A stretch of 64,000 bases of DNA from an uncultured Thalassolituus sp. (lineage in GTDB: Bacteria; Pseudomonadota; Gammaproteobacteria; Pseudomonadales; Oceanobacteraceae): NCBI RefSeq assembly GCF_950066645.1, contig NZ_CATMFB010000005.1:62001-126000 (forward strand), in the 5' to 3' direction. Position numbers and translations under genes: made by a program. Positions within the stretch are counted from its first letter, which is position 1; the number at the start of each line of letters is the position of its first letter. The notes beneath the pieces were generated by a model. It was given only the letters and a program-made list of their open reading frames with translations. It did not search any database and was not told where the DNA came from. Shown here piece by piece: positions 1-64,000 of this stretch.

Positions 1-1993
1 CAATCAGATGCTTGGTGTACGTCTGTTCGTCTTGTGTGCCAACGTGCTCTTTCCACCACTGCGTCACTTCGGGTGTACCGGATTCGTCCACCGCCGTATT
101 ACCCTCGCGGGTATCCGGTGAACTCATCACGACCGCCGACTCAAATAAGCCTGCTTCATCCAGGTATTTCTTGTAGCGAATCGCCGATGCTTTGCTGTCA
201 CAGGCGAGCTGGGCTTTCAAACCATCGTCGACGTTCTTCACAAAATGGTTAGCGATATCCAGCGCAATCAGGTGAATGCGTTCCTCCGCGCCGTACACCT
301 GCCCTTTTTTGGAGAACTTACGTTTAAGGTCGGCCTTCTGCTGATCCGTCAGGCCTTCAGTAATGCGCTCAAACCAACGGTCAATCGCCCGGTCGTTTAC
401 ATCAATATCGGGGATGCGCTCTTCGTACAGCAAAGGCGTTACGGTTTTATCTTCCACCGCGCGCTGCATGGTGTAGGCATGCACGATCGGGCCGAATTTA
501 TTGGTGGTTTTATCGTCTTTTAACAGTGGCGTGCCGGTAAAGGCCACGAAAGATGCGTTGGGCAAGGCCAGCTTCATGCGAATATGGTTTTCGCCACCCT
601 GACTGCGATGGCCTTCGTCAATCAGTACGATCAGATCAGCACTGTCGTTATGACACTCGGGCAGCTTGGTGGCCGAGTTAAACTTCTGAATCAGCGAGAA
701 CATAATGCGCTCATTGCCTTTGCCGATCTGCTCTGCAAGGCGAGCGCCTGAGGTCGCCATCGCCGCGTCTTTGTCTTTCGACGTTGCCAGTTCACCACCG
801 CTGGCGAATGTTTTGCTGAGCTGAGTTTCAAGGTCGACCCGGTCAGTAACGACCAGAATCCGGCATTGTTTCAGACTGTCGTGAAGGATCAGCGCCTTAC
901 TCAGAAACACCATAGTGAACGACTTACCCGACCCCGTGGTATGCCAGATAACACCGCCCTCACGACCGCCAGCAGAATTGCGGGTATTGATCCGGTCAAT
1001 TAAGCACTTGATGCCAAACACTTGTTGATAACGGGCAACGATTTTACCGACCTTCTTATCAAACAAAGTGAAATAGCGGGTCATTTCGAGCAAGCGCTCA
1101 GGGCTGAGCAGACTGATCAGAATCTTATCCTGCTCAGATACCGCTAGCTCGCCACTGCTGATCAAGTGGTCATACCAGTCCAGATCGTCCGGATTACGAT
1201 GGCCAAACAGCCCTGCTTTTGTGGCGTCATCCAAACGACGATTTTTGATGGCGAACATCTCAGCATCCGAGATGTCTTCTTCACGCCAGGCCGCCCAGAA
1301 TTTCAGAGGCGTGTCACAGGTGCCATAGCGGCCATCAATACCGTTAATCGAGAACAGTAGCTGGCTATACGCAAATAACTGTGGGATTTCATCATGGCGC
1401 TGATTACGCAACGACTGCGAAATACCGGCTTCAATGGTCGGGCCTTTGCGGCTACTGCCATCCGGGCGCTTGGCCTCGATAACAACTAAAGGAATACCAT
1501 TCACAAAGCAAACGATGTCGGGGCGACGGGTATCCTGCGCCGACGACCCCGCACCACCCGAGCAGGTAACAATAAACTCTTCGGTAAAGGTAAAGCTGTT
1601 ATTGGCAAGATTCTGCCAGTCGATAATGGCAATGGTCGGGTTGGCCTTACGGCCATCGACAAATTCAGTGACTGAAATGCCATACAGCAGATGATTATAG
1701 AGTCGCTCGTTAGCACGCAGCAGGCCTTCGTTCAGAGCTGGGCTGCAGATCTCCGCAATCAGGTTATCAATGGCCTTCTCTGACAACGGATAGCTCTTGC
1801 CAGCAAAGGTAAAGGTACGCTTCTGAAGCTCGCTGCGTAACACTGAGCGCAAGACGACCTCATCGGTTTTGCCGCCACGGGCAGCAAGCGCCTGTTCAGG
1901 CGAGAGAAACGACCACCCAAGATTGGCCAACAACGTCAGCGCCGGTAGCTTGGCACTGTATTCTTCCTGAAATTTGGGAGCGTGGTGTTCCAT
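1..1993 (-). CDS. hsdR: Type I restriction endonuclease subunit R (3' part cut by window edge)
   Basis: Motor and nuclease subunit of a type I restriction-modification enzyme; it translocates DNA using ATP and cuts unmethylated (phage) DNA. I translated the minus strand from the ATG at 1993, which follows an AAGGATAACGA ribosome site; 664 residues are open to the window edge. Visible motifs are the PD-(D/E)xK nuclease (PDIV with D about 159, then EAK with E about 172 and K about 174), Walker A TGSGKS near residue 353, and a DEGH helicase box near 456. It is the last gene of the hsdM-hsdS-TIR-rhuM-hsdR string and lies 9 bp behind rhuM. Full-length HsdR is about 1000 residues, so roughly a third is missing here only because of the window edge. 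Confidence 0.95.
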   Translation of the reverse strand, partial: MEHHAPKFQEEYSAKLPALTLLANLGWSFLSPEQALAARGGKTDEVVLRSVLRSELQKRTFTFAGKSYPLSEKAIDNLIAEICSPALNEGLLRANERLYNHLLYGISVTEFVDGRKANPTIAIIDWQNLANNSFTFTEEFIVTCSGGAGSSAQDTRRPDIVCFVNGIPLVVIEAKRPDGSSRKGPTIEAGISQSLRNQRHDEIPQLFAYSQLLFSINGIDGRYGTCDTPLKFWAAWREEDISDAEMFAIKNRRLDDATKAGLFGHRNPDDLDWYDHLISSGELAVSEQDKILISLLSPERLLEMTRYFTLFDKKVGKIVARYQQVFGIKCLIDRINTRNSAGGREGGVIWHTTGSGKSFTMVFLSKALILHDSLKQCRILVVTDRVDLETQLSKTFASGGELATSKDKDAAMATSGARLAEQIGKGNERIMFSLIQKFNSATKLPECHNDSADLIVLIDEGHRSQGGENHIRMKLALPNASFVAFTGTPLLKDDKTTNKFGPIVHAYTMQRAVEDKTVTPLLYEERIPDIDVNDRAIDRWFERITEGLTDQQKADLKRKFSKKGQVYGAEERIHLIALDIANHFVKNVDDGLKAQLACDSKASAIRYKKYLDEAGLFESAVVMSSPDTREGNTAVDESGTPEVTQWWKEHVGTQDEQTYTKHLI

Positions 1994-2002
1994 TCGTTAT
2001 CC

Positions 2003-3034
2003 TTACTGCTGTGGCGGCTTCCAGTGTAACAGCTCTTCTATATCGTTCTCTCCGGCCTGCTCTTTCAGCCGCCGACGATGTTCTGCAAAGCGTTCATATT
2101 CGGCAGTTGCTTTGGCATCAGCGTCTTTTTTACTGATAGAGCCAGCCCCAACCAGGACATCTCTGTCATTAAACTGAAGAAACTGATCCAGCTTACTCTG
2201 CCAGTCCTGTAAGAACACCTGCTGACGTCGCTCAGCCTGATCTTCGGCAAAGTCTAACCACATGGTGACGATACGGTTAAGTTCTTTGATTTCTGGCTCG
2301 GTGAGGTAGTTCTTAGCCGTGACAATATCGCCCTTACGCACTTCTGTGCCTTTAAACGTGTTCAGCCCCATATTTGGCTGAGACGCATCAGCACGGCTAT
2401 GAATCAGTTCAGCGGCGGTATGACCAGAGCACGCATAGTGCAGCTTGTTCTGAATTGTTTTAAAGAACTGCGTGGTCTCTTTCAGAGACGGCTCGTAGTC
2501 TGCAGCGAGGGCAAATATCTCGCGTACGCGCAGGTACATCCGGCGTTCGCTGGCGCGAATATCGCGGATACGTTCGAGCAGCTCATCAAAGTAGTCTGGT
2601 GCTACGGATGCGCCGACCGGAGGGTTCTTCAGGCGTTCATCATCAATAACAAAGCCCTTAACCAGATACTCCTGAAGTGTCCGCGTCGCCCACTGACGGA
2701 ACTGGGTTCCGCGGGTGGAACGGACGCGGTAGCCGACGGCTAGAATAACCGACAGGCTATAATGCAACCGCTTGCGACTGACCTTACGCGCGCCCTCAAT
2801 CTGAACTTGTAAGTAATCCTTACAGGTTGAGTTTTGATCAAGTTCACCCTCTTCATACACCGCACGTATGTGTTGGGTAATCGCTTGCGGAGTCACTTGA
2901 TACAGGTCAGCCATAGCGGCCTGAGACAACCATAGGGTATCCGACTCAAACCGACATTCGACCCGCGCCCGGCCGTCGTCTGTCGTAAACACCACGAACT
3001 CGCCAGCTGGTGGTGTCGATGGTTGATTGGTCAT
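2003..3034 (-). CDS. rhuM: RhuM family protein
   Basis: A 343-residue member of the RhuM (virulence protein) family, named from a Salmonella pathogenicity island gene whose biochemical role is not settled. The N-terminal half has the family look: FTTDDGRARVECRFESDTLW, then a helix-turn-helix-like stretch LSQAAMADLYQVTPQAITQH, then the KDYLQVQIEGARKVSRK and RGTQFRQWATRTLQEYLVKGF segments. The ATG at 3034 follows AAGGAGAA with 7 bp spacing. RhuM genes often sit inside type I restriction operons, as here, between the TIR gene and hsdR. GC content returns to the level of hsdM and hsdR, unlike the AT-rich TIR gene. A regulatory or DNA-binding accessory role is inference. Confidence 0.85.
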   Translation of the reverse strand: MTNQPSTPPAGEFVVFTTDDGRARVECRFESDTLWLSQAAMADLYQVTPQAITQHIRAVYEEGELDQNSTCKDYLQVQIEGARKVSRKRLHYSLSVILAVGYRVRSTRGTQFRQWATRTLQEYLVKGFVIDDERLKNPPVGASVAPDYFDELLERIRDIRASERRMYLRVREIFALAADYEPSLKETTQFFKTIQNKLHYACSGHTAAELIHSRADASQPNMGLNTFKGTEVRKGDIVTAKNYLTEPEIKELNRIVTMWLDFAEDQAERRQQVFLQDWQSKLDQFLQFNDRDVLVGAGSISKKDADAKATAEYERFAEHRRRLKEQAGENDIEELLHWKPPQQ

Positions 3035-3067
3035 GTGCGGCTTCTCCTTACGTTGATAACCATTATA

Positions 3068-3232
3068 TTACCGACGCTGACCAGAAAGACTTAACACCGA
3101 GAAAGCGTCTTTAATTGGCTTCCAGACATCATCCGGAACTTGATGATGCTTAAAATATCGCTGAAGGTCAGTTCTCCAACACTCCTCTGTAGTTTCATCG
3201 ACATGAATAAATTTTTCAGCACTTACGTCACT
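3068..3232 (-). pseudogene. Start-less remnant reading frame between TIR gene and rhuM
   Basis: The 217 bp between the TIR gene and rhuM hold a minus-strand frame of 54 sense codons, bounded upstream by a TAA at 3233-3235 and ending in TAA at 3068-3070. It has no ATG, GTG or TTG start. The composition is protein-like, with amphipathic and charged stretches (AEKFIHVDETTEECWRTDLQ, then HHQVPDDVWKPIKDAF), and looks like the C-terminus of a lost gene. I do not recognise the family. It could be the scar of a previous resident of this operon slot that was replaced when the TIR gene arrived. A chance open frame cannot be excluded at this length. Confidence 0.4.
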
Positions 3233-3251
3233 TTAACGCTTTAGCCAGAAA

Positions 3252-5792
3252 TCATCCTATACGCTTTTGCTCTCTCTCGATCAGTTGCTGCCCTTTGACA
3301 GAGAGCCCCAGTAACTTTGAAAGTTGCTGTTTCTCTTTGTACCCCACTGGGAACATATATATGTGCTGCACCACCAACTCTTTGAGAATTCGAGTACATA
3401 CGTGATTGCCTTTGAGTCTCGCCATGCTGAGCTCAATACTTTTCATATCAATACGCTTCAAAAAGTGTAATTCGATCGATTGTTTAAGTAGCAACATCGC
3501 TGGTGTTGATTCCTTTTCTTCGATGGATCTATATATTTCCATCGCCTCCTTCGAACCTACCGAAGTTGCTATCTTTCTGACTACGTTATTGATTACACCG
3601 TATGTCAAATGGAGATATGCATTCTCAGCATGCCTTTCCACCTCATCATTAGATAACTCAGGGTTCTCTAAAAGGTGACTTGAAATAACTTTAACAATTT
3701 CGTTCTTTGCAATATCCGACATTGCTATAAAATATTTCAGAAATCGAAGACCGGCATTAATCCCATTTTCAGCTAGAACGTGCAGCGACTCTCTTTTCAA
3801 AGAGGCATGCCGGTTTTTTATAATCTGACCAGATATTTCCATACCTTTTAAAGTCTTGTTTATATCAGCTAGGATCTCCGTAGATTCCAACTCTTCATTA
3901 TTCGACCTAGCTCTCTCATTCTCATCAAGCTTATGGTTATAATCATCCCGCTCCCGTTGTATTTCACGTTGTTCAATAATTAGTTCTGGAATTTGCTTCA
4001 TGAAATCGCTCATGAACAACAACTGATCTTTTTCAAGAGTAGCGGCGGGATGTTCATCAAAAAGATCTGATAATACGGACTGAATTTCATTAATCACCCA
4101 ACCATCTCGAGTGTGATGGGCAACGAAAATTAATATATTTGCGTAATCTTCACGGTGCAGATTTTCCAAGAGAACAGTAACCTTGCTCCGAACCTCTTTA
4201 TTCTCCAAATACGATTCAGAGATCTTCTTCCCAACAAAAAAGTAATATATGTATGGATACTTAAAACCTGTCCTAAAATCCTTGACGTTCAATATTGACT
4301 GGCTAGACAACTTAGATAGCACCACTTCCTTATCAACATTGAGATACACACTACAGTATTCCTCAAAAAAATTATCCAGTTGGACAGTATTAGGATTCTC
4401 TTCATTTGAAAATATCCACCAAGCTAGCTCGGTCAATATATTCAGATACTTATCAAATTCACGCTCGTTAATTTTGGCACTCTCGAAAGCCTGATATATC
4501 AATTGCTGATAGCAATGACCATGAGATGAAAGCTCTAAATTTAGCTTAGATTGAGCCTCGTGCATCTGAAGAAGCATCAATATATAGATTGGTTTAGGGG
4601 GGACAATATTTTTCTTAACGACAGAGTTTATTGTTTCCTTCATCTCGTCACACTTTGTGTAGAGATCTTCATCGGAGATAGTTTGCTCAACTCCCAATGA
4701 TATCCACTTCTGAATGACTTCCTCGCGCTTTTTATTACCCAGACCAAGCAACTCAGCTCGCGCGAACTCGTCCAATCCTGGTACTTCATCTATTAGAAGA
4801 GAAAATGCCAACTGGTGCGTAAATACGCATCGCTCGGAAAAATCACAAATTTCACTTATAAATCGATCCCGATACTTACTATTCAATGCAATGTCGTCGA
4901 TATTGTCTACCATAACAACGATATCATCTGAATTCTTAAATTCCTCAAAATTCAAGCCATCATATTGTCGCGCCACTTCTTTTCGCAATATAGCTTCAGG
5001 ATTCGCATTTTTAATATCACTACCATTGATTATCAAAGGAATCATTGACTCCTTTAGAAACTCTCGATAGTAGTACTTCAATAAAGATGTCTTACCCTGC
5101 TGCTCTTCACCAAACACCAGAAAACGATTGAATTCCTTCGGTAATCTGCATGCACTTCGATAACTCCGTAGCTCCGAAGCCGAGTCGTCTTCAACTTCAA
5201 CATCCGGTACAGTATAAATGTCTGAAAGCTGAACTCTATCGACCATGCGATGAGTTAGGGCAATTTCAGTGTCTTCCAACCAATCTAGTATTGATGCGCT
5301 AGGGCATACACCTTCACTTTCAACTATAGCTGGGGCCTTTGGTTTGACCGGCTCAAACTCTTGTATGAGGTTTTTTATTCCTCTAATTACATCAACCCAA
5401 GCTTCATCTTGATCATCCCACAACGAGACAGGTCGAGCATCCTTTGGCAGCCCCTGTAGCGCCGACAAAGGAGAATCCGACCATTCAACAGAGCGAACCA
5501 CAATCGGTATCAGTTGAGCTTCCGAGGCTTTGTGCATTCTAAGCGCCGTTTCCACCTCTACATTCACACAATAGTCGGAACTCAAAAAAGAAGAACTTAT
5601 CAGGAAAAGAATAATCTCTGATCCTTTCAAGTTCTCATCGATTTGGTCGCTCCAATCTGTACCTGGTATGATCTTCCTATCATTCCATTCGCTAATAATT
5701 CCCGATCTTCGAAGTCCAGACAGGTGCTCAGTCAGACTATCTTTAAAACCTTCATCTTTGTGGGAGTAACTGATAAATACTTTTTTAGACAT
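3252..5792 (-). CDS. TIR-domain protein with STAND-like P-loop NTPase, embedded in type I R-M operon
   Basis: An 846-residue protein. Residues 1-145 form a TIR domain: KVFISYSHKD at the start and SSSFLSSDYC followed by the probable catalytic glutamate E79, four residues after C75 as in NAD-cleaving bacterial TIRs. Residues about 220-310 form a P-loop domain with Walker A GEEQQGKTS (228-236) and Walker B IVVMVDNIDD (291-300), resembling STAND/NACHT-type ATPases. The remaining ~530 residues are mostly helical, with a coiled stretch near 605-640 and no repeat I can name. The ATG follows AAAGGA and starts 10 bp after hsdS stops, so it is co-transcribed. It is clearly AT-richer than hsdM, rhuM and hsdR, which suggests separate acquisition. 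A TIR-NADase that kills or arrests the cell on phage sensing is inferred; the link to restriction-complex integrity is a hypothesis. Confidence 0.88.
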   Translation of the reverse strand: MSKKVFISYSHKDEGFKDSLTEHLSGLRRSGIISEWNDRKIIPGTDWSDQIDENLKGSEIILFLISSSFLSSDYCVNVEVETALRMHKASEAQLIPIVVRSVEWSDSPLSALQGLPKDARPVSLWDDQDEAWVDVIRGIKNLIQEFEPVKPKAPAIVESEGVCPSASILDWLEDTEIALTHRMVDRVQLSDIYTVPDVEVEDDSASELRSYRSACRLPKEFNRFLVFGEEQQGKTSLLKYYYREFLKESMIPLIINGSDIKNANPEAILRKEVARQYDGLNFEEFKNSDDIVVMVDNIDDIALNSKYRDRFISEICDFSERCVFTHQLAFSLLIDEVPGLDEFARAELLGLGNKKREEVIQKWISLGVEQTISDEDLYTKCDEMKETINSVVKKNIVPPKPIYILMLLQMHEAQSKLNLELSSHGHCYQQLIYQAFESAKINEREFDKYLNILTELAWWIFSNEENPNTVQLDNFFEEYCSVYLNVDKEVVLSKLSSQSILNVKDFRTGFKYPYIYYFFVGKKISESYLENKEVRSKVTVLLENLHREDYANILIFVAHHTRDGWVINEIQSVLSDLFDEHPAATLEKDQLLFMSDFMKQIPELIIEQREIQRERDDYNHKLDENERARSNNEELESTEILADINKTLKGMEISGQIIKNRHASLKRESLHVLAENGINAGLRFLKYFIAMSDIAKNEIVKVISSHLLENPELSNDEVERHAENAYLHLTYGVINNVVRKIATSVGSKEAMEIYRSIEEKESTPAMLLLKQSIELHFLKRIDMKSIELSMARLKGNHVCTRILKELVVQHIYMFPVGYKEKQQLSKLLGLSVKGQQLIEREQKRIG

Positions 5793-5802
5793 CTTTAGTC
5801 CT

Positions 5803-7032
5803 TTAATTAGCCTTAACTCTTCGCTTACCCGTCAACAACTGCTGCATTAGGGCTTTTTTCTCTTGCTTTAAAGCATCAAGTTTCTGTTGCAAAGCCGAGA
5901 TTTCTTGATCGGCACTGGAAAGTACGGTAGCGATTTTTTGTTGCTCTTCTTTCGAAGGAAGCGGCACTTTCAACGAGAAGAAGTCTGCAGGTTTAACATT
6001 CAACAAACCGTGAGCACGTCCACCTTCATGAGCTACTTGGCTGAGCCCTTTATTCATAAGGCCAGACTCAAAATAATGCTCCCAGTAGTCACTGTCAGCA
6101 TTGTTGACGTCCGACAGTTCAAAGCAAATGTATAAGGTGGTAACGACGCCATCGCGGTAACGGTTCAATCGTTTGATGGCACCCATCGGGTAACCATTTG
6201 AGTAGCTTTTGTTGTAAGCGAACTGCCCCTTCTTCAGCAAGAAGTATCCGTCGAGTGTTTCTGAAGCAACAGTTTTCTTGAAAAAGTCTTCTTGTCGAAT
6301 CAATCCGTGAACCCCTGAGATGGTTACAACATTTGTACTTTGACCATTGTTCTTCTCGGTAACCCGTTCAAAAACTGATGACAGCTTAATCTCGGCCCAC
6401 TCCCCCTCAAACCTAACCCCACTCTCATCCAGCAGGCGCTTCTTGCCTGTGAGCAGCTGTTGCATCAGGGATTTTTTCTGCTGCTGGCTGTTGGCAAGCA
6501 GTTGTTCGGTGGTGGTGATGGCCTTGTCCCAGGTGGAAAGGATTTGGGCGATTTTTTTTTGTTCGGAATATTCTGGATGAAAGATTCTTAACTTTTTTAC
6601 TTCAGCTATATTGATCCCTTTGACGGCCTGTCCAACTGTGTTCAGATCGATTTGCTGTTGAACGCTTGGCGATTGCAAAGCGTAAAAAACGTACAATGGG
6701 TCATCATCGCCACACACTCTAATCCTTGCTGTATCCTGAGTGATATTAGCGCCAGAGAGTGACGGTGGAACAATTGCAACTCGTCCCGTAGTCCCTCGTA
6801 TTGTTAAGAGTAAATCACCTTGATTTACCTCTGCTCGCTTGTATTGATTGTGGATTTTCAAGGATGTTCGAAGTAGATCATCCTCCAAAATCCTACCTCC
6901 GATAATGTTCTTAACTTTAATCACCGGAATTCCATCAGAAACATGTTCACCCGGCTTAAGAATGCCATAGCAAATTGGAGCACGAGGCTCGACAAACGAG
7001 TCTAAAGCTGTTGTTTTATGATTAGGCACCAT
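5803..7032 (-). CDS. hsdS: Type I restriction-modification specificity subunit S
   Basis: The 409-residue DNA-recognition subunit that selects the bipartite target for HsdM/HsdR. It has two target-recognition domains (about residues 10-180 and 215-370), each followed by a conserved helical spacer ending in a near-identical signature: KKSLMQQLLTGKKR (about 190-203) and KKALMQQLLTGKRR at the C-terminus. At DNA level these are GC-rich repeats around 5824-5860 and 6442-6480. The recognition-domain stretches are visibly more AT-rich, as expected if they are exchanged between strains. The start overlaps the hsdM stop by 11 bp (GTTATGGTGCCTAA), indicating translational coupling. Confidence 0.93.
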   Translation of the reverse strand: MVPNHKTTALDSFVEPRAPICYGILKPGEHVSDGIPVIKVKNIIGGRILEDDLLRTSLKIHNQYKRAEVNQGDLLLTIRGTTGRVAIVPPSLSGANITQDTARIRVCGDDDPLYVFYALQSPSVQQQIDLNTVGQAVKGINIAEVKKLRIFHPEYSEQKKIAQILSTWDKAITTTEQLLANSQQQKKSLMQQLLTGKKRLLDESGVRFEGEWAEIKLSSVFERVTEKNNGQSTNVVTISGVHGLIRQEDFFKKTVASETLDGYFLLKKGQFAYNKSYSNGYPMGAIKRLNRYRDGVVTTLYICFELSDVNNADSDYWEHYFESGLMNKGLSQVAHEGGRAHGLLNVKPADFFSLKVPLPSKEEQQKIATVLSSADQEISALQQKLDALKQEKKALMQQLLTGKRRVKAN

Positions 7033-8572
7033 AACCCAACTCCTCCAGATACGTGGCCATCTCGGTTTCCAGTTCGGTCAATTGCGCTTTTAGCTGCTCA
7101 CGCTCTGCACGCACGGCCATCAGATCGATTTCTTCCTCTTCTTCAAAGGTATCGACGTAGCGCGGGATGTTGAGGTTGTAGTCGTTTTCTTTGATCTCTT
7201 CGAGGCTGGCAACATAGGCGTATTTATCAACGTCGGTGCCTGCGTGGTAGGTCTCGACGATTTTGGCGATATTCTCTTGAGTGAGCAGGTTCTGATTTTT
7301 GCCGGCTTTGAACTCGCGGCTGGCGTCGATAAAGGTGACGGCTTCTTCGGTTTTGTTCGTTTTAAAGATCAGGATCGCGGCTGGGATTCCGGTGCCGTAG
7401 AACAGCTTTTCTGGCAGGCCGATCACGGCATCGAGCAGGTTTTCGTCGATCAGTTGTTTGCGGATTTTGCCTTCACTGGAACCACGAAACAGTACGCCAT
7501 GTGGTACGACCACGCCCATACGTCCGCCCTTCTTGCCCTTAGATGCAGGCTTGAGGGTTTCGATCATGTGCAGAATAAAGGCGTAGTCACCTTTGGTTTT
7601 TGGCGGTACGCCCCGGCGGAAGCGGCTGAATTTGTCGTGCTCGACTTCGTCGTGGCCCCACTTATCGAGGCTGAACGGCGGGTTAGCGGTCACGATATCA
7701 AACAGTATCAGGTCGCCGTTTTTGTCGAGGAGTTTGGGGTTACGGATGGTGTCGCCCCATTCTATTTTGTGGTTGTCTTCGCCGTGCAGGAACATGTTCA
7801 TTTTTGCCAGCGACCAGGTCGAACCGATGGCTTCTTGCCCGTAGAGGGCGTATTCCTTACTGCCGTGATTGGCGACGACTTTGCGGCCACATTTCATTAA
7901 CAGTGAGCCAGAGCCACAGGCCGGGTCGCAGATGCTGTCGCCGGGTTGCGGGTCGAGCAGTTCGGCCATGAGGTCTGAAACTTCCGGTGGTGTATAGAAC
8001 TCACCGGCTTTCTGGCCACCGCTGGCGGCGAAGTTTTTGATCAGGTATTCGTAGGCGTTACCGATGACATCGAGCGTGCCGACGCGGCTGGGCTTGAGGT
8101 TGAGTTCGTCTTTGGCGAAGTCTTCCATCAGGTGTCGTAGGATGGTGTTCTTCTGTTTTTCTTCACCGAGGCGGTCGGTGTTGAAGGAGATGTCCTGAAA
8201 CACGCTTTTACCGGCGTCTTTGAGTTTGGTGCCGTTGGCTTCTTCGATGGCGTGCAGCGCCTGATCAATGCGCTCGCCGTTGCCGGGTTCGTGACGGCGA
8301 TCGTACAGAACATAAAAGCTGGCTGAGCTGGGCAGTACGAAGCGTTCGTTTTTCATCATCTCTTCGATCAGTTCTGGCTCGTCGCCGTATTCTGCCTTGT
8401 AGCCGTCGTAGTGATCCTGCCATACGTCTGAGATGTACTTGAGGAACAGCATGGTCAGGATGAAGTCTTTGTAGGTGTCGGCGCTGATGGTGCCGCGGAA
8501 GGTATCGCAGGCGTTCCAGAGGGCTTTGTTGATCTGATCCTGATTGATGAGTTCTTGCTTGGTTGCGCTCAT
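7022..8572 (-). CDS. hsdM: Type I restriction-modification DNA methyltransferase subunit M
   Basis: A 516-residue N6-adenine methyltransferase that protects host DNA with HsdS. It has the N-terminal helical HsdM_N domain (NKALWNACDTFRGTISADTY), then the SAM-binding motif DPACGSGSLL and catalytic NPPFSLD. The C-terminus has a coiled segment (RAEREQLKAQLTELETEMAT) that contacts HsdS. It is the first gene of the five-gene minus-strand operon. Family length is usually 480-550, so it appears intact. No strong ribosome site is seen in front of the ATG at 8572. Confidence 0.95.
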   Translation of the reverse strand: MSATKQELINQDQINKALWNACDTFRGTISADTYKDFILTMLFLKYISDVWQDHYDGYKAEYGDEPELIEEMMKNERFVLPSSASFYVLYDRRHEPGNGERIDQALHAIEEANGTKLKDAGKSVFQDISFNTDRLGEEKQKNTILRHLMEDFAKDELNLKPSRVGTLDVIGNAYEYLIKNFAASGGQKAGEFYTPPEVSDLMAELLDPQPGDSICDPACGSGSLLMKCGRKVVANHGSKEYALYGQEAIGSTWSLAKMNMFLHGEDNHKIEWGDTIRNPKLLDKNGDLILFDIVTANPPFSLDKWGHDEVEHDKFSRFRRGVPPKTKGDYAFILHMIETLKPASKGKKGGRMGVVVPHGVLFRGSSEGKIRKQLIDENLLDAVIGLPEKLFYGTGIPAAILIFKTNKTEEAVTFIDASREFKAGKNQNLLTQENIAKIVETYHAGTDVDKYAYVASLEEIKENDYNLNIPRYVDTFEEEEEIDLMAVRAEREQLKAQLTELETEMATYLEELGYGA

Positions 8573-8765
8573 GTTTTACCACGTGTTCGGTTGGGTGATG
8601 AGCTGAGAGGCGTGATTCGGTGACAATGGCCTCCCAGCCGTTTGGTGTCGAGTATACCGGGAGTTGGGGATATTTGAATGGATTCGCGTGTGGAGGGTTA
8701 TCTAAAGCGTCAGGGGCACGGAGGCACTAGCTTCTTGAACCCCTGCATTGTCGGATGACAGTTCT

Positions 8766-9161
8766 TCAGGCAAGCCAACGATCGTATGCAAAATAGCAGC
8801 CCCAGAACACCAGTATGCCGAACATCCATATCAACACGGCGATGAGGCTGACATAAAGCACTTTTGCATAAGCAATAAGCCACGAAGGAACGTCCAGATA
8901 TGCTTCGTTCAGGCCACGAACTTTCCCTGATGACGGCGACGCCAGTAAACGGATAAACATTACATTGCGGATGAGGTTAGCGGGAAAAGCCGAAAATACA
9001 ACCACCTCTCCTGATCGGAAATATGGGGGGCAAAAGTATTTTTGCAGGAATGTTTTTGGCGTGGCCAACAAGAAACCGACAGAAATCAGTGTCCACATCC
9101 AGAAGGCCGCAAACGAGTACATCATAAGCAGAAATGCTTGCTCCAACATCACCTGCGACAT
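8766..9161 (-). CDS. Small membrane protein, putative immunity partner of the upstream LysM protein
   Basis: A 131-residue hydrophobic protein with about three membrane segments: residues 9-33 (AFLLMMYSFAAFWMWTLISV), a weaker one near 52-72, and a C-terminal pair around 92-126 (AKVLYVSLIAVLIWMFGILV). I do not recognise the family. Its start lies 13 bp inside the end of the LysM gene in another frame, a strong sign of coupled translation. A small multi-pass membrane protein encoded directly behind a putative membrane-acting toxin suggests an immunity function; this is inference from arrangement only. The following 190 bp up to hsdM contain nothing I can assign. Confidence 0.65.
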   Translation of the reverse strand: MSQVMLEQAFLLMMYSFAAFWMWTLISVGFLLATPKTFLQKYFCPPYFRSGEVVVFSAFPANLIRNVMFIRLLASPSSGKVRGLNEAYLDVPSWLIAYAKVLYVSLIAVLIWMFGILVFWGCYFAYDRWLA

Positions 9162-10174
9162 ACAGATCCAACTCCTGTACCCGATACAAAATCGACTTTT
9201 GCACCCGTGAGATCATATGCTGCTCTTGCGCTTTTACCAGCCAGGTAACCTGCAGCAACAGTGCCTGCCGCCAATACAATTGCTGTACCCCAGCCGACTG
9301 GATTTGATACAAGAAACAAACCTACTGCGTAACTTCCGGCGAACCCAATAGTGGTACTTGCAAGGGTTTCAATGAAGATCTCATTCTTTTCTTTGCTTGT
9401 ATCAGCATCGGCGATCTGCATACACGACGCCGCTACACCGACCCCAGTCAAAACTATGCCCCCTCGATTTGCCATCGTTGCTAACTTCTTCAACCGATCC
9501 GTATGCTCTACGATATTCGCCGTTGCTGGCACCGCACCACCTCTGGCTATACGAACCACTTCGTGAGGAGTTTTATCTCCATAAAGTAGTTTTTCAAATG
9601 GACCGATGTTTTTACGAAACTGATCAAGTGTCAGCTTACGCTGATAGTCATACTGGTTCTTTGTAAGTTTTCCTGATCGATAATCAGCATAAAGCTCACT
9701 CACTTTTTCGAGCAGGGCTATATTCCCCCCGCTAAGAAGGTTGCCCTGGCTACCCACAGCAACACTACCGGGAAGAGTCAGATAATTTGCATTACTCGCC
9801 AACCAACTCAAAACATAGAAATCGGGGTCACTTTCACGCGGTACTGATTGAAGTATTTGCGGCTTTGGCATAGAGAACAACGGGGAACGCTTGTCTTCAG
9901 GTACCTTACAAATTTCAGGGCCAGTTTCTACTTTCAATACCAATAGATCACCCGCAGTGATTCGATCTGGATTGGATATATGTGGATTCAATTCCATGAT
10001 ATCGGCGACACGTCTGTTGTACTCATTGGTTCCGAATCCGACGTTGAATAATTTCGCGAGAATCAGAGAGAGGGAATCGCCAGGCTTGACCCGGTATTCA
10101 AAATATTCGATTGGTTCTTGAGCCAGATACACGTACAAATCCTTTTGTTCGATATTATGACCAGGACTATACAT
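9149..10174 (-). CDS. LysM-domain protein with glycine-rich hydrophobic C-terminus (putative secreted toxin)
   Basis: 341 residues. Residues about 24-85 form a LysM-like peptidoglycan-binding domain (YFEYRVKPGDSLSLILAKLF ... RRVADIMELNPHISNPDRITAGDLLVL). No N-terminal signal peptide is visible. The middle is uncharacterised. From about residue 245 it becomes glycine/alanine rich and membrane-prone (GGIVLTGVGVAASCM, SNPVGWGTAIVLAAGTVAAG) and ends in a conserved-looking DFVSGTGVGSVC tail. LysM plus a glycine-zipper-like hydrophobic tail, without a Sec signal and next to a small membrane gene, resembles contact-dependent (type VI-type) pore-forming effectors. No secretion genes or VgrG/PAAR genes are in the window, so it would be an orphan cargo. 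Function is inference. Confidence 0.75.
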   Translation of the reverse strand: MYSPGHNIEQKDLYVYLAQEPIEYFEYRVKPGDSLSLILAKLFNVGFGTNEYNRRVADIMELNPHISNPDRITAGDLLVLKVETGPEICKVPEDKRSPLFSMPKPQILQSVPRESDPDFYVLSWLASNANYLTLPGSVAVGSQGNLLSGGNIALLEKVSELYADYRSGKLTKNQYDYQRKLTLDQFRKNIGPFEKLLYGDKTPHEVVRIARGGAVPATANIVEHTDRLKKLATMANRGGIVLTGVGVAASCMQIADADTSKEKNEIFIETLASTTIGFAGSYAVGLFLVSNPVGWGTAIVLAAGTVAAGYLAGKSARAAYDLTGAKVDFVSGTGVGSVCRR

Positions 10175-10235
10175 GACTTTGACGAGCCAGTGTATTGCTT
10201 ACAAGGTGGGCAGTACCACCCTACGGGACAACGGG

Positions 10236-10252
10236 CCTGCGCGGGAATGACA
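10236..10252. repeat. Half-copy of palindromic intergenic repeat
   Basis: The sequence CCTGCGCGGGAATGACA lies in the 80 bp gap between the LysM gene and the WYL regulator. Its reverse complement, TGTCATTCCCGCGCAGG, matches one arm of the TCATTCCCGCG-type dispersed palindromes common in gammaproteobacterial and neisserial intergenic DNA. It resembles the copies at 11621-11731. Confidence 0.55.
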
Positions 10253-10256
10253 CACT

Positions 10257-11213
10257 TCATATATTCCGGTTCAGGGCATCCTGCAGTCTTTTCGTATACT
10301 CAGCTTTCAGTTTGTCTGGGGCTGTCACTATGACATTGGGCGCATACGACAGCAGGTCGCGAAGCAGTTCGCGGTCGTCATTGTAAGGTAATTCGAGGTG
10401 ATAGTTATCGTCCTGCCACTGCCCTTTGGCTTTGGGGTGCCATTGCTGCTGGGCGACAAGGTGGGCTGCCCCGGGCAGGAAGACCAGTTCAGCGAGATGT
10501 TTCTCGTCCCCTGAAAAGATGCCATAACTGTTGTGTAGGTGCGCTTCATTCAGATCGCGACTGAGTTCGTCGGCGGCGGCGTTGGTTTGGTAAGCGCTCC
10601 GGATACGGCTGAGCATAAAGGTGCGCAGTTCGTTGCGTTTGTGGCACCACGCGTCGAGGTACCAGTTGTCACGGTAGTAAACCAGTGTCTGGGGGCTGAT
10701 ATCTCGTTCGCTGATGCTCTGGTCGCTGGCAACATAGTGGATATGTAGCTGTTTGCGGTTAAACAGGGCGTCGCTCACCTGCTCGTAGATATGGGTGCTG
10801 GTCGGTCGACGTGTGCTGCTGAGTATGCGTATCCGGCGGCTGAGTTCGGTAGCATTAATCCCCCGATGTCTGAGCATCTGTTCTATCTGCTGGCGGATCG
10901 CGGTGACGTCGCTGTCTTCCTGGCCGGGCAGAATGTCGTTCAGCAGATCCAGTATGGTGACCATGCCGCGCATTTCGGCGGAGGTCATGGAGATTCCGTC
11001 CGACGCCTCTGCGCCCTCGCTCTGATAGCTGTAGCGACGTGTAGACGCATCGTAGCTGATCTGAACCCCTTGAGTACCGGTGAGTTCTGACAGTGCCGAA
11101 CGCAGTTGGTCAGGGCTCGCGGCCAGACTCGTTGCCAGGTCCATTATGCTCAGGCCGTCGGGCTGTTTTTTGAGCATCCTGTGCAATTGTTGAACAAGAT
11201 CGGGGGCAACCAT
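10257..11213 (-). CDS. WYL-domain transcriptional regulator
   Basis: A helix-turn-helix plus WYL-domain regulator, about 318 residues. I prefer the ATG at 11213 because it follows GGAGAACGGA; an upstream ATG at 11279 is in frame but has no ribosome site. The N-terminal winged helix runs from MVAPDLVQQLHRMLKK through LATSLAASPDQLRSALSELT. The WYL core holds KQLHIHYVASDQ, SPQTLVYYRDNWYLDAWCHK and the RTFMLSRI segment, followed by the C-terminal extension typical of YafY/PafBC-like proteins. WYL proteins bind nucleotide or nucleic-acid ligands and frequently control defence loci. Its place at the edge of the restriction/toxin block fits this, but no operator was identified. Confidence 0.88.
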   Translation of the reverse strand: MVAPDLVQQLHRMLKKQPDGLSIMDLATSLAASPDQLRSALSELTGTQGVQISYDASTRRYSYQSEGAEASDGISMTSAEMRGMVTILDLLNDILPGQEDSDVTAIRQQIEQMLRHRGINATELSRRIRILSSTRRPTSTHIYEQVSDALFNRKQLHIHYVASDQSISERDISPQTLVYYRDNWYLDAWCHKRNELRTFMLSRIRSAYQTNAAADELSRDLNEAHLHNSYGIFSGDEKHLAELVFLPGAAHLVAQQQWHPKAKGQWQDDNYHLELPYNDDRELLRDLLSYAPNVIVTAPDKLKAEYTKRLQDALNRNI

Positions 11214-11325
11214 TCCGTTCTCCGGGATTTTCGTGAGTTTTTGGGTGTCTGTATGTTGCAAAGTTCGGCACCGGGCCATACTTTAACCAACCATTAAGAC
11301 CATTGAACAGAAGGAAATCTCAGGA

Positions 11326-11607
11326 ATGATTAAGGTAATCATCGAGCGCAAGATTGCTGCGGATATGGATTCTACTTATGAGGCGGCAATCAAGAACACT
11401 CTGCGTGCGATTCTGGAAGCCCCAGGATATGTGTCTGGTGCATCGTATAAGGATGTGAAGGATGAGAGCCACCGCCTGATCATTACGAACTGGAGCAGTG
11501 TCGAAGCCTGGCAGCGTTGGGCGTCGTCGGAGTCACGTGCCAATGTGATTGCTGCGATTCAGCCGATTCTGCAGGAGCAGGAAAAGATTACCATTCTGAC
11601 GGCGTAA
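11326..11607 (+). CDS. ABM-family (antibiotic biosynthesis monooxygenase-like) small protein
   Basis: A 93-residue ferredoxin-like dimeric alpha-beta barrel protein. It shows the family pattern: N-terminal strand MIKVIIERKI, helix YEAAIKNTLRAILEAPGYVS, then HRLIITNWSSVEAWQRWASS and a C-terminal helix and strand. Family members include heme-degrading and quinol monooxygenases, but no catalytic assignment can be made from the sequence. The ATG follows AAGGAAATCTCAGGA. It is a stand-alone gene, divergent from the WYL regulator and followed directly by the repeat cluster. Confidence 0.75.
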   Translation: MIKVIIERKIAADMDSTYEAAIKNTLRAILEAPGYVSGASYKDVKDESHRLIITNWSSVEAWQRWASSESRANVIAAIQPILQEQEKITILTA

Positions 11608-11620
11608 TTATTTCTGTACG

Positions 11621-11731
11621 GCGCTGGATCCCCGCGTGCGCGGGGATGACAACACCGTCGGCATAATCACCCTGCCCCTGCGCGGGGATGACTGACACTG
11701 TGTCATTTCCACGAAAGTGGCAATCCAGCGC
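11621..11731. repeat. Cluster of degenerate palindromic intergenic repeats (dRS3-like)
   Basis: Three related units fill the gap after the ABM gene. Unit 1 (11621-11650) contains the perfect palindrome ATCCCCGCG-TG-CGCGGGGAT (11628-11647), flanked by GCGCTGG and GAC. Unit 2 (11671-11692) keeps only the CTGCGCGGGGATGAC arm. Unit 3 (11701-11731) reads TGTCATTTCC-ACGAAAGTGG-CAATCCAGCGC, a decayed copy in opposite orientation. All fit a TGTCATyCCCGCG...CGCGGGrATCCAGCGC consensus known from dispersed extragenic palindromes. It may act as a terminator for both flanking genes. Confidence 0.7.
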
Positions 11732-11739
11732 CCGGCTTC

Positions 11740-12381
11740 TCACCCCACAATGTCTTTTACAAACTCTGCAACGGCGACCGCTGTGCTTTCCATGTGCTGT
11801 TGATGAGTAAACCCGGATGCCTTGCGCGGTTTCAGGTCGTGATTTCCGTCTTCGAGCCAATGCAGCTGTAATGCCCCATCAAGTCCGTAGCCTTCGATCT
11901 CTTCCCGCGTACCCATAGTGTCGCGAGTACCCTGTGCAATCAGGGTCGGAACATTGAGGGCTTTGAGATGTTCGGTTCTCAGCCTGTCGGGTTTGCCGGG
12001 CGGGTGAAACGGGTAGCCAAGACAGGCACAGCCCCTGATCAGTGGACTGAACAACGATCGCTGCTCTTCGTCATTTGCCAGCAACGAGGCCATCCGTCCT
12101 CCCATGCTCTTTCCGCCGATCACACAGGGGCGATCAAGCTCCCGGATCAGGTCTGCGTAATACTGAAGTAACACCGGAGCCCGGTCCGGGGGGCGTTTCT
12201 TGCCATCCTGTTCGCGTTTGAGCATGTATGGGAAGTTAAATCTGACCACATACAGCCCCTGTGCGGAGAGCATACCAGCCATCTCTGTCATGAAATCACT
12301 GCGACAGTCTGCGCCAGCGCCGTGGGCCAGTACGAAGACCGGGTTACCGGAATTTCCGTCAGTCAGAACAGTGAGTGTCAT
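11740..12381 (-). CDS. Alpha/beta hydrolase of the KANL3/Tex30 type
   Basis: About 213 residues from the ATG at 12381, chosen because it follows AAGGATAAGCCT; an in-frame upstream ATG at 12435 would add 18 residues but overlaps the putative ANR promoter side. Features are an early VFVLAHGAGADCRSDFM oxyanion region, the nucleophile elbow GKSMGGRM (serine nucleophile) and a late LHWLEDGNHDLKPRK with the catalytic histidine. The aspartate is probably in LIAQGTRDTMG. Substrate is unknown; this family is annotated as dienelactone-hydrolase-like or KAT8-NSL-complex-like in bacteria. Confidence 0.85.
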   Translation of the reverse strand: MTLTVLTDGNSGNPVFVLAHGAGADCRSDFMTEMAGMLSAQGLYVVRFNFPYMLKREQDGKKRPPDRAPVLLQYYADLIRELDRPCVIGGKSMGGRMASLLANDEEQRSLFSPLIRGCACLGYPFHPPGKPDRLRTEHLKALNVPTLIAQGTRDTMGTREEIEGYGLDGALQLHWLEDGNHDLKPRKASGFTHQQHMESTAVAVAEFVKDIVG

Positions 12382-12740
12382 AGGCTTATCCTTTGATTTA
12401 CCGGGGTATTCTGGCGTTCTGTCAACGTACGTCAAGGTTATTGAGCTGGGTCAATACTCCTGTTTATGACAGTACTACTATGCAACTGCTGCCATTCAGC
12501 CGTCAGACGGCGGTAAAATGGTCCAGGTGTTAGTAGAGGACCTGTATATGCGGTGGCATAAATTCACCGGATATAAATGAGATATATTCTTATTTGATTA
12601 TCATTCACATAAAATATGCGCTAACCCGCTGTATTTATGGCACTTTTTTTACGTGGATTATTTGCAAATGAGGATGCCAGGGCCGATAATTGCGCCGATT
12701 TTTTAACCCTCAAACCCTCGCTGTTTAATGGAATCTGATC
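12382..12740 (+). promoter_or_regulatory. ccoN upstream region with ANR/FNR-type box
   Basis: This is the 359 bp gap between the hydrolase start and ccoN. At 12441-12454 lies TTGAG-CTGG-GTCAA, which keeps the TTGA-N6-TCAA core of ANR/FNR sites. A TACTAT hexamer at 12476-12481 is placed so that the box would centre near -41.5, the class II activator position. Transcription would then start near 12488 and leave a leader of about 250 nt before ccoN. A second, poorer TTGAT half-site is at 12594. The anr gene lies at the end of the same cluster. Use of this promoter is inferred. Confidence 0.6.
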
Positions 12741-14165
12741 ATGAGCACAGCATTTGACCATCCAGAATACAACTACAAGGTGGTAAGACAGTTTGCCATC
12801 ATGACTGTTGTCTGGGGTGTTGTCGGTATGGCAGTCGGTGTCCTCATCGCTGCACAGCTGGCATGGCCTCAACTGAACTTTGACACCCCTTGGTTCTCAT
12901 TCGGACGTCTGCGTCCTCTGCATACCAACGCGGTAATTTTCGCCTTCGGCGGCTGCGCCCTCTTCGCAACCTCCTACTACATCGTTCAGCGCACCTGCCA
13001 CACGCGTCTGTTCTCAGACACACTGGCAAGCTTCACATTCTGGGGCTGGCAGGCAGTGATCGTGGCAGCAGCCATCACTCTGCCAATGGGTATGACCTCT
13101 ACTAAAGAGTACGCGGAACTGGAATGGCCAATCGACATTCTCGTGACTCTGGTATGGGTTTCTTACGTTGTGAACTTCCTGGGCACGCTGGCTATCCGTA
13201 AAGAAAGCCACATCTACGTTGCCAACTGGTTCTTCGCAGCCTTCATGATCATGATTGCTATCCTGTACGTGGGTAACAACCTGGCAGTGCCTGTGTCACT
13301 GACCAAGTCTTACTCTGTATGGGCGGGTACCGTAGACGCCATGATTCAATGGTGGTGGGGCCACAACGCGGTAGGTTTCTTCCTGACTGCAGGCTTCCTG
13401 GGTATCATGTACTACTTCGTGCCTAAGCAGGCGGGTCGTCCGGTTTACTCTTACCGTCTGTCGATCGTTCACTTCTGGGCTCTGATCTCCATCTACGTAT
13501 GGGCCGGTGCTCACCACCTGCACTACTCTGCTCTGCCAGACTGGGCGCAGACCTCAGGTATGGTTATGTCTCTGATCCTGCTGGCTCCATCATGGGGTGG
13601 TATGATCAACGGTATGATGACTCTGTCAGGCGCTTGGCACAAACTGCGTACTGACCCTATCCTGCGTTTCCTGGTGGTATCTCTGTCTTTCTACGGTATG
13701 TCTACCTTCGAAGGCCCGATGATGTCGATCAAGACGGTAAACGCGCTGTCTCACAACACTGACTGGACTATCGGCCACGTACACTCAGGCGCTCTGGGCT
13801 GGGTTGCTATGGTGTCTATCGGTGCTCTGTATCACCTGATTCCTATCATGTTTGGCCGTAAAGCTGGCGAAATGTGGTCGATCGGTCTGATCAACCTTCA
13901 CTTCTGGCTGGCAACCATCGGTACCGTTCTGTACATCGCTGCGATGTGGGTCAACGGCATCATGCAGGGCCTGATGTGGCGTGCAGTAAACGAAGACGGC
14001 AGCCTGAAGTACAGCTTCGTTGAGTCTGTTGAAGCGTCTCACGGTGGTTATGTTGTACGTGTACTGGGCGGTGCGTTCTTCCTGACCGGTATGCTGATCA
14101 TGCTGTTTAACGTTTACATGACTACCCGCGACGCTAAGAAAGAAGCCGCGGTAGCTGCAGCATAA
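12741..14165 (+). CDS. ccoN: cbb3-type cytochrome c oxidase subunit I
   Basis: Catalytic subunit of the high-affinity cbb3 oxidase, 474 residues with about 12 membrane helices. It reduces oxygen to water under microaerobic conditions in the inner membrane. Visible ligands are H61 (low-spin heme b) in LHTNAVIF, the CuB histidine H208 in WWWGHNAV, cross-linked tyrosine Y252 of [13 protein letters not shown] with CuB histidines H258 and H259, and the GHVHSG heme pair near 345. Codon use is strongly biased (CTG, CGT, GGT), suggesting high expression. It heads the operon ccoNOQP. Confidence 0.97.
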
Positions 14166-14177
14166 GGAGTCTGGTAA

Positions 14178-14783
14178 ATGAAGCACGAAACTATTGAAAA
14201 GAACTTGCCGCTTATGGTGGTGATGATTGTCATCGCCCTGAGCTGGGGTGGCCTGGCGGAAATCGTTCCGCTGTTCACCGACAAGCACACTATCACTCCG
14301 GCAGAAGGCCTTAAGCCTCTGACTGCACTGCAGCTGGAAGGCCGTGACATCTACATGCGTGAAGGTTGCGCGGTATGTCACACCCAGATGGTTCGTCCGT
14401 TCCGCGCAGAGACTGAGCGTTATGGTCCTCCATCTACTTCAGGCGAGCACGTTTATGAGCACCCATTCCTGTGGGGTTCCAAGCGTACTGGTCCTGACCT
14501 GGCCCGTGTTGGTGGCCGTTACTCTGACGAGTGGCACCGTGCACACCTGTACAACCCACGTGACGTAGTCCCTGAATCTGTGATGCCATCTTACCCATGG
14601 CTGTTCGAAAACAAGGTTGATGGTCGTACTACACCTCGCAAACTCGAAGCTCTGCGTATGGTTGGTGTGCCTTACACCGATGCAGACATCGAAGGCGCGA
14701 AAGAAGCGGTTGACGGTGTGACTGAAATCGAAGCTCTGGTTGCTTACCTGCAGCAGCTGGGCACTGTAGTCACTAAACGGTAA
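14178..14783 (+). CDS. ccoO: cbb3-type cytochrome c oxidase subunit II
   Basis: A membrane-anchored monoheme cytochrome c subunit of 201 residues. One N-terminal membrane helix ([20 protein letters not shown]) anchors it. The heme c attachment site CAVCHTQM lies near residue 62, and a distal methionine ligand is expected in the SVMPSYPWL segment. It starts 12 bp after ccoN with a GGAG ribosome site overlapping the ccoN stop. It carries electrons from CcoP to the CcoN active site. Confidence 0.96.
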
Positions 14784-14787
14784 TCCC

Positions 14788-14964
14788 ATGGACATTAACG
14801 ACGTGCGCGGCCTCGGATCAGTATTTGCACTGATCGCATTTCTCTCAGTCATCTGGTGGGCGTATGGCCCAAGCCGCCGCAAGCGGTTTAAAGATGATGG
14901 TGATATCCCCTTCCGGGATAACAGTGAAATGCCTGCGCGCGACGATAAAGATCGGAGTAAATAA
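14788..14964 (+). CDS. ccoQ: cbb3-type cytochrome c oxidase subunit CcoQ
   Basis: A 58-residue protein read from the ATG at 14788 to the TAA at 14962-14964. It has a single membrane helix (SVFALIAFLSVIWWAYGPSR) followed by a basic, then acidic cytoplasmic tail (RRKRFKDDGDIPF), the standard CcoQ look. It starts 4 bp after ccoO stops and ends 2 bp before ccoP starts. CcoQ stabilises the oxidase complex. Confidence 0.9.
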   Translation: MDINDVRGLGSVFALIAFLSVIWWAYGPSRRKRFKDDGDIPFRDNSEMPARDDKDRSK

Positions 14965-14966
14965 TT

Positions 14967-15884
14967 ATGTTGAGCTCATTTTGGAGTTTCTGGGTCCAGG
15001 CGATTGTTATCGGATCCATGATTGGCTGCGGCCTTCTGATCCTTTATACCTCTAAGGGTCAGCGCAAAGATGAAACTACCGACCAGACGACTGGTCACTC
15101 GTACGACGGTATTGAAGAACTGGACAACCCGCTGCCACGCTGGTGGGTATTCATGTTCTGGGGCACCATCGTTTATGGTTTTGGTTACCTGCTGGTTTAC
15201 GGCCTGGCAAACTTTGACGGTATCGGCAAAGTCACTGTCGATGGCGAAGAAGTAACCTGGACAGCAACTAACCAGTGGAAAGCAGAAGTACAGGCGTTCG
15301 ACGAGAAAGTTGCACCTCTGTATGCAGAATACCTGGCAACTCCGGTTGCTGAACTGGCTAAGAACGAAGCTGCTCTGCAGACAGGTCAGCGTCTGTTTAA
15401 AAGCTACTGTGCTGTATGTCATGGCTCCAATGCTATGGGTGCTCAGGGCTTCCCGAACCTGACCGACCACGACTGGCTGTACGGCGGCGAAGCGGACACC
15501 ATCAAACAGACCATCATGTACGGTCGCCAGGGCGCAATGCCTGCCTGGGGCGCTGCACTGGGTGATGAAGGTGTGAAAGACATGGCTCAGTACGTTCGCA
15601 GCCTGTCTGGTCTGGAGCACGATGCTGAAGCCGCTGAAAAAGCAGCACCTAAGTACCAGCAGCTGTGTGTTGCCTGTCACGGTGCAGAAGGTAAAGGTAT
15701 GCAGCTGGTTGGTGCACCTAACCTGACCGACGAAATCTGGCTGTATGGTGGTTCTACCAAGCAGATCGAAACGACTCTTCGTTACGGTCGTGCCGGTAAG
15801 ATGCCTGCACAGGCTGAGATCCTGGGCGAAGAAAAAGTCCACGTGCTTTCGGCATACGTTTATTCTCTGTCTCAGGACAAATAA
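14967..15884 (+). CDS. ccoP: cbb3-type cytochrome c oxidase subunit III (diheme)
   Basis: The diheme cytochrome c subunit, 305 residues, that accepts electrons from soluble cytochrome c. An N-terminal membrane helix pair (residues about 5-27 and 58-82) precedes two cytochrome c domains with CAVCH (about residue 150) and CVACH (about 235) motifs, each followed by a paired MPA methionine ligand region (GAMPAWG, GKMPAQA). A strong terminator at 15946-15973 closes the ccoNOQP unit. Confidence 0.96.
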   Translation: MLSSFWSFWVQAIVIGSMIGCGLLILYTSKGQRKDETTDQTTGHSYDGIEELDNPLPRWWVFMFWGTIVYGFGYLLVYGLANFDGIGKVTVDGEEVTWTATNQWKAEVQAFDEKVAPLYAEYLATPVAELAKNEAALQTGQRLFKSYCAVCHGSNAMGAQGFPNLTDHDWLYGGEADTIKQTIMYGRQGAMPAWGAALGDEGVKDMAQYVRSLSGLEHDAEAAEKAAPKYQQLCVACHGAEGKGMQLVGAPNLTDEIWLYGGSTKQIETTLRYGRAGKMPAQAEILGEEKVHVLSAYVYSLSQDK

Positions 15885-15945
15885 TCGGTCGGGGGCTCCG
15901 CACCCCGCCTGATCTGGATTACTTGAGCCAGAGCAATAAACACAG

Positions 15946-15973
15946 AAAAAGCGGCCCACGGGCCGCTTTTTTT
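15946..15973 (+). terminator. Rho-independent terminator after ccoP
   Basis: A perfect inverted repeat AAAAAGCGGCCC / GGGCCGCTTTTT ends in a run of seven T. It sits 62 bp past ccoP and separates the structural ccoNOQP genes from the ccoGHIS assembly genes. The flanking A-run makes it potentially bidirectional. Confidence 0.9.
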
Positions 15974-15995
15974 GTCCCGGCAAGTCAGCAAAAAC

Positions 15996-16017
15996 TATAT
16001 AATCAGATCGTTATATA
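15996..16017 (+). promoter_or_regulatory. AT-rich inverted repeat and -10 element before ccoG
   Basis: The perfect 7-bp inverted repeat TATATAA-N8-TTATATA lies 60 bp upstream of the ccoG start and includes a consensus TATAAT at 15998-16003. No good -35 hexamer is visible and no TTGA-N6-TCAA box is present in this gap. It probably marks a ccoGHIS promoter with an unknown operator. Confidence 0.45.
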
Positions 16018-16077
16018 AATCGTTGCCCTGCTCTGTCTGGCAACATTCCGGTCGCAGCCACATGGTGATAGGTAGTT

Positions 16078-17505
16078 ATGAGCGAGATCCCGGTCAAAGA
16101 CGTCACTCCAAAACCTGAAAAGTCTTCCGAAACGGTCAATATGTATCAGAAGCGCGAAAAGATTTATGTGCGCGAAATTGAGGGACTTTTTCAGAAAATC
16201 CGTACCTGGTCCCTGTGGGCTCTGATGCTGGGCTACTTTGGTACGGCCTGGCTTGACTGGGGAGACCGTCAGGCGGTTCTCTTCGACCTGCCTGCCCGTC
16301 AGTTTCATATATTCAACGTTACCTTCTGGCCGCAGGATTTTATGCTGCTGTCTTGGGCGCTGATTATCTGTGCCTTCGGCCTGTTCACTATCACCAACTT
16401 TGCCGGCCGGGTCTGGTGTGGCTACACCTGTCCTCAGTCAGCGTGGTCGTTTATTTTCATGTGGATTGAAGAGCGTGCCGAGGGCTCCCGCAATGCACGC
16501 ATCAAGCTCGATAAAGAGCCCCTGAGCGCAACCAAAGTACGCAAGAAGGCAATCAAACATATCGGCTGGTTGATTGTCGCGTTCTGGACGGGTGTGACGT
16601 TTGTGGGCTACTTCACGCCGATCCGCGAATTAGTGCCGGATATTTTCACCTTCGGCGACATCGGTAGTTGGGGCCTGTTCTGGATTGGCTTCTTCACCGT
16701 GGCGACCTACGTAAACGCAGGTTGGATGCGCGAACAGGTGTGCATCTACATGTGCCCATACGCACGCTTCCAGTCGGTGATGTATGACACCGATACACTG
16801 GCCGTCTCGTATGACTTCAATCGTGGTGAGCCACGCGGCAAGCGTTCCAAAAAAGCAAAGGCCGAAGGTGATACCAACCAGCTCGGTGACTGTGTTGATT
16901 GCTCTCTGTGTGTTCAGGTCTGTCCGACCGGTATTGATATCCGCGACGGCCTGCAGTACCAGTGTATTGGCTGTGCGCTCTGTATTGACGCCTGCGATTC
17001 GATCATGGAAAAGCTCGATAAACCGAAGGGCCTGATCCGCTACACCACTGAAAATGAACTCGAAGGCAAGAAAACCCATATTCTGCGCCCCCGCCTGTTT
17101 GGTTACGCAGCGGCGCTGATCATTATGATTGGTGGTCTGGGTTATTCGATTGTCAGCCGTACGCCTTTTGAACTTGATATTGAACGCGACCGCGGCCGCC
17201 TGTATCAGCTCACGGTGAACGACACGATCCAGAACGCCTATACACTGAAATTAATGAATATGTCCCAGGAGGCGCACACCTATATTCTGAGCGTCGAAGG
17301 ACTGGATGGACTTCGCCTGCTCGGTAATACCGAGTATTCCCTGGACGTTAACCAGCTTCACGAAACAACGATTAACCTGGAGATTGACCCGGAAGAAACC
17401 CGGATGTCTGCCAGTAAAGCCAATATCGAATTCGTGATCACCAATAAAGAAACCGGCGAAGAAGTGACCCGGGAAGAAAGCCGCTTTATTGCCCCACGGG
17501 CATAA
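16078..17505 (+). CDS. ccoG: cbb3 oxidase accessory protein CcoG (FixG/RdxA)
   Basis: A polytopic membrane ferredoxin of 475 residues needed for cbb3 assembly; CcoG acts as a cupric reductase feeding Cu(I) to the oxidase. It has five or so membrane helices, an early VWCGYTCPQSAW motif (about residue 120), and two cysteine clusters near 280-312 (CVDCSLCVQVCP and CIGCALCIDACD) binding 4Fe-4S centres. A C-terminal periplasmic Ig-like domain (about 370-475) is present. It begins a second transcription unit after the ccoP terminator. Confidence 0.96.
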   Translation: MSEIPVKDVTPKPEKSSETVNMYQKREKIYVREIEGLFQKIRTWSLWALMLGYFGTAWLDWGDRQAVLFDLPARQFHIFNVTFWPQDFMLLSWALIICAFGLFTITNFAGRVWCGYTCPQSAWSFIFMWIEERAEGSRNARIKLDKEPLSATKVRKKAIKHIGWLIVAFWTGVTFVGYFTPIRELVPDIFTFGDIGSWGLFWIGFFTVATYVNAGWMREQVCIYMCPYARFQSVMYDTDTLAVSYDFNRGEPRGKRSKKAKAEGDTNQLGDCVDCSLCVQVCPTGIDIRDGLQYQCIGCALCIDACDSIMEKLDKPKGLIRYTTENELEGKKTHILRPRLFGYAAALIIMIGGLGYSIVSRTPFELDIERDRGRLYQLTVNDTIQNAYTLKLMNMSQEAHTYILSVEGLDGLRLLGNTEYSLDVNQLHETTINLEIDPEETRMSASKANIEFVITNKETGEEVTREESRFIAPRA

Positions 17506-17592
17506 CGTACTTCCTGACACTTTGCAGCTGGAGCTGTTGCGCCTGAGTCGTTAAACTTGGGCGCAATTTTTTTACTTTTCCGGATACTGAGC

Positions 17593-18087
17593 ATGACGAG
17601 CGAAAAGCACACTCCCTGGTACAAAGAACCCATGATGTTGATTGTCGCAGGCGTGCCCTTCGCAGCGGTGATCTGGGGTGGAGTTATGCTCTCTCTGGCA
17701 CTCGACAGCAAAGATTCTCTGGTCAGCAACAGCTACTACAAAGACGGCATGAGCTACACCCAGGACAAGCGCTTTCATGAAGAAGCCCGTCGCCTGAACG
17801 TACGTGGTGAAATCGTCTTTACTGAAAGCGAAATCATTGTAGATATCAGTGGTGACATGCCTGAGCTGCCTTCGTCGCTGCAGCTGCAGCTGATTCACCC
17901 GACGCTTGAAGAACGTGACACCACACTCTTCCTGCAACAGACGCCTGACGGCCACTACGTGACAGCGAATGATATGACGTTACCGCAGAAGCGGAACATC
18001 TGGCTGACCAGCCCGGATCAGGAATGGCGTGTCACAGCCCTCAGCATGATTGAAGCTGGTAAGAAGATTCAGACCGTTATTCCATGA
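17593..18087 (+). CDS. ccoH: cbb3 oxidase assembly protein CcoH (FixH)
   Basis: A membrane-anchored periplasmic protein of 164 residues. I chose the ATG at 17593 (MTSEKHTPWYKEPMML); an in-frame start at 17557 adds twelve residues with no ribosome site. One membrane helix (LIVAGVPFAAVIWGGVML, about 14-32) is followed by the FixH motif DSKDSLVSNSYYKDGM. It overlaps ccoI by 4 bp (ATGA). CcoH associates with the oxidase assembly intermediate. Confidence 0.93.
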   Translation: MTSEKHTPWYKEPMMLIVAGVPFAAVIWGGVMLSLALDSKDSLVSNSYYKDGMSYTQDKRFHEEARRLNVRGEIVFTESEIIVDISGDMPELPSSLQLQLIHPTLEERDTTLFLQQTPDGHYVTANDMTLPQKRNIWLTSPDQEWRVTALSMIEAGKKIQTVIP

Positions 18088-20498
18088 CCTCAGCCGAATC
18101 CTGCTTCCATTGTGGAGAGGCACTGAAGGCCGGACAACGCTGGACAGCAACCATCAATGGCAACGACGAACCTATGTGCTGCCCCGGCTGCAAAGCCGTG
18201 GCCGAGACCATCGTTGCTTCCGGGCTCAAAGACTACTACCGACACCGTACAGAACTCCCCCAGCTTTCTCCCGCCACTGAAGACGACGAAGTGCTTACCG
18301 CACGGGAATCTCTCGCACTGTATGACAGCGCAGCCCTGCAACGGCAGTTTGTCGCCTCCGAAGGTACCGCCCGGGAAGCGACTCTGGTCATTGATGGCAT
18401 CAGTTGCGCAGCCTGTGGCTGGCTGATTGAGCACAGGGTTAACCAGCTCAATGGCGTCGAGCGCGCCACGCTGAACCTGTCGAATCACCGCCTGGTGATA
18501 CGATGGCAGGCCGACGACATTGCGCTCTCTCAGGTGTTTGAGGCCATCTACCGGCTGGGTTACAAAGCGGCCCCCTTCTCTGCCACAGAAGACGACGCCC
18601 GCCGTGACCGCGAGGGCAAACAGGCGGTGCGTCGCCTGGCAGTCGCCGGCATTGGCATGATGCAGGTAATGATGCTGGCGGTGCCTCTCTATGCTGGCAT
18701 GGCACAGCAGTATGAAATTTTTATGCGCTTCGCCTCGATGATACTGACCCTTCCGGTTGTACTTTTCAGCGCACGTCCGTTTTTCGATGCCGCTATCCGC
18801 GACCTGAAGTCCCGCCACCTGACGATGGATGTCCCGGTTTCTCTGGCCATTATTCTCGCGTTTGGAGCCAGTATCTGGAGTACATTCAATCAGGGAGTCG
18901 AGGTGTACTTTGACTCCGTCTGCATGTTTACCTTCCTGCTGCTTCTTGGCCGCTTTCTGGAAATGCGGGCGCGCCACCGGATGGGCAAGGCCGGCAATAA
19001 CCTGATGACCCTGCTGCCTAATGTGGCGCTTAAAACCGGCAGCGACGGAGAGACTGTTATCGCCGCGGAAGATATCTGTCGCGGAGACCGCCTGTTACTC
19101 AAGCCAGGCTACCCGGTGCCTGCCGATGGCATAGTGATCAGCGGCCATAGCACGGTCGATGAATCTGCCCTGACCGGCGAATATATGCCCGTCACAAAAG
19201 CCCCCGGCGATCGCCTGATCGGCGGCACCATGAACGTTGAAAGCCCCTTAACTATGGAAGTCACCGACACAGGGGCAGACGCACAGTTGTCGACCATTGT
19301 ACGCCTGATGGACCGGGCACAGCAGGAAAAGCCCAAAGTCGCTCTGATTGCCGACAGTATCGCCAGCCGCTTTGTTGCTGCGGTATTGATCATTTCTGGC
19401 TCGGTGTTTGGCTACTGGGCGTTTCAGGGGAACGACCACGCGTTTTTCATCGCGCTCTCCGTACTGGTTGTCACCTGCCCCTGTGCGCTCTCTCTGGCCA
19501 CGCCGACAGCGCTGACCGCGGCCACCACCGCACTGCGTGAACAGGGGCTGTTGATCAGCAAAGGACACGTGCTCGAGACCCTGCAGCGCGTTGATCGCGT
19601 GGTCTTCGATAAAACAGGTACCCTGACCCTGGGCCACCTGTCATTGTCAGAAGTGCGGCCACTTGGCGAGCTGAGTACAGATGAGCTGACCCGCGTGATT
19701 GCCTCACTGGAAGAACATGCCAGCCACCCCATCGCACGGGCTTTCCGGCAATTCAGCCGCCTGCCTGCCGATGATATCCAGCATCACCCGAGTCAGGGTG
19801 TCAGCGGACAGGTCGCTGGCCGGCACTATCGCTTCGGCCGGGCAGATTTCGCCTGCCAGAATCCACCCGCAATTCCACCGTCTGATACCGGACAATGGTT
19901 ACTGCTCGCCAGCGATGATCAGCCTCTCGGCTGGTTTCTGTTAAATGATTCAGTCAGGCACAGTGCAGCCCCGCTGGTTGCTCACCTGCAGTCTCAGGGA
20001 ATCCGTGTCGCTTTGCTGACCGGCGACCCTTCCCGCTCGGCAGATCAGGTGGGCAAAGATCTTAATATCGAGGACGTCCGGCTGGGTCTCAGCCCGGAAG
20101 ACAAGCTCGCGATTGTCCGTCAGTGGCAGTCAGAGGGCGAAACCGTCCTGATGGTCGGGGATGGAATTAACGACGTGCCGGTACTTGCTGGCGCCGATGT
20201 CTCGCTGGCCGTCAATGATGCCACTGATCTGGCGAAAACTAATGCCGATACTCTGCTGACCAATGGCCGGCTGGAAGTCATCGCCGATGCCCTGAACGTC
20301 TCAGGCAGAACCCGCAGTGTTATTCGCCAGAACATCGGCTGGGCGTTACTATATAACCTGATTGCGTTACCGCTGGCAGCCGCGGGCCTTGTGCCGCCCT
20401 GGGCTGCAGCCATCGGCATGTCATTCAGTTCACTTCTGGTGGTTCTGAATGCACTGCGCCTGACGCGACGCCCGAAGCATCACACCATTGAGACCTGA
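18084..20498 (+). CDS. ccoI: Copper-translocating P-type ATPase CcoI (FixI)
   Basis: An 804-residue P1B-type ATPase of the CcoI/CtpA class that exports copper for insertion into cbb3 oxidase. N-terminal cysteine motifs CFHCGEAL and CCPGCKAVAE are typical of the FixI subgroup. An HMA domain follows with GISCAACGW (about residue 108). Later motifs are membrane CPCALS (about 463), phosphorylation site DKTGTLT (about 508) and hinge GDGINDVP (about 690). It is translationally coupled to ccoH and lies 2 bp before ccoS. Confidence 0.96.
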   Translation: MTSAESCFHCGEALKAGQRWTATINGNDEPMCCPGCKAVAETIVASGLKDYYRHRTELPQLSPATEDDEVLTARESLALYDSAALQRQFVASEGTAREATLVIDGISCAACGWLIEHRVNQLNGVERATLNLSNHRLVIRWQADDIALSQVFEAIYRLGYKAAPFSATEDDARRDREGKQAVRRLAVAGIGMMQVMMLAVPLYAGMAQQYEIFMRFASMILTLPVVLFSARPFFDAAIRDLKSRHLTMDVPVSLAIILAFGASIWSTFNQGVEVYFDSVCMFTFLLLLGRFLEMRARHRMGKAGNNLMTLLPNVALKTGSDGETVIAAEDICRGDRLLLKPGYPVPADGIVISGHSTVDESALTGEYMPVTKAPGDRLIGGTMNVESPLTMEVTDTGADAQLSTIVRLMDRAQQEKPKVALIADSIASRFVAAVLIISGSVFGYWAFQGNDHAFFIALSVLVVTCPCALSLATPTALTAATTALREQGLLISKGHVLETLQRVDRVVFDKTGTLTLGHLSLSEVRPLGELSTDELTRVIASLEEHASHPIARAFRQFSRLPADDIQHHPSQGVSGQVAGRHYRFGRADFACQNPPAIPPSDTGQWLLLASDDQPLGWFLLNDSVRHSAAPLVAHLQSQGIRVALLTGDPSRSADQVGKDLNIEDVRLGLSPEDKLAIVRQWQSEGETVLMVGDGINDVPVLAGADVSLAVNDATDLAKTNADTLLTNGRLEVIADALNVSGRTRSVIRQNIGWALLYNLIALPLAAAGLVPPWAAAIGMSFSSLLVVLNALRLTRRPKHHTIET

Positions 20499-20500
20499 GC

Positions 20501-20695
20501 ATGGATATTATTTACGTACTGGTTCCGCTATCTATTCTGTTGCTGACGGTCGCTGTTGCGATCTTCTTCTGGGCAGTAAAAGGCGGCCAGTATGACGATC
20601 TTGACTCGCCCGCCCATAAAATTCTGTTCGATGATGATGAGCATCTGATCCAACGGAAAGACGCCCCAACAGACACCTCTGATAAAGACGCATGA
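20501..20695 (+). CDS. ccoS: cbb3-type oxidase assembly protein CcoS
   Basis: A 64-residue single-pass membrane protein. The helix (YVLVPLSILLLTVAVAIFFW) is followed by the family hallmark VKGGQYDDLDSPAHKIL and an acidic tail. CcoS is needed for cofactor insertion into cbb3 oxidase. It overlaps the next gene by 4 bp (ATGA). Confidence 0.95.
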   Translation: MDIIYVLVPLSILLLTVAVAIFFWAVKGGQYDDLDSPAHKILFDDDEHLIQRKDAPTDTSDKDA

Positions 20696-21366
20696 CCGAA
20701 CCGCTGTCGTTTGTCACCGCCATTTTTCTCGGGCTATTCGGTGCCAGCCATTGTCTGGTGATGTGCGGAGGCATTGCTGCTGCCGCCGGCCAGGCAGACA
20801 CTGCTCATCGGGTCCGGGGCGCCCTTATGTTCAATCTGGGGCGCATTTTCAGTTATACACTGGCCGGTGGAATCGTCGGCACGCTCGGTCTCTGGCTCTC
20901 TGAACTGCATACCCAGATGGGGCTTTTCCTCCGCACACTTGCCGGGCTGATGCTGATACTTATGGGGTTATACATTGCCCGCTGGGCCATGTGGCTGACC
21001 CGCATTGAACAAATTGGCAAAGGGATCTGGTCGGTCGTTCAACCCCATGCTCAGAAACGCCTCGGTCGCTCCGATCCCGTCAGTCAGCTGACGTTGGGGG
21101 CGCTTTGGGGCTGGCTGCCCTGTGGCCTGATCTACAGCACACTCAGTTGGGTTGCCGCGATAGGCGATCCTGCCAGTGGGGCTCTGGCAATGTTCGGCTT
21201 TGGTCTGGGGACACTGCCCGCCATCTTTTCTGCCAGCCTGGCATCCGCGTTTATCATGGGGCTTATTAACCGTTCTGTTATCAGGGTTATTGCCGGCGCA
21301 TTACTGATCGGTTATGGTGTCGTCACTCTGATTTCTGTCTGGCAGCCTCAGCTCCTGGCGTTCTGA
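20692..21366 (+). CDS. TauE/SafE-type membrane protein of the cco cluster
   Basis: A 224-residue membrane protein with about six helices, in the sulfite exporter TauE/SafE (heavy-metal transport associated) family. The GASHCLVMCGGI motif near residue 20 and the WGWLPCGLIYSTLSWV motif near 140 are hallmarks, with cysteines that could handle copper. In Pseudomonas the homologue sits in the same place between ccoS and the hemN/anr genes, which suggests a cofactor-supply role. Substrate is not known. Confidence 0.88.
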   Translation: MTEPLSFVTAIFLGLFGASHCLVMCGGIAAAAGQADTAHRVRGALMFNLGRIFSYTLAGGIVGTLGLWLSELHTQMGLFLRTLAGLMLILMGLYIARWAMWLTRIEQIGKGIWSVVQPHAQKRLGRSDPVSQLTLGALWGWLPCGLIYSTLSWVAAIGDPASGALAMFGFGLGTLPAIFSASLASAFIMGLINRSVIRVIAGALLIGYGVVTLISVWQPQLLAF

Positions 21367-21394
21367 TACTGCCTTCCTTTTCTGTGGAGTAGTT

Positions 21395-22150
21395 ATGAAG
21401 ACAACTGCTGCAACGCCCCTGCGTGGCGCCCAGCCTCACTGTCAGACCTGTTCTCTGAACGCTCTGTGTCTGCCGTTATCTCTCAGCGAAAACGATATGG
21501 AACGACTCGACGATATTATCCGTCGCGGACGTCCGATCCAGAAAGGTCAGCTGCTTTTTCAGCAGGGTGAAGAATTTCAGTCGGTATTCGCAGTCCGTAC
21601 CGGGGCACTGAAGACCTACACACTGGCAAGTAATGGTGAAGAGCAGATTACCGGCTTTCATCTGGCCAGTGAGCTGATCGGCCTGTCTGGCTATGACGCC
21701 GGAGCGTATCCGCTGACGGCCAAGGCGCTCGAAACTACGACGGTGTGCGAAATTCCGCTGCAGCAGCTCGATCATCTGGCCGATGAACTGCCGGATCTGC
21801 GCAAGCAGCTGATGCGTACCATGGGCACAGAAATCCGCCACGACCAGAATATGATGCTGTTGCTGAGCAAAAAGAATGCAGAAGAGCGCGTTGCCTCTTT
21901 TCTTCTTGATATCTCACAGCGGTATCAGCGCCGCGGGTTCTCATCGACGCATTTCCGCCTGCCGATGTCACGGGTAGACATCAGTAACTACCTCGGCCTT
22001 GCCGTTGAGACCATCAGTCGCGTGTTTACCCGCTTCCAGAAGAATGAACTGATCGAAACTCAGGGCAAAGAAATCATCCTGACGGACCTCGATTCACTCT
22101 ATGAACTTGCAGGTCTGGCCCGCGCACACGACAAGTGCTTCAGCGAGTAA
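21395..22150 (+). CDS. anr: Oxygen-sensing Crp/Fnr-family regulator ANR
   Basis: A 251-residue global anaerobic/microaerobic regulator. The N-terminal cysteines C16, C19 and C25 (HCQTCSLNALC) together with C118 (TTTVCEIP) match the four ligands of the oxygen-labile 4Fe-4S cluster. The cNMP-like barrel runs from about 30 to 145. The recognition helix contains NYLGLAVETISRVFTRFQ, with the E..SR residues that read TTGA half-sites. It is the last gene of the cco locus and probable activator of the boxes before ccoN and ompW. Confidence 0.95.
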   Translation: MKTTAATPLRGAQPHCQTCSLNALCLPLSLSENDMERLDDIIRRGRPIQKGQLLFQQGEEFQSVFAVRTGALKTYTLASNGEEQITGFHLASELIGLSGYDAGAYPLTAKALETTTVCEIPLQQLDHLADELPDLRKQLMRTMGTEIRHDQNMMLLLSKKNAEERVASFLLDISQRYQRRGFSSTHFRLPMSRVDISNYLGLAVETISRVFTRFQKNELIETQGKEIILTDLDSLYELAGLARAHDKCFSE

Positions 22151-22158
22151 GCCGCTTT

Positions 22159-22182
22159 CAGGCAGAGCCAGCGCTCTGCCTG
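22159..22182 (+). terminator. Hairpin after anr
   Basis: A 10-bp perfect stem CAGGCAGAGC / GCTCTGCCTG with a CAGC loop begins 8 bp after the anr stop. It has no T-run, only CCTCTCTC, so it may be a weak terminator or mRNA-end structure. The remaining ~190 bp to the next gene show nothing else I can assign. Confidence 0.5.
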
Positions 22183-22371
22183 CCTCTCTCACCTCCTTAC
22201 CTCGCATACCCCATCGTATTTTCTTCCTGTACTGGCCTCAGAAATGAGAAGTCGGTCAATCCTGGCAAATAAATCGGGAAAGTCGCGAACTCTGTCACTA
22301 ACATTAATGCAAGAGGTATGTATTTTGCCTCTATAGAGTTAACGCGTCAGAGTGTCGTCACAGAGGTTGTT

Positions 22372-22866
22372 ATGGGTATCGATGCTGAAGACTTCCGGAT
22401 GTTCGTCATCCGCCCCACCCTGCAGAAACTGGGTGTGTCTGGAACCGCAGCAGAACTTCTGTTGCTTGGCACGGCTGCCGCAGAATCGTCCCTGGGTGCG
22501 TTCTTTAAATCCGAGGGGCAACGGACATCAGGCATCTATCGCATGCATGGCCTGACGCACCGACACATCTGGGATGACTATCTTGCCAGCCGGCCAGAAC
22601 TTGCCAGTACGGTACGGGGGATCGCCAGCCAGCATGAGTTTCTTTCTAACCCGCATGCCGAACTGACGACCAATCTGAGCTACGCAACGGCGGTGGCCTG
22701 GCTCGCGTATGTCCGCCACCCTGAGTTCACTTTGCCAGACGCACCAACGCCGCGTCAGCTCGCTCAGCTCTGGAAGCATTGCTATCACCCCCGTGATGAT
22801 CTGAGTGTTGAAGACTTCGTTGAGCGCTTCGATAGCCTGATAGAACCCAGCAACGCAGCTGCCTGA
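22372..22866 (+). CDS. Uncharacterised 164-residue protein with LT-like motif
   Basis: Not recognised. I chose the ATG at 22372 (AGAGG five bases upstream); an in-frame ATG at 22318 adds 18 residues. Soluble and mainly helical, with the segment LLLLGTAAAESSLGAFF that is reminiscent of the catalytic-glutamate helix (AxxESS) of lytic transglycosylase/lysozyme-like folds, then GIYRMHGLTHRHIWDDYL and a C-terminal QLAQLWKHCYHPRDD. No signal peptide is visible. The look recalls phage or tail-associated hypothetical proteins. A muralytic function is only a suggestion. Confidence 0.7.
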   Translation: MGIDAEDFRMFVIRPTLQKLGVSGTAAELLLLGTAAAESSLGAFFKSEGQRTSGIYRMHGLTHRHIWDDYLASRPELASTVRGIASQHEFLSNPHAELTTNLSYATAVAWLAYVRHPEFTLPDAPTPRQLAQLWKHCYHPRDDLSVEDFVERFDSLIEPSNAAA

Positions 22867-22947
22867 GACTGAGCGACTCCCCTGTCATGACGGTTTCTCT
22901 CAGGCCGCCATTCTGATATAAAGCAGCCCGGAATTACGGGGTGTACT

Positions 22948-23820
22948 ATGTCTGAAGCCAATACCGGCGCCGCCATGAATGTGGCCGAGCGCAAAGCCAA
23001 AACAGAATTCAACAAGCTGCAGAAGCGTCTGCGTCGCAACGTCGGCAAAGCGATCGAAGACTACAGCATGATTGAGGATGGCGATAAGGTCATGGTGTGC
23101 CTGTCCGGCGGCAAAGATTCCTACACTATGCTGGATATCCTGCTTGGTCTGCAGAAAAGCGCGCCGATCAGGTTTGAGATCATCGCCGTCAACATGGATC
23201 AGAAGCAGCCGGGGTTCCCGGAGCATATTCTGCCAGCATACCTGGAAGAGCTTGGGGTTCCTTTCCATATTATCGAGAAAGACACCTACAGCGTCGTTAA
23301 AGAAATTATTCCGGAAGGCAAAACCACCTGCGGTCTGTGTTCGCGCCTGCGTCGTGGAACCCTCTACGGCTACGCCGAATCCATCGGTGCTAACAAAATC
23401 GCCCTGGGTCATCACCGCGATGACATCATCGAAACGCTGTTTCTGAATATGTTCCACGGCGGCAAACTGAAAGCCATGCCACCGAAGCTGCTCAGCGACG
23501 ATAAAAAGCACGTTCTGATCCGCCCCCTGTCTTACTGCAAAGAAAAAGACATCGAAGCTTTTGCGCAGGCAAAAGAGTTTCCGATCATTCCGTGTAACCT
23601 GTGTGGCTCACAGGAAAACCTGCAACGTCAGAACATTAAGATGATGCTACAACAGTGGGAAAAAGAGCAGCCAGGGCGCAGTGAGAACATCTTTGCCGCA
23701 GTCTGTAATGTGGCGCCATCGCAATTGGGCGACCGCGAATTGTGGGATTTTAATGACCTGCAGAATCAGCAGGACAAAAGCCACCTGTTTACCCGCCTCG
23801 ACGTCGTACAGGTCGACTGA
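22948..23820 (+). CDS. ttcA: tRNA 2-thiocytidine(32) synthetase TtcA
   Basis: An ATP- and Fe-S-dependent enzyme that thiolates cytidine 32 in certain tRNAs. The PP-loop SGGKDS is at residues 53-58. Cysteines C128 and C131 (TTCGLCSR) and a later C219 (PCNLCGSQ) match the three cluster ligands. At 290 residues it has normal length. The ATG at 22948 follows ACGGGGTG. It converges on the secreted-protein gene 3 bp downstream. Confidence 0.96.
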
Positions 23821-23823
23821 GTT

Positions 23824-24288
23824 TCAGACACCGCCGTCCAGCTTCCGGGTGATATTGACCTGCAATTCACCCGGCCCCCGCACCAGCATATCCAGCTCAT
23901 AACGACGCTCATTCACCATATCTTCACCAAAAGATTTCAGGCGACAGGCATCCCGGGCAAGGGTTGGTTGCGGCATTTCCAGTCGCAGCATTAACTGCTG
24001 ATCCAATTCTTCAACGGCAAGCGTAGAGACGGCCTCTGCCGGTTCACCGGCGATGCCTTTGCGAATCCACTGTACGTACAATCCATGACTGCCATCGTCG
24101 TGCTCGCGACGGATGAGACGTATATAGCCCTCTGCCGATGGAGACTTCCATGGGCAGACCTCGGTGACGGCATCCACCCAGACGGGCATGACGTAAGCTT
24201 CCGCAAGCTCACCCGTCGCCTGTGGGGGTTGTGCTGCCACTCCCTGCGCCAGAGCACACAGACACACTGCAGATAAAAGCTTTTTCAT
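23824..24288 (-). CDS. Predicted secreted protein of unknown function
   Basis: A 154-residue protein with a clear Sec signal peptide (MKKLLSAVCLCALAQGVAAQ, cleavage likely after VAA). The mature part contains two cysteines that could pair (EVCPW and DACRL) and ends in a beta-rich stretch ELDMLVRGPGELQVNITRKL. I do not recognise the family. It converges with ttcA and lies 30 bp behind greB on the same strand, so it may share its transcript. Confidence 0.75.
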   Translation of the reverse strand: MKKLLSAVCLCALAQGVAAQPPQATGELAEAYVMPVWVDAVTEVCPWKSPSAEGYIRLIRREHDDGSHGLYVQWIRKGIAGEPAEAVSTLAVEELDQQLMLRLEMPQPTLARDACRLKSFGEDMVNERRYELDMLVRGPGELQVNITRKLDGGV

Positions 24289-24318
24289 TCAGGGCCTCCT
24301 GCCTCCAGCTTAGCAGTT

Positions 24319-24858
24319 TTAACTATAAGCGTTGGTCGGCACGCGTTGATCCCAGTCCGGGCGTTGGTACATGACCGCACTGATGTAATATTCGGTGTCG
24401 CCCTTGGGCAGACGTACCGTGACATCTTCATCGACCCGCTTGCCCATGAGTCCGCGCGCAAGGGGGGCATCAATACTGATATAACCGTGGGGCAGATCTA
24501 TCTCGTCTTCGCCAACAATCCGGTAGCGGAGAATCTCACCCTCTTCATCTTCAAGCTCTATCCAGGCACCAAAAAAGATTTTCTCCGGGTCGGCTGGCTG
24601 GCGTTCGACAACAGTGACCTCTTCCATACGCTTCATCAGAAAGCGCAGACGACCGTCGATCTGGCGCAGGCGTTTCTTTCCGTAAATATATTCAGCATTT
24701 TCCGAGCGGTCGCCAAGTTTAGCCGCATCCGATACTTCCTGTGTCACTCTCGGGCGTTCGCGACGCCAGAGAAAATCGTGCTCGTCTTTTAACGCCTGCA
24801 GCCCTTCCGGTGTAATCAGGTGACTGCGTCTTGGTAACGGTTTTTTATTTTCTGTCAT
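24319..24858 (-). CDS. greB: Transcript-cleavage elongation factor GreB
   Basis: Rescues backtracked RNA polymerase by stimulating transcript cleavage. The ATG at 24858 (MTENKKPLPRRSHLITPEG) gives 179 residues; a longer frame to 25056 has no family similarity upstream. The N-terminal coiled coil carries the family-specific AAKLGDRSENAEYIYGKKRL with the acidic tip. The C-terminal FKBP-like domain spans FFGAWIELEDEEGEILRYRI onward. It is divergent from a small membrane protein gene. Confidence 0.94.
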   Translation of the reverse strand: MTENKKPLPRRSHLITPEGLQALKDEHDFLWRRERPRVTQEVSDAAKLGDRSENAEYIYGKKRLRQIDGRLRFLMKRMEEVTVVERQPADPEKIFFGAWIELEDEEGEILRYRIVGEDEIDLPHGYISIDAPLARGLMGKRVDEDVTVRLPKGDTEYYISAVMYQRPDWDQRVPTNAYS

Positions 24859-24931
24859 TGCGGACCATAGTTTCATCTGTTTGCAACACAGCCAATCAAG
24901 CATGTGGTTTTCCAGCACTGAAGCATACCCA

Positions 24932-25216
24932 ATGATCAAGCGCAGCGTAAATCTGCTGACCGGCATTCTTCTGGTACTCACAGGCCTGATCATTACCCCC
25001 TTGCCTATTCCGCTTGGCCTGATTCTGGTGGTGCTGGGACTGTCTGTGCTCGTCACGGTTCTGCCCTCGCTGCGCTTCAGCCTGACGCGTCTGCGCTGCC
25101 GCTATCCGGCTATTTCGCTGAAGCTGCGCAGACTGAGCCCGAAGCTGCCCGGGTTCGCCCGCCGCCTTCTGGACCACACCGACCCCGACCACAAAGATAA
25201 CCACCCGCCGGGGTGA
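24932..25216 (+). CDS. PGPGW-type small transmembrane protein
   Basis: About 94 residues from the ATG at 24932 (MIKRSVNLLTG); an in-frame ATG at 24881 overlaps the greB promoter side. It has two tightly spaced membrane helices (LLTGILLVLTGLIITPLPIP and GLILVVLGLSVLVTVL) around a P-x-P turn, as in the PGPGW membrane family, then a basic cytoplasmic tail. Function unknown. Confidence 0.7.
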   Translation: MIKRSVNLLTGILLVLTGLIITPLPIPLGLILVVLGLSVLVTVLPSLRFSLTRLRCRYPAISLKLRRLSPKLPGFARRLLDHTDPDHKDNHPPG

Positions 25217-25235
25217 TCTGTGCTACCTTGTCCGC

Positions 25236-25838
25236 ATGGACATCGAAACACCCCACACCGAAGAACTCAGCGAAACCGTCGGACTGCTGAGCAGCCTGCT
25301 CGCCAGCTGTCTTGCCGATGGTTCAGAGCACTCAGAGTACGACCTCATCCGCTGGCTTCAGGCACCAGAGCAGGCGATCTTCCGCGAAGACGCCCTCGCC
25401 GATACCACAACGATGTTCCGCACCCATTTTCTGGTGATGCACTGTCTGTATCGGCTGCGCAACGAATGGCTTGAGAAAGGCCGGGGCTTCCTGAGTATTA
25501 CCGCCCTGCGGATCGTACTTCTGCCCCCGGACCAGCGTGGCGGCCAGGAAATTTCTGAACAGGACCCGCTTGCAGACTATTATCTTGACCTCAACGAACT
25601 GAGTACCTCAGAAGAAGACATCGACCAGTTACTGAACGATTTCTGGAAGCGCATGGTCATACCAGAAAGCTACAATGACGACCTGGCCTGCCTCGGTCTG
25701 TCAGCGCCTGCTGATAAGCAGAGTATCCGTATGCAGTACCGCAGACTGGCGATGGAACATCATCCCGACCGGGGCGGGAATCACGAAAAATTCCGGGAAA
25801 TTACCGCTGCATACCAACGATTAAGGAATCACGCCTGA
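25236..25838 (+). CDS. DnaJ-related protein with C-terminal J domain
   Basis: A 200-residue protein. Residues 1-140 match the DnaJ-related N-terminal domain (ETVGLLSSLLASCLADGS, DTTTMFRTHFLVMHCLYRLR). Residues about 145-200 form a J domain with HPD in AMEHHPDRGGNHEKFREITA. J proteins stimulate the ATPase of Hsp70/DnaK, so this is likely a specialised co-chaperone. The stop overlaps the start of the next gene (TGATG). Confidence 0.9.
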   Translation: MDIETPHTEELSETVGLLSSLLASCLADGSEHSEYDLIRWLQAPEQAIFREDALADTTTMFRTHFLVMHCLYRLRNEWLEKGRGFLSITALRIVLLPPDQRGGQEISEQDPLADYYLDLNELSTSEEDIDQLLNDFWKRMVIPESYNDDLACLGLSAPADKQSIRMQYRRLAMEHHPDRGGNHEKFREITAAYQRLRNHA

Positions 25839-26869
25839 TGCGATTATTCTTGTTTTTCTCCTGTCTGTTTGTCGGTCTGCAGGCACAGGCCGGCCTGGTG
25901 ATTCTCCAGTATCACCATGTCGATGAATCCACCCCTGCGATCACCAGTGTCAGCCCTGAGGTATTCCGTTCACACATGCAACTGCTGGAAGACGAAGGCA
26001 TGACCGTCGTCGATCTCGAAGATGCGATGCTCAACCTCTTAGCAGGCGAGCCGCTGCCAGAGCGCGCCGTTGCGATCACCTTCGACGACGCCTATCAGTC
26101 AATTTTTGACCATGCCTGGCCCGAGCTGAACGCCAGAGACTGGCCATTCACTGTCTTCGTGAATACCGATGCCGTCGACGGCCGTTACAGCGACATGATG
26201 GACTGGGACGCTCTGCGAACATTGCAGAAACACGGTGCACTGATCGCCAACCATACCCGCAGCCACCCTTACCTGCTTGAGGTTCCAACTGGCACAACGA
26301 CCAGGGAGTGGTGGGAGAACGAAATCAACGGCGCCGAAAAGCGCATAGAGGAAGAAACAGGACGAAGCCCGAAAATATTTGCCTACCCTTATGGTGAATA
26401 TACCCCGGAACTGGTCAACTGGCTCAAAAGCGAGGGATACATAGCATTCGGTCAGCAAAGCGGTGCCGTAGGCGCGACCAGTCACCCGCAGGTCATTCCG
26501 CGTTTTCCGGCATCAGGGGCCTACGCGGATACTAATACTCTGAAAACCAAACTCCACAGCCTGCCCTTTGCCATACAACCAGAGGACAGTGCCGACCCCA
26601 TTCTGACCGGCAAAGCTCCGGGCCTGACCTTACATATTCCCGTTCAGGATTTTCTGCCCAGACAGCTCGCCTGCTATGCCGCCGGGGTTGGTAAACTGGC
26701 GCTGCAAACAGAAGAAGACAACGGCATTGTCGAAGTATCCATGCAACAAGACAGTCCGGTGAGGTCCGGGCGCAGCCGCTACAACTGTACCGCCCCCAGC
26801 CTCAGCCAGCCGGGCAGGTATTACTGGTATTCTCAGTTGTGGATCAACACGGACATTAAAAACCGCTGA
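25838..26869 (+). CDS. Secreted polysaccharide deacetylase family protein
   Basis: A 343-residue carbohydrate esterase family 4-type protein with signal peptide (MRLFLFFSCLFVGLQAQA). NodB-domain motifs are AITFDDAY (TFDD, about 80-84) and LIANHTRSHPYL, the metal-binding HxxxH. The last ~120 residues form an extra domain with two cysteines. Family members deacetylate N-acetylglucosamine polymers of the envelope or matrix. It is translationally coupled to the DnaJ-related gene. Confidence 0.9.
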   Translation: MRLFLFFSCLFVGLQAQAGLVILQYHHVDESTPAITSVSPEVFRSHMQLLEDEGMTVVDLEDAMLNLLAGEPLPERAVAITFDDAYQSIFDHAWPELNARDWPFTVFVNTDAVDGRYSDMMDWDALRTLQKHGALIANHTRSHPYLLEVPTGTTTREWWENEINGAEKRIEEETGRSPKIFAYPYGEYTPELVNWLKSEGYIAFGQQSGAVGATSHPQVIPRFPASGAYADTNTLKTKLHSLPFAIQPEDSADPILTGKAPGLTLHIPVQDFLPRQLACYAAGVGKLALQTEEDNGIVEVSMQQDSPVRSGRSRYNCTAPSLSQPGRYYWYSQLWINTDIKNR

Positions 26870-27574
26870 TCACAGAAGCTCCAGTCCAGACTGGTTTATG
26901 CGCTTGTCCCGCTCACGCCAATCAGGCAGGCACTCGGACATCAGTGCACGGAACCCCGGGCCATGATCAAAATGGCGCAGATGACACAACTCATGAACGA
27001 CCACCAGCTCGATCAGGTCGGGCGTTAACGACATCAGCGCAAGATTAAGATTGATATAGCCTTTGCTTGACAGACTCCCCCAGCGGGTGCGCATCTGTTT
27101 CACTCTGAGGACTGGACGGGGCTTGCCGAATTTTTCAAAGAATGGCCACCAGCGATCAATCAGCTGCTCAAACTGCAGACGCGCCTCACTGCGCAGCCAT
27201 TTATCCCAGGCTTTGCTGCGCTGCTCGTCGCTCCATTCTGCGGGCACCCATACCTGCTCCCGGGTGACCAGAAATTCGCCCAGCGCACTTTCGGTAAAGG
27301 GACGCTCTGACCCGTACAGCACCACACCCCGGGCCTGGCGCTGTGCCCGCTCCCGGACTGCATCACGGCGTTCTTTTACCCAGGCCTGGTTCGAGTGCAC
27401 AAATGCCATAACAGAGTCTCTGTCGGTGTGCAGAGGAATACGCAGATCTATGTCACCGTCACTGGTGACCTGCAGACGCATAGTCCGCCGTCGCGAGGCT
27501 GACATGACAACACGGACGGATTCACCATCGACATCGACCCATATTTCCTGCTGGTAGGATTTTCGCTGCCCCAT
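26870..27574 (-). CDS. YgjP-like zinc metallopeptidase domain protein
   Basis: About 234 residues. The ATG at 27574 (MGQRKSYQQEIW) is preferred; the longer frame starts with TTG at 27595 and crowds the divergent gene 15 bp away. The zinc motif HELCH with downstream H of HFDHGPGF (about 195-210) and the preceding MRTRWGSLSSKGYINLNLAL are diagnostic of the YgjP/WLM-like family. The physiological substrate is unknown. Convergent with the deacetylase gene with no gap. Confidence 0.9.
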   Translation of the reverse strand: MGQRKSYQQEIWVDVDGESVRVVMSASRRRTMRLQVTSDGDIDLRIPLHTDRDSVMAFVHSNQAWVKERRDAVRERAQRQARGVVLYGSERPFTESALGEFLVTREQVWVPAEWSDEQRSKAWDKWLRSEARLQFEQLIDRWWPFFEKFGKPRPVLRVKQMRTRWGSLSSKGYINLNLALMSLTPDLIELVVVHELCHLRHFDHGPGFRALMSECLPDWRERDKRINQSGLELL

Positions 27575-27610
27575 AAGCCTGTTAGGATTGCCCAAATTCT
27601 GGAGAATGAT

Positions 27611-28186
27611 ATGACCGACCTGAATAGTATCCCAGCACTGTCTGAAGAAGAACTGGAAACCTTAGGTACCCTGCTTGAAGACGAAGCAGAGCGTAGCGAC
27701 AGTTTCGACTTTTTTGCCGTACACGGCTTTATCACTGGCCTGCTCGCCGGCCCGACCGAGTTCGAGCTGACAGCCGTGTGGGAAGGTGCATTCGATGAAC
27801 AGACGGGATTCAAAAAGGATCAGAAAGAGACCCTGAGCTACCTGATGAACGGCCTGGCAAAAGAAATTCAGGCGTGGCTCGATTCCGGTCAGGATTTTCC
27901 TGTTCCGTGTGACCTGACGCTGCTCGATGACGATGGCGAACCACCACTGGAAAGCTGGGCGATGGGCTTTATGTCTGCAGTATTGCTGAACGAAGCCAGC
28001 TGGTATGCAGAACGGGAAGAGACTGTAGCACAGCACCTCTTCCCGATTATGTATGCTTCAGGCCTGTTTATGGACGAGCCGGAAATGGCGGACATTGATG
28101 AAGATGTCGAGCTTTCAGATCAGATGTGCGGCAACATCCCTGCGGCCGTCGTAGAACTCTATCTGATGCTCAACGGCGGCAACTGA
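27611..28186 (+). CDS. UPF0149 (YecA/YgfB) family protein
   Basis: A 191-residue acidic protein of the UPF0149 family. Typical segments are SFDFFAVHGFITGLLAGP, a cysteine-containing linker and SWAMGFMSAVLL in the middle, and the C-terminal GNIPAAVVELYLMLN. It lacks the SEC-C zinc tail of full YecA. The ATG has a GGAGAATGAT ribosome site. Function is unproven in most bacteria. Confidence 0.85.
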   Translation: MTDLNSIPALSEEELETLGTLLEDEAERSDSFDFFAVHGFITGLLAGPTEFELTAVWEGAFDEQTGFKKDQKETLSYLMNGLAKEIQAWLDSGQDFPVPCDLTLLDDDGEPPLESWAMGFMSAVLLNEASWYAEREETVAQHLFPIMYASGLFMDEPEMADIDEDVELSDQMCGNIPAAVVELYLMLNGGN

Positions 28187-28192
28187 TCCGCC

Positions 28193-29557
28193 TCAGAACA
28201 GGTTAGCCACATCGTGTGGCTGCCTCACCCAGACTTCGACCCGGCTGTTTTTCTGACGGCCGTCATTGCCTTCCACATCCGCAACCGGAAGTTCAGAACC
28301 GTAGCCGGTAACCAGTTTCGGATAAACCGCTGCCTGCCGCAGTGCCCGACTGACTGCCATGGCTCTGTGCTTAGACAGCAACTGAGTCATAGTCTCATTA
28401 CCGCGGCTATCACCGAATCCAAGCAGGATGACTTCAGCTTCAGGATAGTCGGAAACAAACTCCAGCAGGCGGTCCACATCACGCTGAGCCTTGTTATCAA
28501 GGCGGGCGCTGCCTTCTTCAAAACGGAAGTTCACTGTCAGCCGGTACGCCCCTTCGGTGGTTTTGCGGATCTGATCCGGTAACTGAGCCTGATAGGCTGG
28601 TTTTACTGCCGTCACCGACTGAGATACAAACCCTACTTCTGCAACCTGCTCCTGCCCCTCGTGCGCAGCAAACTCAAGGAAGTCTCTGACATACGCGTTC
28701 GCCGGGCGTCCCGCCGTGTACAGATACAGGCGACGTGAAAGCGCATAGTCTTCGGTGGCCACGGTCAGCTTCTCAGGGAAGAGCCCTGCTGCCTGCCCCG
28801 CGGAAACCGCAATCGCGCGGGCATTACGCACTGACGCCAGGCCGACAAAGCCCACGGCTCCGGGCGTCACTGATACCCGGTCGGACAGATCATTGTTTGA
28901 CTCAAAGCGTGGAGTCCCCTCACGCAGTGCTGCACTGCCCAGCACCATGTGGCGGAAGCTGTCCCAGGTGCCGGAATTTTCATCACGCGCAAACACCGAG
29001 ACGGGTTCATCCAGACCACCCAGTTCTTTCCAGTTTGAAATTCTGCCGGTGAACAGATCGCGGATCTGCGTCACCTGTAGCTGCTGCAGCGGGTTTTCCG
29101 GATGAACGATGATCGCCAGACCATCAATACCTACTACATGCTCACTCTCCGCCGAAGACAGATTGACGGCAGGCATGGCAGCCTGCTCTTTGTCTTTGAC
29201 CGGGCGCGAAGCCGCTGCGATATCTGTGGCGCCCTGAGCAAGCGCCTTAAAGCCCGTGCCCGAGCCATGAGCGGCGATATCCACATAAATATGAGCCGAC
29301 ACTACCGGCACATATCCACTGATACGGACTTCGTTTCCACCACCGTTACTGACGCTCTGAACCTGCTCAGCCCCACGACTGACCATCCAGGACTTAACCA
29401 GTGCCGGAGCAAGCTCGGCCCCGATGGTGTTGGAGCCATCAATCCGGAAAAGCTTCTCGTAATAACCAGCAGAAAGCTCCGAGAAGAGTTCCTGCGCCTG
29501 TACAGCGCCAGAAACCAAGAGAAGTGTCAGAAAAGCCGGGCGGAGTATTTTTTTCAT
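28193..29557 (-). CDS. PstS-like phosphate-binding protein fused to OmpA C-terminal domain
   Basis: 454 residues with a signal peptide (MKKILRPAFLTLLLVSGAVQAQ). Residues about 36-300 are a PstS-type periplasmic binding domain (IDGSNTIGAELAPALVK, AAHGSGTGFKAL, VSVFARDENSGTWDSFRHMV). Residues about 330-450 are an OmpA peptidoglycan-binding domain (FRFEEGSARLDNKAQRDVDR, NSRVEVWVR). The fusion would tether a phosphate binder to the cell wall. A PhoB-like box lies 47 bp upstream. No pst transporter genes are in the window. Confidence 0.92.
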   Translation of the reverse strand: MKKILRPAFLTLLLVSGAVQAQELFSELSAGYYEKLFRIDGSNTIGAELAPALVKSWMVSRGAEQVQSVSNGGGNEVRISGYVPVVSAHIYVDIAAHGSGTGFKALAQGATDIAAASRPVKDKEQAAMPAVNLSSAESEHVVGIDGLAIIVHPENPLQQLQVTQIRDLFTGRISNWKELGGLDEPVSVFARDENSGTWDSFRHMVLGSAALREGTPRFESNNDLSDRVSVTPGAVGFVGLASVRNARAIAVSAGQAAGLFPEKLTVATEDYALSRRLYLYTAGRPANAYVRDFLEFAAHEGQEQVAEVGFVSQSVTAVKPAYQAQLPDQIRKTTEGAYRLTVNFRFEEGSARLDNKAQRDVDRLLEFVSDYPEAEVILLGFGDSRGNETMTQLLSKHRAMAVSRALRQAAVYPKLVTGYGSELPVADVEGNDGRQKNSRVEVWVRQPHDVANLF

Positions 29558-29603
29558 TAGCGGGTACTGCCTTATTCACCGCGCGACACACTACCTGACT
29601 TTT

Positions 29604-29621
29604 ATGACATTTTTATGACAA
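29604..29621 (-). promoter_or_regulatory. PhoB box upstream of the PstS-OmpA gene
   Basis: Read on the minus strand this is TTGTCATAAAAATGTCAT, two TGTCAT direct repeats 11 bp apart, close to the Pho-box consensus CTGTCATAAATCTGTCAY. It lies 47 bp before the start codon in the correct orientation. It implies induction under phosphate starvation. Confidence 0.75.
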
Positions 29622-29641
29622 AGCGGTTTTTCGCTTTTAAA

Positions 29642-30292
29642 TCAATCGGTTATATATGGCCGCTGAGCCGTCTGATAAGCCTCATCAGAAATAAGCTTGC
29701 GGAAACCCCGCAGGGTATTCAGCGGTGCATCCACCACAAAGCTGTTCACCAGCCAGGACGGCAGGCCGCCGCCCGGATCAGCATGAGCCTCGTAAGTGAC
29801 CTCAATCACACCATCACCCTGAGGCGCGAACTGCCAGTAACCGTCCATGCGGCGGATACGGATATGATCGTCGTTTTCAGGAAACACGTCGTTGCGAGCG
29901 GTGACGTCAACGCGGACGACGCCAGTTGACGGGTCCTGCGAAATCGTTGTCTGAGAAATGCTGTCACGGTTTTTCACCGGCCAGGGCATTTCAGTCACCA
30001 TGTAATACACGGCTTCTTTGTCGTTAAGTTCTTCAATCAACGCCATGGCTTTGCAGTTGAACACCCAATCGTGAGTGCGATCCGTATCCTGCAGCAGCGC
30101 AATGGGCGCCGTCAGCGTACTTCTGACGTGAGTGACGGCCCGGAAGGCGTTCATATCAGAGTCTTTGACCGAACGGGTGTATACACGGATGTCATCGTCT
30201 TTGTCGTAGGTTGCTTCCTTCCAGTCGCCCGCCCAGCTGACAGACGCTGTTGCCCACATCAGGCAGAAGATGAGACTGCGTTTAATGATCAT
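29642..30292 (-). CDS. START-domain (SRPBCC) secreted protein
   Basis: 216 residues from the ATG at 30292, with a signal peptide (MIIKRSLIFCLMWATASVSWAG). The mature part is a START/lipid-binding fold: DDIRVYTRSVKDSDMNAFRA, ALLQDTDRTHDWVFNCKAM and VTARNDVFPENDDHIRI. It probably binds a hydrophobic ligand in the periplasm. It overlaps the bolA end by 11 bp. Longer in-frame starts exist but run through bolA. Confidence 0.88.
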   Translation of the reverse strand: MIIKRSLIFCLMWATASVSWAGDWKEATYDKDDDIRVYTRSVKDSDMNAFRAVTHVRSTLTAPIALLQDTDRTHDWVFNCKAMALIEELNDKEAVYYMVTEMPWPVKNRDSISQTTISQDPSTGVVRVDVTARNDVFPENDDHIRIRRMDGYWQFAPQGDGVIEVTYEAHADPGGGLPSWLVNSFVVDAPLNTLRGFRKLISDEAYQTAQRPYITD

Positions 30293-30596
30293 GCTTGCTG
30301 CCCCCCATGCAGTTCGGGGATACAGGTACCTGTGCAGGGTCCTGCCACTCATCCGGTGCATACAGGTGCAGAGCCAGCGCGTGAACCGGCCCCTGAAGTT
30401 CTTCCTGTAGCAGACCGTACACTTTCTGGTGACGAGCGACGGCACGCAGGCCAGAGAAAGCATCAGACACCAGGGTAATCTTAAAATGGGAGTCACTCGC
30501 CGGGCCGGAGTGCATGTGGCTTTCGTTGTCTATCTGAAGATGTAGCGGGCTGAGAGCCGACAGCCGTGTTTCTATGCTCTGCTGTACGCTGGACAT
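30282..30596 (-). CDS. BolA family protein
   Basis: 104 residues from the ATG at 30596 (GGAAG ribosome site). The BolA fold shows LHLQIDNESHMHSGPASDSH, LVSDAFSGLRAVARHQKVYG and the C-terminal VHALALHLYAPDEW. BolA proteins bind monothiol glutaredoxin Fe-S clusters and act in stress or morphology control. First gene of a two-gene minus-strand unit with the START-domain gene. Confidence 0.93.
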   Translation of the reverse strand: MSSVQQSIETRLSALSPLHLQIDNESHMHSGPASDSHFKITLVSDAFSGLRAVARHQKVYGLLQEELQGPVHALALHLYAPDEWQDPAQVPVSPNCMGGSKHDH

Positions 30597-30733
30597 TAGA
30601 ACTTCCGTAATTGATTTGCTGGCGTATCCTGACAGGACATCCCTACTATAAACAAGACCAACGCGGTTGCACACCGGTCAGTCTTATCGCTACAGTATCA
30701 GGCTTATTTTTATTCACCGACGGAAGCAGGACA

Positions 30734-31327
30734 ATGCAGGATACTGAAACCCCACGTACCCACTCTCTGATTGATCGCTACTACGAAGAAGAACGTGAAC
30801 TCCAGGAGAAAGAACTCTCTCTGGCGGAGGTAACACTGCGTCTGGACGCGAATGACCTTGCCATGCTGGGCATGGTTGCGCGCCGTTTCCGTAAGGGTCG
30901 TGATGATGTCGCACAGGAAGTATTGTCCCACGCGCTGATCGATCTGTTCGCCCGGATAGAAAGTGGTGAACGCAAACTGATGGCGCGCGATGCCGATGAA
31001 TCAGCAAAGGCCATTGCCACCAGTATTGCGGAAGAAAACGGCATCCGTGATGTAGATTTCCGCAGCGGCTACTGGGCGCAGCAGGAACGCCAGATCACTA
31101 AGTTGGAAAAACAACGTGAGAAGCTGGAAAAGAAAGCGGCAAAAGAAGTAGCGCCCGCTGAGCCAACACCAGCGGCGAGCAATGAATCCGCCGAAGAAGC
31201 TGTTCAGTACCCTGAAACCGGCGCGATTGAGAAAGCACCCGCAGCACTTGAGACGCAGATTGAAGCAGCGAACGGCCCCGGGCAGGAAAACGCTGAAGAA
31301 ACGCCTGCCTCAGTATTTGCTGACTGA
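30734..31327 (+). CDS. Uncharacterised charged protein with coiled-coil
   Basis: 197 residues from the ATG at 30734; a longer frame from 30611 has no ribosome site and overlaps the bolA promoter. The N-terminal half is helical and charged (RYYEEERELQEKELSLAEVT, then VARRFRKGRDDVAQEVLSHA). A coiled coil follows near 118-138 (QITKLEKQREKLEKKAAKE). The tail is a low-complexity acidic A/E/P-rich stretch. I do not recognise the family. The ARRF...EVLSHALIDL helices suggest a small DNA- or protein-binding module, but this is speculative. Confidence 0.7.
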   Translation: MQDTETPRTHSLIDRYYEEERELQEKELSLAEVTLRLDANDLAMLGMVARRFRKGRDDVAQEVLSHALIDLFARIESGERKLMARDADESAKAIATSIAEENGIRDVDFRSGYWAQQERQITKLEKQREKLEKKAAKEVAPAEPTPAASNESAEEAVQYPETGAIEKAPAALETQIEAANGPGQENAEETPASVFAD

Positions 31328-31359
31328 TCGCCTCAGTCAGAGCCTGTATCTGGCCACTG

Positions 31360-31551
31360 TTATTTGCGCCAGATCCGCAGTTCCCGGAATTCGCCGGGAC
31401 CTGCTTCCATCCAGAGTAACTCGTGTTGATCCGAGAAGATAAACCGGTTCCCCATCAGAAACCCTTCCCGGCGACGCCCGGAGACAGTCGCTGACGCCTG
31501 CCGCCCCTGTTTCTTGGCAGTCTCCACATAGTTATCAGGCAAGAGATCCAT
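31360..31551 (-). CDS. Small hypothetical protein (63 residues)
   Basis: Starts at the ATG at 31551 behind GGAGAGAATT; the frame extends to 31665 without better starts. The sequence is basic in the middle (KKQGRQASATVSGRRREGF) and has alternating hydrophobic strands NRFIFSDQHELLWMEAG. No family recognised. It is divergent from rbgA and convergent with the coiled-coil gene. Confidence 0.5.
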   Translation of the reverse strand: MDLLPDNYVETAKKQGRQASATVSGRRREGFLMGNRFIFSDQHELLWMEAGPGEFRELRIWRK

Positions 31552-31712
31552 AATTCTCTCCAATCCCAATGGTATCCGGCCGGGGGCCGTACTCTGTGCT
31601 ATGAGTACCGCAACCTGGTGACAATCACGTGTCAGCTCTGCGGTTGCTCTCCCTCGCCCATGCATTACAATGTGCCGCCCCGAAAGCAGTTCGTCAATTG
31701 AGAATATACGCT

Positions 31713-32624
31713 ATGGCAATTCAGTGGTTCCCCGGGCACATGAACAAGGCCCGGAAGAAGATCAGTGAGGCGATGCCCGACATTGATCTGGTGATTGAAG
31801 TGCTGGATTCCCGCCTGCCCTTCTCCAGTACCAACCCGATGGTCGATGAACTCCGCCGTGACAAGCCCTGTATCAAGGTACTGAACAAGGCCGACCTCGC
31901 CGACCCGGCCATCACCAGGGCCTGGGCTGACCACTTTAATGCACAGGACAACACCACAGCATTGCCTCTGGTCGCGGAAGACAGGAAGCAGGTCAAACAG
32001 CTGATCAATATGGCCAGGAAAGTCGGAGCAGCGCGTCTGGAGAAGAACCTCGTGGTCCGGGTCATGATCATGGGCATCCCTAACGTCGGGAAGTCGACCC
32101 TGATCAATGCGCTGGCGGGACGCTACATTGCCCGCACCGGTAATGAGCCTGCAGTGACCAAAGCGAATCAGATGATTGATCTCAAAAATGGCATCGTTCT
32201 GTCCGACACCCCCGGAATTCTCTGGCCAAAGTTTGAGAATGAACTCAGTGGCTACCGGCTCGCAGCCAGTGGTGCCGTGAAAGATACCGCGATTGAGTAC
32301 ACAGATGTCGCTCTGTTTGCGCTGGGCTATCTGCGTACCGCGTATGCGGACGAACTGTCGGCCCGCTTCAAGCTGAAGGAGATGCCGGAGACTGCTGAGA
32401 AGCTGCTGAATACCATTGCAGCCAAGCGCGGGTGCCTGCGTGCCGGTGGCATTGCCGACCTGCACAAAGCATCAGAACTGGTATTGCACGAAATGCGCGC
32501 TGGGAAAATCGGGCGTATTTCGCTGGAAACTCCCGATATGGTTGCTACAGAACTGGCTGAAATAGAACGCCTGCGCCTTGAAGCAGAAGCGGCAGAAGAA
32601 GAAAGCGCCAATAAAAAAGGCTGA
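31713..32624 (+). CDS. rbgA: Ribosome-biogenesis GTPase YlqF/RbgA
   Basis: A circularly permuted GTPase of 303 residues that assists large-subunit assembly. The ATG at 31713 begins the family-typical MAIQWFPGHMNKARKKI. The motif order is G4 NKAD (about 64) before G1 GIPNVGKST (about 128) and G3 DTPG (about 170), the permuted order that defines the family. The C-terminal alanine/glutamate tail is normal. The 3' end overlaps a terminator serving the opposite gene. Confidence 0.95.
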   Translation: MAIQWFPGHMNKARKKISEAMPDIDLVIEVLDSRLPFSSTNPMVDELRRDKPCIKVLNKADLADPAITRAWADHFNAQDNTTALPLVAEDRKQVKQLINMARKVGAARLEKNLVVRVMIMGIPNVGKSTLINALAGRYIARTGNEPAVTKANQMIDLKNGIVLSDTPGILWPKFENELSGYRLAASGAVKDTAIEYTDVALFALGYLRTAYADELSARFKLKEMPETAEKLLNTIAAKRGCLRAGGIADLHKASELVLHEMRAGKIGRISLETPDMVATELAEIERLRLEAEAAEEESANKKG

Positions 32625-32639
32625 GTAAATACTCAGCCT
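32611..32639 (-). terminator. Terminator of the DUF695 gene, overlapping the rbgA end
   Basis: On the minus strand a 10-bp stem AGGCTGAGTA / TACTCAGCCT is followed by TTTTTTAT. It sits 22 bp past the stop of the minus-strand DUF695 gene and includes the rbgA stop codon. On the plus strand it lacks a T-run. Confidence 0.75.
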
Positions 32640-32660
32640 CTTCAGTCGCCATCGTTACCC

Positions 32661-33101
32661 TCAGGCTTCGGTGGTATCAATCCGCTCATGTACCTGAATA
32701 AAGGTCTGCCATTCTTCGTCCGGGTCGGCTACGACCTCAATCGGATACAGGCCTTCGTCTGTCGGTACGCTGTCCAGCCCTGCTTTCAGCTTTTCAAGAT
32801 CACTGGTATAGATAATCCACTGATTGATACCGTCATGGGTGATCATCATCGCCACAACCGACGTTTCATCCGGCTCCAGCCGGGTCTGCAGATGCTCGGT
32901 GAAGGCAACGATGCGGGCCTGCTCGGCCACTGCAGGAAAACCAGTGCTGTCGTCCAGCGACTGTGCATGCCAGGCAATCTGAACACATAAAGGGTATTTG
33001 CCGGAATCCCGCGCCAGCGTCCAGTCTTCACGGTACTGAATGCTGATGGGTTTCTCCTGCAAGGTCCCGGATGCCCGTACCCAACGATTGTTAACCAGCA
33101 T
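32661..33101 (-). CDS. DUF695-like protein
   Basis: 146 residues, soluble and acidic. Segments such as ISIQYREDWTLARDSGKYPL, MMITHDGINQWIIYTSDLEK and EVVADPDEEWQTFIQVHERI match the DUF695 pattern. Function unknown. The ATG follows AAGGAAAGCCACC. It is convergent with rbgA and shares no operon with the sulfur genes upstream. Confidence 0.7.
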   Translation of the reverse strand: MLVNNRWVRASGTLQEKPISIQYREDWTLARDSGKYPLCVQIAWHAQSLDDSTGFPAVAEQARIVAFTEHLQTRLEPDETSVVAMMITHDGINQWIIYTSDLEKLKAGLDSVPTDEGLYPIEVVADPDEEWQTFIQVHERIDTTEA

Positions 33102-33164
33102 GGTGGCTTTCCTTCTTATTCCATCTGTTTATACCAGACTAACGGATAACCGCTGAATTGCCAA

Positions 33165-34028
33165 TCACAGCCGGTTTAATGGGATCTTCAGGTAGCTGAC
33201 ACCATTTTCTTCCGGTTCAGGAAATGCGCCTGCGCGGATATTTACCTGCAGCGACGGAAGAATCAGACGCGGTGCTTCAAGACTGGCATCGCGCTCTGCG
33301 CGCATCCGGATAAACTCTTCGCGGGTGTGGCCGGCACCAACATGAATGTTATCTTTTTTCTGCTCTGCCACCGTTACGACACTGCTCAGCTCACGATCGG
33401 ATGGCGGGTAGTCATGACACAGGTGCAACTGCACGTCATCTCCGAGCGCAAGCAGCTTCTGTATAGAATCAAACAGCGTCCCGGCATCACCGCCGGGGAA
33501 ATCACATCGCGCAGTTCCCACATCCGGCATAAACAACGTGTCTCCCACAAACACGTCGGTATCGCCCACAAGATAACTCACGCAGGCCGGCGTATGCCCG
33601 GGTGTCGCCATCACACGGATTTCTGTCTCGCCCAGCATCAGGAGTTCGCCGTCCTGCAGCAACAGATCAAATTGCGAGCCGTCGGTGGCGAAACGGCTGT
33701 CTTCATTAAAAATACCGGCGAAGATGCTCTGCACTCCGACAATACCTCCCCCGATGACGATCTGTGCACCGGTCTGTTGGCGCAGCCAGTCAGCGGCAGA
33801 CAGGTGATCCGCATGGGCATGCGTTTCAAGAATGAAATCACACGCCAGACCTTCTGCGCGGATGGTATCCAGAATGTCTTCCGCCGACGCGACTGACGTC
33901 CGGCCAGACTTTGCATCGTAATCCATCACAGGATCAACAATCGCGCAGCGTTTTCTGGCCTCATCAATAAGCAGATGAGTGAAAGTCGATGTATCTTTAT
34001 GAAGGTAGCTACGAACCTGATGCGTCAT
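33165..34028 (-). CDS. MBL-fold persulfide dioxygenase-like hydrolase (Blh type)
   Basis: 287 residues of the ETHE1/Blh metallo-beta-lactamase group. Metal motif HAHADHLSAADW (about 66-77), then ATPGHTPACVSYLVGD (about 142-157) and LCHDYPP with the last histidine (about 203). This group oxidises glutathione persulfide to sulfite during sulfide detoxification. It is divergent from a BigR/SqrR-like regulator with a palindromic operator between, matching the bigR-blh arrangement. Assignment of substrate is by family. Confidence 0.9.
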   Translation of the reverse strand: MTHQVRSYLHKDTSTFTHLLIDEARKRCAIVDPVMDYDAKSGRTSVASAEDILDTIRAEGLACDFILETHAHADHLSAADWLRQQTGAQIVIGGGIVGVQSIFAGIFNEDSRFATDGSQFDLLLQDGELLMLGETEIRVMATPGHTPACVSYLVGDTDVFVGDTLFMPDVGTARCDFPGGDAGTLFDSIQKLLALGDDVQLHLCHDYPPSDRELSSVVTVAEQKKDNIHVGAGHTREEFIRMRAERDASLEAPRLILPSLQVNIRAGAFPEPEENGVSYLKIPLNRL

Positions 34029-34063
34029 CGGGGTAGTCCTCTGTCTCGCCCTGAACTTTGATT

Positions 34064-34099
34064 ATTGTATTAGAATATTCTTATTTAGCAATATACAAT
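34064..34099. promoter_or_regulatory. Probable operator of the BigR-like regulator
   Basis: The 103-bp divergent gap holds an inverted repeat ATTGTAT (34064-34070) / ATACAAT (34093-34099) surrounding a perfect 10-bp palindrome AGAATATTCT (34072-34081). The block is very AT-rich compared with its surroundings. ArsR-family regulators bind such dyads across promoters, so both divergent genes could be repressed from here. Confidence 0.6.
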
Positions 34100-34130
34100 T
34101 CAACCAATCAGGCGAGGCAGCGGAGCTAAA

Positions 34131-34436
34131 ATGACACAGTCAGCCAGTAAGAATCGTGCGGCAGCCGTCAGGCTGTTGAAGGCCATGGGAAATGAGCACC
34201 GCCTGGATATTCTCTGCACTCTGAAACACGGCGAGCTGTCTGTTTCTGCCCTGTGCAACCGGATAGACCTCAGCCAGTCAGCCATGTCTCAACACCTGGC
34301 GTGGCTCAGAAACGAACGCCTGGTCAGCAGTCGGCGTGCGTCTCAGTCTGTGTTGTATCGCCTCAGCGATACGCGGGCCGCCGAGATGATAACCCTGCTG
34401 AACCGCCTGTATGGATCGGTCGATGAAAATAACTAA
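34131..34436 (+). CDS. ArsR-family regulator, BigR/SqrR/YgaV-like
   Basis: A 101-residue winged-helix repressor (LDILCTLKHGELSVSALCNR, LSQSAMSQHLAWLRNERLVS). Persulfide-sensing relatives use two cysteines, one in the ALC segment and one near the C-terminus. Here C42 is kept, and C29 is present, but the C-terminal cysteine is missing (the tail reads LLNRLYGSVDENN). It overlaps the SulP transporter start by 14 or 26 bp. Sulfide responsiveness is inferred from neighbours. Confidence 0.88.
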   Translation: MTQSASKNRAAAVRLLKAMGNEHRLDILCTLKHGELSVSALCNRIDLSQSAMSQHLAWLRNERLVSSRRASQSVLYRLSDTRAAEMITLLNRLYGSVDENN

Positions 34437-36141
34437 TACCCTGGTTCCATGGGACAAAAACTGGCTTCTGCCAGACATTACTTCAGGCCTGATAGTCACC
34501 ATCATGCTCGTCCCTCAGGCCATCGCTTATGCGTTTCTTGCAGGGCTTCCACCTCAGGCCGGGCTTTTTTCTGCCCTGCTTCCTCTGATTGCGTACGCCA
34601 TTCTGGGCACCAGCCCAACGCTCGCGGTTGGGCCTGTGGCGATTATTTCTCTGCTGACGTTAAGTTCACTGAGTGGGGTCGTCAGTCCGGGGGCGGCCGA
34701 CTATCCTGCGTACGCGGCGCTGCTTGCTCTGCTCACCGGAGCCTGGCTGCTGGTGTTTTACGCCATCGGGCTTGGCAGCTGGACCTCCTTCATCAGTCAC
34801 TCGGTGGTGTCCGGTTTTACCAGCGCTGCGGCCATCGTCATTATTCTCAGTCAGCTTAAATATTTTACCGGGCTGGATATCCCTAAAGGTGGCCCGGGCT
34901 GGGAGCCGCTGACGTATCTGTCGGCGCATTGGCAGAATATTCAGGCCGTACCGGTCATTCTTGGAATCAGTGGCATTTTTCTGTTGCTGTTGTGGCAGAA
35001 GGTCGCTCCCCGTATTACTCACCGCCTGCCGCTGGCAGACAGTATCCGTACCCTGATAAACCGTCTGGGTGCGCTGGTTCTGATTCTGTCGGGGGCGGCT
35101 GCGGTTTGGTTTCTGTCGCTGGAGACGGACACGGTGGGCACCGTCCCCCAGGGCTGGCCGGACATGGTGATTCCCGACATTATGGCGCTTAACTGGGAAG
35201 CTCTGCTGGTGCCCTCGGCGGCCCTGTCGTTGATTATTTTTCTTGAGAGCCTGTCGATTGCAAACACCATGGCACGGGATCAGCGGCGCCGAATTCTCCC
35301 GAATAACGAACTGCTCGCGCTGAGCGCTGCCAATATCGCTGCAGGCGTCAGTCAGGCCATGCCCGTTGCCGGCGGCTTTGGCCGCAGTATGGTCATGGTA
35401 AACAGTGGCGCACGCAGCCAATGGTCTGGCGTGGTGACGTTTATTCTGATGGCCAGCGTCGCCCTGATGGCGACTGACTGGTTTGAATATCTGCCGAAAG
35501 CGGCGCTGGGGGCACTGATCGTCGTCGCCACCTGGCCTTTGTTCCGCTGGCATGACGGCATTAAAGCCTGGCGTTTCCAGCGCTCCGACGGCATTGTCTG
35601 GCTGGTCACTTTCGCAACGGTACTGATCATCAATGCAGAAACCGGCATCCTCGCGGGCGCGGCGCTGTCACTTGTTATCTATCTCCGTCGCACAAGCCAA
35701 CCTCATATTGCCGAAATCGGACAGCTTCAGGGGTCCGAGCAATTCCGTAACGTGCTGCGCCATAAAGTACGGACGGTCCCGGGGGTGCTGCTGATCCGCG
35801 TGGATGAGAATCTCTATTTCGCCAACAGCGACTATCTTATCGACTATGTTCTCAGGCGGATCACAGACGACCGTACTATTCACCAGGTGATTATTGTAGG
35901 CACCGCGATTAACCATGTGGATTTCTGTGGTCTGGAAGCACTGGAACTGCTTAATGAACGTCTGCGCGAAGAATCCGTGCAATTACATCTTGCGGAATTT
36001 AAAGGCCCGGTAATGGACCAGCTGGAGAACAGCAGTCTGATTGATGACCTGTATCCCGGCAGAGTGTTCTTTACCACCGCCGACGCAATCCGCTACCTGC
36101 AGCGGCAGGAAGAAGAAAGCGAAGAACATTATACAATTTAA
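34411..36141 (+). CDS. SulP-family anion transporter with STAS domain
   Basis: 576 residues. About 10-14 membrane helices start after the family motif GLIVTIMLVPQAIAYAFLAG and include GTSPTLAVGPVAIISLLTLS. A STAS domain fills about 440-555 (VDFCGLEALELLNERLR). SulP proteins move sulfate, bicarbonate or related anions. Coupling to the regulator and nearness to the persulfide dioxygenase-like gene suggest sulfite or sulfate handling. The start may be 34411 or the ATG at 34423. Confidence 0.92.
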   Translation: MDRSMKITNTLVPWDKNWLLPDITSGLIVTIMLVPQAIAYAFLAGLPPQAGLFSALLPLIAYAILGTSPTLAVGPVAIISLLTLSSLSGVVSPGAADYPAYAALLALLTGAWLLVFYAIGLGSWTSFISHSVVSGFTSAAAIVIILSQLKYFTGLDIPKGGPGWEPLTYLSAHWQNIQAVPVILGISGIFLLLLWQKVAPRITHRLPLADSIRTLINRLGALVLILSGAAAVWFLSLETDTVGTVPQGWPDMVIPDIMALNWEALLVPSAALSLIIFLESLSIANTMARDQRRRILPNNELLALSAANIAAGVSQAMPVAGGFGRSMVMVNSGARSQWSGVVTFILMASVALMATDWFEYLPKAALGALIVVATWPLFRWHDGIKAWRFQRSDGIVWLVTFATVLIINAETGILAGAALSLVIYLRRTSQPHIAEIGQLQGSEQFRNVLRHKVRTVPGVLLIRVDENLYFANSDYLIDYVLRRITDDRTIHQVIIVGTAINHVDFCGLEALELLNERLREESVQLHLAEFKGPVMDQLENSSLIDDLYPGRVFFTTADAIRYLQRQEEESEEHYTI

Positions 36142-36200
36142 GGTTTAAGTCCTGCCCGCCGGGCCGTTAAAATGTAGGCCAACAACCACGGAGACCGCTT

Positions 36201-36686
36201 GTGCCGACATTACATCTGATACTTCTGATTGCTGCAGCGATCGTCATTCTGGTGCTTTCAGGCTATGCGCTGCACCTGACCCGACAGGTGAAGAAAATGC
36301 AGGCAGAGCAGCGTGCAGAAGAAGCGGAAGCCGAACTGCAACTGCGCAAATATCAGGAAGGACTGGTGCAGGATATCCGCTTTATCGCCAGCTCGGTGGT
36401 GCAGGAACAGTGTGACATTACCGAAGGCGTCCTGCGTATTCAGTACCTGCTGAACGGGCTCGACCCGGCCGTGTGGGAGATGCAGGAACTGAAAACTGTC
36501 CGCGATCACTATGAAGCCACACGCACTATGCCGATACTCGAAGCGTATAAAGCGCTGACACCGAAACAACAATTTGCTATTGATAGAGAGCGCCTGCGTC
36601 TGGAAGACCAGAACAAAGCCTCAGTCACACGCGAATTCCGCTGGCTGGCGGCATACAGTTTCCCACAGGTAACTTTGTTGCAGTAA
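36201..36686 (+). CDS. DUF2489 family membrane-anchored protein
   Basis: 161 residues starting at GTG (36201) behind ACGGAGACC. One N-terminal membrane helix (LHLILLIAAAIVILVLSGYA), then a charged coil, a helical domain with SSVVQEQCDITEGVLRIQYL, and the C-terminal REFRWLAAYSFPQVT. Matches the DUF2489 pattern of gammaproteobacteria. Function unknown. Confidence 0.75.
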   Translation: MPTLHLILLIAAAIVILVLSGYALHLTRQVKKMQAEQRAEEAEAELQLRKYQEGLVQDIRFIASSVVQEQCDITEGVLRIQYLLNGLDPAVWEMQELKTVRDHYEATRTMPILEAYKALTPKQQFAIDRERLRLEDQNKASVTREFRWLAAYSFPQVTLLQ

Positions 36687-36740
36687 TTTCTGCTCCGGTG
36701 TGGTCGCACTGAAACTTATATAACGATATACGGAGCCCAC

Positions 36741-37307
36741 ATGAAAAAATTACTGGCCACCGGCCTGCTGATCTGCAGCCCACTCGCCCTGGCAAACTGG
36801 ACGCTGACGGACGAATCAGACGTTACTTTTCTGTCCACCAAAAATACCAATATTACTGAAGTTCATCACTTCCGCAGCCTGACGGGCAAGGTGACAGACA
36901 AAGGCAAAGCCACTGTTTCGATTGATCTCAGCAGTGCCGATACCGGTATTCCGATCCGTGATGAACGCCTGCTGAAGATGCTGTTCGAAGTGACTGAGTT
37001 TCCCAAGGCTGAGATCAGTGCCGTGATTCCGGAGCATATCCTCAACGCTGCCCTGGCAGGTAAAACATCGTCAGTGTCTCTGCCCGTGCAGCTGAACTTC
37101 CACGGCGTGACCAAAACACTCGAAACTGAGGTACTGGTTATGCCCGCGATGGATAAAACCGTGGCTGTCGTGAGCACCCGCCCGGTTCTTCTTAAGGCAG
37201 AAGATTTCGGCGTTGCTGCCGGTATCGAAGCCCTGCGTAACGTTGCAGGCCTGAAAGAAATTTCAGCGACTGTTCCCGTCTCATTTAATCTGCTGTTCAG
37301 CCGCTGA
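36741..37307 (+). CDS. YceI-family periplasmic protein
   Basis: 188 residues with signal peptide (MKKLLATGLLICSPLALA). The YceI lipocalin-like barrel shows VTEVHHFRSLTG-like and SIDLSSADTGIPIRDERLLK motifs and FHGVTKTLETEV. The family binds isoprenoid-type lipids in the periplasm. A CGGAG ribosome site precedes the ATG. Monocistronic and convergent with the diguanylate cyclase. Confidence 0.9.
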   Translation: MKKLLATGLLICSPLALANWTLTDESDVTFLSTKNTNITEVHHFRSLTGKVTDKGKATVSIDLSSADTGIPIRDERLLKMLFEVTEFPKAEISAVIPEHILNAALAGKTSSVSLPVQLNFHGVTKTLETEVLVMPAMDKTVAVVSTRPVLLKAEDFGVAAGIEALRNVAGLKEISATVPVSFNLLFSR

Positions 37308-37313
37308 GCTGAG

Positions 37314-38354
37314 TCAGGCAGAGGCGTCCAGGAAGCGGTCCCGCCCCTGCGCCTTTGCCTGATAAAGAAAGCCATCCAGGTGATCAATAATCTGCGATAG
37401 CTCCAGGTTCTGATGGGGGCGCGGGGTGACGGACATAAAACTTCCGGACGCCGTCACCGGAACCCGCTTCTGTTCATCATTCAGAACCACCATATCGCGG
37501 ATTGCCTGCTGAACACGGCCCGCGACAGACAAGAGTTGATCTGGCTGACAGCCCGGCAGCAGCAGTGCAAATTCTTCCCCACCGAGTCGTCCGATGTGAT
37601 CCGTCGGTCGTATCGTGTTGCGCAGAGTTTTGCATAGCATCTTAAGTACCCTGTCGCCGGTACCATGCCCATGAACATCATTGACCTTTTTAAAGAAGTC
37701 GACGTCCATCAGGATCATAGAAAATACGTGATACTGGCGCTGACCTCTGGCCCACTCACGGGAGTAAACACGCTCAAAACCACGACGGTTTTCGGCGCCG
37801 GTCAGCGGATCAGTCAGGGCAAGAAGCGCCTGTTGCTCTGATTGCTTCACCATGACCAGACAGGCAGCAATCACCGCCGCCAGATGCTGCATGAAATCAG
37901 TCGCCATACCGCTCTGGAAGCGCTCAGAGTTTGATGAATACAGATTCAGTACACCGAGGTATTCGCCGTTGCGCATCAGCGGCAGCCCCAGTCCACTGCG
38001 CCAGGGGGGCGGCGGAGAAATCGCGCCAGCCTTGATCACTGGCATCGAACTTTTAAATTCGATCTGATTAAGCATCACGCCCTGGTCGATATCGAGCGAC
38101 TGCAGCATCGAGGCTTTCAGATCCCCGTCCGGATCACACACCCGGAGGCTGACGGCGTCCAGTTCGAATTGAGAAGGAAGTGCTTCAAGCAGCAGGGTCA
38201 GAAAGTCCTGCCAGTTCTGTGCTGACAATAATTGAAGTTCGAATGCCTGAAGTCGTTTCAGCAGCGCTTCATTGCGCCGGGCATTCTCAAGTAATTCCTG
38301 CAGTTCCAAACAGTTACAGCTCCCAGTGGTCCTGACATTTCTCTGGTCCGACAC
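37314..38354 (-). CDS. Diguanylate cyclase with DUF484/GAF-like sensor domain
   Basis: Synthesises c-di-GMP. The GGDEF domain (last ~170 residues) has intact catalytic GGEEF, with NDVHGHGTGDRVLK before it and SREWARGQRQYHVFSMILMD. The N-terminal part (LLENARRNEALLKRLQAFEL, then GLGLPLMRNGEYLGVLNLYS) is a DUF484/GAF-like sensor. The frame is open to 38546, but that would overlap murI. I place the start at the GTG at 38354 (GGGAACC upstream), and a TTG 45 bp further in is an alternative. No membrane segment. Confidence 0.85.
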   Translation of the reverse strand: MSDQRNVRTTGSCNCLELQELLENARRNEALLKRLQAFELQLLSAQNWQDFLTLLLEALPSQFELDAVSLRVCDPDGDLKASMLQSLDIDQGVMLNQIEFKSSMPVIKAGAISPPPPWRSGLGLPLMRNGEYLGVLNLYSSNSERFQSGMATDFMQHLAAVIAACLVMVKQSEQQALLALTDPLTGAENRRGFERVYSREWARGQRQYHVFSMILMDVDFFKKVNDVHGHGTGDRVLKMLCKTLRNTIRPTDHIGRLGGEEFALLLPGCQPDQLLSVAGRVQQAIRDMVVLNDEQKRVPVTASGSFMSVTPRPHQNLELSQIIDHLDGFLYQAKAQGRDRFLDASA

Positions 38355-38459
38355 CAGAAAAAAGGTTCCCGACACAAGTGTAGTCACTATTTGGATTTTC
38401 GCCCGGGTGAGTCGAATTTTTATTTGATATACTGCGCGCTTTACCTGTATCTCTGAACT

Positions 38460-39248
38460 ATGTCTGATTCCATTCTGATATTTGACTCCGGTGTCGGCGG
38501 GCTCAGTATTCTTACTGAAGTACGTAAGGCACTTCCCGGAGTTCATATCCGTTACCTGATGGATTCAGAGATGTTCCCCTATGGTATCCGTGCCGACGGC
38601 CTGCTGGCCGAGCGCATTGTCAGCGTCTGCAAAGCGGCAGTGAGCAGTTTCTCCCCTTCTATGCTGGTTCTAGCGTGCAATACAGCCAGTACTCTGGCGT
38701 TATCGCAGTTACGGGAAGCGCTGGAGCTACCCGTGGTAGGCGTCGTACCGGCCATCCGGGTCGCAGGTGAGCAATGTCGCAGGACGGACAACCTCTGCTT
38801 CGGTCTGCTGGCAACGCCTGCCACCGTCAGTCGATCCTACACGCAGGCTCTGATTGACGATTTTGCATCCGACTGCCGGATCGAACGTTTTGGTTGCAGT
38901 GAACTTGTCGACCTGGCAGAGCAGCACATCGCGGGGGTTGATACCCGTGCGGCACTTCATGGCCTGATCGGCAACTGGCTGGCTCAGCATCCGGATATGC
39001 GTCATGTGGTGCTTGGCTGTACCCACTTTCCCCTGTTACGGGACGAACTTGAGCTGCTCTGGCCAGAGATTCACTGGATTGATTCAGGCGCCGCCGTGGC
39101 AAGGCAGTCTGCGCGGGTGTTCCGGGGTATCGCGGATGAAGACACCAGCCTGAGCTGTAACTGGACCGGAACACAGGAACCCGAAGCGGTTAAGCGCTTC
39201 CTCAGTCAGCTCGGGCCATTAAAAGACGCGGGTCGGTTGCTGGTGTAA
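38460..39248 (+). CDS. murI: Glutamate racemase
   Basis: 262 residues; supplies D-glutamate for peptidoglycan. Motifs are IFDSGVGGLSI at the N-terminus, the catalytic cysteine pair in VLACNTAST (about 73) and VLGCTHFPLL (about 182). Length is typical. It is divergent from the diguanylate cyclase. Confidence 0.95.
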   Translation: MSDSILIFDSGVGGLSILTEVRKALPGVHIRYLMDSEMFPYGIRADGLLAERIVSVCKAAVSSFSPSMLVLACNTASTLALSQLREALELPVVGVVPAIRVAGEQCRRTDNLCFGLLATPATVSRSYTQALIDDFASDCRIERFGCSELVDLAEQHIAGVDTRAALHGLIGNWLAQHPDMRHVVLGCTHFPLLRDELELLWPEIHWIDSGAAVARQSARVFRGIADEDTSLSCNWTGTQEPEAVKRFLSQLGPLKDAGRLLV

Positions 39249-39251
39249 ATT

Positions 39252-39300
39252 CTTATACACACCAAAAACTTTGTATAAGTTTTAAATAATTGAGTAGAAT
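39252..39300 (+). promoter_or_regulatory. folE promoter with inverted-repeat operator
   Basis: A perfect 8-bp inverted repeat CTTATACA (39252-39259) / TGTATAAG (39272-39279) overlaps a possible -35 TTGTAT (39271-39276). A TAGAAT -10 lies at 39295-39300, 18 bp away. The dyad could be an operator or, less likely, the murI terminator, since only four T follow. Confidence 0.5.
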
Positions 39301-39345
39301 GACCGGGCAATATCCCCGACGATAGAAACCATTAACGGAAATTAC

Positions 39346-39897
39346 ATGTCGAAATTAGAGTCTCTGTACCAAGAAGTACTGGCAGAACTGGGCGAGGACA
39401 CCAGCCGTGAAGGCCTGCTGGACACCCCAAAGCGCGCCGCGAAAGCGATGCAGTTCCTGACCAGTGGTTACACCACTGACATCAAGGAAGTGATCAACGG
39501 CGCAGTTTTCACCAGTGAGAACGACGAAATGGTCGTCGTACAGGGCATTGAGTTCTACTCATTATGTGAACATCACGTTCTGCCGTTCATCGGACGCTGC
39601 CATATTGGTTATCTGCCCGATGGTCAGGTGCTTGGGCTCTCTAAGTTCGCGCGCATTGTTGACCTGTTCGCCCGCCGTCTGCAGATTCAGGAAAACCTGA
39701 CCAAGCAGATCGCGGATGCCGTAGAAGAAGTCACGGGCTGTCGCGGTGTCGGCGTGGTTATCGAAGCGCAGCACATGTGCATGATGATGCGTGGTGTGCA
39801 GAAGCAGAACTCCATGATGCGTACGTCTGTTATGAAAGGCGTGTTCCGTGAGAACCAGGCGACCCGCCAGGAATTCATGCAACTCGCTGGTCTCTGA
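39346..39897 (+). CDS. folE: GTP cyclohydrolase I
   Basis: 183 residues; first step of folate (and queuosine) synthesis from GTP. Zinc and active-site motif [20 protein letters not shown] (about 68-87), then [20 protein letters not shown] and the second cysteine region [14 protein letters not shown]. Complete and of usual length. Probably co-transcribed with cls, which starts 16 bp later. Confidence 0.96.
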
Positions 39898-39912
39898 TAA
39901 TCCGGGAGGGCT

Positions 39913-41310
39913 ATGGCCTCGGTCGAATGGTGGATCTGGCCACTGATTCTCTACAGTGCAGGGCTTCTCGCGGCCACTGATGCGCTCTGGCAGGGGCGCA
40001 CTGCACAAGGCACTGTCGCCTGGGTACTGGCATTACTGCTGATGCCCGCGCTTGCCCTTCCCTTCTATGCCTTTTTCGGTAGCCGGCGATTCCGTGCCTA
40101 CCGCGCCAGCCGCCGCCGCAAGGACAATCGCCTCGGTGCCATCGAGCGGCACGTCCGCCAGTCGATTAGTGACTATCTGGTCAGTCCTGATGAGGTGAGC
40201 ACGCCTCTTCAGCGACTTTTCCGACTCCCCCTGATCAGCGGCAATGAAACCGAACTGCTGATTAATGGTAAAGACACGTTCAATGCCATTCTCAACTGCG
40301 CGCAAACGGCGAGACATACCCTGTGCGTGCAGTTCTATACCTTCAGGGACGATGCTCTGGGGCAGCACTTTTCAGACATACTCTGCAATAAGGCCGCCGA
40401 GGGCGTGCGGGTGTATCTGATATACGACGAAATCGGCTCCGGGGGTCTGGATGATGACTTCCTGCAGGAGATGACCGACGCCGGTGTTCAGGTATCACGC
40501 TTTAATCCGATCAGGCTGCGCAACCGTACCAACCTGAATTTCCGCAATCATCGCAAGCTCGTCATCGTCGATAATCATACTGCGTTTGTGGGTGGTCACA
40601 ACGTCGGGGTTGAATATCTTGGACTCGATCCGGACTTCGGCCACTGGCGGGACACGCATATGCGCATATCCGGTCCTGCCACTCTGGCTTTCCAGCTGTC
40701 ATTTGCCGAAGACTGGTACTGGGCCACCGGACAGGAACCGGACCTCTGTTGGGATGCCCCCGCTCCCGCAGGCCCGCGGGAAATCATGTGTATCAATGCA
40801 GGTCCTGCAGATTATTACGAATCGGCGAGTCTCTATTTCACGCATATGATCAACAGTGCAAAACGCCGTTGCTGGCTGGTCAGCCCCTACTTTGTCCCCG
40901 ATCAGACAGTCTATTCTGCTCTGCAGCTCGCCGGATTACGCGGTGTCGACGTACGGATTATTCTTCCGGGTATCTCCGATAACTGGATGGTCGCGCAGGC
41001 AAACCGCAGTTATGTCGCTTCCCTGTCGCGCGCACAGGTGCAGTTCTATACCTATACCCCCGGCTTTCTCCATCAGAAGATAATGCTGATCGACGACGAA
41101 TGGGCCAGCGTTGGCAGCGCCAATCTCGACAACCGTTCTCTGCGCATCAATTTTGAGATCGCAGCCCTGGTCAGAGACGCGGGGTTCGCGCGGGAAATTG
41201 AAGCCATGCTGGAATACGATCTCAGCAAATGCGAGCCTACTCACGTAGACGAGCGCTGGTGGAAGCAGCTTCTGGCGCGGCTGTTGAGATTGCTGGCACC
41301 CGTCCTCTGA
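39913..41310 (+). CDS. cls: Cardiolipin synthase, phospholipase D family
   Basis: 465 residues. Two N-terminal membrane helices (LILYSAGLLAATDALWQG; VLALLLMPALALPFYAFFGS) and two HKD motifs: HRKLVIVDNHTAFVGGHN (about 216) and HQKIMLIDDEWASVGSANLD (about 385). It joins two phosphatidylglycerols to cardiolipin in the inner membrane. The ATG at 39913 follows GGGAGGG. Confidence 0.94.
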   Translation: MASVEWWIWPLILYSAGLLAATDALWQGRTAQGTVAWVLALLLMPALALPFYAFFGSRRFRAYRASRRRKDNRLGAIERHVRQSISDYLVSPDEVSTPLQRLFRLPLISGNETELLINGKDTFNAILNCAQTARHTLCVQFYTFRDDALGQHFSDILCNKAAEGVRVYLIYDEIGSGGLDDDFLQEMTDAGVQVSRFNPIRLRNRTNLNFRNHRKLVIVDNHTAFVGGHNVGVEYLGLDPDFGHWRDTHMRISGPATLAFQLSFAEDWYWATGQEPDLCWDAPAPAGPREIMCINAGPADYYESASLYFTHMINSAKRRCWLVSPYFVPDQTVYSALQLAGLRGVDVRIILPGISDNWMVAQANRSYVASLSRAQVQFYTYTPGFLHQKIMLIDDEWASVGSANLDNRSLRINFEIAALVRDAGFAREIEAMLEYDLSKCEPTHVDERWWKQLLARLLRLLAPVL

Positions 41311-41340
41311 CCCGGAGCGCTCAGGGTAAAAGCGCGGCAA

Positions 41341-41367
41341 ATAAAAAAGCCGGGCATGGCCCGGCTT
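41341..41367 (-). terminator. Terminator of ompW (minus strand)
   Basis: A 9-bp stem AAGCCGGGC / GCCCGGCTT is followed on the minus strand by TTTTTTAT. It lies 19 bp past the ompW stop. On the plus strand it follows cls but has no T-run, so it serves ompW mainly. Confidence 0.85.
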
Positions 41368-41385
41368 GTCTCTCTGAAGTATCCG

Positions 41386-42018
41386 TCAGAAGCGGTAACC
41401 GCAGGCGATCATGACAGCCAGCGGATCAATCTCTACCTCAAGACCGTCAGCGGCGCCCCCGCGTACTTCTGTATCGATATCTACCTTCCAGACCGAAGCG
41501 TTGACCAGCCATTTGTCATCAACCATGTAATCAACACCGGCGCTGTACGCCAGTCCGAAACTCGGCTTCAGGCTGCGGCTGCCCAGGTCAGCCTCATCGG
41601 ACTCGTCGAAGAAGAAGGTATAGTTCACGCCCAGGCCAACGTACGGCTGGATCTTAGAGTCAGCAGACATAGGGTAAAACTGAGCAGATACGGTCGGCGG
41701 CAGGTGGCTGACCTCCATCACATCAACGCCATCCAGCGCCCCGTCACCTTCGACAGTGTGAGTGAAAGGTGTTGCCGCCAGTAACTCAAGGCCAATATTA
41801 GGCGTCACCATATAGGTCGCCGTCAGTCCGAGTTGCGTATCAGATGTGATGGTCAGGTTCGAATCCGCGACCAGAGCGCTGGTATCGGCGTTGTCGTCTT
41901 TCGGCATCACACTGATTACACCAGCTTTTATCTGAATATCTCCTGCCTCGTAGGCCATCGCTGGCACAGACGCAAACGCTACGGCAGATGCAATCACTGT
42001 GGTTACAAATTTAATCAT
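41386..42018 (-). CDS. ompW: OmpW-family outer membrane porin
   Basis: 210 residues from the ATG at 42018 (AAGGAGTGCGAA upstream). The signal peptide is MIKFVTTVIASAVAFASVPAMA. An eight-stranded barrel pattern follows, with the OmpW markers YEAGDIQIKAGVISVMP, NIGLELLAATPFTHTVEG and KIQPYVGLGVNYTFFFDE, ending in the aromatic IACGYRF. It forms a narrow hydrophobic channel in the outer membrane. A perfect ANR/FNR box lies upstream. Confidence 0.95.
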   Translation of the reverse strand: MIKFVTTVIASAVAFASVPAMAYEAGDIQIKAGVISVMPKDDNADTSALVADSNLTITSDTQLGLTATYMVTPNIGLELLAATPFTHTVEGDGALDGVDVMEVSHLPPTVSAQFYPMSADSKIQPYVGLGVNYTFFFDESDEADLGSRSLKPSFGLAYSAGVDYMVDDKWLVNASVWKVDIDTEVRGGAADGLEVEIDPLAVMIACGYRF

Positions 42019-42083
42019 TTCGCACTCCTTACACTGTGCAATCAAAAGACAATGCAAGAGTAAATCAGCGCGGTATCTCACCG

Positions 42084-42097
42084 TTGATTCAGATCAA
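42084..42097 (-). promoter_or_regulatory. Perfect FNR/ANR box for ompW
   Basis: TTGAT-TCAG-ATCAA matches the FNR/ANR consensus exactly. Its centre is about 41 bp upstream of a likely ompW start point near 42049, behind a TACTCT -10 on the minus strand. OmpW is FNR-regulated in enterobacteria. The rest of the 296-bp gap to the sensor gene shows no other motif I can name. Confidence 0.8.
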
Positions 42098-42314
42098 AAA
42101 CCCTTGTGGGGACAGACACTTAGCGAGCAAAATCACGATCCAGGTCAATTGGCGTAGAAATACACCACTACTTAAGCCACCTTGGCATGACTTTTTCTAT
42201 CCGAGTCGAAAAGGTGCGAATTGTGGCCTATAGTACATAGAAGGCTGATTGCAGGTGAATTACGGTCAGCCGTGTCATCAGCGCACAGAATGATTTGCCA
42301 ACAGGATTACGGCC

Positions 42315-44093
42315 TTGACCATATCGAAGCACGACGACTTTCAACAGAAAAGCCATGTGGGTGTGCGCCTGCTGTCTTACCTTCTGGCATTCAGTTTCTT
42401 TGTCACACTGGCGGCGTCAGTCTATGTCCTCTATTCCGACTACGATCGCGGAATTTCGCAGTTTCAGAATCACCTCAGCCAGATTCAGAGCAGCTATCAA
42501 CAAAGCGTCAGTTACAGCCTCTGGAACTTCGACAACCGTCAGATTGAAAGCCAGCTGAACGGTATTCTGAACTTTCCCGGGGTTGTCTACGTATACATTG
42601 AAAGCCGTAATAAGCTGGTACAGAGTGCTGGCGACATCTATGCCCGTACCGACCAGCAATACTCATTTGAACTGACTCACCAGAGTGCTTCTCAGAACTA
42701 CCACCTGGGCAACCTGTATATCAATGTTGATTACACAGGGCTCTACGACGACCTCAAGCACAAAGCCGTTACTATTATCCTGAGTCAGTTCGTCAAAACC
42801 TTTTCTGTTTCTATTTTTGTACTGTTTCTTGTTCGCTCTCTGATTACGCATCGCCTCAATACGATGGCGGAATGGGCGCGCGGCTTCAGTCTGAACAATC
42901 TCGATCAGGCGCTTGAGTTTGATGGCGGTAAAACGCGCTACGACGAACTCGATATGGTGGCCGATGCAATTAACCGGATGCGCGATACCCTCAAACAGGA
43001 CGCGCACGAACGGGAGCAGTCGAAACAACAGCTGATCCAGACCAAAGAGCAGCTGTCGGTCGCCATTGATAATGCATCGCTCGGCTTCGCCCGATATTTC
43101 CCAGAGCTTGACCGCCTGGAGTGCAACAATCACTTTGCCCGTCAGCTGGCGACAACCCAGCATGAGCTGGAGGCGATGGTGCGCCCGATGGAACATATCC
43201 GCGATCTGATCCGTGGCATCAAGGGGCCGGAACAGCGTGAGCGGATAAATCAGCTGCTTTACGGACGTATTTCCCGAATTCACGGTGAGTTCACTATGGT
43301 GAACTTCCGCAACGACAAATGTTATTTCGATATTACCCTGCAGATTCTGCAGTTTAATGAGTCGCGCCCGAAAGAAATTCTGATCTGCATCGTCGACAAG
43401 ACAAAAGAACAGGCTGCCGGACGCCAGGCGCAGGAACTTGCGATCTCTCTGGAAAACAAAGTGACCCAGCGGACGGAAGAGCTGTACGAGGAACAACAGC
43501 GGGCCAATAACACCATCCGTAAATTACAGGCGCGTCTTGAGCGCTCTATAAACAGTGCGCGTTCAACGTCGTCGAATCAGTTTAAAAAGCTGCTGACCGA
43601 AGAGCTTAGCCGTAATTTTGCAGACAAAGATCTGCCGGGGCGCCTGCCCGTTTTCCGCCAGTATCTGGACATCTGCCTGGCAGATGAGCCCGAGCCTGTC
43701 GATATCACCGGAACAATCCGGGAAGTCATTGATGCGTCTTCAACACTGCACGACATCAAAACCACGACACGACTGCCCTTCTCTCTGATTATTTCCGAGT
43801 CACCGGCTCTGATCCGGTTTGTGCTCGCGGAGCTGTGTGAAAGTGAAAGCTTTATCAAAGCAACGGAGATGCTCGACATAGATATCCGTGTTGGTACTGA
43901 GGTGGCAGATATCAGCCTGACCTTCCACCTGACCAAGGCTCTGGAGAACCTGCCAGACCATCCGAATGGTGACCTGCTGTCGTACATCGTATCCAGCCGC
44001 TTCCGTAACGAGCTGAAGCGCGAACTGAAGGACGCCTCGACAGTGGTTGTGAGCTTTGGGCTGAACCTGATGATGGATGATCTTCCGGACTGA
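42315..44093 (+). CDS. Membrane sensor protein with HAMP and PAS regions, no recognisable output domain
   Basis: 592 residues, starting at TTG (42315) behind AGGATTACGG. TM1 is about 19-41, the periplasmic sensor about 42-150 (SYSLWNFDNRQIESQLNGIL), TM2 about 151-175. HAMP is about 177-235, a PAS-like region about 250-370, and a coiled coil 375-415. The C-terminal ~170 residues sit where HisKA/HATPase domains would be: ESPALIRFVLAELCESESFI recalls an N-box, but the H-box histidine and G-boxes are absent. It may be a degenerate kinase relaying to a partner. Function unknown. Confidence 0.85.
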   Translation: MTISKHDDFQQKSHVGVRLLSYLLAFSFFVTLAASVYVLYSDYDRGISQFQNHLSQIQSSYQQSVSYSLWNFDNRQIESQLNGILNFPGVVYVYIESRNKLVQSAGDIYARTDQQYSFELTHQSASQNYHLGNLYINVDYTGLYDDLKHKAVTIILSQFVKTFSVSIFVLFLVRSLITHRLNTMAEWARGFSLNNLDQALEFDGGKTRYDELDMVADAINRMRDTLKQDAHEREQSKQQLIQTKEQLSVAIDNASLGFARYFPELDRLECNNHFARQLATTQHELEAMVRPMEHIRDLIRGIKGPEQRERINQLLYGRISRIHGEFTMVNFRNDKCYFDITLQILQFNESRPKEILICIVDKTKEQAAGRQAQELAISLENKVTQRTEELYEEQQRANNTIRKLQARLERSINSARSTSSNQFKKLLTEELSRNFADKDLPGRLPVFRQYLDICLADEPEPVDITGTIREVIDASSTLHDIKTTTRLPFSLIISESPALIRFVLAELCESESFIKATEMLDIDIRVGTEVADISLTFHLTKALENLPDHPNGDLLSYIVSSRFRNELKRELKDASTVVVSFGLNLMMDDLPD

Positions 44094-44104
44094 CACCCAA
44101 GCAT

Positions 44105-44144
44105 AAAAAAGCCCCGGACTGCTAAGCAGTCCGGGGCTTTTTTT
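44105..44144. terminator. Bidirectional terminator
   Basis: A 13-bp GC-rich stem GCCCCGGACTGCT / AGCAGTCCGGGGC is flanked by A6 on the left and T7 on the right. It serves both the plus-strand sensor gene and the minus-strand acyl-CoA dehydrogenase gene. Confidence 0.92.
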
Positions 44145-44153
44145 ATTGGCTTA

Positions 44154-45959
44154 TCACGAAATGATGAAGTGATCTTCGTCCATCTGCATCAGAGTCTTTG
44201 GATCTTTCAGCATCATTTTTCCATGAGCTTTGTAACGAGGCAGAATCCGGTCGTAGTAAAACTCAGCTGTCTGAATTTTCGCTTTGTGGAAATCGACATC
44301 CTTACCGGCGTTAATATTTGTCATGGCAGCATCAGCCATTTTCGCCCAGAAGAATGCCATCACAACGTAGCAGGAATACATCAGGTAATCGACAGAAGCA
44401 GAACCAACCATGTCCCGGTCTTTGTTTGCTTTAAACGCAATCCGGTAGGTATCAATTCGCCACGCCAGCATCGCGCGCTTCAGACGGCGGATAAATGGCT
44501 TCATTTCTTTCTTGTTTTCGTGTGATTTGATAAACGCACTCACCACTTCACGGAATTCATTGAAAGACTTCAGTCGACCCAACAGGATCTTACGGCCAAG
44601 AAGGTCAAGCGCCTGAACCCCGGTGGTACCTTCATATAGCTTGGCAATCTGGGTGTCACGGATGATCTGCTCCATGCCCCACTCCTTGATAAAGCCATGA
44701 CCACCGTAAACCTGAACACCGTGGTTTGCCGCTTCATAACCCAGCTCTGTCAGACCCGCTTTCATGATAGGCGTCAGGAAACCGAGTTTGTCATCCCAGT
44801 CTTCGTACGCTTCCATATCGCCTGCAGCGTGCGACGCCATCATTTTGTCTGCCAGCGTTGCTGCGTAATACAGCATGGCACGACCACCCTCAGCGATGGC
44901 TTTCTGAGTCAGAAGCATGCGACGGACATCCGGGTGAACGATCAGTGCATCAGCGACTTTATCCGGGCTCTTTTTACCACTCAGCGAACGCATAGAACGA
45001 CGCTCTTTGGCGTAAGGCAATGCGCCCTGGAAGGACAGCTCTGCGGCACCAATCCCCTGAATAGAGGTTCCCAGACGGGCGGTATTCATAAAGGTGAACA
45101 TACAATGCAGACCTTTATTTTCAGGGCCGATCAGGAAACCTTTCGAACCATCGAAGTTCATCACACAGGTAGACGAACCGTGAATACCCATTTTGTGTTC
45201 GATAGAACCACAGGTCACATTGTTCGCGTCGCCGTTGCTGCCGTCTTCGTTCACATTCAGCTTGGGCACAATAAACAGAGAAATACCTTTGGTACCGGCC
45301 GGTGCATCAGGCAGACGCGCCAGCACGATGTGAACGATGTTGTCGGTAAAATCGTGTTCACCAGAAGAAATAAAAATCTTGGTACCGGTGATGTTGTAGC
45401 TGCCGTCCGGATTTGGCTCAGCCTTGGTTTTTACCTGACCAAGGTCAGTACCACACTGAGGCTCAGTCAGACACATAGTGCCGGTCCAGTGACCTTCAGT
45501 CAGCGGTACGAGAAAGGTCTGTTTCTGCTCTTCGGTACCGTGCAGATAAATAGTATTCATGGCGCCCAGTGACAGGCCCGGGTACATACCCCACACCCAG
45601 TTTGCCGTACCGATCAGCTCAGATTTGATCACGCCCAGTGACAGAGGCAGGCCCTGGCCGCCGTATTCAACCGGCGCAGACATACCCTGCCAGCCGCCTT
45701 CCATATACTGCTGGTAAGCTTCTTTAAAGCCTGGAGGTGTGGTGACTTTACCGTCTTCGAATTTACAGCCTTCATCACCTACCTGATACAGAGGTGACAG
45801 TACTTCTTCGCTGAAACGGGCGGCCTCGCCAATGATGGCATCGACCATATCAGGGGTGGCTTCTTCACCGCCTGGAATATTCTGATAGTGCTTCTGATAG
45901 TCGAAAACGTCGTTAATCAGGAAATTGATGTCGCGCAGTGGTGCTTTGTACTGAATCAT
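44154..45959 (-). CDS. Acyl-CoA dehydrogenase (large ~600-residue subfamily)
   Basis: 601 residues, FAD-dependent dehydrogenation of an acyl-CoA, first step of beta-oxidation. Signatures include LTEPQCGTDLGQVKTKAE, GSYNITGTKIFISSGEHDFT, the EWGMEQIIRDTQIAKLYEGT segment and the C-terminal extension (RLKRAMLAWRIDTYR) of the DmdC/FadE-like long subfamily. It lies behind fadD on the same strand after a 140-bp gap. Chain-length preference is not visible. Confidence 0.93.
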   Translation of the reverse strand: MIQYKAPLRDINFLINDVFDYQKHYQNIPGGEEATPDMVDAIIGEAARFSEEVLSPLYQVGDEGCKFEDGKVTTPPGFKEAYQQYMEGGWQGMSAPVEYGGQGLPLSLGVIKSELIGTANWVWGMYPGLSLGAMNTIYLHGTEEQKQTFLVPLTEGHWTGTMCLTEPQCGTDLGQVKTKAEPNPDGSYNITGTKIFISSGEHDFTDNIVHIVLARLPDAPAGTKGISLFIVPKLNVNEDGSNGDANNVTCGSIEHKMGIHGSSTCVMNFDGSKGFLIGPENKGLHCMFTFMNTARLGTSIQGIGAAELSFQGALPYAKERRSMRSLSGKKSPDKVADALIVHPDVRRMLLTQKAIAEGGRAMLYYAATLADKMMASHAAGDMEAYEDWDDKLGFLTPIMKAGLTELGYEAANHGVQVYGGHGFIKEWGMEQIIRDTQIAKLYEGTTGVQALDLLGRKILLGRLKSFNEFREVVSAFIKSHENKKEMKPFIRRLKRAMLAWRIDTYRIAFKANKDRDMVGSASVDYLMYSCYVVMAFFWAKMADAAMTNINAGKDVDFHKAKIQTAEFYYDRILPRYKAHGKMMLKDPKTLMQMDEDHFIIS

Positions 45960-46056
45960 GAAAATGTCTCGTTGTTTAAAATACAGACACTCAGGATTCT
46001 TTCAGCAGGAGGGATGCCCGCCATTGGCCTGTAAGACCACAGCGGGCGTCAGCAGA

Positions 46057-46083
46057 GTTAACCCCGCAGAAAACAGGGTTAAC
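46057..46083 (-). terminator. Inverted repeat after fadD
   Basis: A perfect 8-bp repeat GTTAACCC / GGGTTAAC with an 11-bp spacer lies 17 bp past the fadD stop. No T-run follows, so it may be a weak terminator or a protein site before the acyl-CoA dehydrogenase gene. Confidence 0.4.
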
Positions 46084-46099
46084 TACTGACTCAGATCAA

Positions 46100-47827
46100 T
46101 CAGGCAGGCTCAGCTTCTTTGCGCTTTGCTGCTTCTTCGTCTTTCAGTTCACGACGCAGGATCTTGCCGACTGGAGTCATCGGCAGCTCAGTACGGAATT
46201 CAATGTACTTAGGCTGCTTATAACCGGTCAGGTTTTCACGGCAGTGTGCCTTGATGTCTTCAACCGTCAGATTCGGATCCGATGAAATAATGAAGAGCTT
46301 CACTGCTTCACCGCTCTTCGCGTCCGGTACACCGATCGCTGCACAGTTTTCAACTGCAGGGTGGTTTGCGACTACTTCTTCAATTTCGTTCGGGTACACG
46401 TTAAAACCAGAAACCAGAATCATATCTTTGATACGGTCAACGATCTTGACGAAACCATCGTCATCAATGACGGCAACGTCACCGGTCTTCAACCACTCGC
46501 CATCAGCCGTGAAGGAATCGGCAGTGGCTTCCGGACGGTTCCAGTAACCTTTCATGACCTGAGGGCCTTTCACACACAGCTCTCCACGATCGCCCTGCGG
46601 CACTTCGTTGCCCTGATCGTCGATACACTTCAGTGCAGTACCCGGTACTGCCTGACCCACAGTACCCAGACGCTCCAGGCCACCAGCTGGGTTAACCGCA
46701 ACGATAGGTGAGCACTCAGTCAGACCATAGCCTTCGGAGATGCCACAACCGGTAAGATCTTTCCAGCGCTTAGCAGTGTCTTCCATCAGAGCGGTACCGC
46801 CAGACAGCGTCAGGTTCAGGTGAGAGAAATCCAGCTCTTTGAATTTAGGGTGATTCAGCAGGCCCACAAAGAGAGTGTTCAGACCGACAAAACCGTCCAG
46901 CTGATGACCAGAGATCATCTTAATGAACATACCAGGATCACGTGGGTTCGCGATCAGGATACTGTGGTCGCCCGAATCCAGCATGGCCATCAGGTGAACA
47001 GTAAAGGAGTAGATGTGGTAAAGCGGCAGCGGAGCAACCACAGTTGCGCCATCTACAGGCTTCAGTGGCTTACCGCTGTCGTCCACCTGAGCCATGTTGG
47101 TACGTGCCTGAAGCATGTTAGCAATCAGGTTGAGGTTGGTCAGCTCGGCGCCTTTAGCAACACCGGTGGTACCACCAGTGTACTGCAGTACGATAGTGCT
47201 GTTGTGGCCAGTGATGTGGTTCTTAGCGTACGCACCGGATGATTTCCCCAGGCTCAGTGCCTTACGGAAACGCACTGCGGTCGGCAGCGAGTAATCCGGA
47301 ATCATCTTTTTAATGTACTTAGCCGCAGCGTTGATCAGCTGACGCTTAGGGAATGGCAGCATGTCGGCCAGGCTGGTCACGATCACGTGCTTCAGACCGG
47401 TTTCCGGCAGGATGTTCTGCACTGACTTGGCAAACATGTCCATGCACACCAGCGCCTTCGCACCCGAGTCATTGAACTGATGCAACATCTCACGCTCGGT
47501 GTAGAGAGGGTTGGTGTTAACCAGGATCATACCCGCACGCAGAACACCATATACCGCAATCGGGCACTGCATGATGTTAGGCATCTGGACAGCCACACGG
47601 TCACCCGGCTTCAGGGTGGTGTGATTCTGGAGGTAGGAAGCGAACGCCGCGCTGTACTCATCAATTTCGCGATAAGTCAGAGTGTAACCTACGCTGGTAA
47701 ACGCTTTGCGGTCGGCATAACGCTCAAACGCGCTGTCGATAACTTCAACTACTGAGTCGTACTCATTGGTGTTGATCGTGTCGGCAATACCGGGTGCACG
47801 TTTACCGTCCCAGAATGACGCATCCAT
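46100..47827 (-). CDS. fadD: Long-chain fatty acid-CoA ligase
   Basis: 575 residues; activates fatty acids to acyl-CoA at the inner membrane. The AMP-binding P-loop is LQYTGGTTGVAKGAELTN (about 214), followed by GYGLTECSP (about 372), the GDRGELCVKGPQVMKGYW segment and the C-terminal catalytic lysine region TPVGKILRREL. An AGGGGG ribosome site precedes the ATG. Divergent from an AraC-type regulator that may control it. Confidence 0.95.
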   Translation of the reverse strand: MDASFWDGKRAPGIADTINTNEYDSVVEVIDSAFERYADRKAFTSVGYTLTYREIDEYSAAFASYLQNHTTLKPGDRVAVQMPNIMQCPIAVYGVLRAGMILVNTNPLYTEREMLHQFNDSGAKALVCMDMFAKSVQNILPETGLKHVIVTSLADMLPFPKRQLINAAAKYIKKMIPDYSLPTAVRFRKALSLGKSSGAYAKNHITGHNSTIVLQYTGGTTGVAKGAELTNLNLIANMLQARTNMAQVDDSGKPLKPVDGATVVAPLPLYHIYSFTVHLMAMLDSGDHSILIANPRDPGMFIKMISGHQLDGFVGLNTLFVGLLNHPKFKELDFSHLNLTLSGGTALMEDTAKRWKDLTGCGISEGYGLTECSPIVAVNPAGGLERLGTVGQAVPGTALKCIDDQGNEVPQGDRGELCVKGPQVMKGYWNRPEATADSFTADGEWLKTGDVAVIDDDGFVKIVDRIKDMILVSGFNVYPNEIEEVVANHPAVENCAAIGVPDAKSGEAVKLFIISSDPNLTVEDIKAHCRENLTGYKQPKYIEFRTELPMTPVGKILRRELKDEEAAKRKEAEPA

Positions 47828-47974
47828 ATTAAAAACCCCCTAACAAATGTTCTTTTTCTGACCGCCCGAACTATCCCTGAAAGGGTGTTTGAGCGGAAGT
47901 GGAATTCGTGACATGATTCTGGTCATTTATCGCCACACTATTTATCCGGGTATCCGGTATAAACAGGAGAGAAT

Positions 47975-49015
47975 ATGCAGCCTCACACCACGGCAGACGG
48001 GACTTCTGCGGCCATCTCTCACGAGTACCTCGGCCCTCTGCTGGAATTTCTGGCGCAACAAGGTATCAGCAGTGCGCAACTAGTACAAGGTACAGGGCTT
48101 ATGCCACGCGCACTCAGCACCCCTGGACGGGCCATTTCGGCAACCCAGTACGACCAGATTTTCCACAATGCTGTGACATTGACAGCAGACCCTCTGCTGG
48201 GGTTTGAACACGGTCGGCGGATGAGCATTGCGACTCACGGTTTTCTGGGATTTGCGGTGATGGCCAGTGACAGTCTCGGACATGGTCTCTCCCTGGCCAT
48301 CCGTTACGCTGCCACCCGCACGGGCCTGGCTGATATCCGGTTCGTGCACCAGGACGGCAAGGCCATCATCCAGGTTCTGCGACGAAAAGCCCTGCCCCGC
48401 AGCTTTCCTTATATTGCGCACAACATTCTGGTCACCTTCCTGACAATTGCCCGATTTCTTACCCGGGAAGAGCTGAGTGATGACGTCAGTATCTGCCTTC
48501 AGGAAGCGCCGCAGCAACCGGAACACTATTACCGTAACCTGCTCGACTGCGAGGTGCACTTTCATCAGGAGCACTATCAGCTGGTGCTGTCAGACGACCT
48601 GCTGACGATCCCGGTATCTACCGCCAACGGCGTCGCCCGTCTGATCGCTGAACAGGAGTGTGAACGACTGCTTGCCGCCACCACTCCCGAAGCCCTGGAC
48701 CTGGCCTCACGTGTACGCCATCAGCTTCAGCAATATGGGCACACGCTGTCTTTGCAGGACATCGCCCGGCGCCTGGAGGTCAGCCCACGCACGCTTAACC
48801 GTCAACTGGCCCAGTTAAACACCAGTCTGCGCCAACTCACAGACGAAGTCAGAAAAGAGTATGCCTGCCACCTGTTATCCGCCACACAACTTAAGATTGA
48901 AGAGATCGCAGGGGAACTCTCTTATACGGACACTTCTAACTTCGTCCGCGCCTTCCGGCGCTGGGTCGGAGTCACGCCACTGGCGTTCCGGAAAATGACA
49001 AAATCTGTGGTCTGA
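47975..49015 (+). CDS. AraC-family regulator with Arabinose_bd-type N-terminal domain
   Basis: 346 residues. The N-terminal ~190 residues match the OruR/ArgR-like sensing domain (GLMPRALSTPGRAISATQYD, STHGFLGFAVMASDSLG-like segment). The C-terminal AraC domain has two HTH units (LSLQDIARRLEVSPRTLNRQ; KIEEIAGELSYTDTSNFVRA, then FRRWVGVTPLAFR). It sits between fadD and a fatty acid desaturase, so it may respond to fatty acids. No operator is identified. Confidence 0.9.
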   Translation: MQPHTTADGTSAAISHEYLGPLLEFLAQQGISSAQLVQGTGLMPRALSTPGRAISATQYDQIFHNAVTLTADPLLGFEHGRRMSIATHGFLGFAVMASDSLGHGLSLAIRYAATRTGLADIRFVHQDGKAIIQVLRRKALPRSFPYIAHNILVTFLTIARFLTREELSDDVSICLQEAPQQPEHYYRNLLDCEVHFHQEHYQLVLSDDLLTIPVSTANGVARLIAEQECERLLAATTPEALDLASRVRHQLQQYGHTLSLQDIARRLEVSPRTLNRQLAQLNTSLRQLTDEVRKEYACHLLSATQLKIEEIAGELSYTDTSNFVRAFRRWVGVTPLAFRKMTKSVV

Positions 49016-49142
49016 TTCACATTAGCGGGTGCGCGAGTTGCCAAACACCTGTATAACAACGCTATACTCAGGACGCTTTTTGTCTAATATAACCAGATGT
49101 CACCTCTCACCGTGACACGATAATAAGAACAGAATAAAGACA

Positions 49143-50246
49143 ATGACGAATATTCATTTCCAGAGCGGGAAACGCCCCGTGTATCAGGAGCTGTCAGCGG
49201 CAGTTAACCAGCACTTCCGTGACAGTGGTCAGAAAAAATCCGGAAACCATACGCTTTTCCGTAAGGCCCTTATTATCGGCCTCCTCTACGTTGGCACCTA
49301 CCTCGCGGTGTATGCTCTTCCTGAGGGCTGGCAACTGCTGGCGTGGGCGCTCCACGGTATTGCGACGGCTCTTGTGGGCTTTAATATCATGCACGATGGT
49401 GCGCACGAGTCCTTCAGCCGTTCCCGCCGCCTGAACCGTCTGATGGCACTGACTTTTAACCTCATCGGCAGCAACCGCTACTACTGGGCGCAGAAGCACA
49501 ACCGCAATCACCACGCATTCACGAATGTCGATGAAGCGGACGAAGATATTGATGCGCTGGGGCTGTTCCGTATGAGCCCACACCAGAAACACAGATTCTT
49601 TCATCGCTATCAACACTTCTATGTCTGGGGCCTGTACCTGATCACCAGCCTGTTCTGGTTTTTCGCCCTCGACTTCAAGGCCTATCACAGCCAGAAGATA
49701 GCGCACCGTAAATACAGCCACCGTATGCGTCTGGCAGACCACGTAGAGTTCTGGGCATCCAAAGCGGTGTATCTGATCATTTATCTGTTACTGCCTGCCA
49801 CGGTACTGGGTGGTGAAGCCGCCCTCACCGGCTTTCTGATCATGCATGCCTTCCTGGGCTTCCTGTTTGCTGTGGTCTTCCAGCTGGCGCATGTCGTGGA
49901 TAAAGCGGAGTTCCCGCGCCCTGATGAACACGGCACCATGGAAGATGAATGGGCCGTTCACCAGATGCGTACGACCGTAGACTTTGCCACAGATAACCGC
50001 TTTCTCACCTGGGCGTTGGGCGGCCTGAACTTTCAGGCAGAGCATCACCTGTTTCCCAGGATCAGTCATGTGCATTACCCGGATCTGCACCCTCTGGTGT
50101 CTGCGCGCGCAGAAGCCATGGGCTATCAGATTCGTAGCTACCCGACGCTCTGGGCTGCAATTCGTGGACATTACCGACATATGCGGGCCATGGCACGACC
50201 AGAAGAGGAACTTATCGGGTCGCCTAATGATCAACAGACCTGTTAA
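49143..50246 (+). CDS. Membrane fatty acid desaturase (front-end/acyl-lipid type)
   Basis: 367 residues with four or more membrane helices. The three histidine boxes are HDGAH (84-88), HNRNHH (119-124) and QAEHH (298-302). Replacement of the first histidine in box 3 by glutamine is the mark of the linoleoyl-CoA/delta-6-like group. It inserts a double bond into acyl chains, likely tuning membrane fluidity. It follows the AraC regulator by 127 bp. Confidence 0.92.
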   Translation: MTNIHFQSGKRPVYQELSAAVNQHFRDSGQKKSGNHTLFRKALIIGLLYVGTYLAVYALPEGWQLLAWALHGIATALVGFNIMHDGAHESFSRSRRLNRLMALTFNLIGSNRYYWAQKHNRNHHAFTNVDEADEDIDALGLFRMSPHQKHRFFHRYQHFYVWGLYLITSLFWFFALDFKAYHSQKIAHRKYSHRMRLADHVEFWASKAVYLIIYLLLPATVLGGEAALTGFLIMHAFLGFLFAVVFQLAHVVDKAEFPRPDEHGTMEDEWAVHQMRTTVDFATDNRFLTWALGGLNFQAEHHLFPRISHVHYPDLHPLVSARAEAMGYQIRSYPTLWAAIRGHYRHMRAMARPEEELIGSPNDQQTC

Positions 50247-50525
50247 ACTGGCTTAAAACGATACATGAGGTGGGCTGCAGAAAACGCAGCACCTCGCCTC
50301 AACTATCTGTTTCATCGGCTCAGCCCGCCATCCGGCGACCCGGATATCGCGACTTTATGCAGAGCTGAAATTTTTCGGATGCCCAGAAGTCTTTTCTGCA
50401 GGAAGCGATAACAGAAGACGCCGACTGGGCACCCGTCATAGATACGTTCAACAGTATGCTGAACACGACGTAGATATCAGGTTTCACTGACATCTGCGAA
50501 GTGCATCTGTAATACCAGAGAGCGG
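50247..50525 (+). other. Intergenic region with hairpin
   Basis: The 279 bp hold a hairpin at 50267-50295 (GAGGTG / CACCTC and CTGC / GCAG arms with a GG bulge, loop AGAAAAC) just after the desaturase, without a T-run. I see no open frame, tRNA or repeat in the remainder; it presumably contains the promoter of the next gene. Confidence 0.4.
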
Positions 50526-52499
50526 TTGTTTATAAGACAGGACGCGCAATCGGTTATGCACCCACGGCTGGAACAGCAATTATCACTCTATCTGAGTGAC
50601 ACCCCGGAGCTTCGCGAAGCTCTCGAGCACTTTATTCAGGCAGTCGACCTGAGCTACCGCGCTTATGACATGGAGCGCCATGATCTGAAGCGATCTCTCG
50701 AGCTGGGGGCAAAAACCCTGATGGAGAGAAACGTCGTACTCAGTCGTAATCTGGAAGCGCAGCGCACAGCGCAGCAGCGTCTGGCGCAATCATACGAAGT
50801 ACTCAACGCCACCCTTAATTCGTCAAATGAGGGCGTTCTGGTGGTGGGTCACGACGATATTCCTATTGCCTATAACCACCGCTACCTTGAACTGATGAGG
50901 CTGACTCAGCAGCGGATTGCTGAAATGGACGCCGTCAGCCTGATGAAAAACAGCAAATCGCTGGTCAAAGACAGAGCCAGACTGAGTGCTCAGCTAAAAG
51001 CCCTGAAAGAGCCCGGAAGCAGCGCGTTTGAGGTATTCGAGTACCATGATGGCACCTGGGTCGAAATCTACGCGACACACCATGAAGCTGCGGGCTATAT
51101 CTGGATGCTCCGTGACATTACCGAAGTCCGCCAGAAAGAAGCGACCATCAGTTTTCAGGCATTTCACGATAGCCTGACGGGACTGCCTAACCGGGTTCAG
51201 CTTCAGGAGCGTCTCCTGAATGCCATTGATAACGCCCAGCAGGGACATCACCGTTTCGCCCTCTGCTACCTTGATCTGGATGGATTCAAAACCATCAACG
51301 ACAGCCTCGGGCACAACAGTGGCGATGACCTGCTGATTCAGGTAGCGAAACGCCTGAAAGACGTAATGCGCCCTGAAGATACGCTCGCCCGCGTGGGCGG
51401 AGACGAATTTGTCGTTATTTTTAACCACATTCACGACCATCAGGAAATTCTCGGACTGGCTGAAGACCTGCTGAAAACCCTCGCCGATCCTATTCGACTG
51501 GAACGACGCGAGTTTGTGATTGGCGCCTCAATCGGCATTGCCATGTACCCGACAGACGGCGAAGAAGTCGGCATTCTTATGCGTGATGCAGATATTGCGA
51601 TGTACCGGGCGAAAGCCAACGGCAAAAACTGTTTCCACTTTTTTACGCCCGCCATGGAGCGTATGGCAGTGCAGCGTATGTCGCTGGAGACAAACCTGCG
51701 CCGCGCCCTTGAGAAAAACCATCTCGAGCTTTATTACCAGCCTAAGGTCTGTCTGCATGATATTTCAGGCAACCTGAAAACCGGCCACCTGCACAGTTTT
51801 GAAGCGCTTCTACGCTGGCCCAAATCCAACGGTGAATTTGTCTCGCCTGAGAGCTTTATTCATATCGCCGAAGACACCGGAATGATCGGACGTATCGGTT
51901 ACTGGATTCTTGAGCAGGCGTGTCTGCAGGCCAAGGCCTGGTACGATCAGGGATACCACGCCAACATCAGCGTGAATATCTCGCCGCGTCAGTTTCTGAT
52001 TCCCAACTTTCATCATGAAATCATGCATATCATCCGGGAACTGAAGGTCCCGGAATCGCTGATTTCCATCGAAATTACTGAAAGTCTGCTGATGCAGGAC
52101 CTGACTCACGCGCGGCACGTTCTTGAGTATTTCCGTGATCAGGGGATATTTATTTACCTCGACGACTTCGGTACCGGTTTTTCTTCACTGAATTACCTGA
52201 AAAACCTGCCGGTCAACGCCATCAAAATTGATCGCACCTTTGTCAAAGATCTGAGCTGGAGCAGTGCCGATCAGGCGATCGCTGCCTCCATCATTACCCT
52301 GGGCAAAAACCTGGATATGCTGATTGTCGCCGAAGGCATCGAAAATGCCGAACAGGCAGATTTTCTCATCCGTAACGGCTGTGATCTGGCTCAGGGCTAT
52401 TACTACGGCCATCCCGTTAATGCCGAACAGGCGACTCTGTATCTGCATCCGGACGATATGATCCCTTCAACAATTGCCAACAGCCTGACTCCTGAGTAA
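50526..52499 (+). CDS. PAS-GGDEF-EAL c-di-GMP protein
   Basis: Up to 657 residues; start TTG 50526 or ATG 50556. An N-terminal coiled helical part (about 1-95) precedes a PAS domain (about 95-210), a GGDEF domain with intact GGDEF (about 293) and an EAL domain with intact FEALLRW (about 427), SIEITES and DDFGTGFSSL motifs. It could make and break c-di-GMP; the EAL residues look active. No membrane helices, so it is a cytosolic sensor enzyme. Confidence 0.94.
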   Translation: MFIRQDAQSVMHPRLEQQLSLYLSDTPELREALEHFIQAVDLSYRAYDMERHDLKRSLELGAKTLMERNVVLSRNLEAQRTAQQRLAQSYEVLNATLNSSNEGVLVVGHDDIPIAYNHRYLELMRLTQQRIAEMDAVSLMKNSKSLVKDRARLSAQLKALKEPGSSAFEVFEYHDGTWVEIYATHHEAAGYIWMLRDITEVRQKEATISFQAFHDSLTGLPNRVQLQERLLNAIDNAQQGHHRFALCYLDLDGFKTINDSLGHNSGDDLLIQVAKRLKDVMRPEDTLARVGGDEFVVIFNHIHDHQEILGLAEDLLKTLADPIRLERREFVIGASIGIAMYPTDGEEVGILMRDADIAMYRAKANGKNCFHFFTPAMERMAVQRMSLETNLRRALEKNHLELYYQPKVCLHDISGNLKTGHLHSFEALLRWPKSNGEFVSPESFIHIAEDTGMIGRIGYWILEQACLQAKAWYDQGYHANISVNISPRQFLIPNFHHEIMHIIRELKVPESLISIEITESLLMQDLTHARHVLEYFRDQGIFIYLDDFGTGFSSLNYLKNLPVNAIKIDRTFVKDLSWSSADQAIAASIITLGKNLDMLIVAEGIENAEQADFLIRNGCDLAQGYYYGHPVNAEQATLYLHPDDMIPSTIANSLTPE

Positions 52500-52543
52500 A
52501 TTGCCAGCCAGTTTACTCAGTCAGATGCCGGAGCCATCGATCT

Positions 52544-53005
52544 ATGTACCCTCATTTCGTCGCCGTTGACGCCAGTTCCTACGAAGATACTGCTCACCCT
52601 GTGGCTATTGCGTGGTCTCTGGCCGACGGAACCATCAAAACGACGCTGATTCAGCCCGAAGATGACTGGGAAGACTGGGACTACGCTCTGGAAGACATTC
52701 ACGGGATCAATCAGGACACCCTGTATCAGCGGGGAGAAACCAGCTGGTCTGTCATCCGCGAACTGGAAAACGACCTGGAGCAGCCTTTCCTTTTCTGCGA
52801 AGACACAAGCCGGACCGATCTTCTGTTCGAACGCCTCTATGAGGCCTGCGGCCGGGACGTCACCCTTGAAACCGGTCATTTTGGTGATGAGCTGTCCAGT
52901 CAGAGAGACCTGAATGAATGGCTGATGGATACCGGCTTCCAACACCTGCCCTGCGACGAACGCGTCCGACTGATGCTGACCGCCTGGGCTGAAGACAATA
53001 AATGA
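52544..53005 (+). CDS. DnaQ-like fold protein lacking canonical catalytic residues
   Basis: A 153-residue protein. The start HFVAVDASSYEDTAHPVAIA has the shape of DEDD exonuclease motif I, but the usual DxE is DAS. The segment ALEDIHGINQDTLYQ resembles the HGI turn of DnaQ proteins, and FLFCEDTSRTDLLFERLYEA the second motif. With the first acidic pair broken, activity is doubtful. The assignment is by pattern only. Follows the PAS-GGDEF-EAL gene by 44 bp. Confidence 0.65.
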   Translation: MYPHFVAVDASSYEDTAHPVAIAWSLADGTIKTTLIQPEDDWEDWDYALEDIHGINQDTLYQRGETSWSVIRELENDLEQPFLFCEDTSRTDLLFERLYEACGRDVTLETGHFGDELSSQRDLNEWLMDTGFQHLPCDERVRLMLTAWAEDNK

Positions 53006-53046
53006 TCACTAAAAAGAAAAAACTAATAATAAGAGATCAGATAAGA

Positions 53047-54357
53047 TTACTTAAATAATCTGAAGCCCGCTTCAATCCGTTGTGCCCAGTCGGAGGGCAC
53101 ACCCGCAGCATCGGCGTACTCAGACCAGCGCTCCAGCGCCCCTCTGACCTGCGCGACTAACTCATACGCCCGGTGTTCACGCACATCCGCCGCTGCTGCC
53201 GCCGCAAGGAGATCCGACATCGTAAAATGATCACGTCTGCCGTTCACCGACATCTGATGCTGTGACGTCCACAACCCCTCTGGATTCCAGGCAAATGTCA
53301 CATCGTAAGCGGGGGATAAGCGCCACAGGCCACGTTTATCCATCAAAAACGCGATATTCTTCGTATGATCATCCTGATTGCGACTCATCAGGTTAAACAG
53401 CATCCGTAAATACTGCTGCTCCAGGGTCGCCCTCACGTTATCGGGCTCCAGCTGCCGGATCACACGAAAACACTGCTCGTATGAATAGCCACCCGCCTGA
53501 TTAAAATCGTAGTGCGCCAGTCCACACAGCGTCTGCATGTGCAGACGACCCGCCCCGCCCTCTCTGTCGAAGCGCTCAGTCATAAAGTGCGCACGGCCAT
53601 TTTCTTCCAGTAAATGAGACGGCATCATGGTAATGCCTGCGGCGGTTGCCATCAGATAGTAGGCGTATTCAATCCGCGTAAATCCCTGGGGGTCGGCCAG
53701 CTCTTTGTCTGAGTTACCATCCACACCATCAAACTTCAGCAGATAATGGCGAAACCCTTCACTGGCATCCAGCTGACCGGAGCGGACTTCCCCTGTCTCC
53801 GGGTTCCAGGCCACCACGGCTTTGGCCCGCGCGCCACCCGCCGATGTGCCAACCGAAATAATCTGCTGCAAAGCATGTTGATCTTCGGCACCGCTGTGAA
53901 TGGCCGTCGCCAGGTTCTTTTTCTGAGCCAGTGCCCGGTTTGCAAGGCTGACAAGCTCTGCCAGTTCCAGTGACTCACTGACGGGAGCGGCGCGCCTCGA
54001 GGCCGGTGCAAACTCCAGCGCTCCCATCCCCCTCTGCCCCATATAGAGGAGGCGTTCAACGGGATTAAAATCTTCTGGTGAGCGGCCATTGGCCACCAGC
54101 CACTGGTCGATCAGGAGGTTGCCGAACTTATCCGGCAGTGCATCTGCCAGCATGCCGGGCAACCCATGAAATGACTGATAGTTAAGCTCGGGAAAGGCAA
54201 ATGTCCCCGGGCGCAGGGGCATCTGAAGCGGCGCCAGCTGTATTCCGGAGCGTAGAAAACCGGGTTCGTATTCGAAGACACCGAGCCGCCGCTCCGCATT
54301 CCACTGAACTGCGCCAATCAGCTTTCCCCACAGCCTTACTTCGGCAAGAGAAATCAC
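53047..54357 (-). CDS. hipA: HipA-family serine/threonine kinase toxin
   Basis: 436 residues. N-terminal HipA_N domain (GVFEYEPGFLRSGIQLAPLQ), a glycine-rich loop ISVGTSAGGARAK (about 168-178), the catalytic loop RNQDDHTKN (326-334) and metal-binding LSPAYDVTF (about D352). HipA kinases phosphorylate aminoacyl-tRNA synthetases (GltX in E. coli) and induce dormancy. It overlaps hipB by 4 bp (ATGA). Length matches the family. Confidence 0.94.
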   Translation of the reverse strand: MISLAEVRLWGKLIGAVQWNAERRLGVFEYEPGFLRSGIQLAPLQMPLRPGTFAFPELNYQSFHGLPGMLADALPDKFGNLLIDQWLVANGRSPEDFNPVERLLYMGQRGMGALEFAPASRRAAPVSESLELAELVSLANRALAQKKNLATAIHSGAEDQHALQQIISVGTSAGGARAKAVVAWNPETGEVRSGQLDASEGFRHYLLKFDGVDGNSDKELADPQGFTRIEYAYYLMATAAGITMMPSHLLEENGRAHFMTERFDREGGAGRLHMQTLCGLAHYDFNQAGGYSYEQCFRVIRQLEPDNVRATLEQQYLRMLFNLMSRNQDDHTKNIAFLMDKRGLWRLSPAYDVTFAWNPEGLWTSQHQMSVNGRRDHFTMSDLLAAAAAADVREHRAYELVAQVRGALERWSEYADAAGVPSDWAQRIEAGFRLFK

Positions 54358-54722
54358 GCGTCATCCCCCCACTCCCAACCGGTTTCATCGGTTCTGGAAC
54401 GCTCTCCGGACGCCCGCTGACGCTGCTGTGGCTCTGCCAGATAGCCGCTGCCCTGACTTCGCAGAGTCTGCATCGGACTGTCGCCCGGCTGTTCCAGAAA
54501 ATGTTCAAGCTGTGCAATACAGTCGAGCGCCTTCATCAGCGCAATCATATTGAGGAGACTCAGGTTTCCCTCTCCCCGCTCGAAGCGTCGCAGGGTCGCA
54601 ACGCCTATCCCCGCATCTGCGGCGAGCTGGCTCTGGGTGATATTCCGCTCCAGGCGTAGCGCCCGGAAACGATGGGCCAAGGCTTCAAGAATCTTCTGAT
54701 CGGAGAGGAGATGAAAACTCAT
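54354..54722 (-). CDS. hipB: HipB-like antitoxin with Xre-type HTH
   Basis: 122 residues. A canonical Xre HTH (LRLERNITQSQLAADAGIGVATLRRFERG) is followed by an unusually long polar tail (about residues 85-122, QQRQRASGERSRTDETGWEW), longer than E. coli HipB. It should bind HipA and repress the operon. Start at the ATG at 54722, next to an operator-like dyad. Confidence 0.9.
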   Translation of the reverse strand: MSFHLLSDQKILEALAHRFRALRLERNITQSQLAADAGIGVATLRRFERGEGNLSLLNMIALMKALDCIAQLEHFLEQPGDSPMQTLRSQGSGYLAEPQQRQRASGERSRTDETGWEWGDDA

Positions 54723-54765
54723 AAAAGATCACCTGAGATCAATTAACAATTAAAAACCACAACAA

Positions 54766-54792
54766 ATATCATAAACGATATTTTATTATCGT
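54766..54792 (-). promoter_or_regulatory. hipBA operator-like dyads
   Basis: Two overlapping dyads: ATATC-N6-GATAT (54766-54781) and ACGATA-N6-TATCGT (54775-54792). The TATC/GATA arms recall the E. coli HipB operator TATCC-N8-GGATA, though spacing differs. They lie 44-70 bp upstream of hipB in a strongly AT-rich gap. Confidence 0.6.
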
Positions 54793-54856
54793 GAAAATTA
54801 TTCTTGCGATGGTCTAAGAAACCAGTACAGTACCCTGTTTTCGCCGGAGACCGGAC

Positions 54857-55399
54857 ATGGCACTGAAAGCCACGATTTATAAGGCAGAGCTGACCATTTC
54901 AGACATGGACCGGGGCTACTACCACACCCATGCCCTCACCATTGCACAGCACCCTTCAGAAACCCTTGAACGTATGATGCTGCGCATTGCTGTGTTTGCA
55001 TTGAATGCCACTAAGCGTCTGGAATTCAGTAAAGGTCTCAGTACGGATGACGAACCTGATCTCTGGGAACACAATTACAACGGTGATATTGACCTCTGGA
55101 TCGAGCTGGGTAATCCCGACGAGAAGCGCCTGAGGAAAGCCTGCGGTCGTGCAGGTGCGGTCATCCTGTACGGTTATCACGGTCACGCATTCGATATCTG
55201 GTGGCAGCAGAATGCTCAGCGCTGCCGTCAGCTCTCCGGGCTCCGCGTATTCCGGCTGGATGAAAAGCTGGTCGCCCAACTGACAGACATGGCTGCCAGA
55301 ACAATGCGCCTGCAGGCAACAATTCAGGATGGTACTCTCTGGCTGGGTAATGAAGAGAGCAGCATCGAAATAACCCCCGAACTGCTGCCGGAGGCATAA
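54857..55399 (+). CDS. yaeQ: YaeQ family protein
   Basis: 180 residues, PD-(D/E)xK-fold protein of unknown role. Family markers are MALKATIYKAELTISDMDRG, the WIELGNPDEKRLRKACGRAG segment with conserved acidic and lysine residues, and the C-terminal RLQATIQDGTLWLGN. Normal length. It starts 4 bp ahead of the helicase gene's region end-to-end, so the two are probably co-transcribed. Confidence 0.93.
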   Translation: MALKATIYKAELTISDMDRGYYHTHALTIAQHPSETLERMMLRIAVFALNATKRLEFSKGLSTDDEPDLWEHNYNGDIDLWIELGNPDEKRLRKACGRAGAVILYGYHGHAFDIWWQQNAQRCRQLSGLRVFRLDEKLVAQLTDMAARTMRLQATIQDGTLWLGNEESSIEITPELLPEA

Positions 55400-55403
55400 G
55401 CAC

Positions 55404-56771
55404 ATGAGTGGATTCAGACATCTGCTGCAGGACTCTGCGATTCTGCAACGCATTGAAAAACTGGGCTACCGCACACCCACCCCCATTCAGGAAGCGGCCA
55501 TTCCGCATATTCTGGAAGGCAAAAACCTGATGGCGGCTGCGCCGACCGGTACCGGGAAAACCGCGGCATTTATGCTGCCTGTGCTGGAGCTGCTCGGCTA
55601 CCACCCCCGCCCGGAAGACGAAGAAGGATATATATTCCCTCGGGTACTGCTGATTGCCCCCACCCGCGAACTCGCGCAACAGCTGATTGGGGTATTCCGT
55701 GACTACGGCAGAAACACAGGCCAGCGCTGCCTGCTCGCCTGCGGCGGACAGAACCCACGCGAAGTGAACGAAAAACTTCAGCAGGGAGCCGACATTGTCG
55801 TGGCAACCCCCGGGCGTCTGTACGAACTGATGACCCAGGACAGAATTGAGCTTGATTACCTCCAGTGTCTGATTCTTGATGAAGCTGATCGTCTTCTCGA
55901 CCTGGGCTTCGCCGACGACCTGAAGCGCATCGTGGCGCGCTTGCCGGACGCCCGCCAGAACCTGCTTTTCTCTGCCACGTTTGATAAAGCCGTCCGGGAA
56001 CTCGCCACTGAGCTGATGCCCGGCGCCATTGAACTTGGCCAGAAAGATGCCAACCGCGCCAGTACAGCTGTACGCCAGTGGCTGGTACCGGTGGATCACC
56101 AGGACAAAGGAGACGCCACCGTCACTCTGCTGAAAGAGAACAAATGGCCCCAGGTCATGGTCTTTACCAAGACCAAGAAAGGTGCGGATGCTCTGACAGA
56201 ACAACTGCAGCAGGAAGGACTCCAGGCCGAAGTGTTGCACGGGGATAAATCGCAGGCCGAACGGAACCGTATTCTGGATGCATTCCGCGAGAAAAAACTG
56301 CGTATTCTTGTTTCAACCGATGTCGCGGCTCGTGGCATCGACATCGAACACCTGCCTGCCGTCATTAATCACGACTTGCCTCCGGTTGCGCAGGACTATA
56401 TTCACCGCATCGGTCGTACGGGCCGGGCCGGAGAAAAAGGCATTGCGATTTCTCTGATCGCCGCCCATGAGGTCGACACACTGACAGATATCGAAACCCT
56501 GATCGGCCGCGTTCTGCCCCGTGAAGATCTGATTGGTCATGTGCCGAACCACCGGGTGCCGGAAACCGGACCGGGTAAGACGCCGGGACGAAGCCGGAAA
56601 CACCCGTCAAAAGGCAAAAAAAATGCGACGCCGGAACGCGCACCCAAGGTAAATGGCGCGATCAGCAAAAAGAAAAAGTCAGAAAAACCTGCGCAGACGA
56701 AAGAACCGGCTGGCCGGGGCGGCAGTATGTTCTCGCGCAAAAAACCGGTCACCCGACGTTCGATCGACTGA
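55404..56771 (+). CDS. DEAD-box ATP-dependent RNA helicase
   Basis: 455 residues. Q-motif GYRTPTPIQ, Walker A APTGTGKT (46-53), PTREL, DEAD (159-162), SAT (190-192) and HRIGRTGRAG are all present. The C-terminal ~90 residues are basic and lysine-rich with poly-lysine tracts, typical of SrmB/RhlE-like helicases acting in ribosome assembly. Which E. coli paralogue it corresponds to is not clear. Confidence 0.94.
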   Translation: MSGFRHLLQDSAILQRIEKLGYRTPTPIQEAAIPHILEGKNLMAAAPTGTGKTAAFMLPVLELLGYHPRPEDEEGYIFPRVLLIAPTRELAQQLIGVFRDYGRNTGQRCLLACGGQNPREVNEKLQQGADIVVATPGRLYELMTQDRIELDYLQCLILDEADRLLDLGFADDLKRIVARLPDARQNLLFSATFDKAVRELATELMPGAIELGQKDANRASTAVRQWLVPVDHQDKGDATVTLLKENKWPQVMVFTKTKKGADALTEQLQQEGLQAEVLHGDKSQAERNRILDAFREKKLRILVSTDVAARGIDIEHLPAVINHDLPPVAQDYIHRIGRTGRAGEKGIAISLIAAHEVDTLTDIETLIGRVLPREDLIGHVPNHRVPETGPGKTPGRSRKHPSKGKKNATPERAPKVNGAISKKKKSEKPAQTKEPAGRGGSMFSRKKPVTRRSID

Positions 56772-56792
56772 CCGTCACACGTGGGCTGGGAA

Positions 56793-57266
56793 TCAGGCGA
56801 TTCCCAGCAGTTCGACCTCGAATACCAGCACAGAACCCGCCGGAATCGTGCCGACTTTACGATTGCCATACCCCAGGTCAGCAGGGATCCAGAAGCGGTA
56901 CTTCGCCCCTTCCGTCATCAGCTGAACGCCCTCCGTCCAACCCGGGATCACCTGATTCAGACCAAACGCAATCGGCTCATTACGCTGTACCGAACTATCA
57001 AATACACTGCCATTCAACAACGTACCGTGATAATGCACTGTCACCCGCGATGACGCCGCAGGATGCTTGTCTCCAGTGCCCTCGGTAATGATCTCATACT
57101 GCAGGCCAGTCGAGGTTTCGGTCACTTCCTCGCGGTCGCGGTTTGTTTCAAGAAACGCGCGCCCCTCTGCGATATTCGCTTCCGCGCCTTTGCTCCCTAC
57201 TCCCGCGCGTTTCAGCGCGTAAATAACCAGCACCACAATGAGCGCAACCAGAATAATATTAAACAT
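56793..57266 (-). CDS. Membrane-anchored FKBP-type peptidyl-prolyl isomerase
   Basis: 157 residues. An N-terminal membrane helix (FNIILVALIVVLVIYALK) is followed by a linker with REGRAFL-like and EVTETSTGLQYEIITEGTGD segments, then an FKBP domain (HYHGTLLNGSVFDSSVQRNE, QVIPGWTEGVQLMTEGAKYR, LVFEVELL). It helps folding of envelope proteins. An AAGGAG ribosome site precedes the ATG. Convergent with the helicase gene. Confidence 0.92.
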   Translation of the reverse strand: MFNIILVALIVVLVIYALKRAGVGSKGAEANIAEGRAFLETNRDREEVTETSTGLQYEIITEGTGDKHPAASSRVTVHYHGTLLNGSVFDSSVQRNEPIAFGLNQVIPGWTEGVQLMTEGAKYRFWIPADLGYGNRKVGTIPAGSVLVFEVELLGIA

Positions 57267-57390
57267 ACAGGCTCCTTAATTCAGGCGCTTATTATGGCAG
57301 TCAGTGCGCCCCTCTGCGAGTACCCGGGTGACTGAGACTCAGAGGATCTGCGACAGAAACCAACGTCAGCCTGAGCGTCAATCCGGGCAA

Positions 57391-57408
57391 ACGCCGTCAG
57401 AACGGCGT
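57391..57408 (+). other. Hairpin in the putA leader
   Basis: A 7-bp stem ACGCCGT / ACGGCGT with loop CAGA lies 57 bp before the putA start, inside the 199-bp intergenic region. No T-run follows. It may be a leader structure; I see no known riboswitch pattern. The rest of the gap is unassigned. Confidence 0.4.
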
Positions 57409-57465
57409 AAAGAGACAGGCGAAAACCTCATAGTCTGCGCATAATTAACGGATAAGGAGGTGGTT

Positions 57466-60400
57466 ATGGCCGAACTCTTATCTCACCCGACAGGGAGCCC
57501 TCTGATTGCAGAGCATCCTGACTGGGACTGCGGACAGTGGATCAGGCATATACAGAATCTGTATCACGCCGACGAAACCGCACTGGCACGGGAGCTTGCT
57601 GCACGCCTGCCACCTCACTTGCTCAAACATGCCTCAAAAGACGCCGCTCTGCTGATCTGCGAGCTGCGGGATTCCCCCGAGAAGCTTTCTCTGTTTGATG
57701 AATTTATGCAGGAATACAGCCTTGATAACGAAGAAGGGCTGACGCTGATGGTGATGGCCGAAGCGCTGTTGCGAATTCCCGACACGGCCACCAGAGACGC
57801 CTTTATCCGTGCTGAAATGAGCCTGGCTGACTGGGAGAAGCACATTGATCACAGTACGTCGGCATGGGTGAATGCCGCCACCCGTGGACTGAGCGTCGGC
57901 AGTCGCATTGCCCGCCTCAAAAGTAACGTAATGCAGCTGCTTACCCGTCCGGGCCAACCCCTCGTCCGCCAGGCACTGAAACAGGCGATGCAGCTGATGG
58001 GTAATCAGTTTGTACTCGGGGAAAACATCGAGCAGGCCGTCATCCGCGCCAATAAAAGTGCACAGCCAATGACGTCGTATTCCTTCGATATGCTTGGCGA
58101 AGCGGCAGTCACAGAATCGGATGCTGAGCGTTATCTCAGAGCCTACCGCCGGGCACTCGATGAAATTGATCGTTACCACGATCCCGAGCGGCCCGCGAAC
58201 TCCCTGTCGATCAAACTGTCGGCACTTCACCCCAGATACGAAGAAAATCGTCGTCTCCACGTCATTGAAGAGCTGGGCGAGCGCCTTAACACGCTTATCA
58301 GCGCTGCCAGAGAGAGGGATATCCCGGTCACCATCGACGCCGAAGAGGCCGACCGGCTCGAACTGTCGCTGGCCCTGTTCGAAAAAGCCTTCCGCGGAGC
58401 TGCTCAGGGCTGGGGCGGACTGGGTCTGGCTGTTCAGGCTTATTCCAAGCGGGCGACGGGGGTTCTGGCCTGGGTACATCAGCTCGCCACCAGCGAAGGG
58501 ACGGCCATCCCGGTGAGACTGGTTAAAGGCGCCTACTGGGACACTGAGATCAAACGCGCTCAGCAGAAAGGCCAGCAGACCTACCCGGTATTTACCCGCA
58601 AGGCCCATACGGACCTGTCATACCTTGTCTGTGCTCAGATCATGCTGCAAAGCGACTGGATACGCCCTCAGTTTGCCACCCACAACGCTCAGACCATCAG
58701 TACGGTAATCAAACTTGCGGATGCCGTGGGGCGCGATGATGGCTATGAATTCCAGAGGCTTCAGGGGATGGGAGAGGCGCTGTACCGGGCATGTCAGACA
58801 CAACGGCCGGTGCCACTGCGCGTTTACGCTCCGGTCGGCGAGCATCAGGATCTGCTCCCCTACCTGGTGCGCCGCCTGCTTGAGAACGGGGCCAACAGCT
58901 CCTTTGTACATCATCTCTGGGATGAAAATGTAGCGGCGCACGTCCTGACGAAATCACCGTTGATTTCAGCACAGGAAAAGGCTTTTTCAATGAATCCGGC
59001 CACTCCCTTACCGGCGGACATACTGGCCCCGCGGAAAAATTCCAGCGGGATCAACCTCAGTATTCCGCAGGAAAGAGACGCACTGATTCATTCCATGAGT
59101 CCGTTTCTTCATCGTCGCTGGCAGGCACGCCCCCAGGTCAGTATTGCCAGTATCACTCCGTTGCAGGCCGATCAGACCTGCGTGTCACCGTGCAGCATCC
59201 GTCAGGAAATCGGCAGTGTGCAGTGGCTGAACCCGGATGACGCCGGGGCGGTCATTTCTGCAGCACAGGCCGCTTTTGAGCGCTGGCGCATCCGTCCCGC
59301 CGCTGAAACTGTGCCCTTGCGTCGCCGCTGGCTGGAAGCACTCGCCGACCTGCTGGAGGATCACAGACCTGAACTGATTGCGTTGTGTGCCCTGGAGGCC
59401 GGAAAGACGCTTCAGGACGGTGTCGACGAAGTGCGTGAAGCCGTCGATTTCTGCCGTTACTACAGCGCTCAGACGAAAGAAGGTTTCGAGACTCCGCTCC
59501 CTCTTCCCGGTCCGACCGGAGAGGCGAACAGCTATCTGTACGAGGGCCGGGGCGTCTGGTTCTGTATCAGCCCGTGGAACTTCCCGATCGCGATATTTCT
59601 CGGTCAGATCAGCGCTGCTATAGCGGCGGGTAATACTGTGATTGCCAAACCGGCTGAACCCACCTCTCTGATCGCCGCCCGGGTAGTTGAGCTGGCCTGG
59701 GAAGCGGGCATTCCACGTGATGTTCTGCAGTGTGTGCCGGGCCGTGGGCCAGTATTAGGCGAGGCCTTTCTGAATGACCGCCGGATTGCAGGCGTTGCCT
59801 TTACCGGTTCTGAACACGCTGCGCGCCAGATTGCGATTACCCTTGCACACAGAGGCGGGCCACTGATCCCTCTGATTGCTGAAACCGGGGGGCAGAATGC
59901 GATGATCGCAGATTCATCCGCCCTACCCGAACAACTGGTACAGGATGCAATACGCTCAGCCTTTACCAGCGCCGGACAACGGTGCTCTGCACTCCGGGTG
60001 CTGTGCCTGCAGGAAGATATTGCCGACAAGGTCATCAGTCTTCTCAAAGGGGCAATGCACGAAGTTCAGACAGGCAACCCACTGGACATCAGCACAGACC
60101 TGGGGCCAGTTATTTCGGATCGTGCTCAGCACCGACTGCAGGCGCACCTGCGCTGGTTACAGAATCATGGCACGCTGATCGCCCGGGCAACGCCTGCCTC
60201 TCAGGAAGGGACCTTTGTCACCCCTGTGATCTACAGCATCGACAGCATCGCTGACCTCAAGGAGGAACACTTTGGTCCAGTGATGCACGTCGTACGATAC
60301 AAGGCGTCTCAGCTCGGAAGGTTAATTGAGGAGATCAATGAGACAGGCTATGGCCTGACGCTGAGCATTCACTCCCGCAACCCTCAGACCATCGATTTTA

Positions 60401-60630
60401 TCTGGCGCCATGCCAGAGTCGGGAATGTCTACGTTAATCGCGATCAGATAGGCGCTGTTGTCGGTGTTCAGCCATTCGGAGGGATGGGAAAATCAGGCAG
60501 TGGCCCGAAAGCAGGTGGCCCGGATTATGTCCGCAGATTTGCCGTAGAACGCACACTGACCGTCAATACGACCGCCTCTGGCGGCAATGCTGACCTGCTC
60601 AGGAAGGCTTCACAGGACAACAAAGGCTGA
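57466..60630 (+). CDS. putA: Bifunctional proline dehydrogenase / P5C dehydrogenase
   Basis: 1054 residues from the ATG at 57466, five bases after AAGGAGG (an in-frame GTG lies 6 bp upstream). It converts proline to glutamate. The FAD barrel (about 160-450) shows LVKGAYWDTEIKRAQ and YEFQRLQGMGEALYRAC. The aldehyde dehydrogenase half has TGSEHAARQI, AETGGQNAMI (about 805) and catalytic cysteine in SAGQRCSALR (about 838). It lacks the ribbon-helix-helix DNA-binding domain of E. coli PutA and the long C-terminal extension. Confidence 0.96.
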   Translation: MAELLSHPTGSPLIAEHPDWDCGQWIRHIQNLYHADETALARELAARLPPHLLKHASKDAALLICELRDSPEKLSLFDEFMQEYSLDNEEGLTLMVMAEALLRIPDTATRDAFIRAEMSLADWEKHIDHSTSAWVNAATRGLSVGSRIARLKSNVMQLLTRPGQPLVRQALKQAMQLMGNQFVLGENIEQAVIRANKSAQPMTSYSFDMLGEAAVTESDAERYLRAYRRALDEIDRYHDPERPANSLSIKLSALHPRYEENRRLHVIEELGERLNTLISAARERDIPVTIDAEEADRLELSLALFEKAFRGAAQGWGGLGLAVQAYSKRATGVLAWVHQLATSEGTAIPVRLVKGAYWDTEIKRAQQKGQQTYPVFTRKAHTDLSYLVCAQIMLQSDWIRPQFATHNAQTISTVIKLADAVGRDDGYEFQRLQGMGEALYRACQTQRPVPLRVYAPVGEHQDLLPYLVRRLLENGANSSFVHHLWDENVAAHVLTKSPLISAQEKAFSMNPATPLPADILAPRKNSSGINLSIPQERDALIHSMSPFLHRRWQARPQVSIASITPLQADQTCVSPCSIRQEIGSVQWLNPDDAGAVISAAQAAFERWRIRPAAETVPLRRRWLEALADLLEDHRPELIALCALEAGKTLQDGVDEVREAVDFCRYYSAQTKEGFETPLPLPGPTGEANSYLYEGRGVWFCISPWNFPIAIFLGQISAAIAAGNTVIAKPAEPTSLIAARVVELAWEAGIPRDVLQCVPGRGPVLGEAFLNDRRIAGVAFTGSEHAARQIAITLAHRGGPLIPLIAETGGQNAMIADSSALPEQLVQDAIRSAFTSAGQRCSALRVLCLQEDIADKVISLLKGAMHEVQTGNPLDISTDLGPVISDRAQHRLQAHLRWLQNHGTLIARATPASQEGTFVTPVIYSIDSIADLKEEHFGPVMHVVRYKASQLGRLIEEINETGYGLTLSIHSRNPQTIDFIWRHARVGNVYVNRDQIGAVVGVQPFGGMGKSGSGPKAGGPDYVRRFAVERTLTVNTTASGGNADLLRKASQDNKG

Positions 60631-60634
60631 CGCC

Positions 60635-61381
60635 TCAGCGATACAGGTCTTTATCGTCCGTAAAGATTTTTGCGGCGACATTTTCTGCTCTTTTCATAGA
60701 CTTCAGAGCACCAGATCTGAATTCGCGGTGATACAGCACCGCAGTTACCAGGGCTGCGCCAAACATAAATACCCAGGGCGAAATAAACCAACTGAGTACC
60801 GCCATAGAAAAATAGAACGCCCGCAGTCCATTGTTATAACTGTGACTTGCCTGATCAATTACTTTGGCGCTGTAGATCGCCATACTGCGACGGTCATTGG
60901 CGGTAACCGTTTCGTCGCCCGGCATAGGTGCGGCGCCGACGAGCACAGAGGCAAAACCAAACTGACGCATTGACCAGGTAAACGTAAAATACGCATAGAT
61001 AAAAATAGCGATCAGAACCAGCACTTTAAATTCCAGTTCAAGCAGGTTATCGCCTTCGATAAACGAAATTGTCCTGAGCATTTCACTGATCTTATCCGTC
61101 GCTGTCAGCGCGGTCAGTAAACCCGCGATAATCAGCACACAGGAAGACGCAAAGAAATTAACATTGCGCTCGATATTGGCGAGCAGGGCCGCATCCCCTA
61201 CCCGCACTTCGCGCTGCAGCATACGGCGCATCCAGTTCACCCGGTGCACATGCAACACCGACGACAATGATGCTGAGCGCCTGGCCCGGTAATGAGCAAA
61301 AGAAGCGTAACCATACCAACAGAAAAGCAGCCAGCCGAGGCTGATAAAATTCAGAGAGCCGATCTCTGCCAGTTCTTCCAT
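60635..61381 (-). CDS. DUF599 membrane protein at the end of the ars operon
   Basis: 248 residues with four membrane helices (SLNFISLGWLLFCWYGYASF, ASSCVLIIAGLLTALTA, LVLIAIFIYAYFTFTW and SWFISPWVFMFGAALVTAVL). The pattern HYRARRSASLSSVLHVHRVN and SHSYNNGLRAFYFSMAVL is typical of DUF599. Function unknown. It begins 6 bp after the preceding gene without its own strong ribosome site, so it belongs to the same transcript as arsR-arsC-acr3. Confidence 0.85.
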   Translation of the reverse strand: MEELAEIGSLNFISLGWLLFCWYGYASFAHYRARRSASLSSVLHVHRVNWMRRMLQREVRVGDAALLANIERNVNFFASSCVLIIAGLLTALTATDKISEMLRTISFIEGDNLLELEFKVLVLIAIFIYAYFTFTWSMRQFGFASVLVGAAPMPGDETVTANDRRSMAIYSAKVIDQASHSYNNGLRAFYFSMAVLSWFISPWVFMFGAALVTAVLYHREFRSGALKSMKRAENVAAKIFTDDKDLYR

Positions 61382-61387
61382 CGGGGT

Positions 61388-61888
61388 TTAGCTCCGGTTG
61401 AGAATACCTGTCAGCCGCCGGATTTTTTCATCCGATAACTGACGGTAATCGAAATATGGGGACACAATATCGCCCACGTCATTGATTGCGAACGAATTAT
61501 CCAGCCATTGTGCACCAGGCGTCGAGAAAAATCCGCTGTCGGTCGCGAACTGCTTTCCCATAAAAATACGCTGGCCGGATGCCCTTTCCTCTCCGGGAGA
61601 ACCAAAGCAGAGAGCAACCTGCGAATTTTTCTGCAACAAAGCCTGGTCTCTGTATGCCTGCCAGGAGGCATAATCTTCGGCCAGCTGCGGCGTCAGCTCC
61701 CACATAAGCTTAGCGAATACATTAAATATCTTGCGCCAGTGATTGCCTGTCTCAGCGACAATAAACGCAATATCCCCCACAGCCAATGGGAGGATGGTCT
61801 CCGGAGACGAAAAATGGCCCGCGGCAGGCCGGTTATTCAGGTAGATCCGCAGCATCGCCTGCGGATCTCCCAGTCCGGTCTCAGGCAT
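61388..61888 (-). CDS. Uncharacterised 166-residue protein coupled to acr3
   Basis: From the ATG at 61888, overlapping the acr3 stop by 8 bp; a longer frame to 62032 is antisense-type overlap into acr3 and unlikely. The protein is soluble, with [40 protein letters not shown] and [21 protein letters not shown] do not recognise a catalytic motif. Coupling to acr3 suggests an arsenic-related or accessory job. Confidence 0.75.
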
Positions 61889-62891
61889 GATCAAACCAGT
61901 GGCGGGTACGGTTAGCAAAAGCCACCAATGACAGCATGACGGGCACCTCAACCAGCACACCGACAACCGTGGCCAGCGCCGCACCTGAATTAAGACCAAA
62001 CAACGCAATGGCGACGGCAACCGCGAGCTCAAAGAAATTACTGGTACCGATCATACAGGCGGGAGCTGCAACGTCGTGGCGCAGTTTCATTTTAAGAGCG
62101 ATGAAATAAGTAATAGCAAAAATCCCATACGTCTGAATCAGCAGAGGAATAGCAATCAGCAGCATGTCTTGAGGTTTCTGAGCGATAACCGGGGCCTGTA
62201 ATGCAAACAGAATCCCCACCGTTGCCAACAAACCCAGAATCGAAAATGGCTTCAGCCGTGCGGACAACTGCTCTACCCCGTTTGCCCCCAGAATACTGCG
62301 GGTAACCACGCCTGCAATCAGTGGCAGAACCACATACAGAACAACGGAGATCAGCAGAGTTTCCCAGGGAACTTCAATATCAGAGACGCCAAGCAGAAGC
62401 GCAGCAATCGGCGCGAAGGCAAAGATCATGATCAGATCATTTACCGACACCTGCAGCAAAGTATAGTTTGCATCCCCCCGGGTCAGGTGACTCCATACGA
62501 ACACCATGGCCGTACAGGGAGCAACGCCCAGAAGAATCATACCGGCGATGTATTCCTGAGCAGTCTGGGGGTCAACAAGACCGGCAAAAATATAATGGAA
62601 AAATAACCAGCCGAGCGCAGCCATGGTAAAGGGCTTCACCAGCCAGTTAATCACCAGCGTAAGAAACAGCCCCTGCGGTTGACGGGTGACGTCACGGATC
62701 GATGAAAAATCGACCTGCATCATCATCGGATAAATCATCAACCAGATCAGTATCGCAATCGGCAGGTTAACGTTGGCAATTTCTGCCCCCGCTATCCACG
62801 AAAATGCATCAGGCAAGAACAGGCCCGATACCAGTCCAACGACAATCGCCAGCCCGACCCAGACAGAAAGATAACGCTCAAAAATCCCCAT
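61881..62891 (-). CDS. acr3: ACR3-type arsenite efflux transporter
   Basis: 336 residues with ten membrane helices. Family motifs include [40 protein letters not shown] (with the conserved cysteine essential for arsenite transport, about 136) and the [18 protein letters not shown] helix. It exports As(III) produced by ArsC. Its ATG overlaps the arsC stop by one base. Confidence 0.94.
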
Positions 62892-63376
62892 TACGAGGTC
62901 CTCCCGGAGGTAAGTAATTGTCCGACGGCTGATTCCAGTGAATCACGATCCTGCAAGGTCTCAAGAGGCGCTTCTGCAAGCAGTGTCAGCCGCTGCTGCA
63001 TCATCTGTCCGAGTTGCCCGAACATTTCCTGCTGCAGGGCTTCATCGGGCTGCTTTGAAGGATCCGGCAGTCCCCAATGAACACGTGCGGTGTCACCCAT
63101 CCACAGCGGGCAGGCTTCACCAGCAGCGCTATCACAGACGGTAATTACGATATCCGGGGCAAAGCTTTCCAGTTCATCCCAGCTCTGGCTCTGCAGACCG
63201 TCAACAGACATCCCCTGCGACTCAAGGTACCTGAGCGTGCCGGGAAACACCTGACCAGCAGGCTGGCTACCGGCACTGCGTACCTCCAGCGCACCTTCTG
63301 ATACGTGCCGGGCAATGGCTTCGGCGAGAATGCTGCGACAGCGGTTGTGAGTACATATAAACAGTATTTTCAACAT
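62891..63376 (-). CDS. arsC: Arsenate reductase, low-molecular-weight phosphatase type
   Basis: 161 residues. Catalytic loop CTHNRCRS with C8 and C13, then [15 protein letters not shown] with the resolving cysteines, and the [14 protein letters not shown] segment. It reduces arsenate to arsenite with thioredoxin or glutaredoxin. It lies between arsR and acr3 with minimal gaps. Confidence 0.93.
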
Positions 63377-63379
63377 ACA

Positions 63380-63703
63380 TCAGCAGCAGTTCAGCTGCCC
63401 TCCTTTACGTAATTCTGCGGCGGCTCCGGCCTGGGCACGCCATTCCGGCAGAAGCTGAGTCAGGGTTTTTATTACCCATGCGGGTAATTCACGGGCGAGG
63501 GAGTAATACACCCATTGCCCACGCTTTTCGCTTTCGACCAGACCGCCTTCCCGAAGCAGTGCCAGATGACGGGATACTTTGGGTTGGCTCTCCTGCAATG
63601 CTTCCATCAGATCACAAACGCACAGGGGGCCATTTAAAAGGAGCATGACCGAGCTCAGGCGCGTGTCATCTGCGAGCAACTTCATCAGATTAAGTGGGGT
63701 CAT
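63380..63703 (-). CDS. arsR: Arsenic-responsive ArsR repressor
   Basis: 107 residues from the ATG at 63703 (GGAGAG five bases upstream; an in-frame ATG at 63727 adds eight residues). The metal site GPLCVCDLMEAL carries the paired cysteines, and the recognition helix is SQPKVSRHLALLREGGLV. The C-terminal CC (GGQLNCC) may add As(III) ligands. First gene of the operon. Confidence 0.93.
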   Translation of the reverse strand: MTPLNLMKLLADDTRLSSVMLLLNGPLCVCDLMEALQESQPKVSRHLALLREGGLVESEKRGQWVYYSLARELPAWVIKTLTQLLPEWRAQAGAAAELRKGGQLNCC

Positions 63704-63729
63704 AAGGCTCTCCGTAGATGCAGGCATCT

Positions 63730-63751
63730 TATATATGTTTTTTCATATATA
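63730..63751 (-). promoter_or_regulatory. ArsR operator
   Basis: A perfect 8-bp inverted repeat TATATATG-TTTTTT-CATATATA lies 27 bp upstream of the arsR start in an AT-rich gap. This matches the dyad type bound by ArsR repressors. Autoregulation is expected. Confidence 0.75.
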
Positions 63752-63842
63752 CAATGCATCTTAATCGGCAGCTTCCCCCCTTTAACACCGACATAAAACA
63801 CTGCTAGGGTAAGCAGGTTTGATAATTTCAGGAGAGGCAACC

Positions 63843-64000
63843 ATGCCGCGTGGAAAGTACGACGTCATCATCTTTGGGGCCAGTTCGTTTGTCGGTGGAA
63901 TTCTGACCCGCTACATCGCCAGTCAGTATGGCTATAACGACGATCTCAAATGGGCTATTGCGGGACGCTCTGAGCGTAAACTGCAACAGGTGCGTGGTAC
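63843..64000 (+). CDS. Saccharopine dehydrogenase-like NAD(P)-binding protein (5' part)
   Basis: Only the first 52 codons are in the window, starting at the ATG at 63843 (CAGGAGAGGCAACC upstream). YDVIIFGASSFVGGILTRYI is a Rossmann nucleotide-binding start, and WAIAGRSERKL fits the saccharopine dehydrogenase / trans-acting enoyl reductase family. The gene continues past the right edge. Confidence 0.8.
   Translation, partial: MPRGKYDVIIFGASSFVGGILTRYIASQYGYNDDLKWAIAGRSERKLQQVRG

Follow-up and report, generated by a model that had tools for sequence, protein, structure and literature searches.

The PrrC protein guards the EcoprrI restriction system and fires when phage anti-restriction disturbs the complex. 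DarTG2 of EPEC is encoded between hsdS and hsdR, as stated in the available part of PMC12255303, and thus other modules also use this place within type I operons. DS-8 (DefensePredictor; NCBIfam NF053861) is a phage-tested, single-protein metallophosphatase-NACHT system in which, according to the available part of its description, changes to metallophosphatase or NACHT residues abolished defense (PMC13092281). The PDC names, which include the PADLOC candidate PDC-S60, come from the guilt-by-embedding study of Payne et al. 2024, as cited in the accessible text of PMC13092281 and PMC12988326. Finally, a TIR-NLR of a P4-like satellite protects against phages and is described, in the part of the source available, as containing C-terminal TPRs (Rousset et al. 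2022, PMC9122126).

We analyzed a TIR-STAND gene that is located among the genes of a type I restriction-modification operon in an uncultured Thalassolituus sp. (the window hereafter denotes the whole stretch of 64,000 nucleotides that was examined). The encoded protein shares with DS-8 the NACHT/STAND NTPase and the helical C-terminal module but contains an N-terminal TIR domain where DS-8 has the metallophosphatase, and its score is below the curated cut-off of the DS-8 model. Like the TIR-NLR of Rousset et al., to which it can be likened by the published description, it combines a TIR domain and a central STAND NTPase in one protein, whereas the C-terminal TPRs mentioned in that description were not found here (no TPR family in a Pfam scan, E up to 1). 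As with PrrC and DarTG2 in type I operons, an apparent abortive module is encoded among type I genes, but Pfam, PADLOC and NCBIfam gave no match to an anticodon nuclease domain and no DarT domain was matched. The TIR domain is related to that of Thoeris ThsB, but is fused here to a STAND NTPase, and no ThsA-like partner was found among seven operon and upstream genes and hsdR. The catalytic glutamate of NAD+-cleaving TIR effectors is present (E79), with cleavage predicted in this case, and, as in STAND/NLR-like proteins, a P-loop core containing both Walker motifs (A and B) is found.

Organization of the operon

The minus-strand operon starts with hsdM (8572-7022), the type I methyltransferase gene (N6_Mtase, E 8.4e-107; TIGR00497 above cut-off), and hsdS (7032-5803), the gene for the type I specificity subunit (Pfam Methylase_S, E 2e-21), followed by the TIR-STAND gene (5792-3252), an intact open reading frame of 846 aa with an ATG start and no internal stops. 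A second embedded gene, rhuM (3034-2003; Pfam Virulence_RhuM, E 1.7e-113; PADLOC PDC-S05), precedes hsdR, which begins at 1993; its 5' part (2-1993, minus strand; TIGR00348 above cut-off) lies in the window and the gene continues beyond it, the full-length product in locus L039 being 1105 aa.

A previous sequence-only reading of this DNA had placed the gene 10 bp behind hsdS, upstream of hsdR and in DNA that is AT-richer than its neighbors. The distance between the end of hsdS (5803) and the start of the TIR-STAND gene (5792) is indeed 10 bp, with a ribosome site (AAAGGA) ahead of the gene that overlaps the hsdS stop, and the GC content of the gene (0.398) is lower than that of hsdS (0.446) and hsdM (0.537); the order relative to hsdR is right as well, but rhuM intervenes. 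The GC content of 248 segments of the same length, taken from position 12000 on, ranges from 0.496 to 0.582. Because the gene has no match in any of the 8 congeneric genomes searched, it is probably foreign.

The gap between the TIR-STAND gene and rhuM (217 nt) contains a 50-residue open tail (3071-3220, minus strand), for which, apart from the tail itself, only chance-level matches were detected in the fetched loci (E >= 0.13), with none in 194 genomes and none on plasmids; this tail is perhaps the end or a relic of a former cargo gene. The 1700-6000 interval contains a single family of short direct repeats and a single short inverted pair, none of them at the cargo borders. A promoter scan gave no excess over shuffled sequence (10 vs 10.5) and a terminator scan gave 14 vs 7.2 (sd 3.3); no conclusion rests on either. 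Upstream of the operon, a WYL-domain regulator is encoded at 10257-11279 (minus strand; PADLOC WYL model, E 2.3e-32), and genes for a LysM-domain protein and a small protein without assignment lie between this regulator and hsdM (8766-10174, minus strand).

Domains, profile families and predicted fold of the TIR-STAND protein

The protein consists of a TIR domain (residues ~1-145; Pfam TIR_2 at 5-128, E 7.1e-17), an NTPase region (~189-364) and a helical C-terminus (365-846). The TIR domain with a probable NADase glutamate and the Walker A/B NTPase that had been noted before were both confirmed. At the position of the putative catalytic residue E79, all 42 of the TIR domains that were aligned have a glutamate; this alignment includes separate TIR genes and excludes L037 and L038, two divergent proteins from plasmids that carry a TIR annotation. 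The Walker A motif terminates in G233-K234-T235 and D296 belongs to Walker B, with G233, K234 and D296 invariant in all 69 rows of the STAND alignment. The Pfam scan also matched nSTAND_NTPase4 at residues 471-520, barely above the cut-off (28.8 bits vs 27), and no PHROGs family was assigned at E 1e-5.

The C-terminus, previously taken to be helical and unassigned, is long and helical but can be assigned: residues 165-840 match positions 193-898 of the 906 of PDC-S60 (PADLOC, PDLC05050; E 2.2e-85), and residues 165-829 match positions 311-993 of the 994 of DS8_antiphage (NCBIfam NF053861; E 2e-168), with a score of 562.1 bits that is under the curated cut-off of 790. Of four metallophosphatase relatives scanned, three pass this cut-off (981-1101) and the one on the viral contig L173 (742.5) is below it. 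Thus, the profile matches identify the C-terminus as being, by prediction, of the DS-8 kind, which connects it to a known system that, in the part of the source available, is described as a single-protein one (PMC13092281). The resemblance to PDC-S60 extends to embedding in a defense operon, but the match leaves profile positions 1-192 uncovered. Our literature search recovered no paper under the name PDC-S60 and no experimental work on a TIR member of the family confirmed by sequence.

The PADLOC ThsB model matches residues 4-153 (E 1.6e-45), and the nearest solved sequence to the TIR domain is Cat1, a CRISPR-associated TIR (E 2.6e-6). Comparison of a profile of the C-terminal module with solved structures produced P-loop and chance matches only, with a best E of 0.02. 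The AlphaFold2 model, built on 31 aligned sequences, has a mean pLDDT of 80.2 and a pTM of 0.48, and a Foldseek search of the PDB yielded 15 matches at E <= 0.001, with RPP1 (plant TIR-NLR, 1e-6), NLRC4, NLRP3 and Avs4 at the top. The TM-scores by query length of these 15 best matches are 0.13-0.19, which argues that the NLR likeness concerns parts of the predicted fold and not their arrangement.

Effector exchange among the relatives

A GTDB genome scan with a seven-row alignment identified 71 loci that, together with four plasmid loci, gave 75 parsed relatives, a sample rather than a census because the scan was built on two peptide patterns. According to profiles made in this work, the N-terminal region is a TIR domain in 33 of the 75 and a metallophosphoesterase in 27. 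The remaining 15 include L081 and L083, with a nucleotidyltransferase (Pfam NTase-conflict; L081 tested), seven loci in which a TIR open reading frame lies beside or overlaps the STAND gene (L057, L060, L075, L076, L079, L097 and L115), the aforementioned L037 and L038, and fragments. One and the same NTPase-C-terminal module, then, carries a TIR domain, a metallophosphoesterase or a conflict-type nucleotidyltransferase.

In the tree of 69 rows (seven fragmentary loci dropped and the window added; quick method, with SH-aLRT support only), the window groups with L046 from Marinospirillum and L047 from Gilvimarinus at 100, with the inner L046/L047 pair at 97. With the TIR forms pooled, the effector state requires at least four changes on this tree. 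For other STAND-like proteins, exchange of the effector ahead of the module has already been published (PMC8195603 and PMC9122126, in the parts available), so that the principle has precedents.

Some relatives differ in gene arrangement: TIR and STAND are encoded by two adjacent genes, or an extra TIR gene precedes the TIR-STAND gene (L060, L075; L062-L064). In L035, L094 and L107, a common gene of ~195-205 aa with hydrophobic stretches is located immediately upstream of the TIR-STAND gene, and a gene similar in place and size is present in L171, L172 and two E. coli loci; the two of these hydrophobic proteins that were tested matched no Pfam family above the cut-off.

Genomic contexts of the relatives

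To assess linkage with type I systems, iterated profiles derived from the HsdM, HsdS and HsdR of the window were run against the open reading frames found at the 75 loci, which extend to at most 9 kb on each side. HsdM and HsdR occur together in four of the 75 loci (L047, L051, L078 and L095), that is, in 4 of the 53 relatives whose flanks both span at least 4 kb. L047 alone has the gene between hsdS and hsdR; in the other three it comes after hsdR. A methyltransferase match without HsdR was obtained for L080, where the upstream side is incomplete, and, weakly, for L069. As controls, the HsdM and HsdR profiles detected type I genes in L173, a contig that was not used in profile building and in which a metallophosphatase relative comes after the type I series, as well as HsdM in 20 of 20 and HsdR in 19 of 20 related operons; the HsdS profile missed the L173 specificity gene, and the linkage profiles may miss very distant type I families. 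Within the phylum, the DS-8 model matched 27 of 398 genomes, the source genome included, but only 7 of these matches reach the NTPase and C-terminus; prevalence by this model was left out of the linkage count because the other 20 cover the metallophosphatase part alone.

We also scanned 107 of the 139 listed immediate neighbors, leaving out 32 (short or doubtful reading frames, near-copies, three TIR reading frames and two long ones, in L090 and L111). Among the Pfam matches listed (25 of 127 families), HSDR_N was found in 3 of the 107 neighbors, TIR_2 in 5 and phage integrase in 4; among the models listed (25 of 189), type I endonuclease models were found in 3 and specificity models in 1.

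The five linked rows, the window included, require five changes on the tree, and L046, the tree partner of L047, contains no hsd genes within 8.5-9 kb. The window and L047 are 92% identical in HsdM, 82% in HsdR, 76% in the TIR-STAND protein and 34% in HsdS; their shared placement could represent one old association that was retained in both and lost in L046. Three further relatives and the viral contig L173 adjoin a type I operon, and there may be a mild tendency toward such operons.

The relatives on Vibrio, Lactococcus and Streptococcus plasmids are outside type I operons in the stretches shown, the plasmid gene tables being incomplete; type II restriction genes lie ~1 kb away from the Lactococcus gene, as do methylase genes from a metallophosphatase relative on a Paenisporosarcina plasmid. 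In E. coli, with the L172 prophage gene and its upstream neighbor as the query, relatives with 60-80% DNA identity were detected in 5 of 5426 genomes; one of the two loci examined is an island beside ssrA, two genes from a KwaB-like gene, and the other is an integrase island. Six IMG/VR loci contain relatives, and a tblastn search of GenBank phages with the window protein gave no match. In L168 and L172, the gene sits between a gpA-like replication gene and the portal gene, the portal side of this arrangement being seen in L171, whereas in L170 it is among tail genes and split over several frames. Some relatives thus occupy the gpA-gpQ slot of P2-like prophages, an interval that is a defense hotspot of P2-like phages according to the available part of Rousset et al. 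(PMC9122126). Nothing was found with the Hsd profiles in L168-L172, L174 and L175.

The hsdS-hsdR interval in related operons

Within the order, HsdM relatives at E <= 1e-100 are present in 49 of 390 genomes, the source genome included, and we compared the best 20 places outside the source genome, which come from 19 genomes and encode HsdM proteins 73-98% identical to that of the window. None of the 20 operons contains a match to the TIR-STAND protein at E 1e-3; in 19, different genes occupy the slot or lie close to it, and in L164 the slot is empty. The contig of L154 ends before hsdR and L152 appears broken. A family scan identified the cargo as a SMODS cyclase with SLATT_6 (L147), a SIR2-like protein (L148), AriA-like PDC-M07A (L149), SIR2 with HerA (L150), a dGTPase (L153), McrBC, patatin and a cyclase (L155), SMODS (L157), Schlafen AlbA_2 (L159), an AAA ATPase (L165) and AbiD (L166); the cargo of the remaining operons was classed by eye. 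Many of the slot genes are predicted defense genes (CBASS, SIR2-HerA, McrBC, AbiD). Judged by eye, L151 holds apparently non-defense, epimerase- and glycosyltransferase-like genes between hsdS and hsdR (L151:6873-12372), so not all cargo is defense.

The operons of L147 and L148, from the same genus, encode HsdM 97-98%, RhuM 97% and HsdR 94% identical to those of the window, but HsdS only 35-40% identical. DNA homology detected by blastn covers hsdM and the conserved parts of hsdS, ends at ~5822 and is back at 3084, leaving a cargo segment (3085-5821) without homology in either operon. These breakpoints, together with the low HsdS identity, imply exchange of the cargo and the hsdS recognition domains relative to the congeners; by comparison of the aligned genes, these are the parts that differ in an otherwise common operon. 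A ~100-bp copy of the hsdR 5' end is located directly before rhuM in L147 (6267-6370) and L148 (5997-6092) and is absent from the TIR-STAND/rhuM gap of the window; in these two operons, it looks as if rhuM had arrived along with a second copy of the beginning of hsdR.

Proposed function and alternative explanations

We consider it quite probable that the product belongs to the PDC-S60/DS-8 family and acts autonomously against phages as a TIR-STAND (NLR-like) protein, likely by cleaving NAD+, and that its gene is a guest in an exchangeable slot. The gene would probably be read from the type I operon. A sign of infection would be sensed by the helical C-terminus, upon which the P-loop NTPase would oligomerize and the clustered TIR domains would cleave NAD+ via E79, such that the infected cell would halt or die ahead of phage release. 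The gene would be found in the hsdS-hsdR interval because this interval is an exchangeable cargo slot, and not through any need for, or monitoring of, HsdMSR.

The sequence-only reading, which cast the protein as an abortive-infection fuse watching the HsdMSR complex, is partly supported: homology, which indicates a TIR effector coupled to a STAND/NLR-like switch, makes the fuse plausible, and this half stands as something we infer, but the guard half is not supported. That reading, the first to be weighed, has the protein bind to HsdMSR or keep watch on it and fire once phage anti-restriction disturbs the complex, as the position inside the operon in the window and L047 and the DarTG2 precedent of EPEC (PMC12255303, available part) would suggest. 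Yet most of the sampled relatives have no hsd genes nearby, with 4/53 near HsdM and HsdR and one embedded, so that location in type I operons is not the rule for this family, as it would be for a PrrC-type guard; L046, paired with L047 on the tree, lacks hsd genes within 8.5-9 kb; and the related operons hold unrelated genes at the slot, several of them known defense genes, even in congeners with nearly identical HsdM (97-98%). The two outcomes that the sequence-only reading had named as refuting it, homologs mostly apart from hsd genes and a C-terminus that matches a known system, were thus both obtained. On linkage and cargo exchange, we reject the guard as highly improbable, although direct contact with the Hsd proteins could rescue it.

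Cooperation without contact, in which a co-expressed second layer catches phages that escape restriction, is compatible with the autonomous TIR-STAND protein and can be entertained tentatively: the tight spacing and the ribosome site behind hsdS fit it, as does the use of the slot by several kinds of defense genes, but a mere haven for cargo gives the identical pattern and the L151 cargo is not defense-like. We regard it as unlikely that, beyond this, the slot is a recombination-fed dock that places abortive modules, the TIR-NLR among them, under restriction-linked control as a fallback without a guard interface. The TIR domain could also make a signal instead of depleting NAD+, in a Thoeris-like scheme where a signaling nucleotide acts on a partner effector. 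The strong match to the ThsB model and the separate TIR genes or small hydrophobic-protein genes upstream of some relatives point in this direction, whereas Pfam detected no SIR2 or SLOG domain in the seven neighboring genes, nor was one found in hsdR, and the effector is fused to the STAND switch, which makes such a scheme quite unlikely.

The family described here joins the PADLOC candidate PDC-S60, the phage-tested DS-8 and the TIR-NLR architecture into one in which the NTPase and C-terminal module are constant and the effector is a TIR domain, a metallophosphoesterase or a nucleotidyltransferase, so that effector swaps can be tested on one common scaffold. The comparison of operons maps the breakpoints at which cargo was exchanged in a type I system, and it shows position inside an operon to be weak evidence for a guard. 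If the hsdS-hsdR interval is indeed a dock, the type I operon would try abortive modules in turn, and these modules would act when restriction is blocked or evaded.
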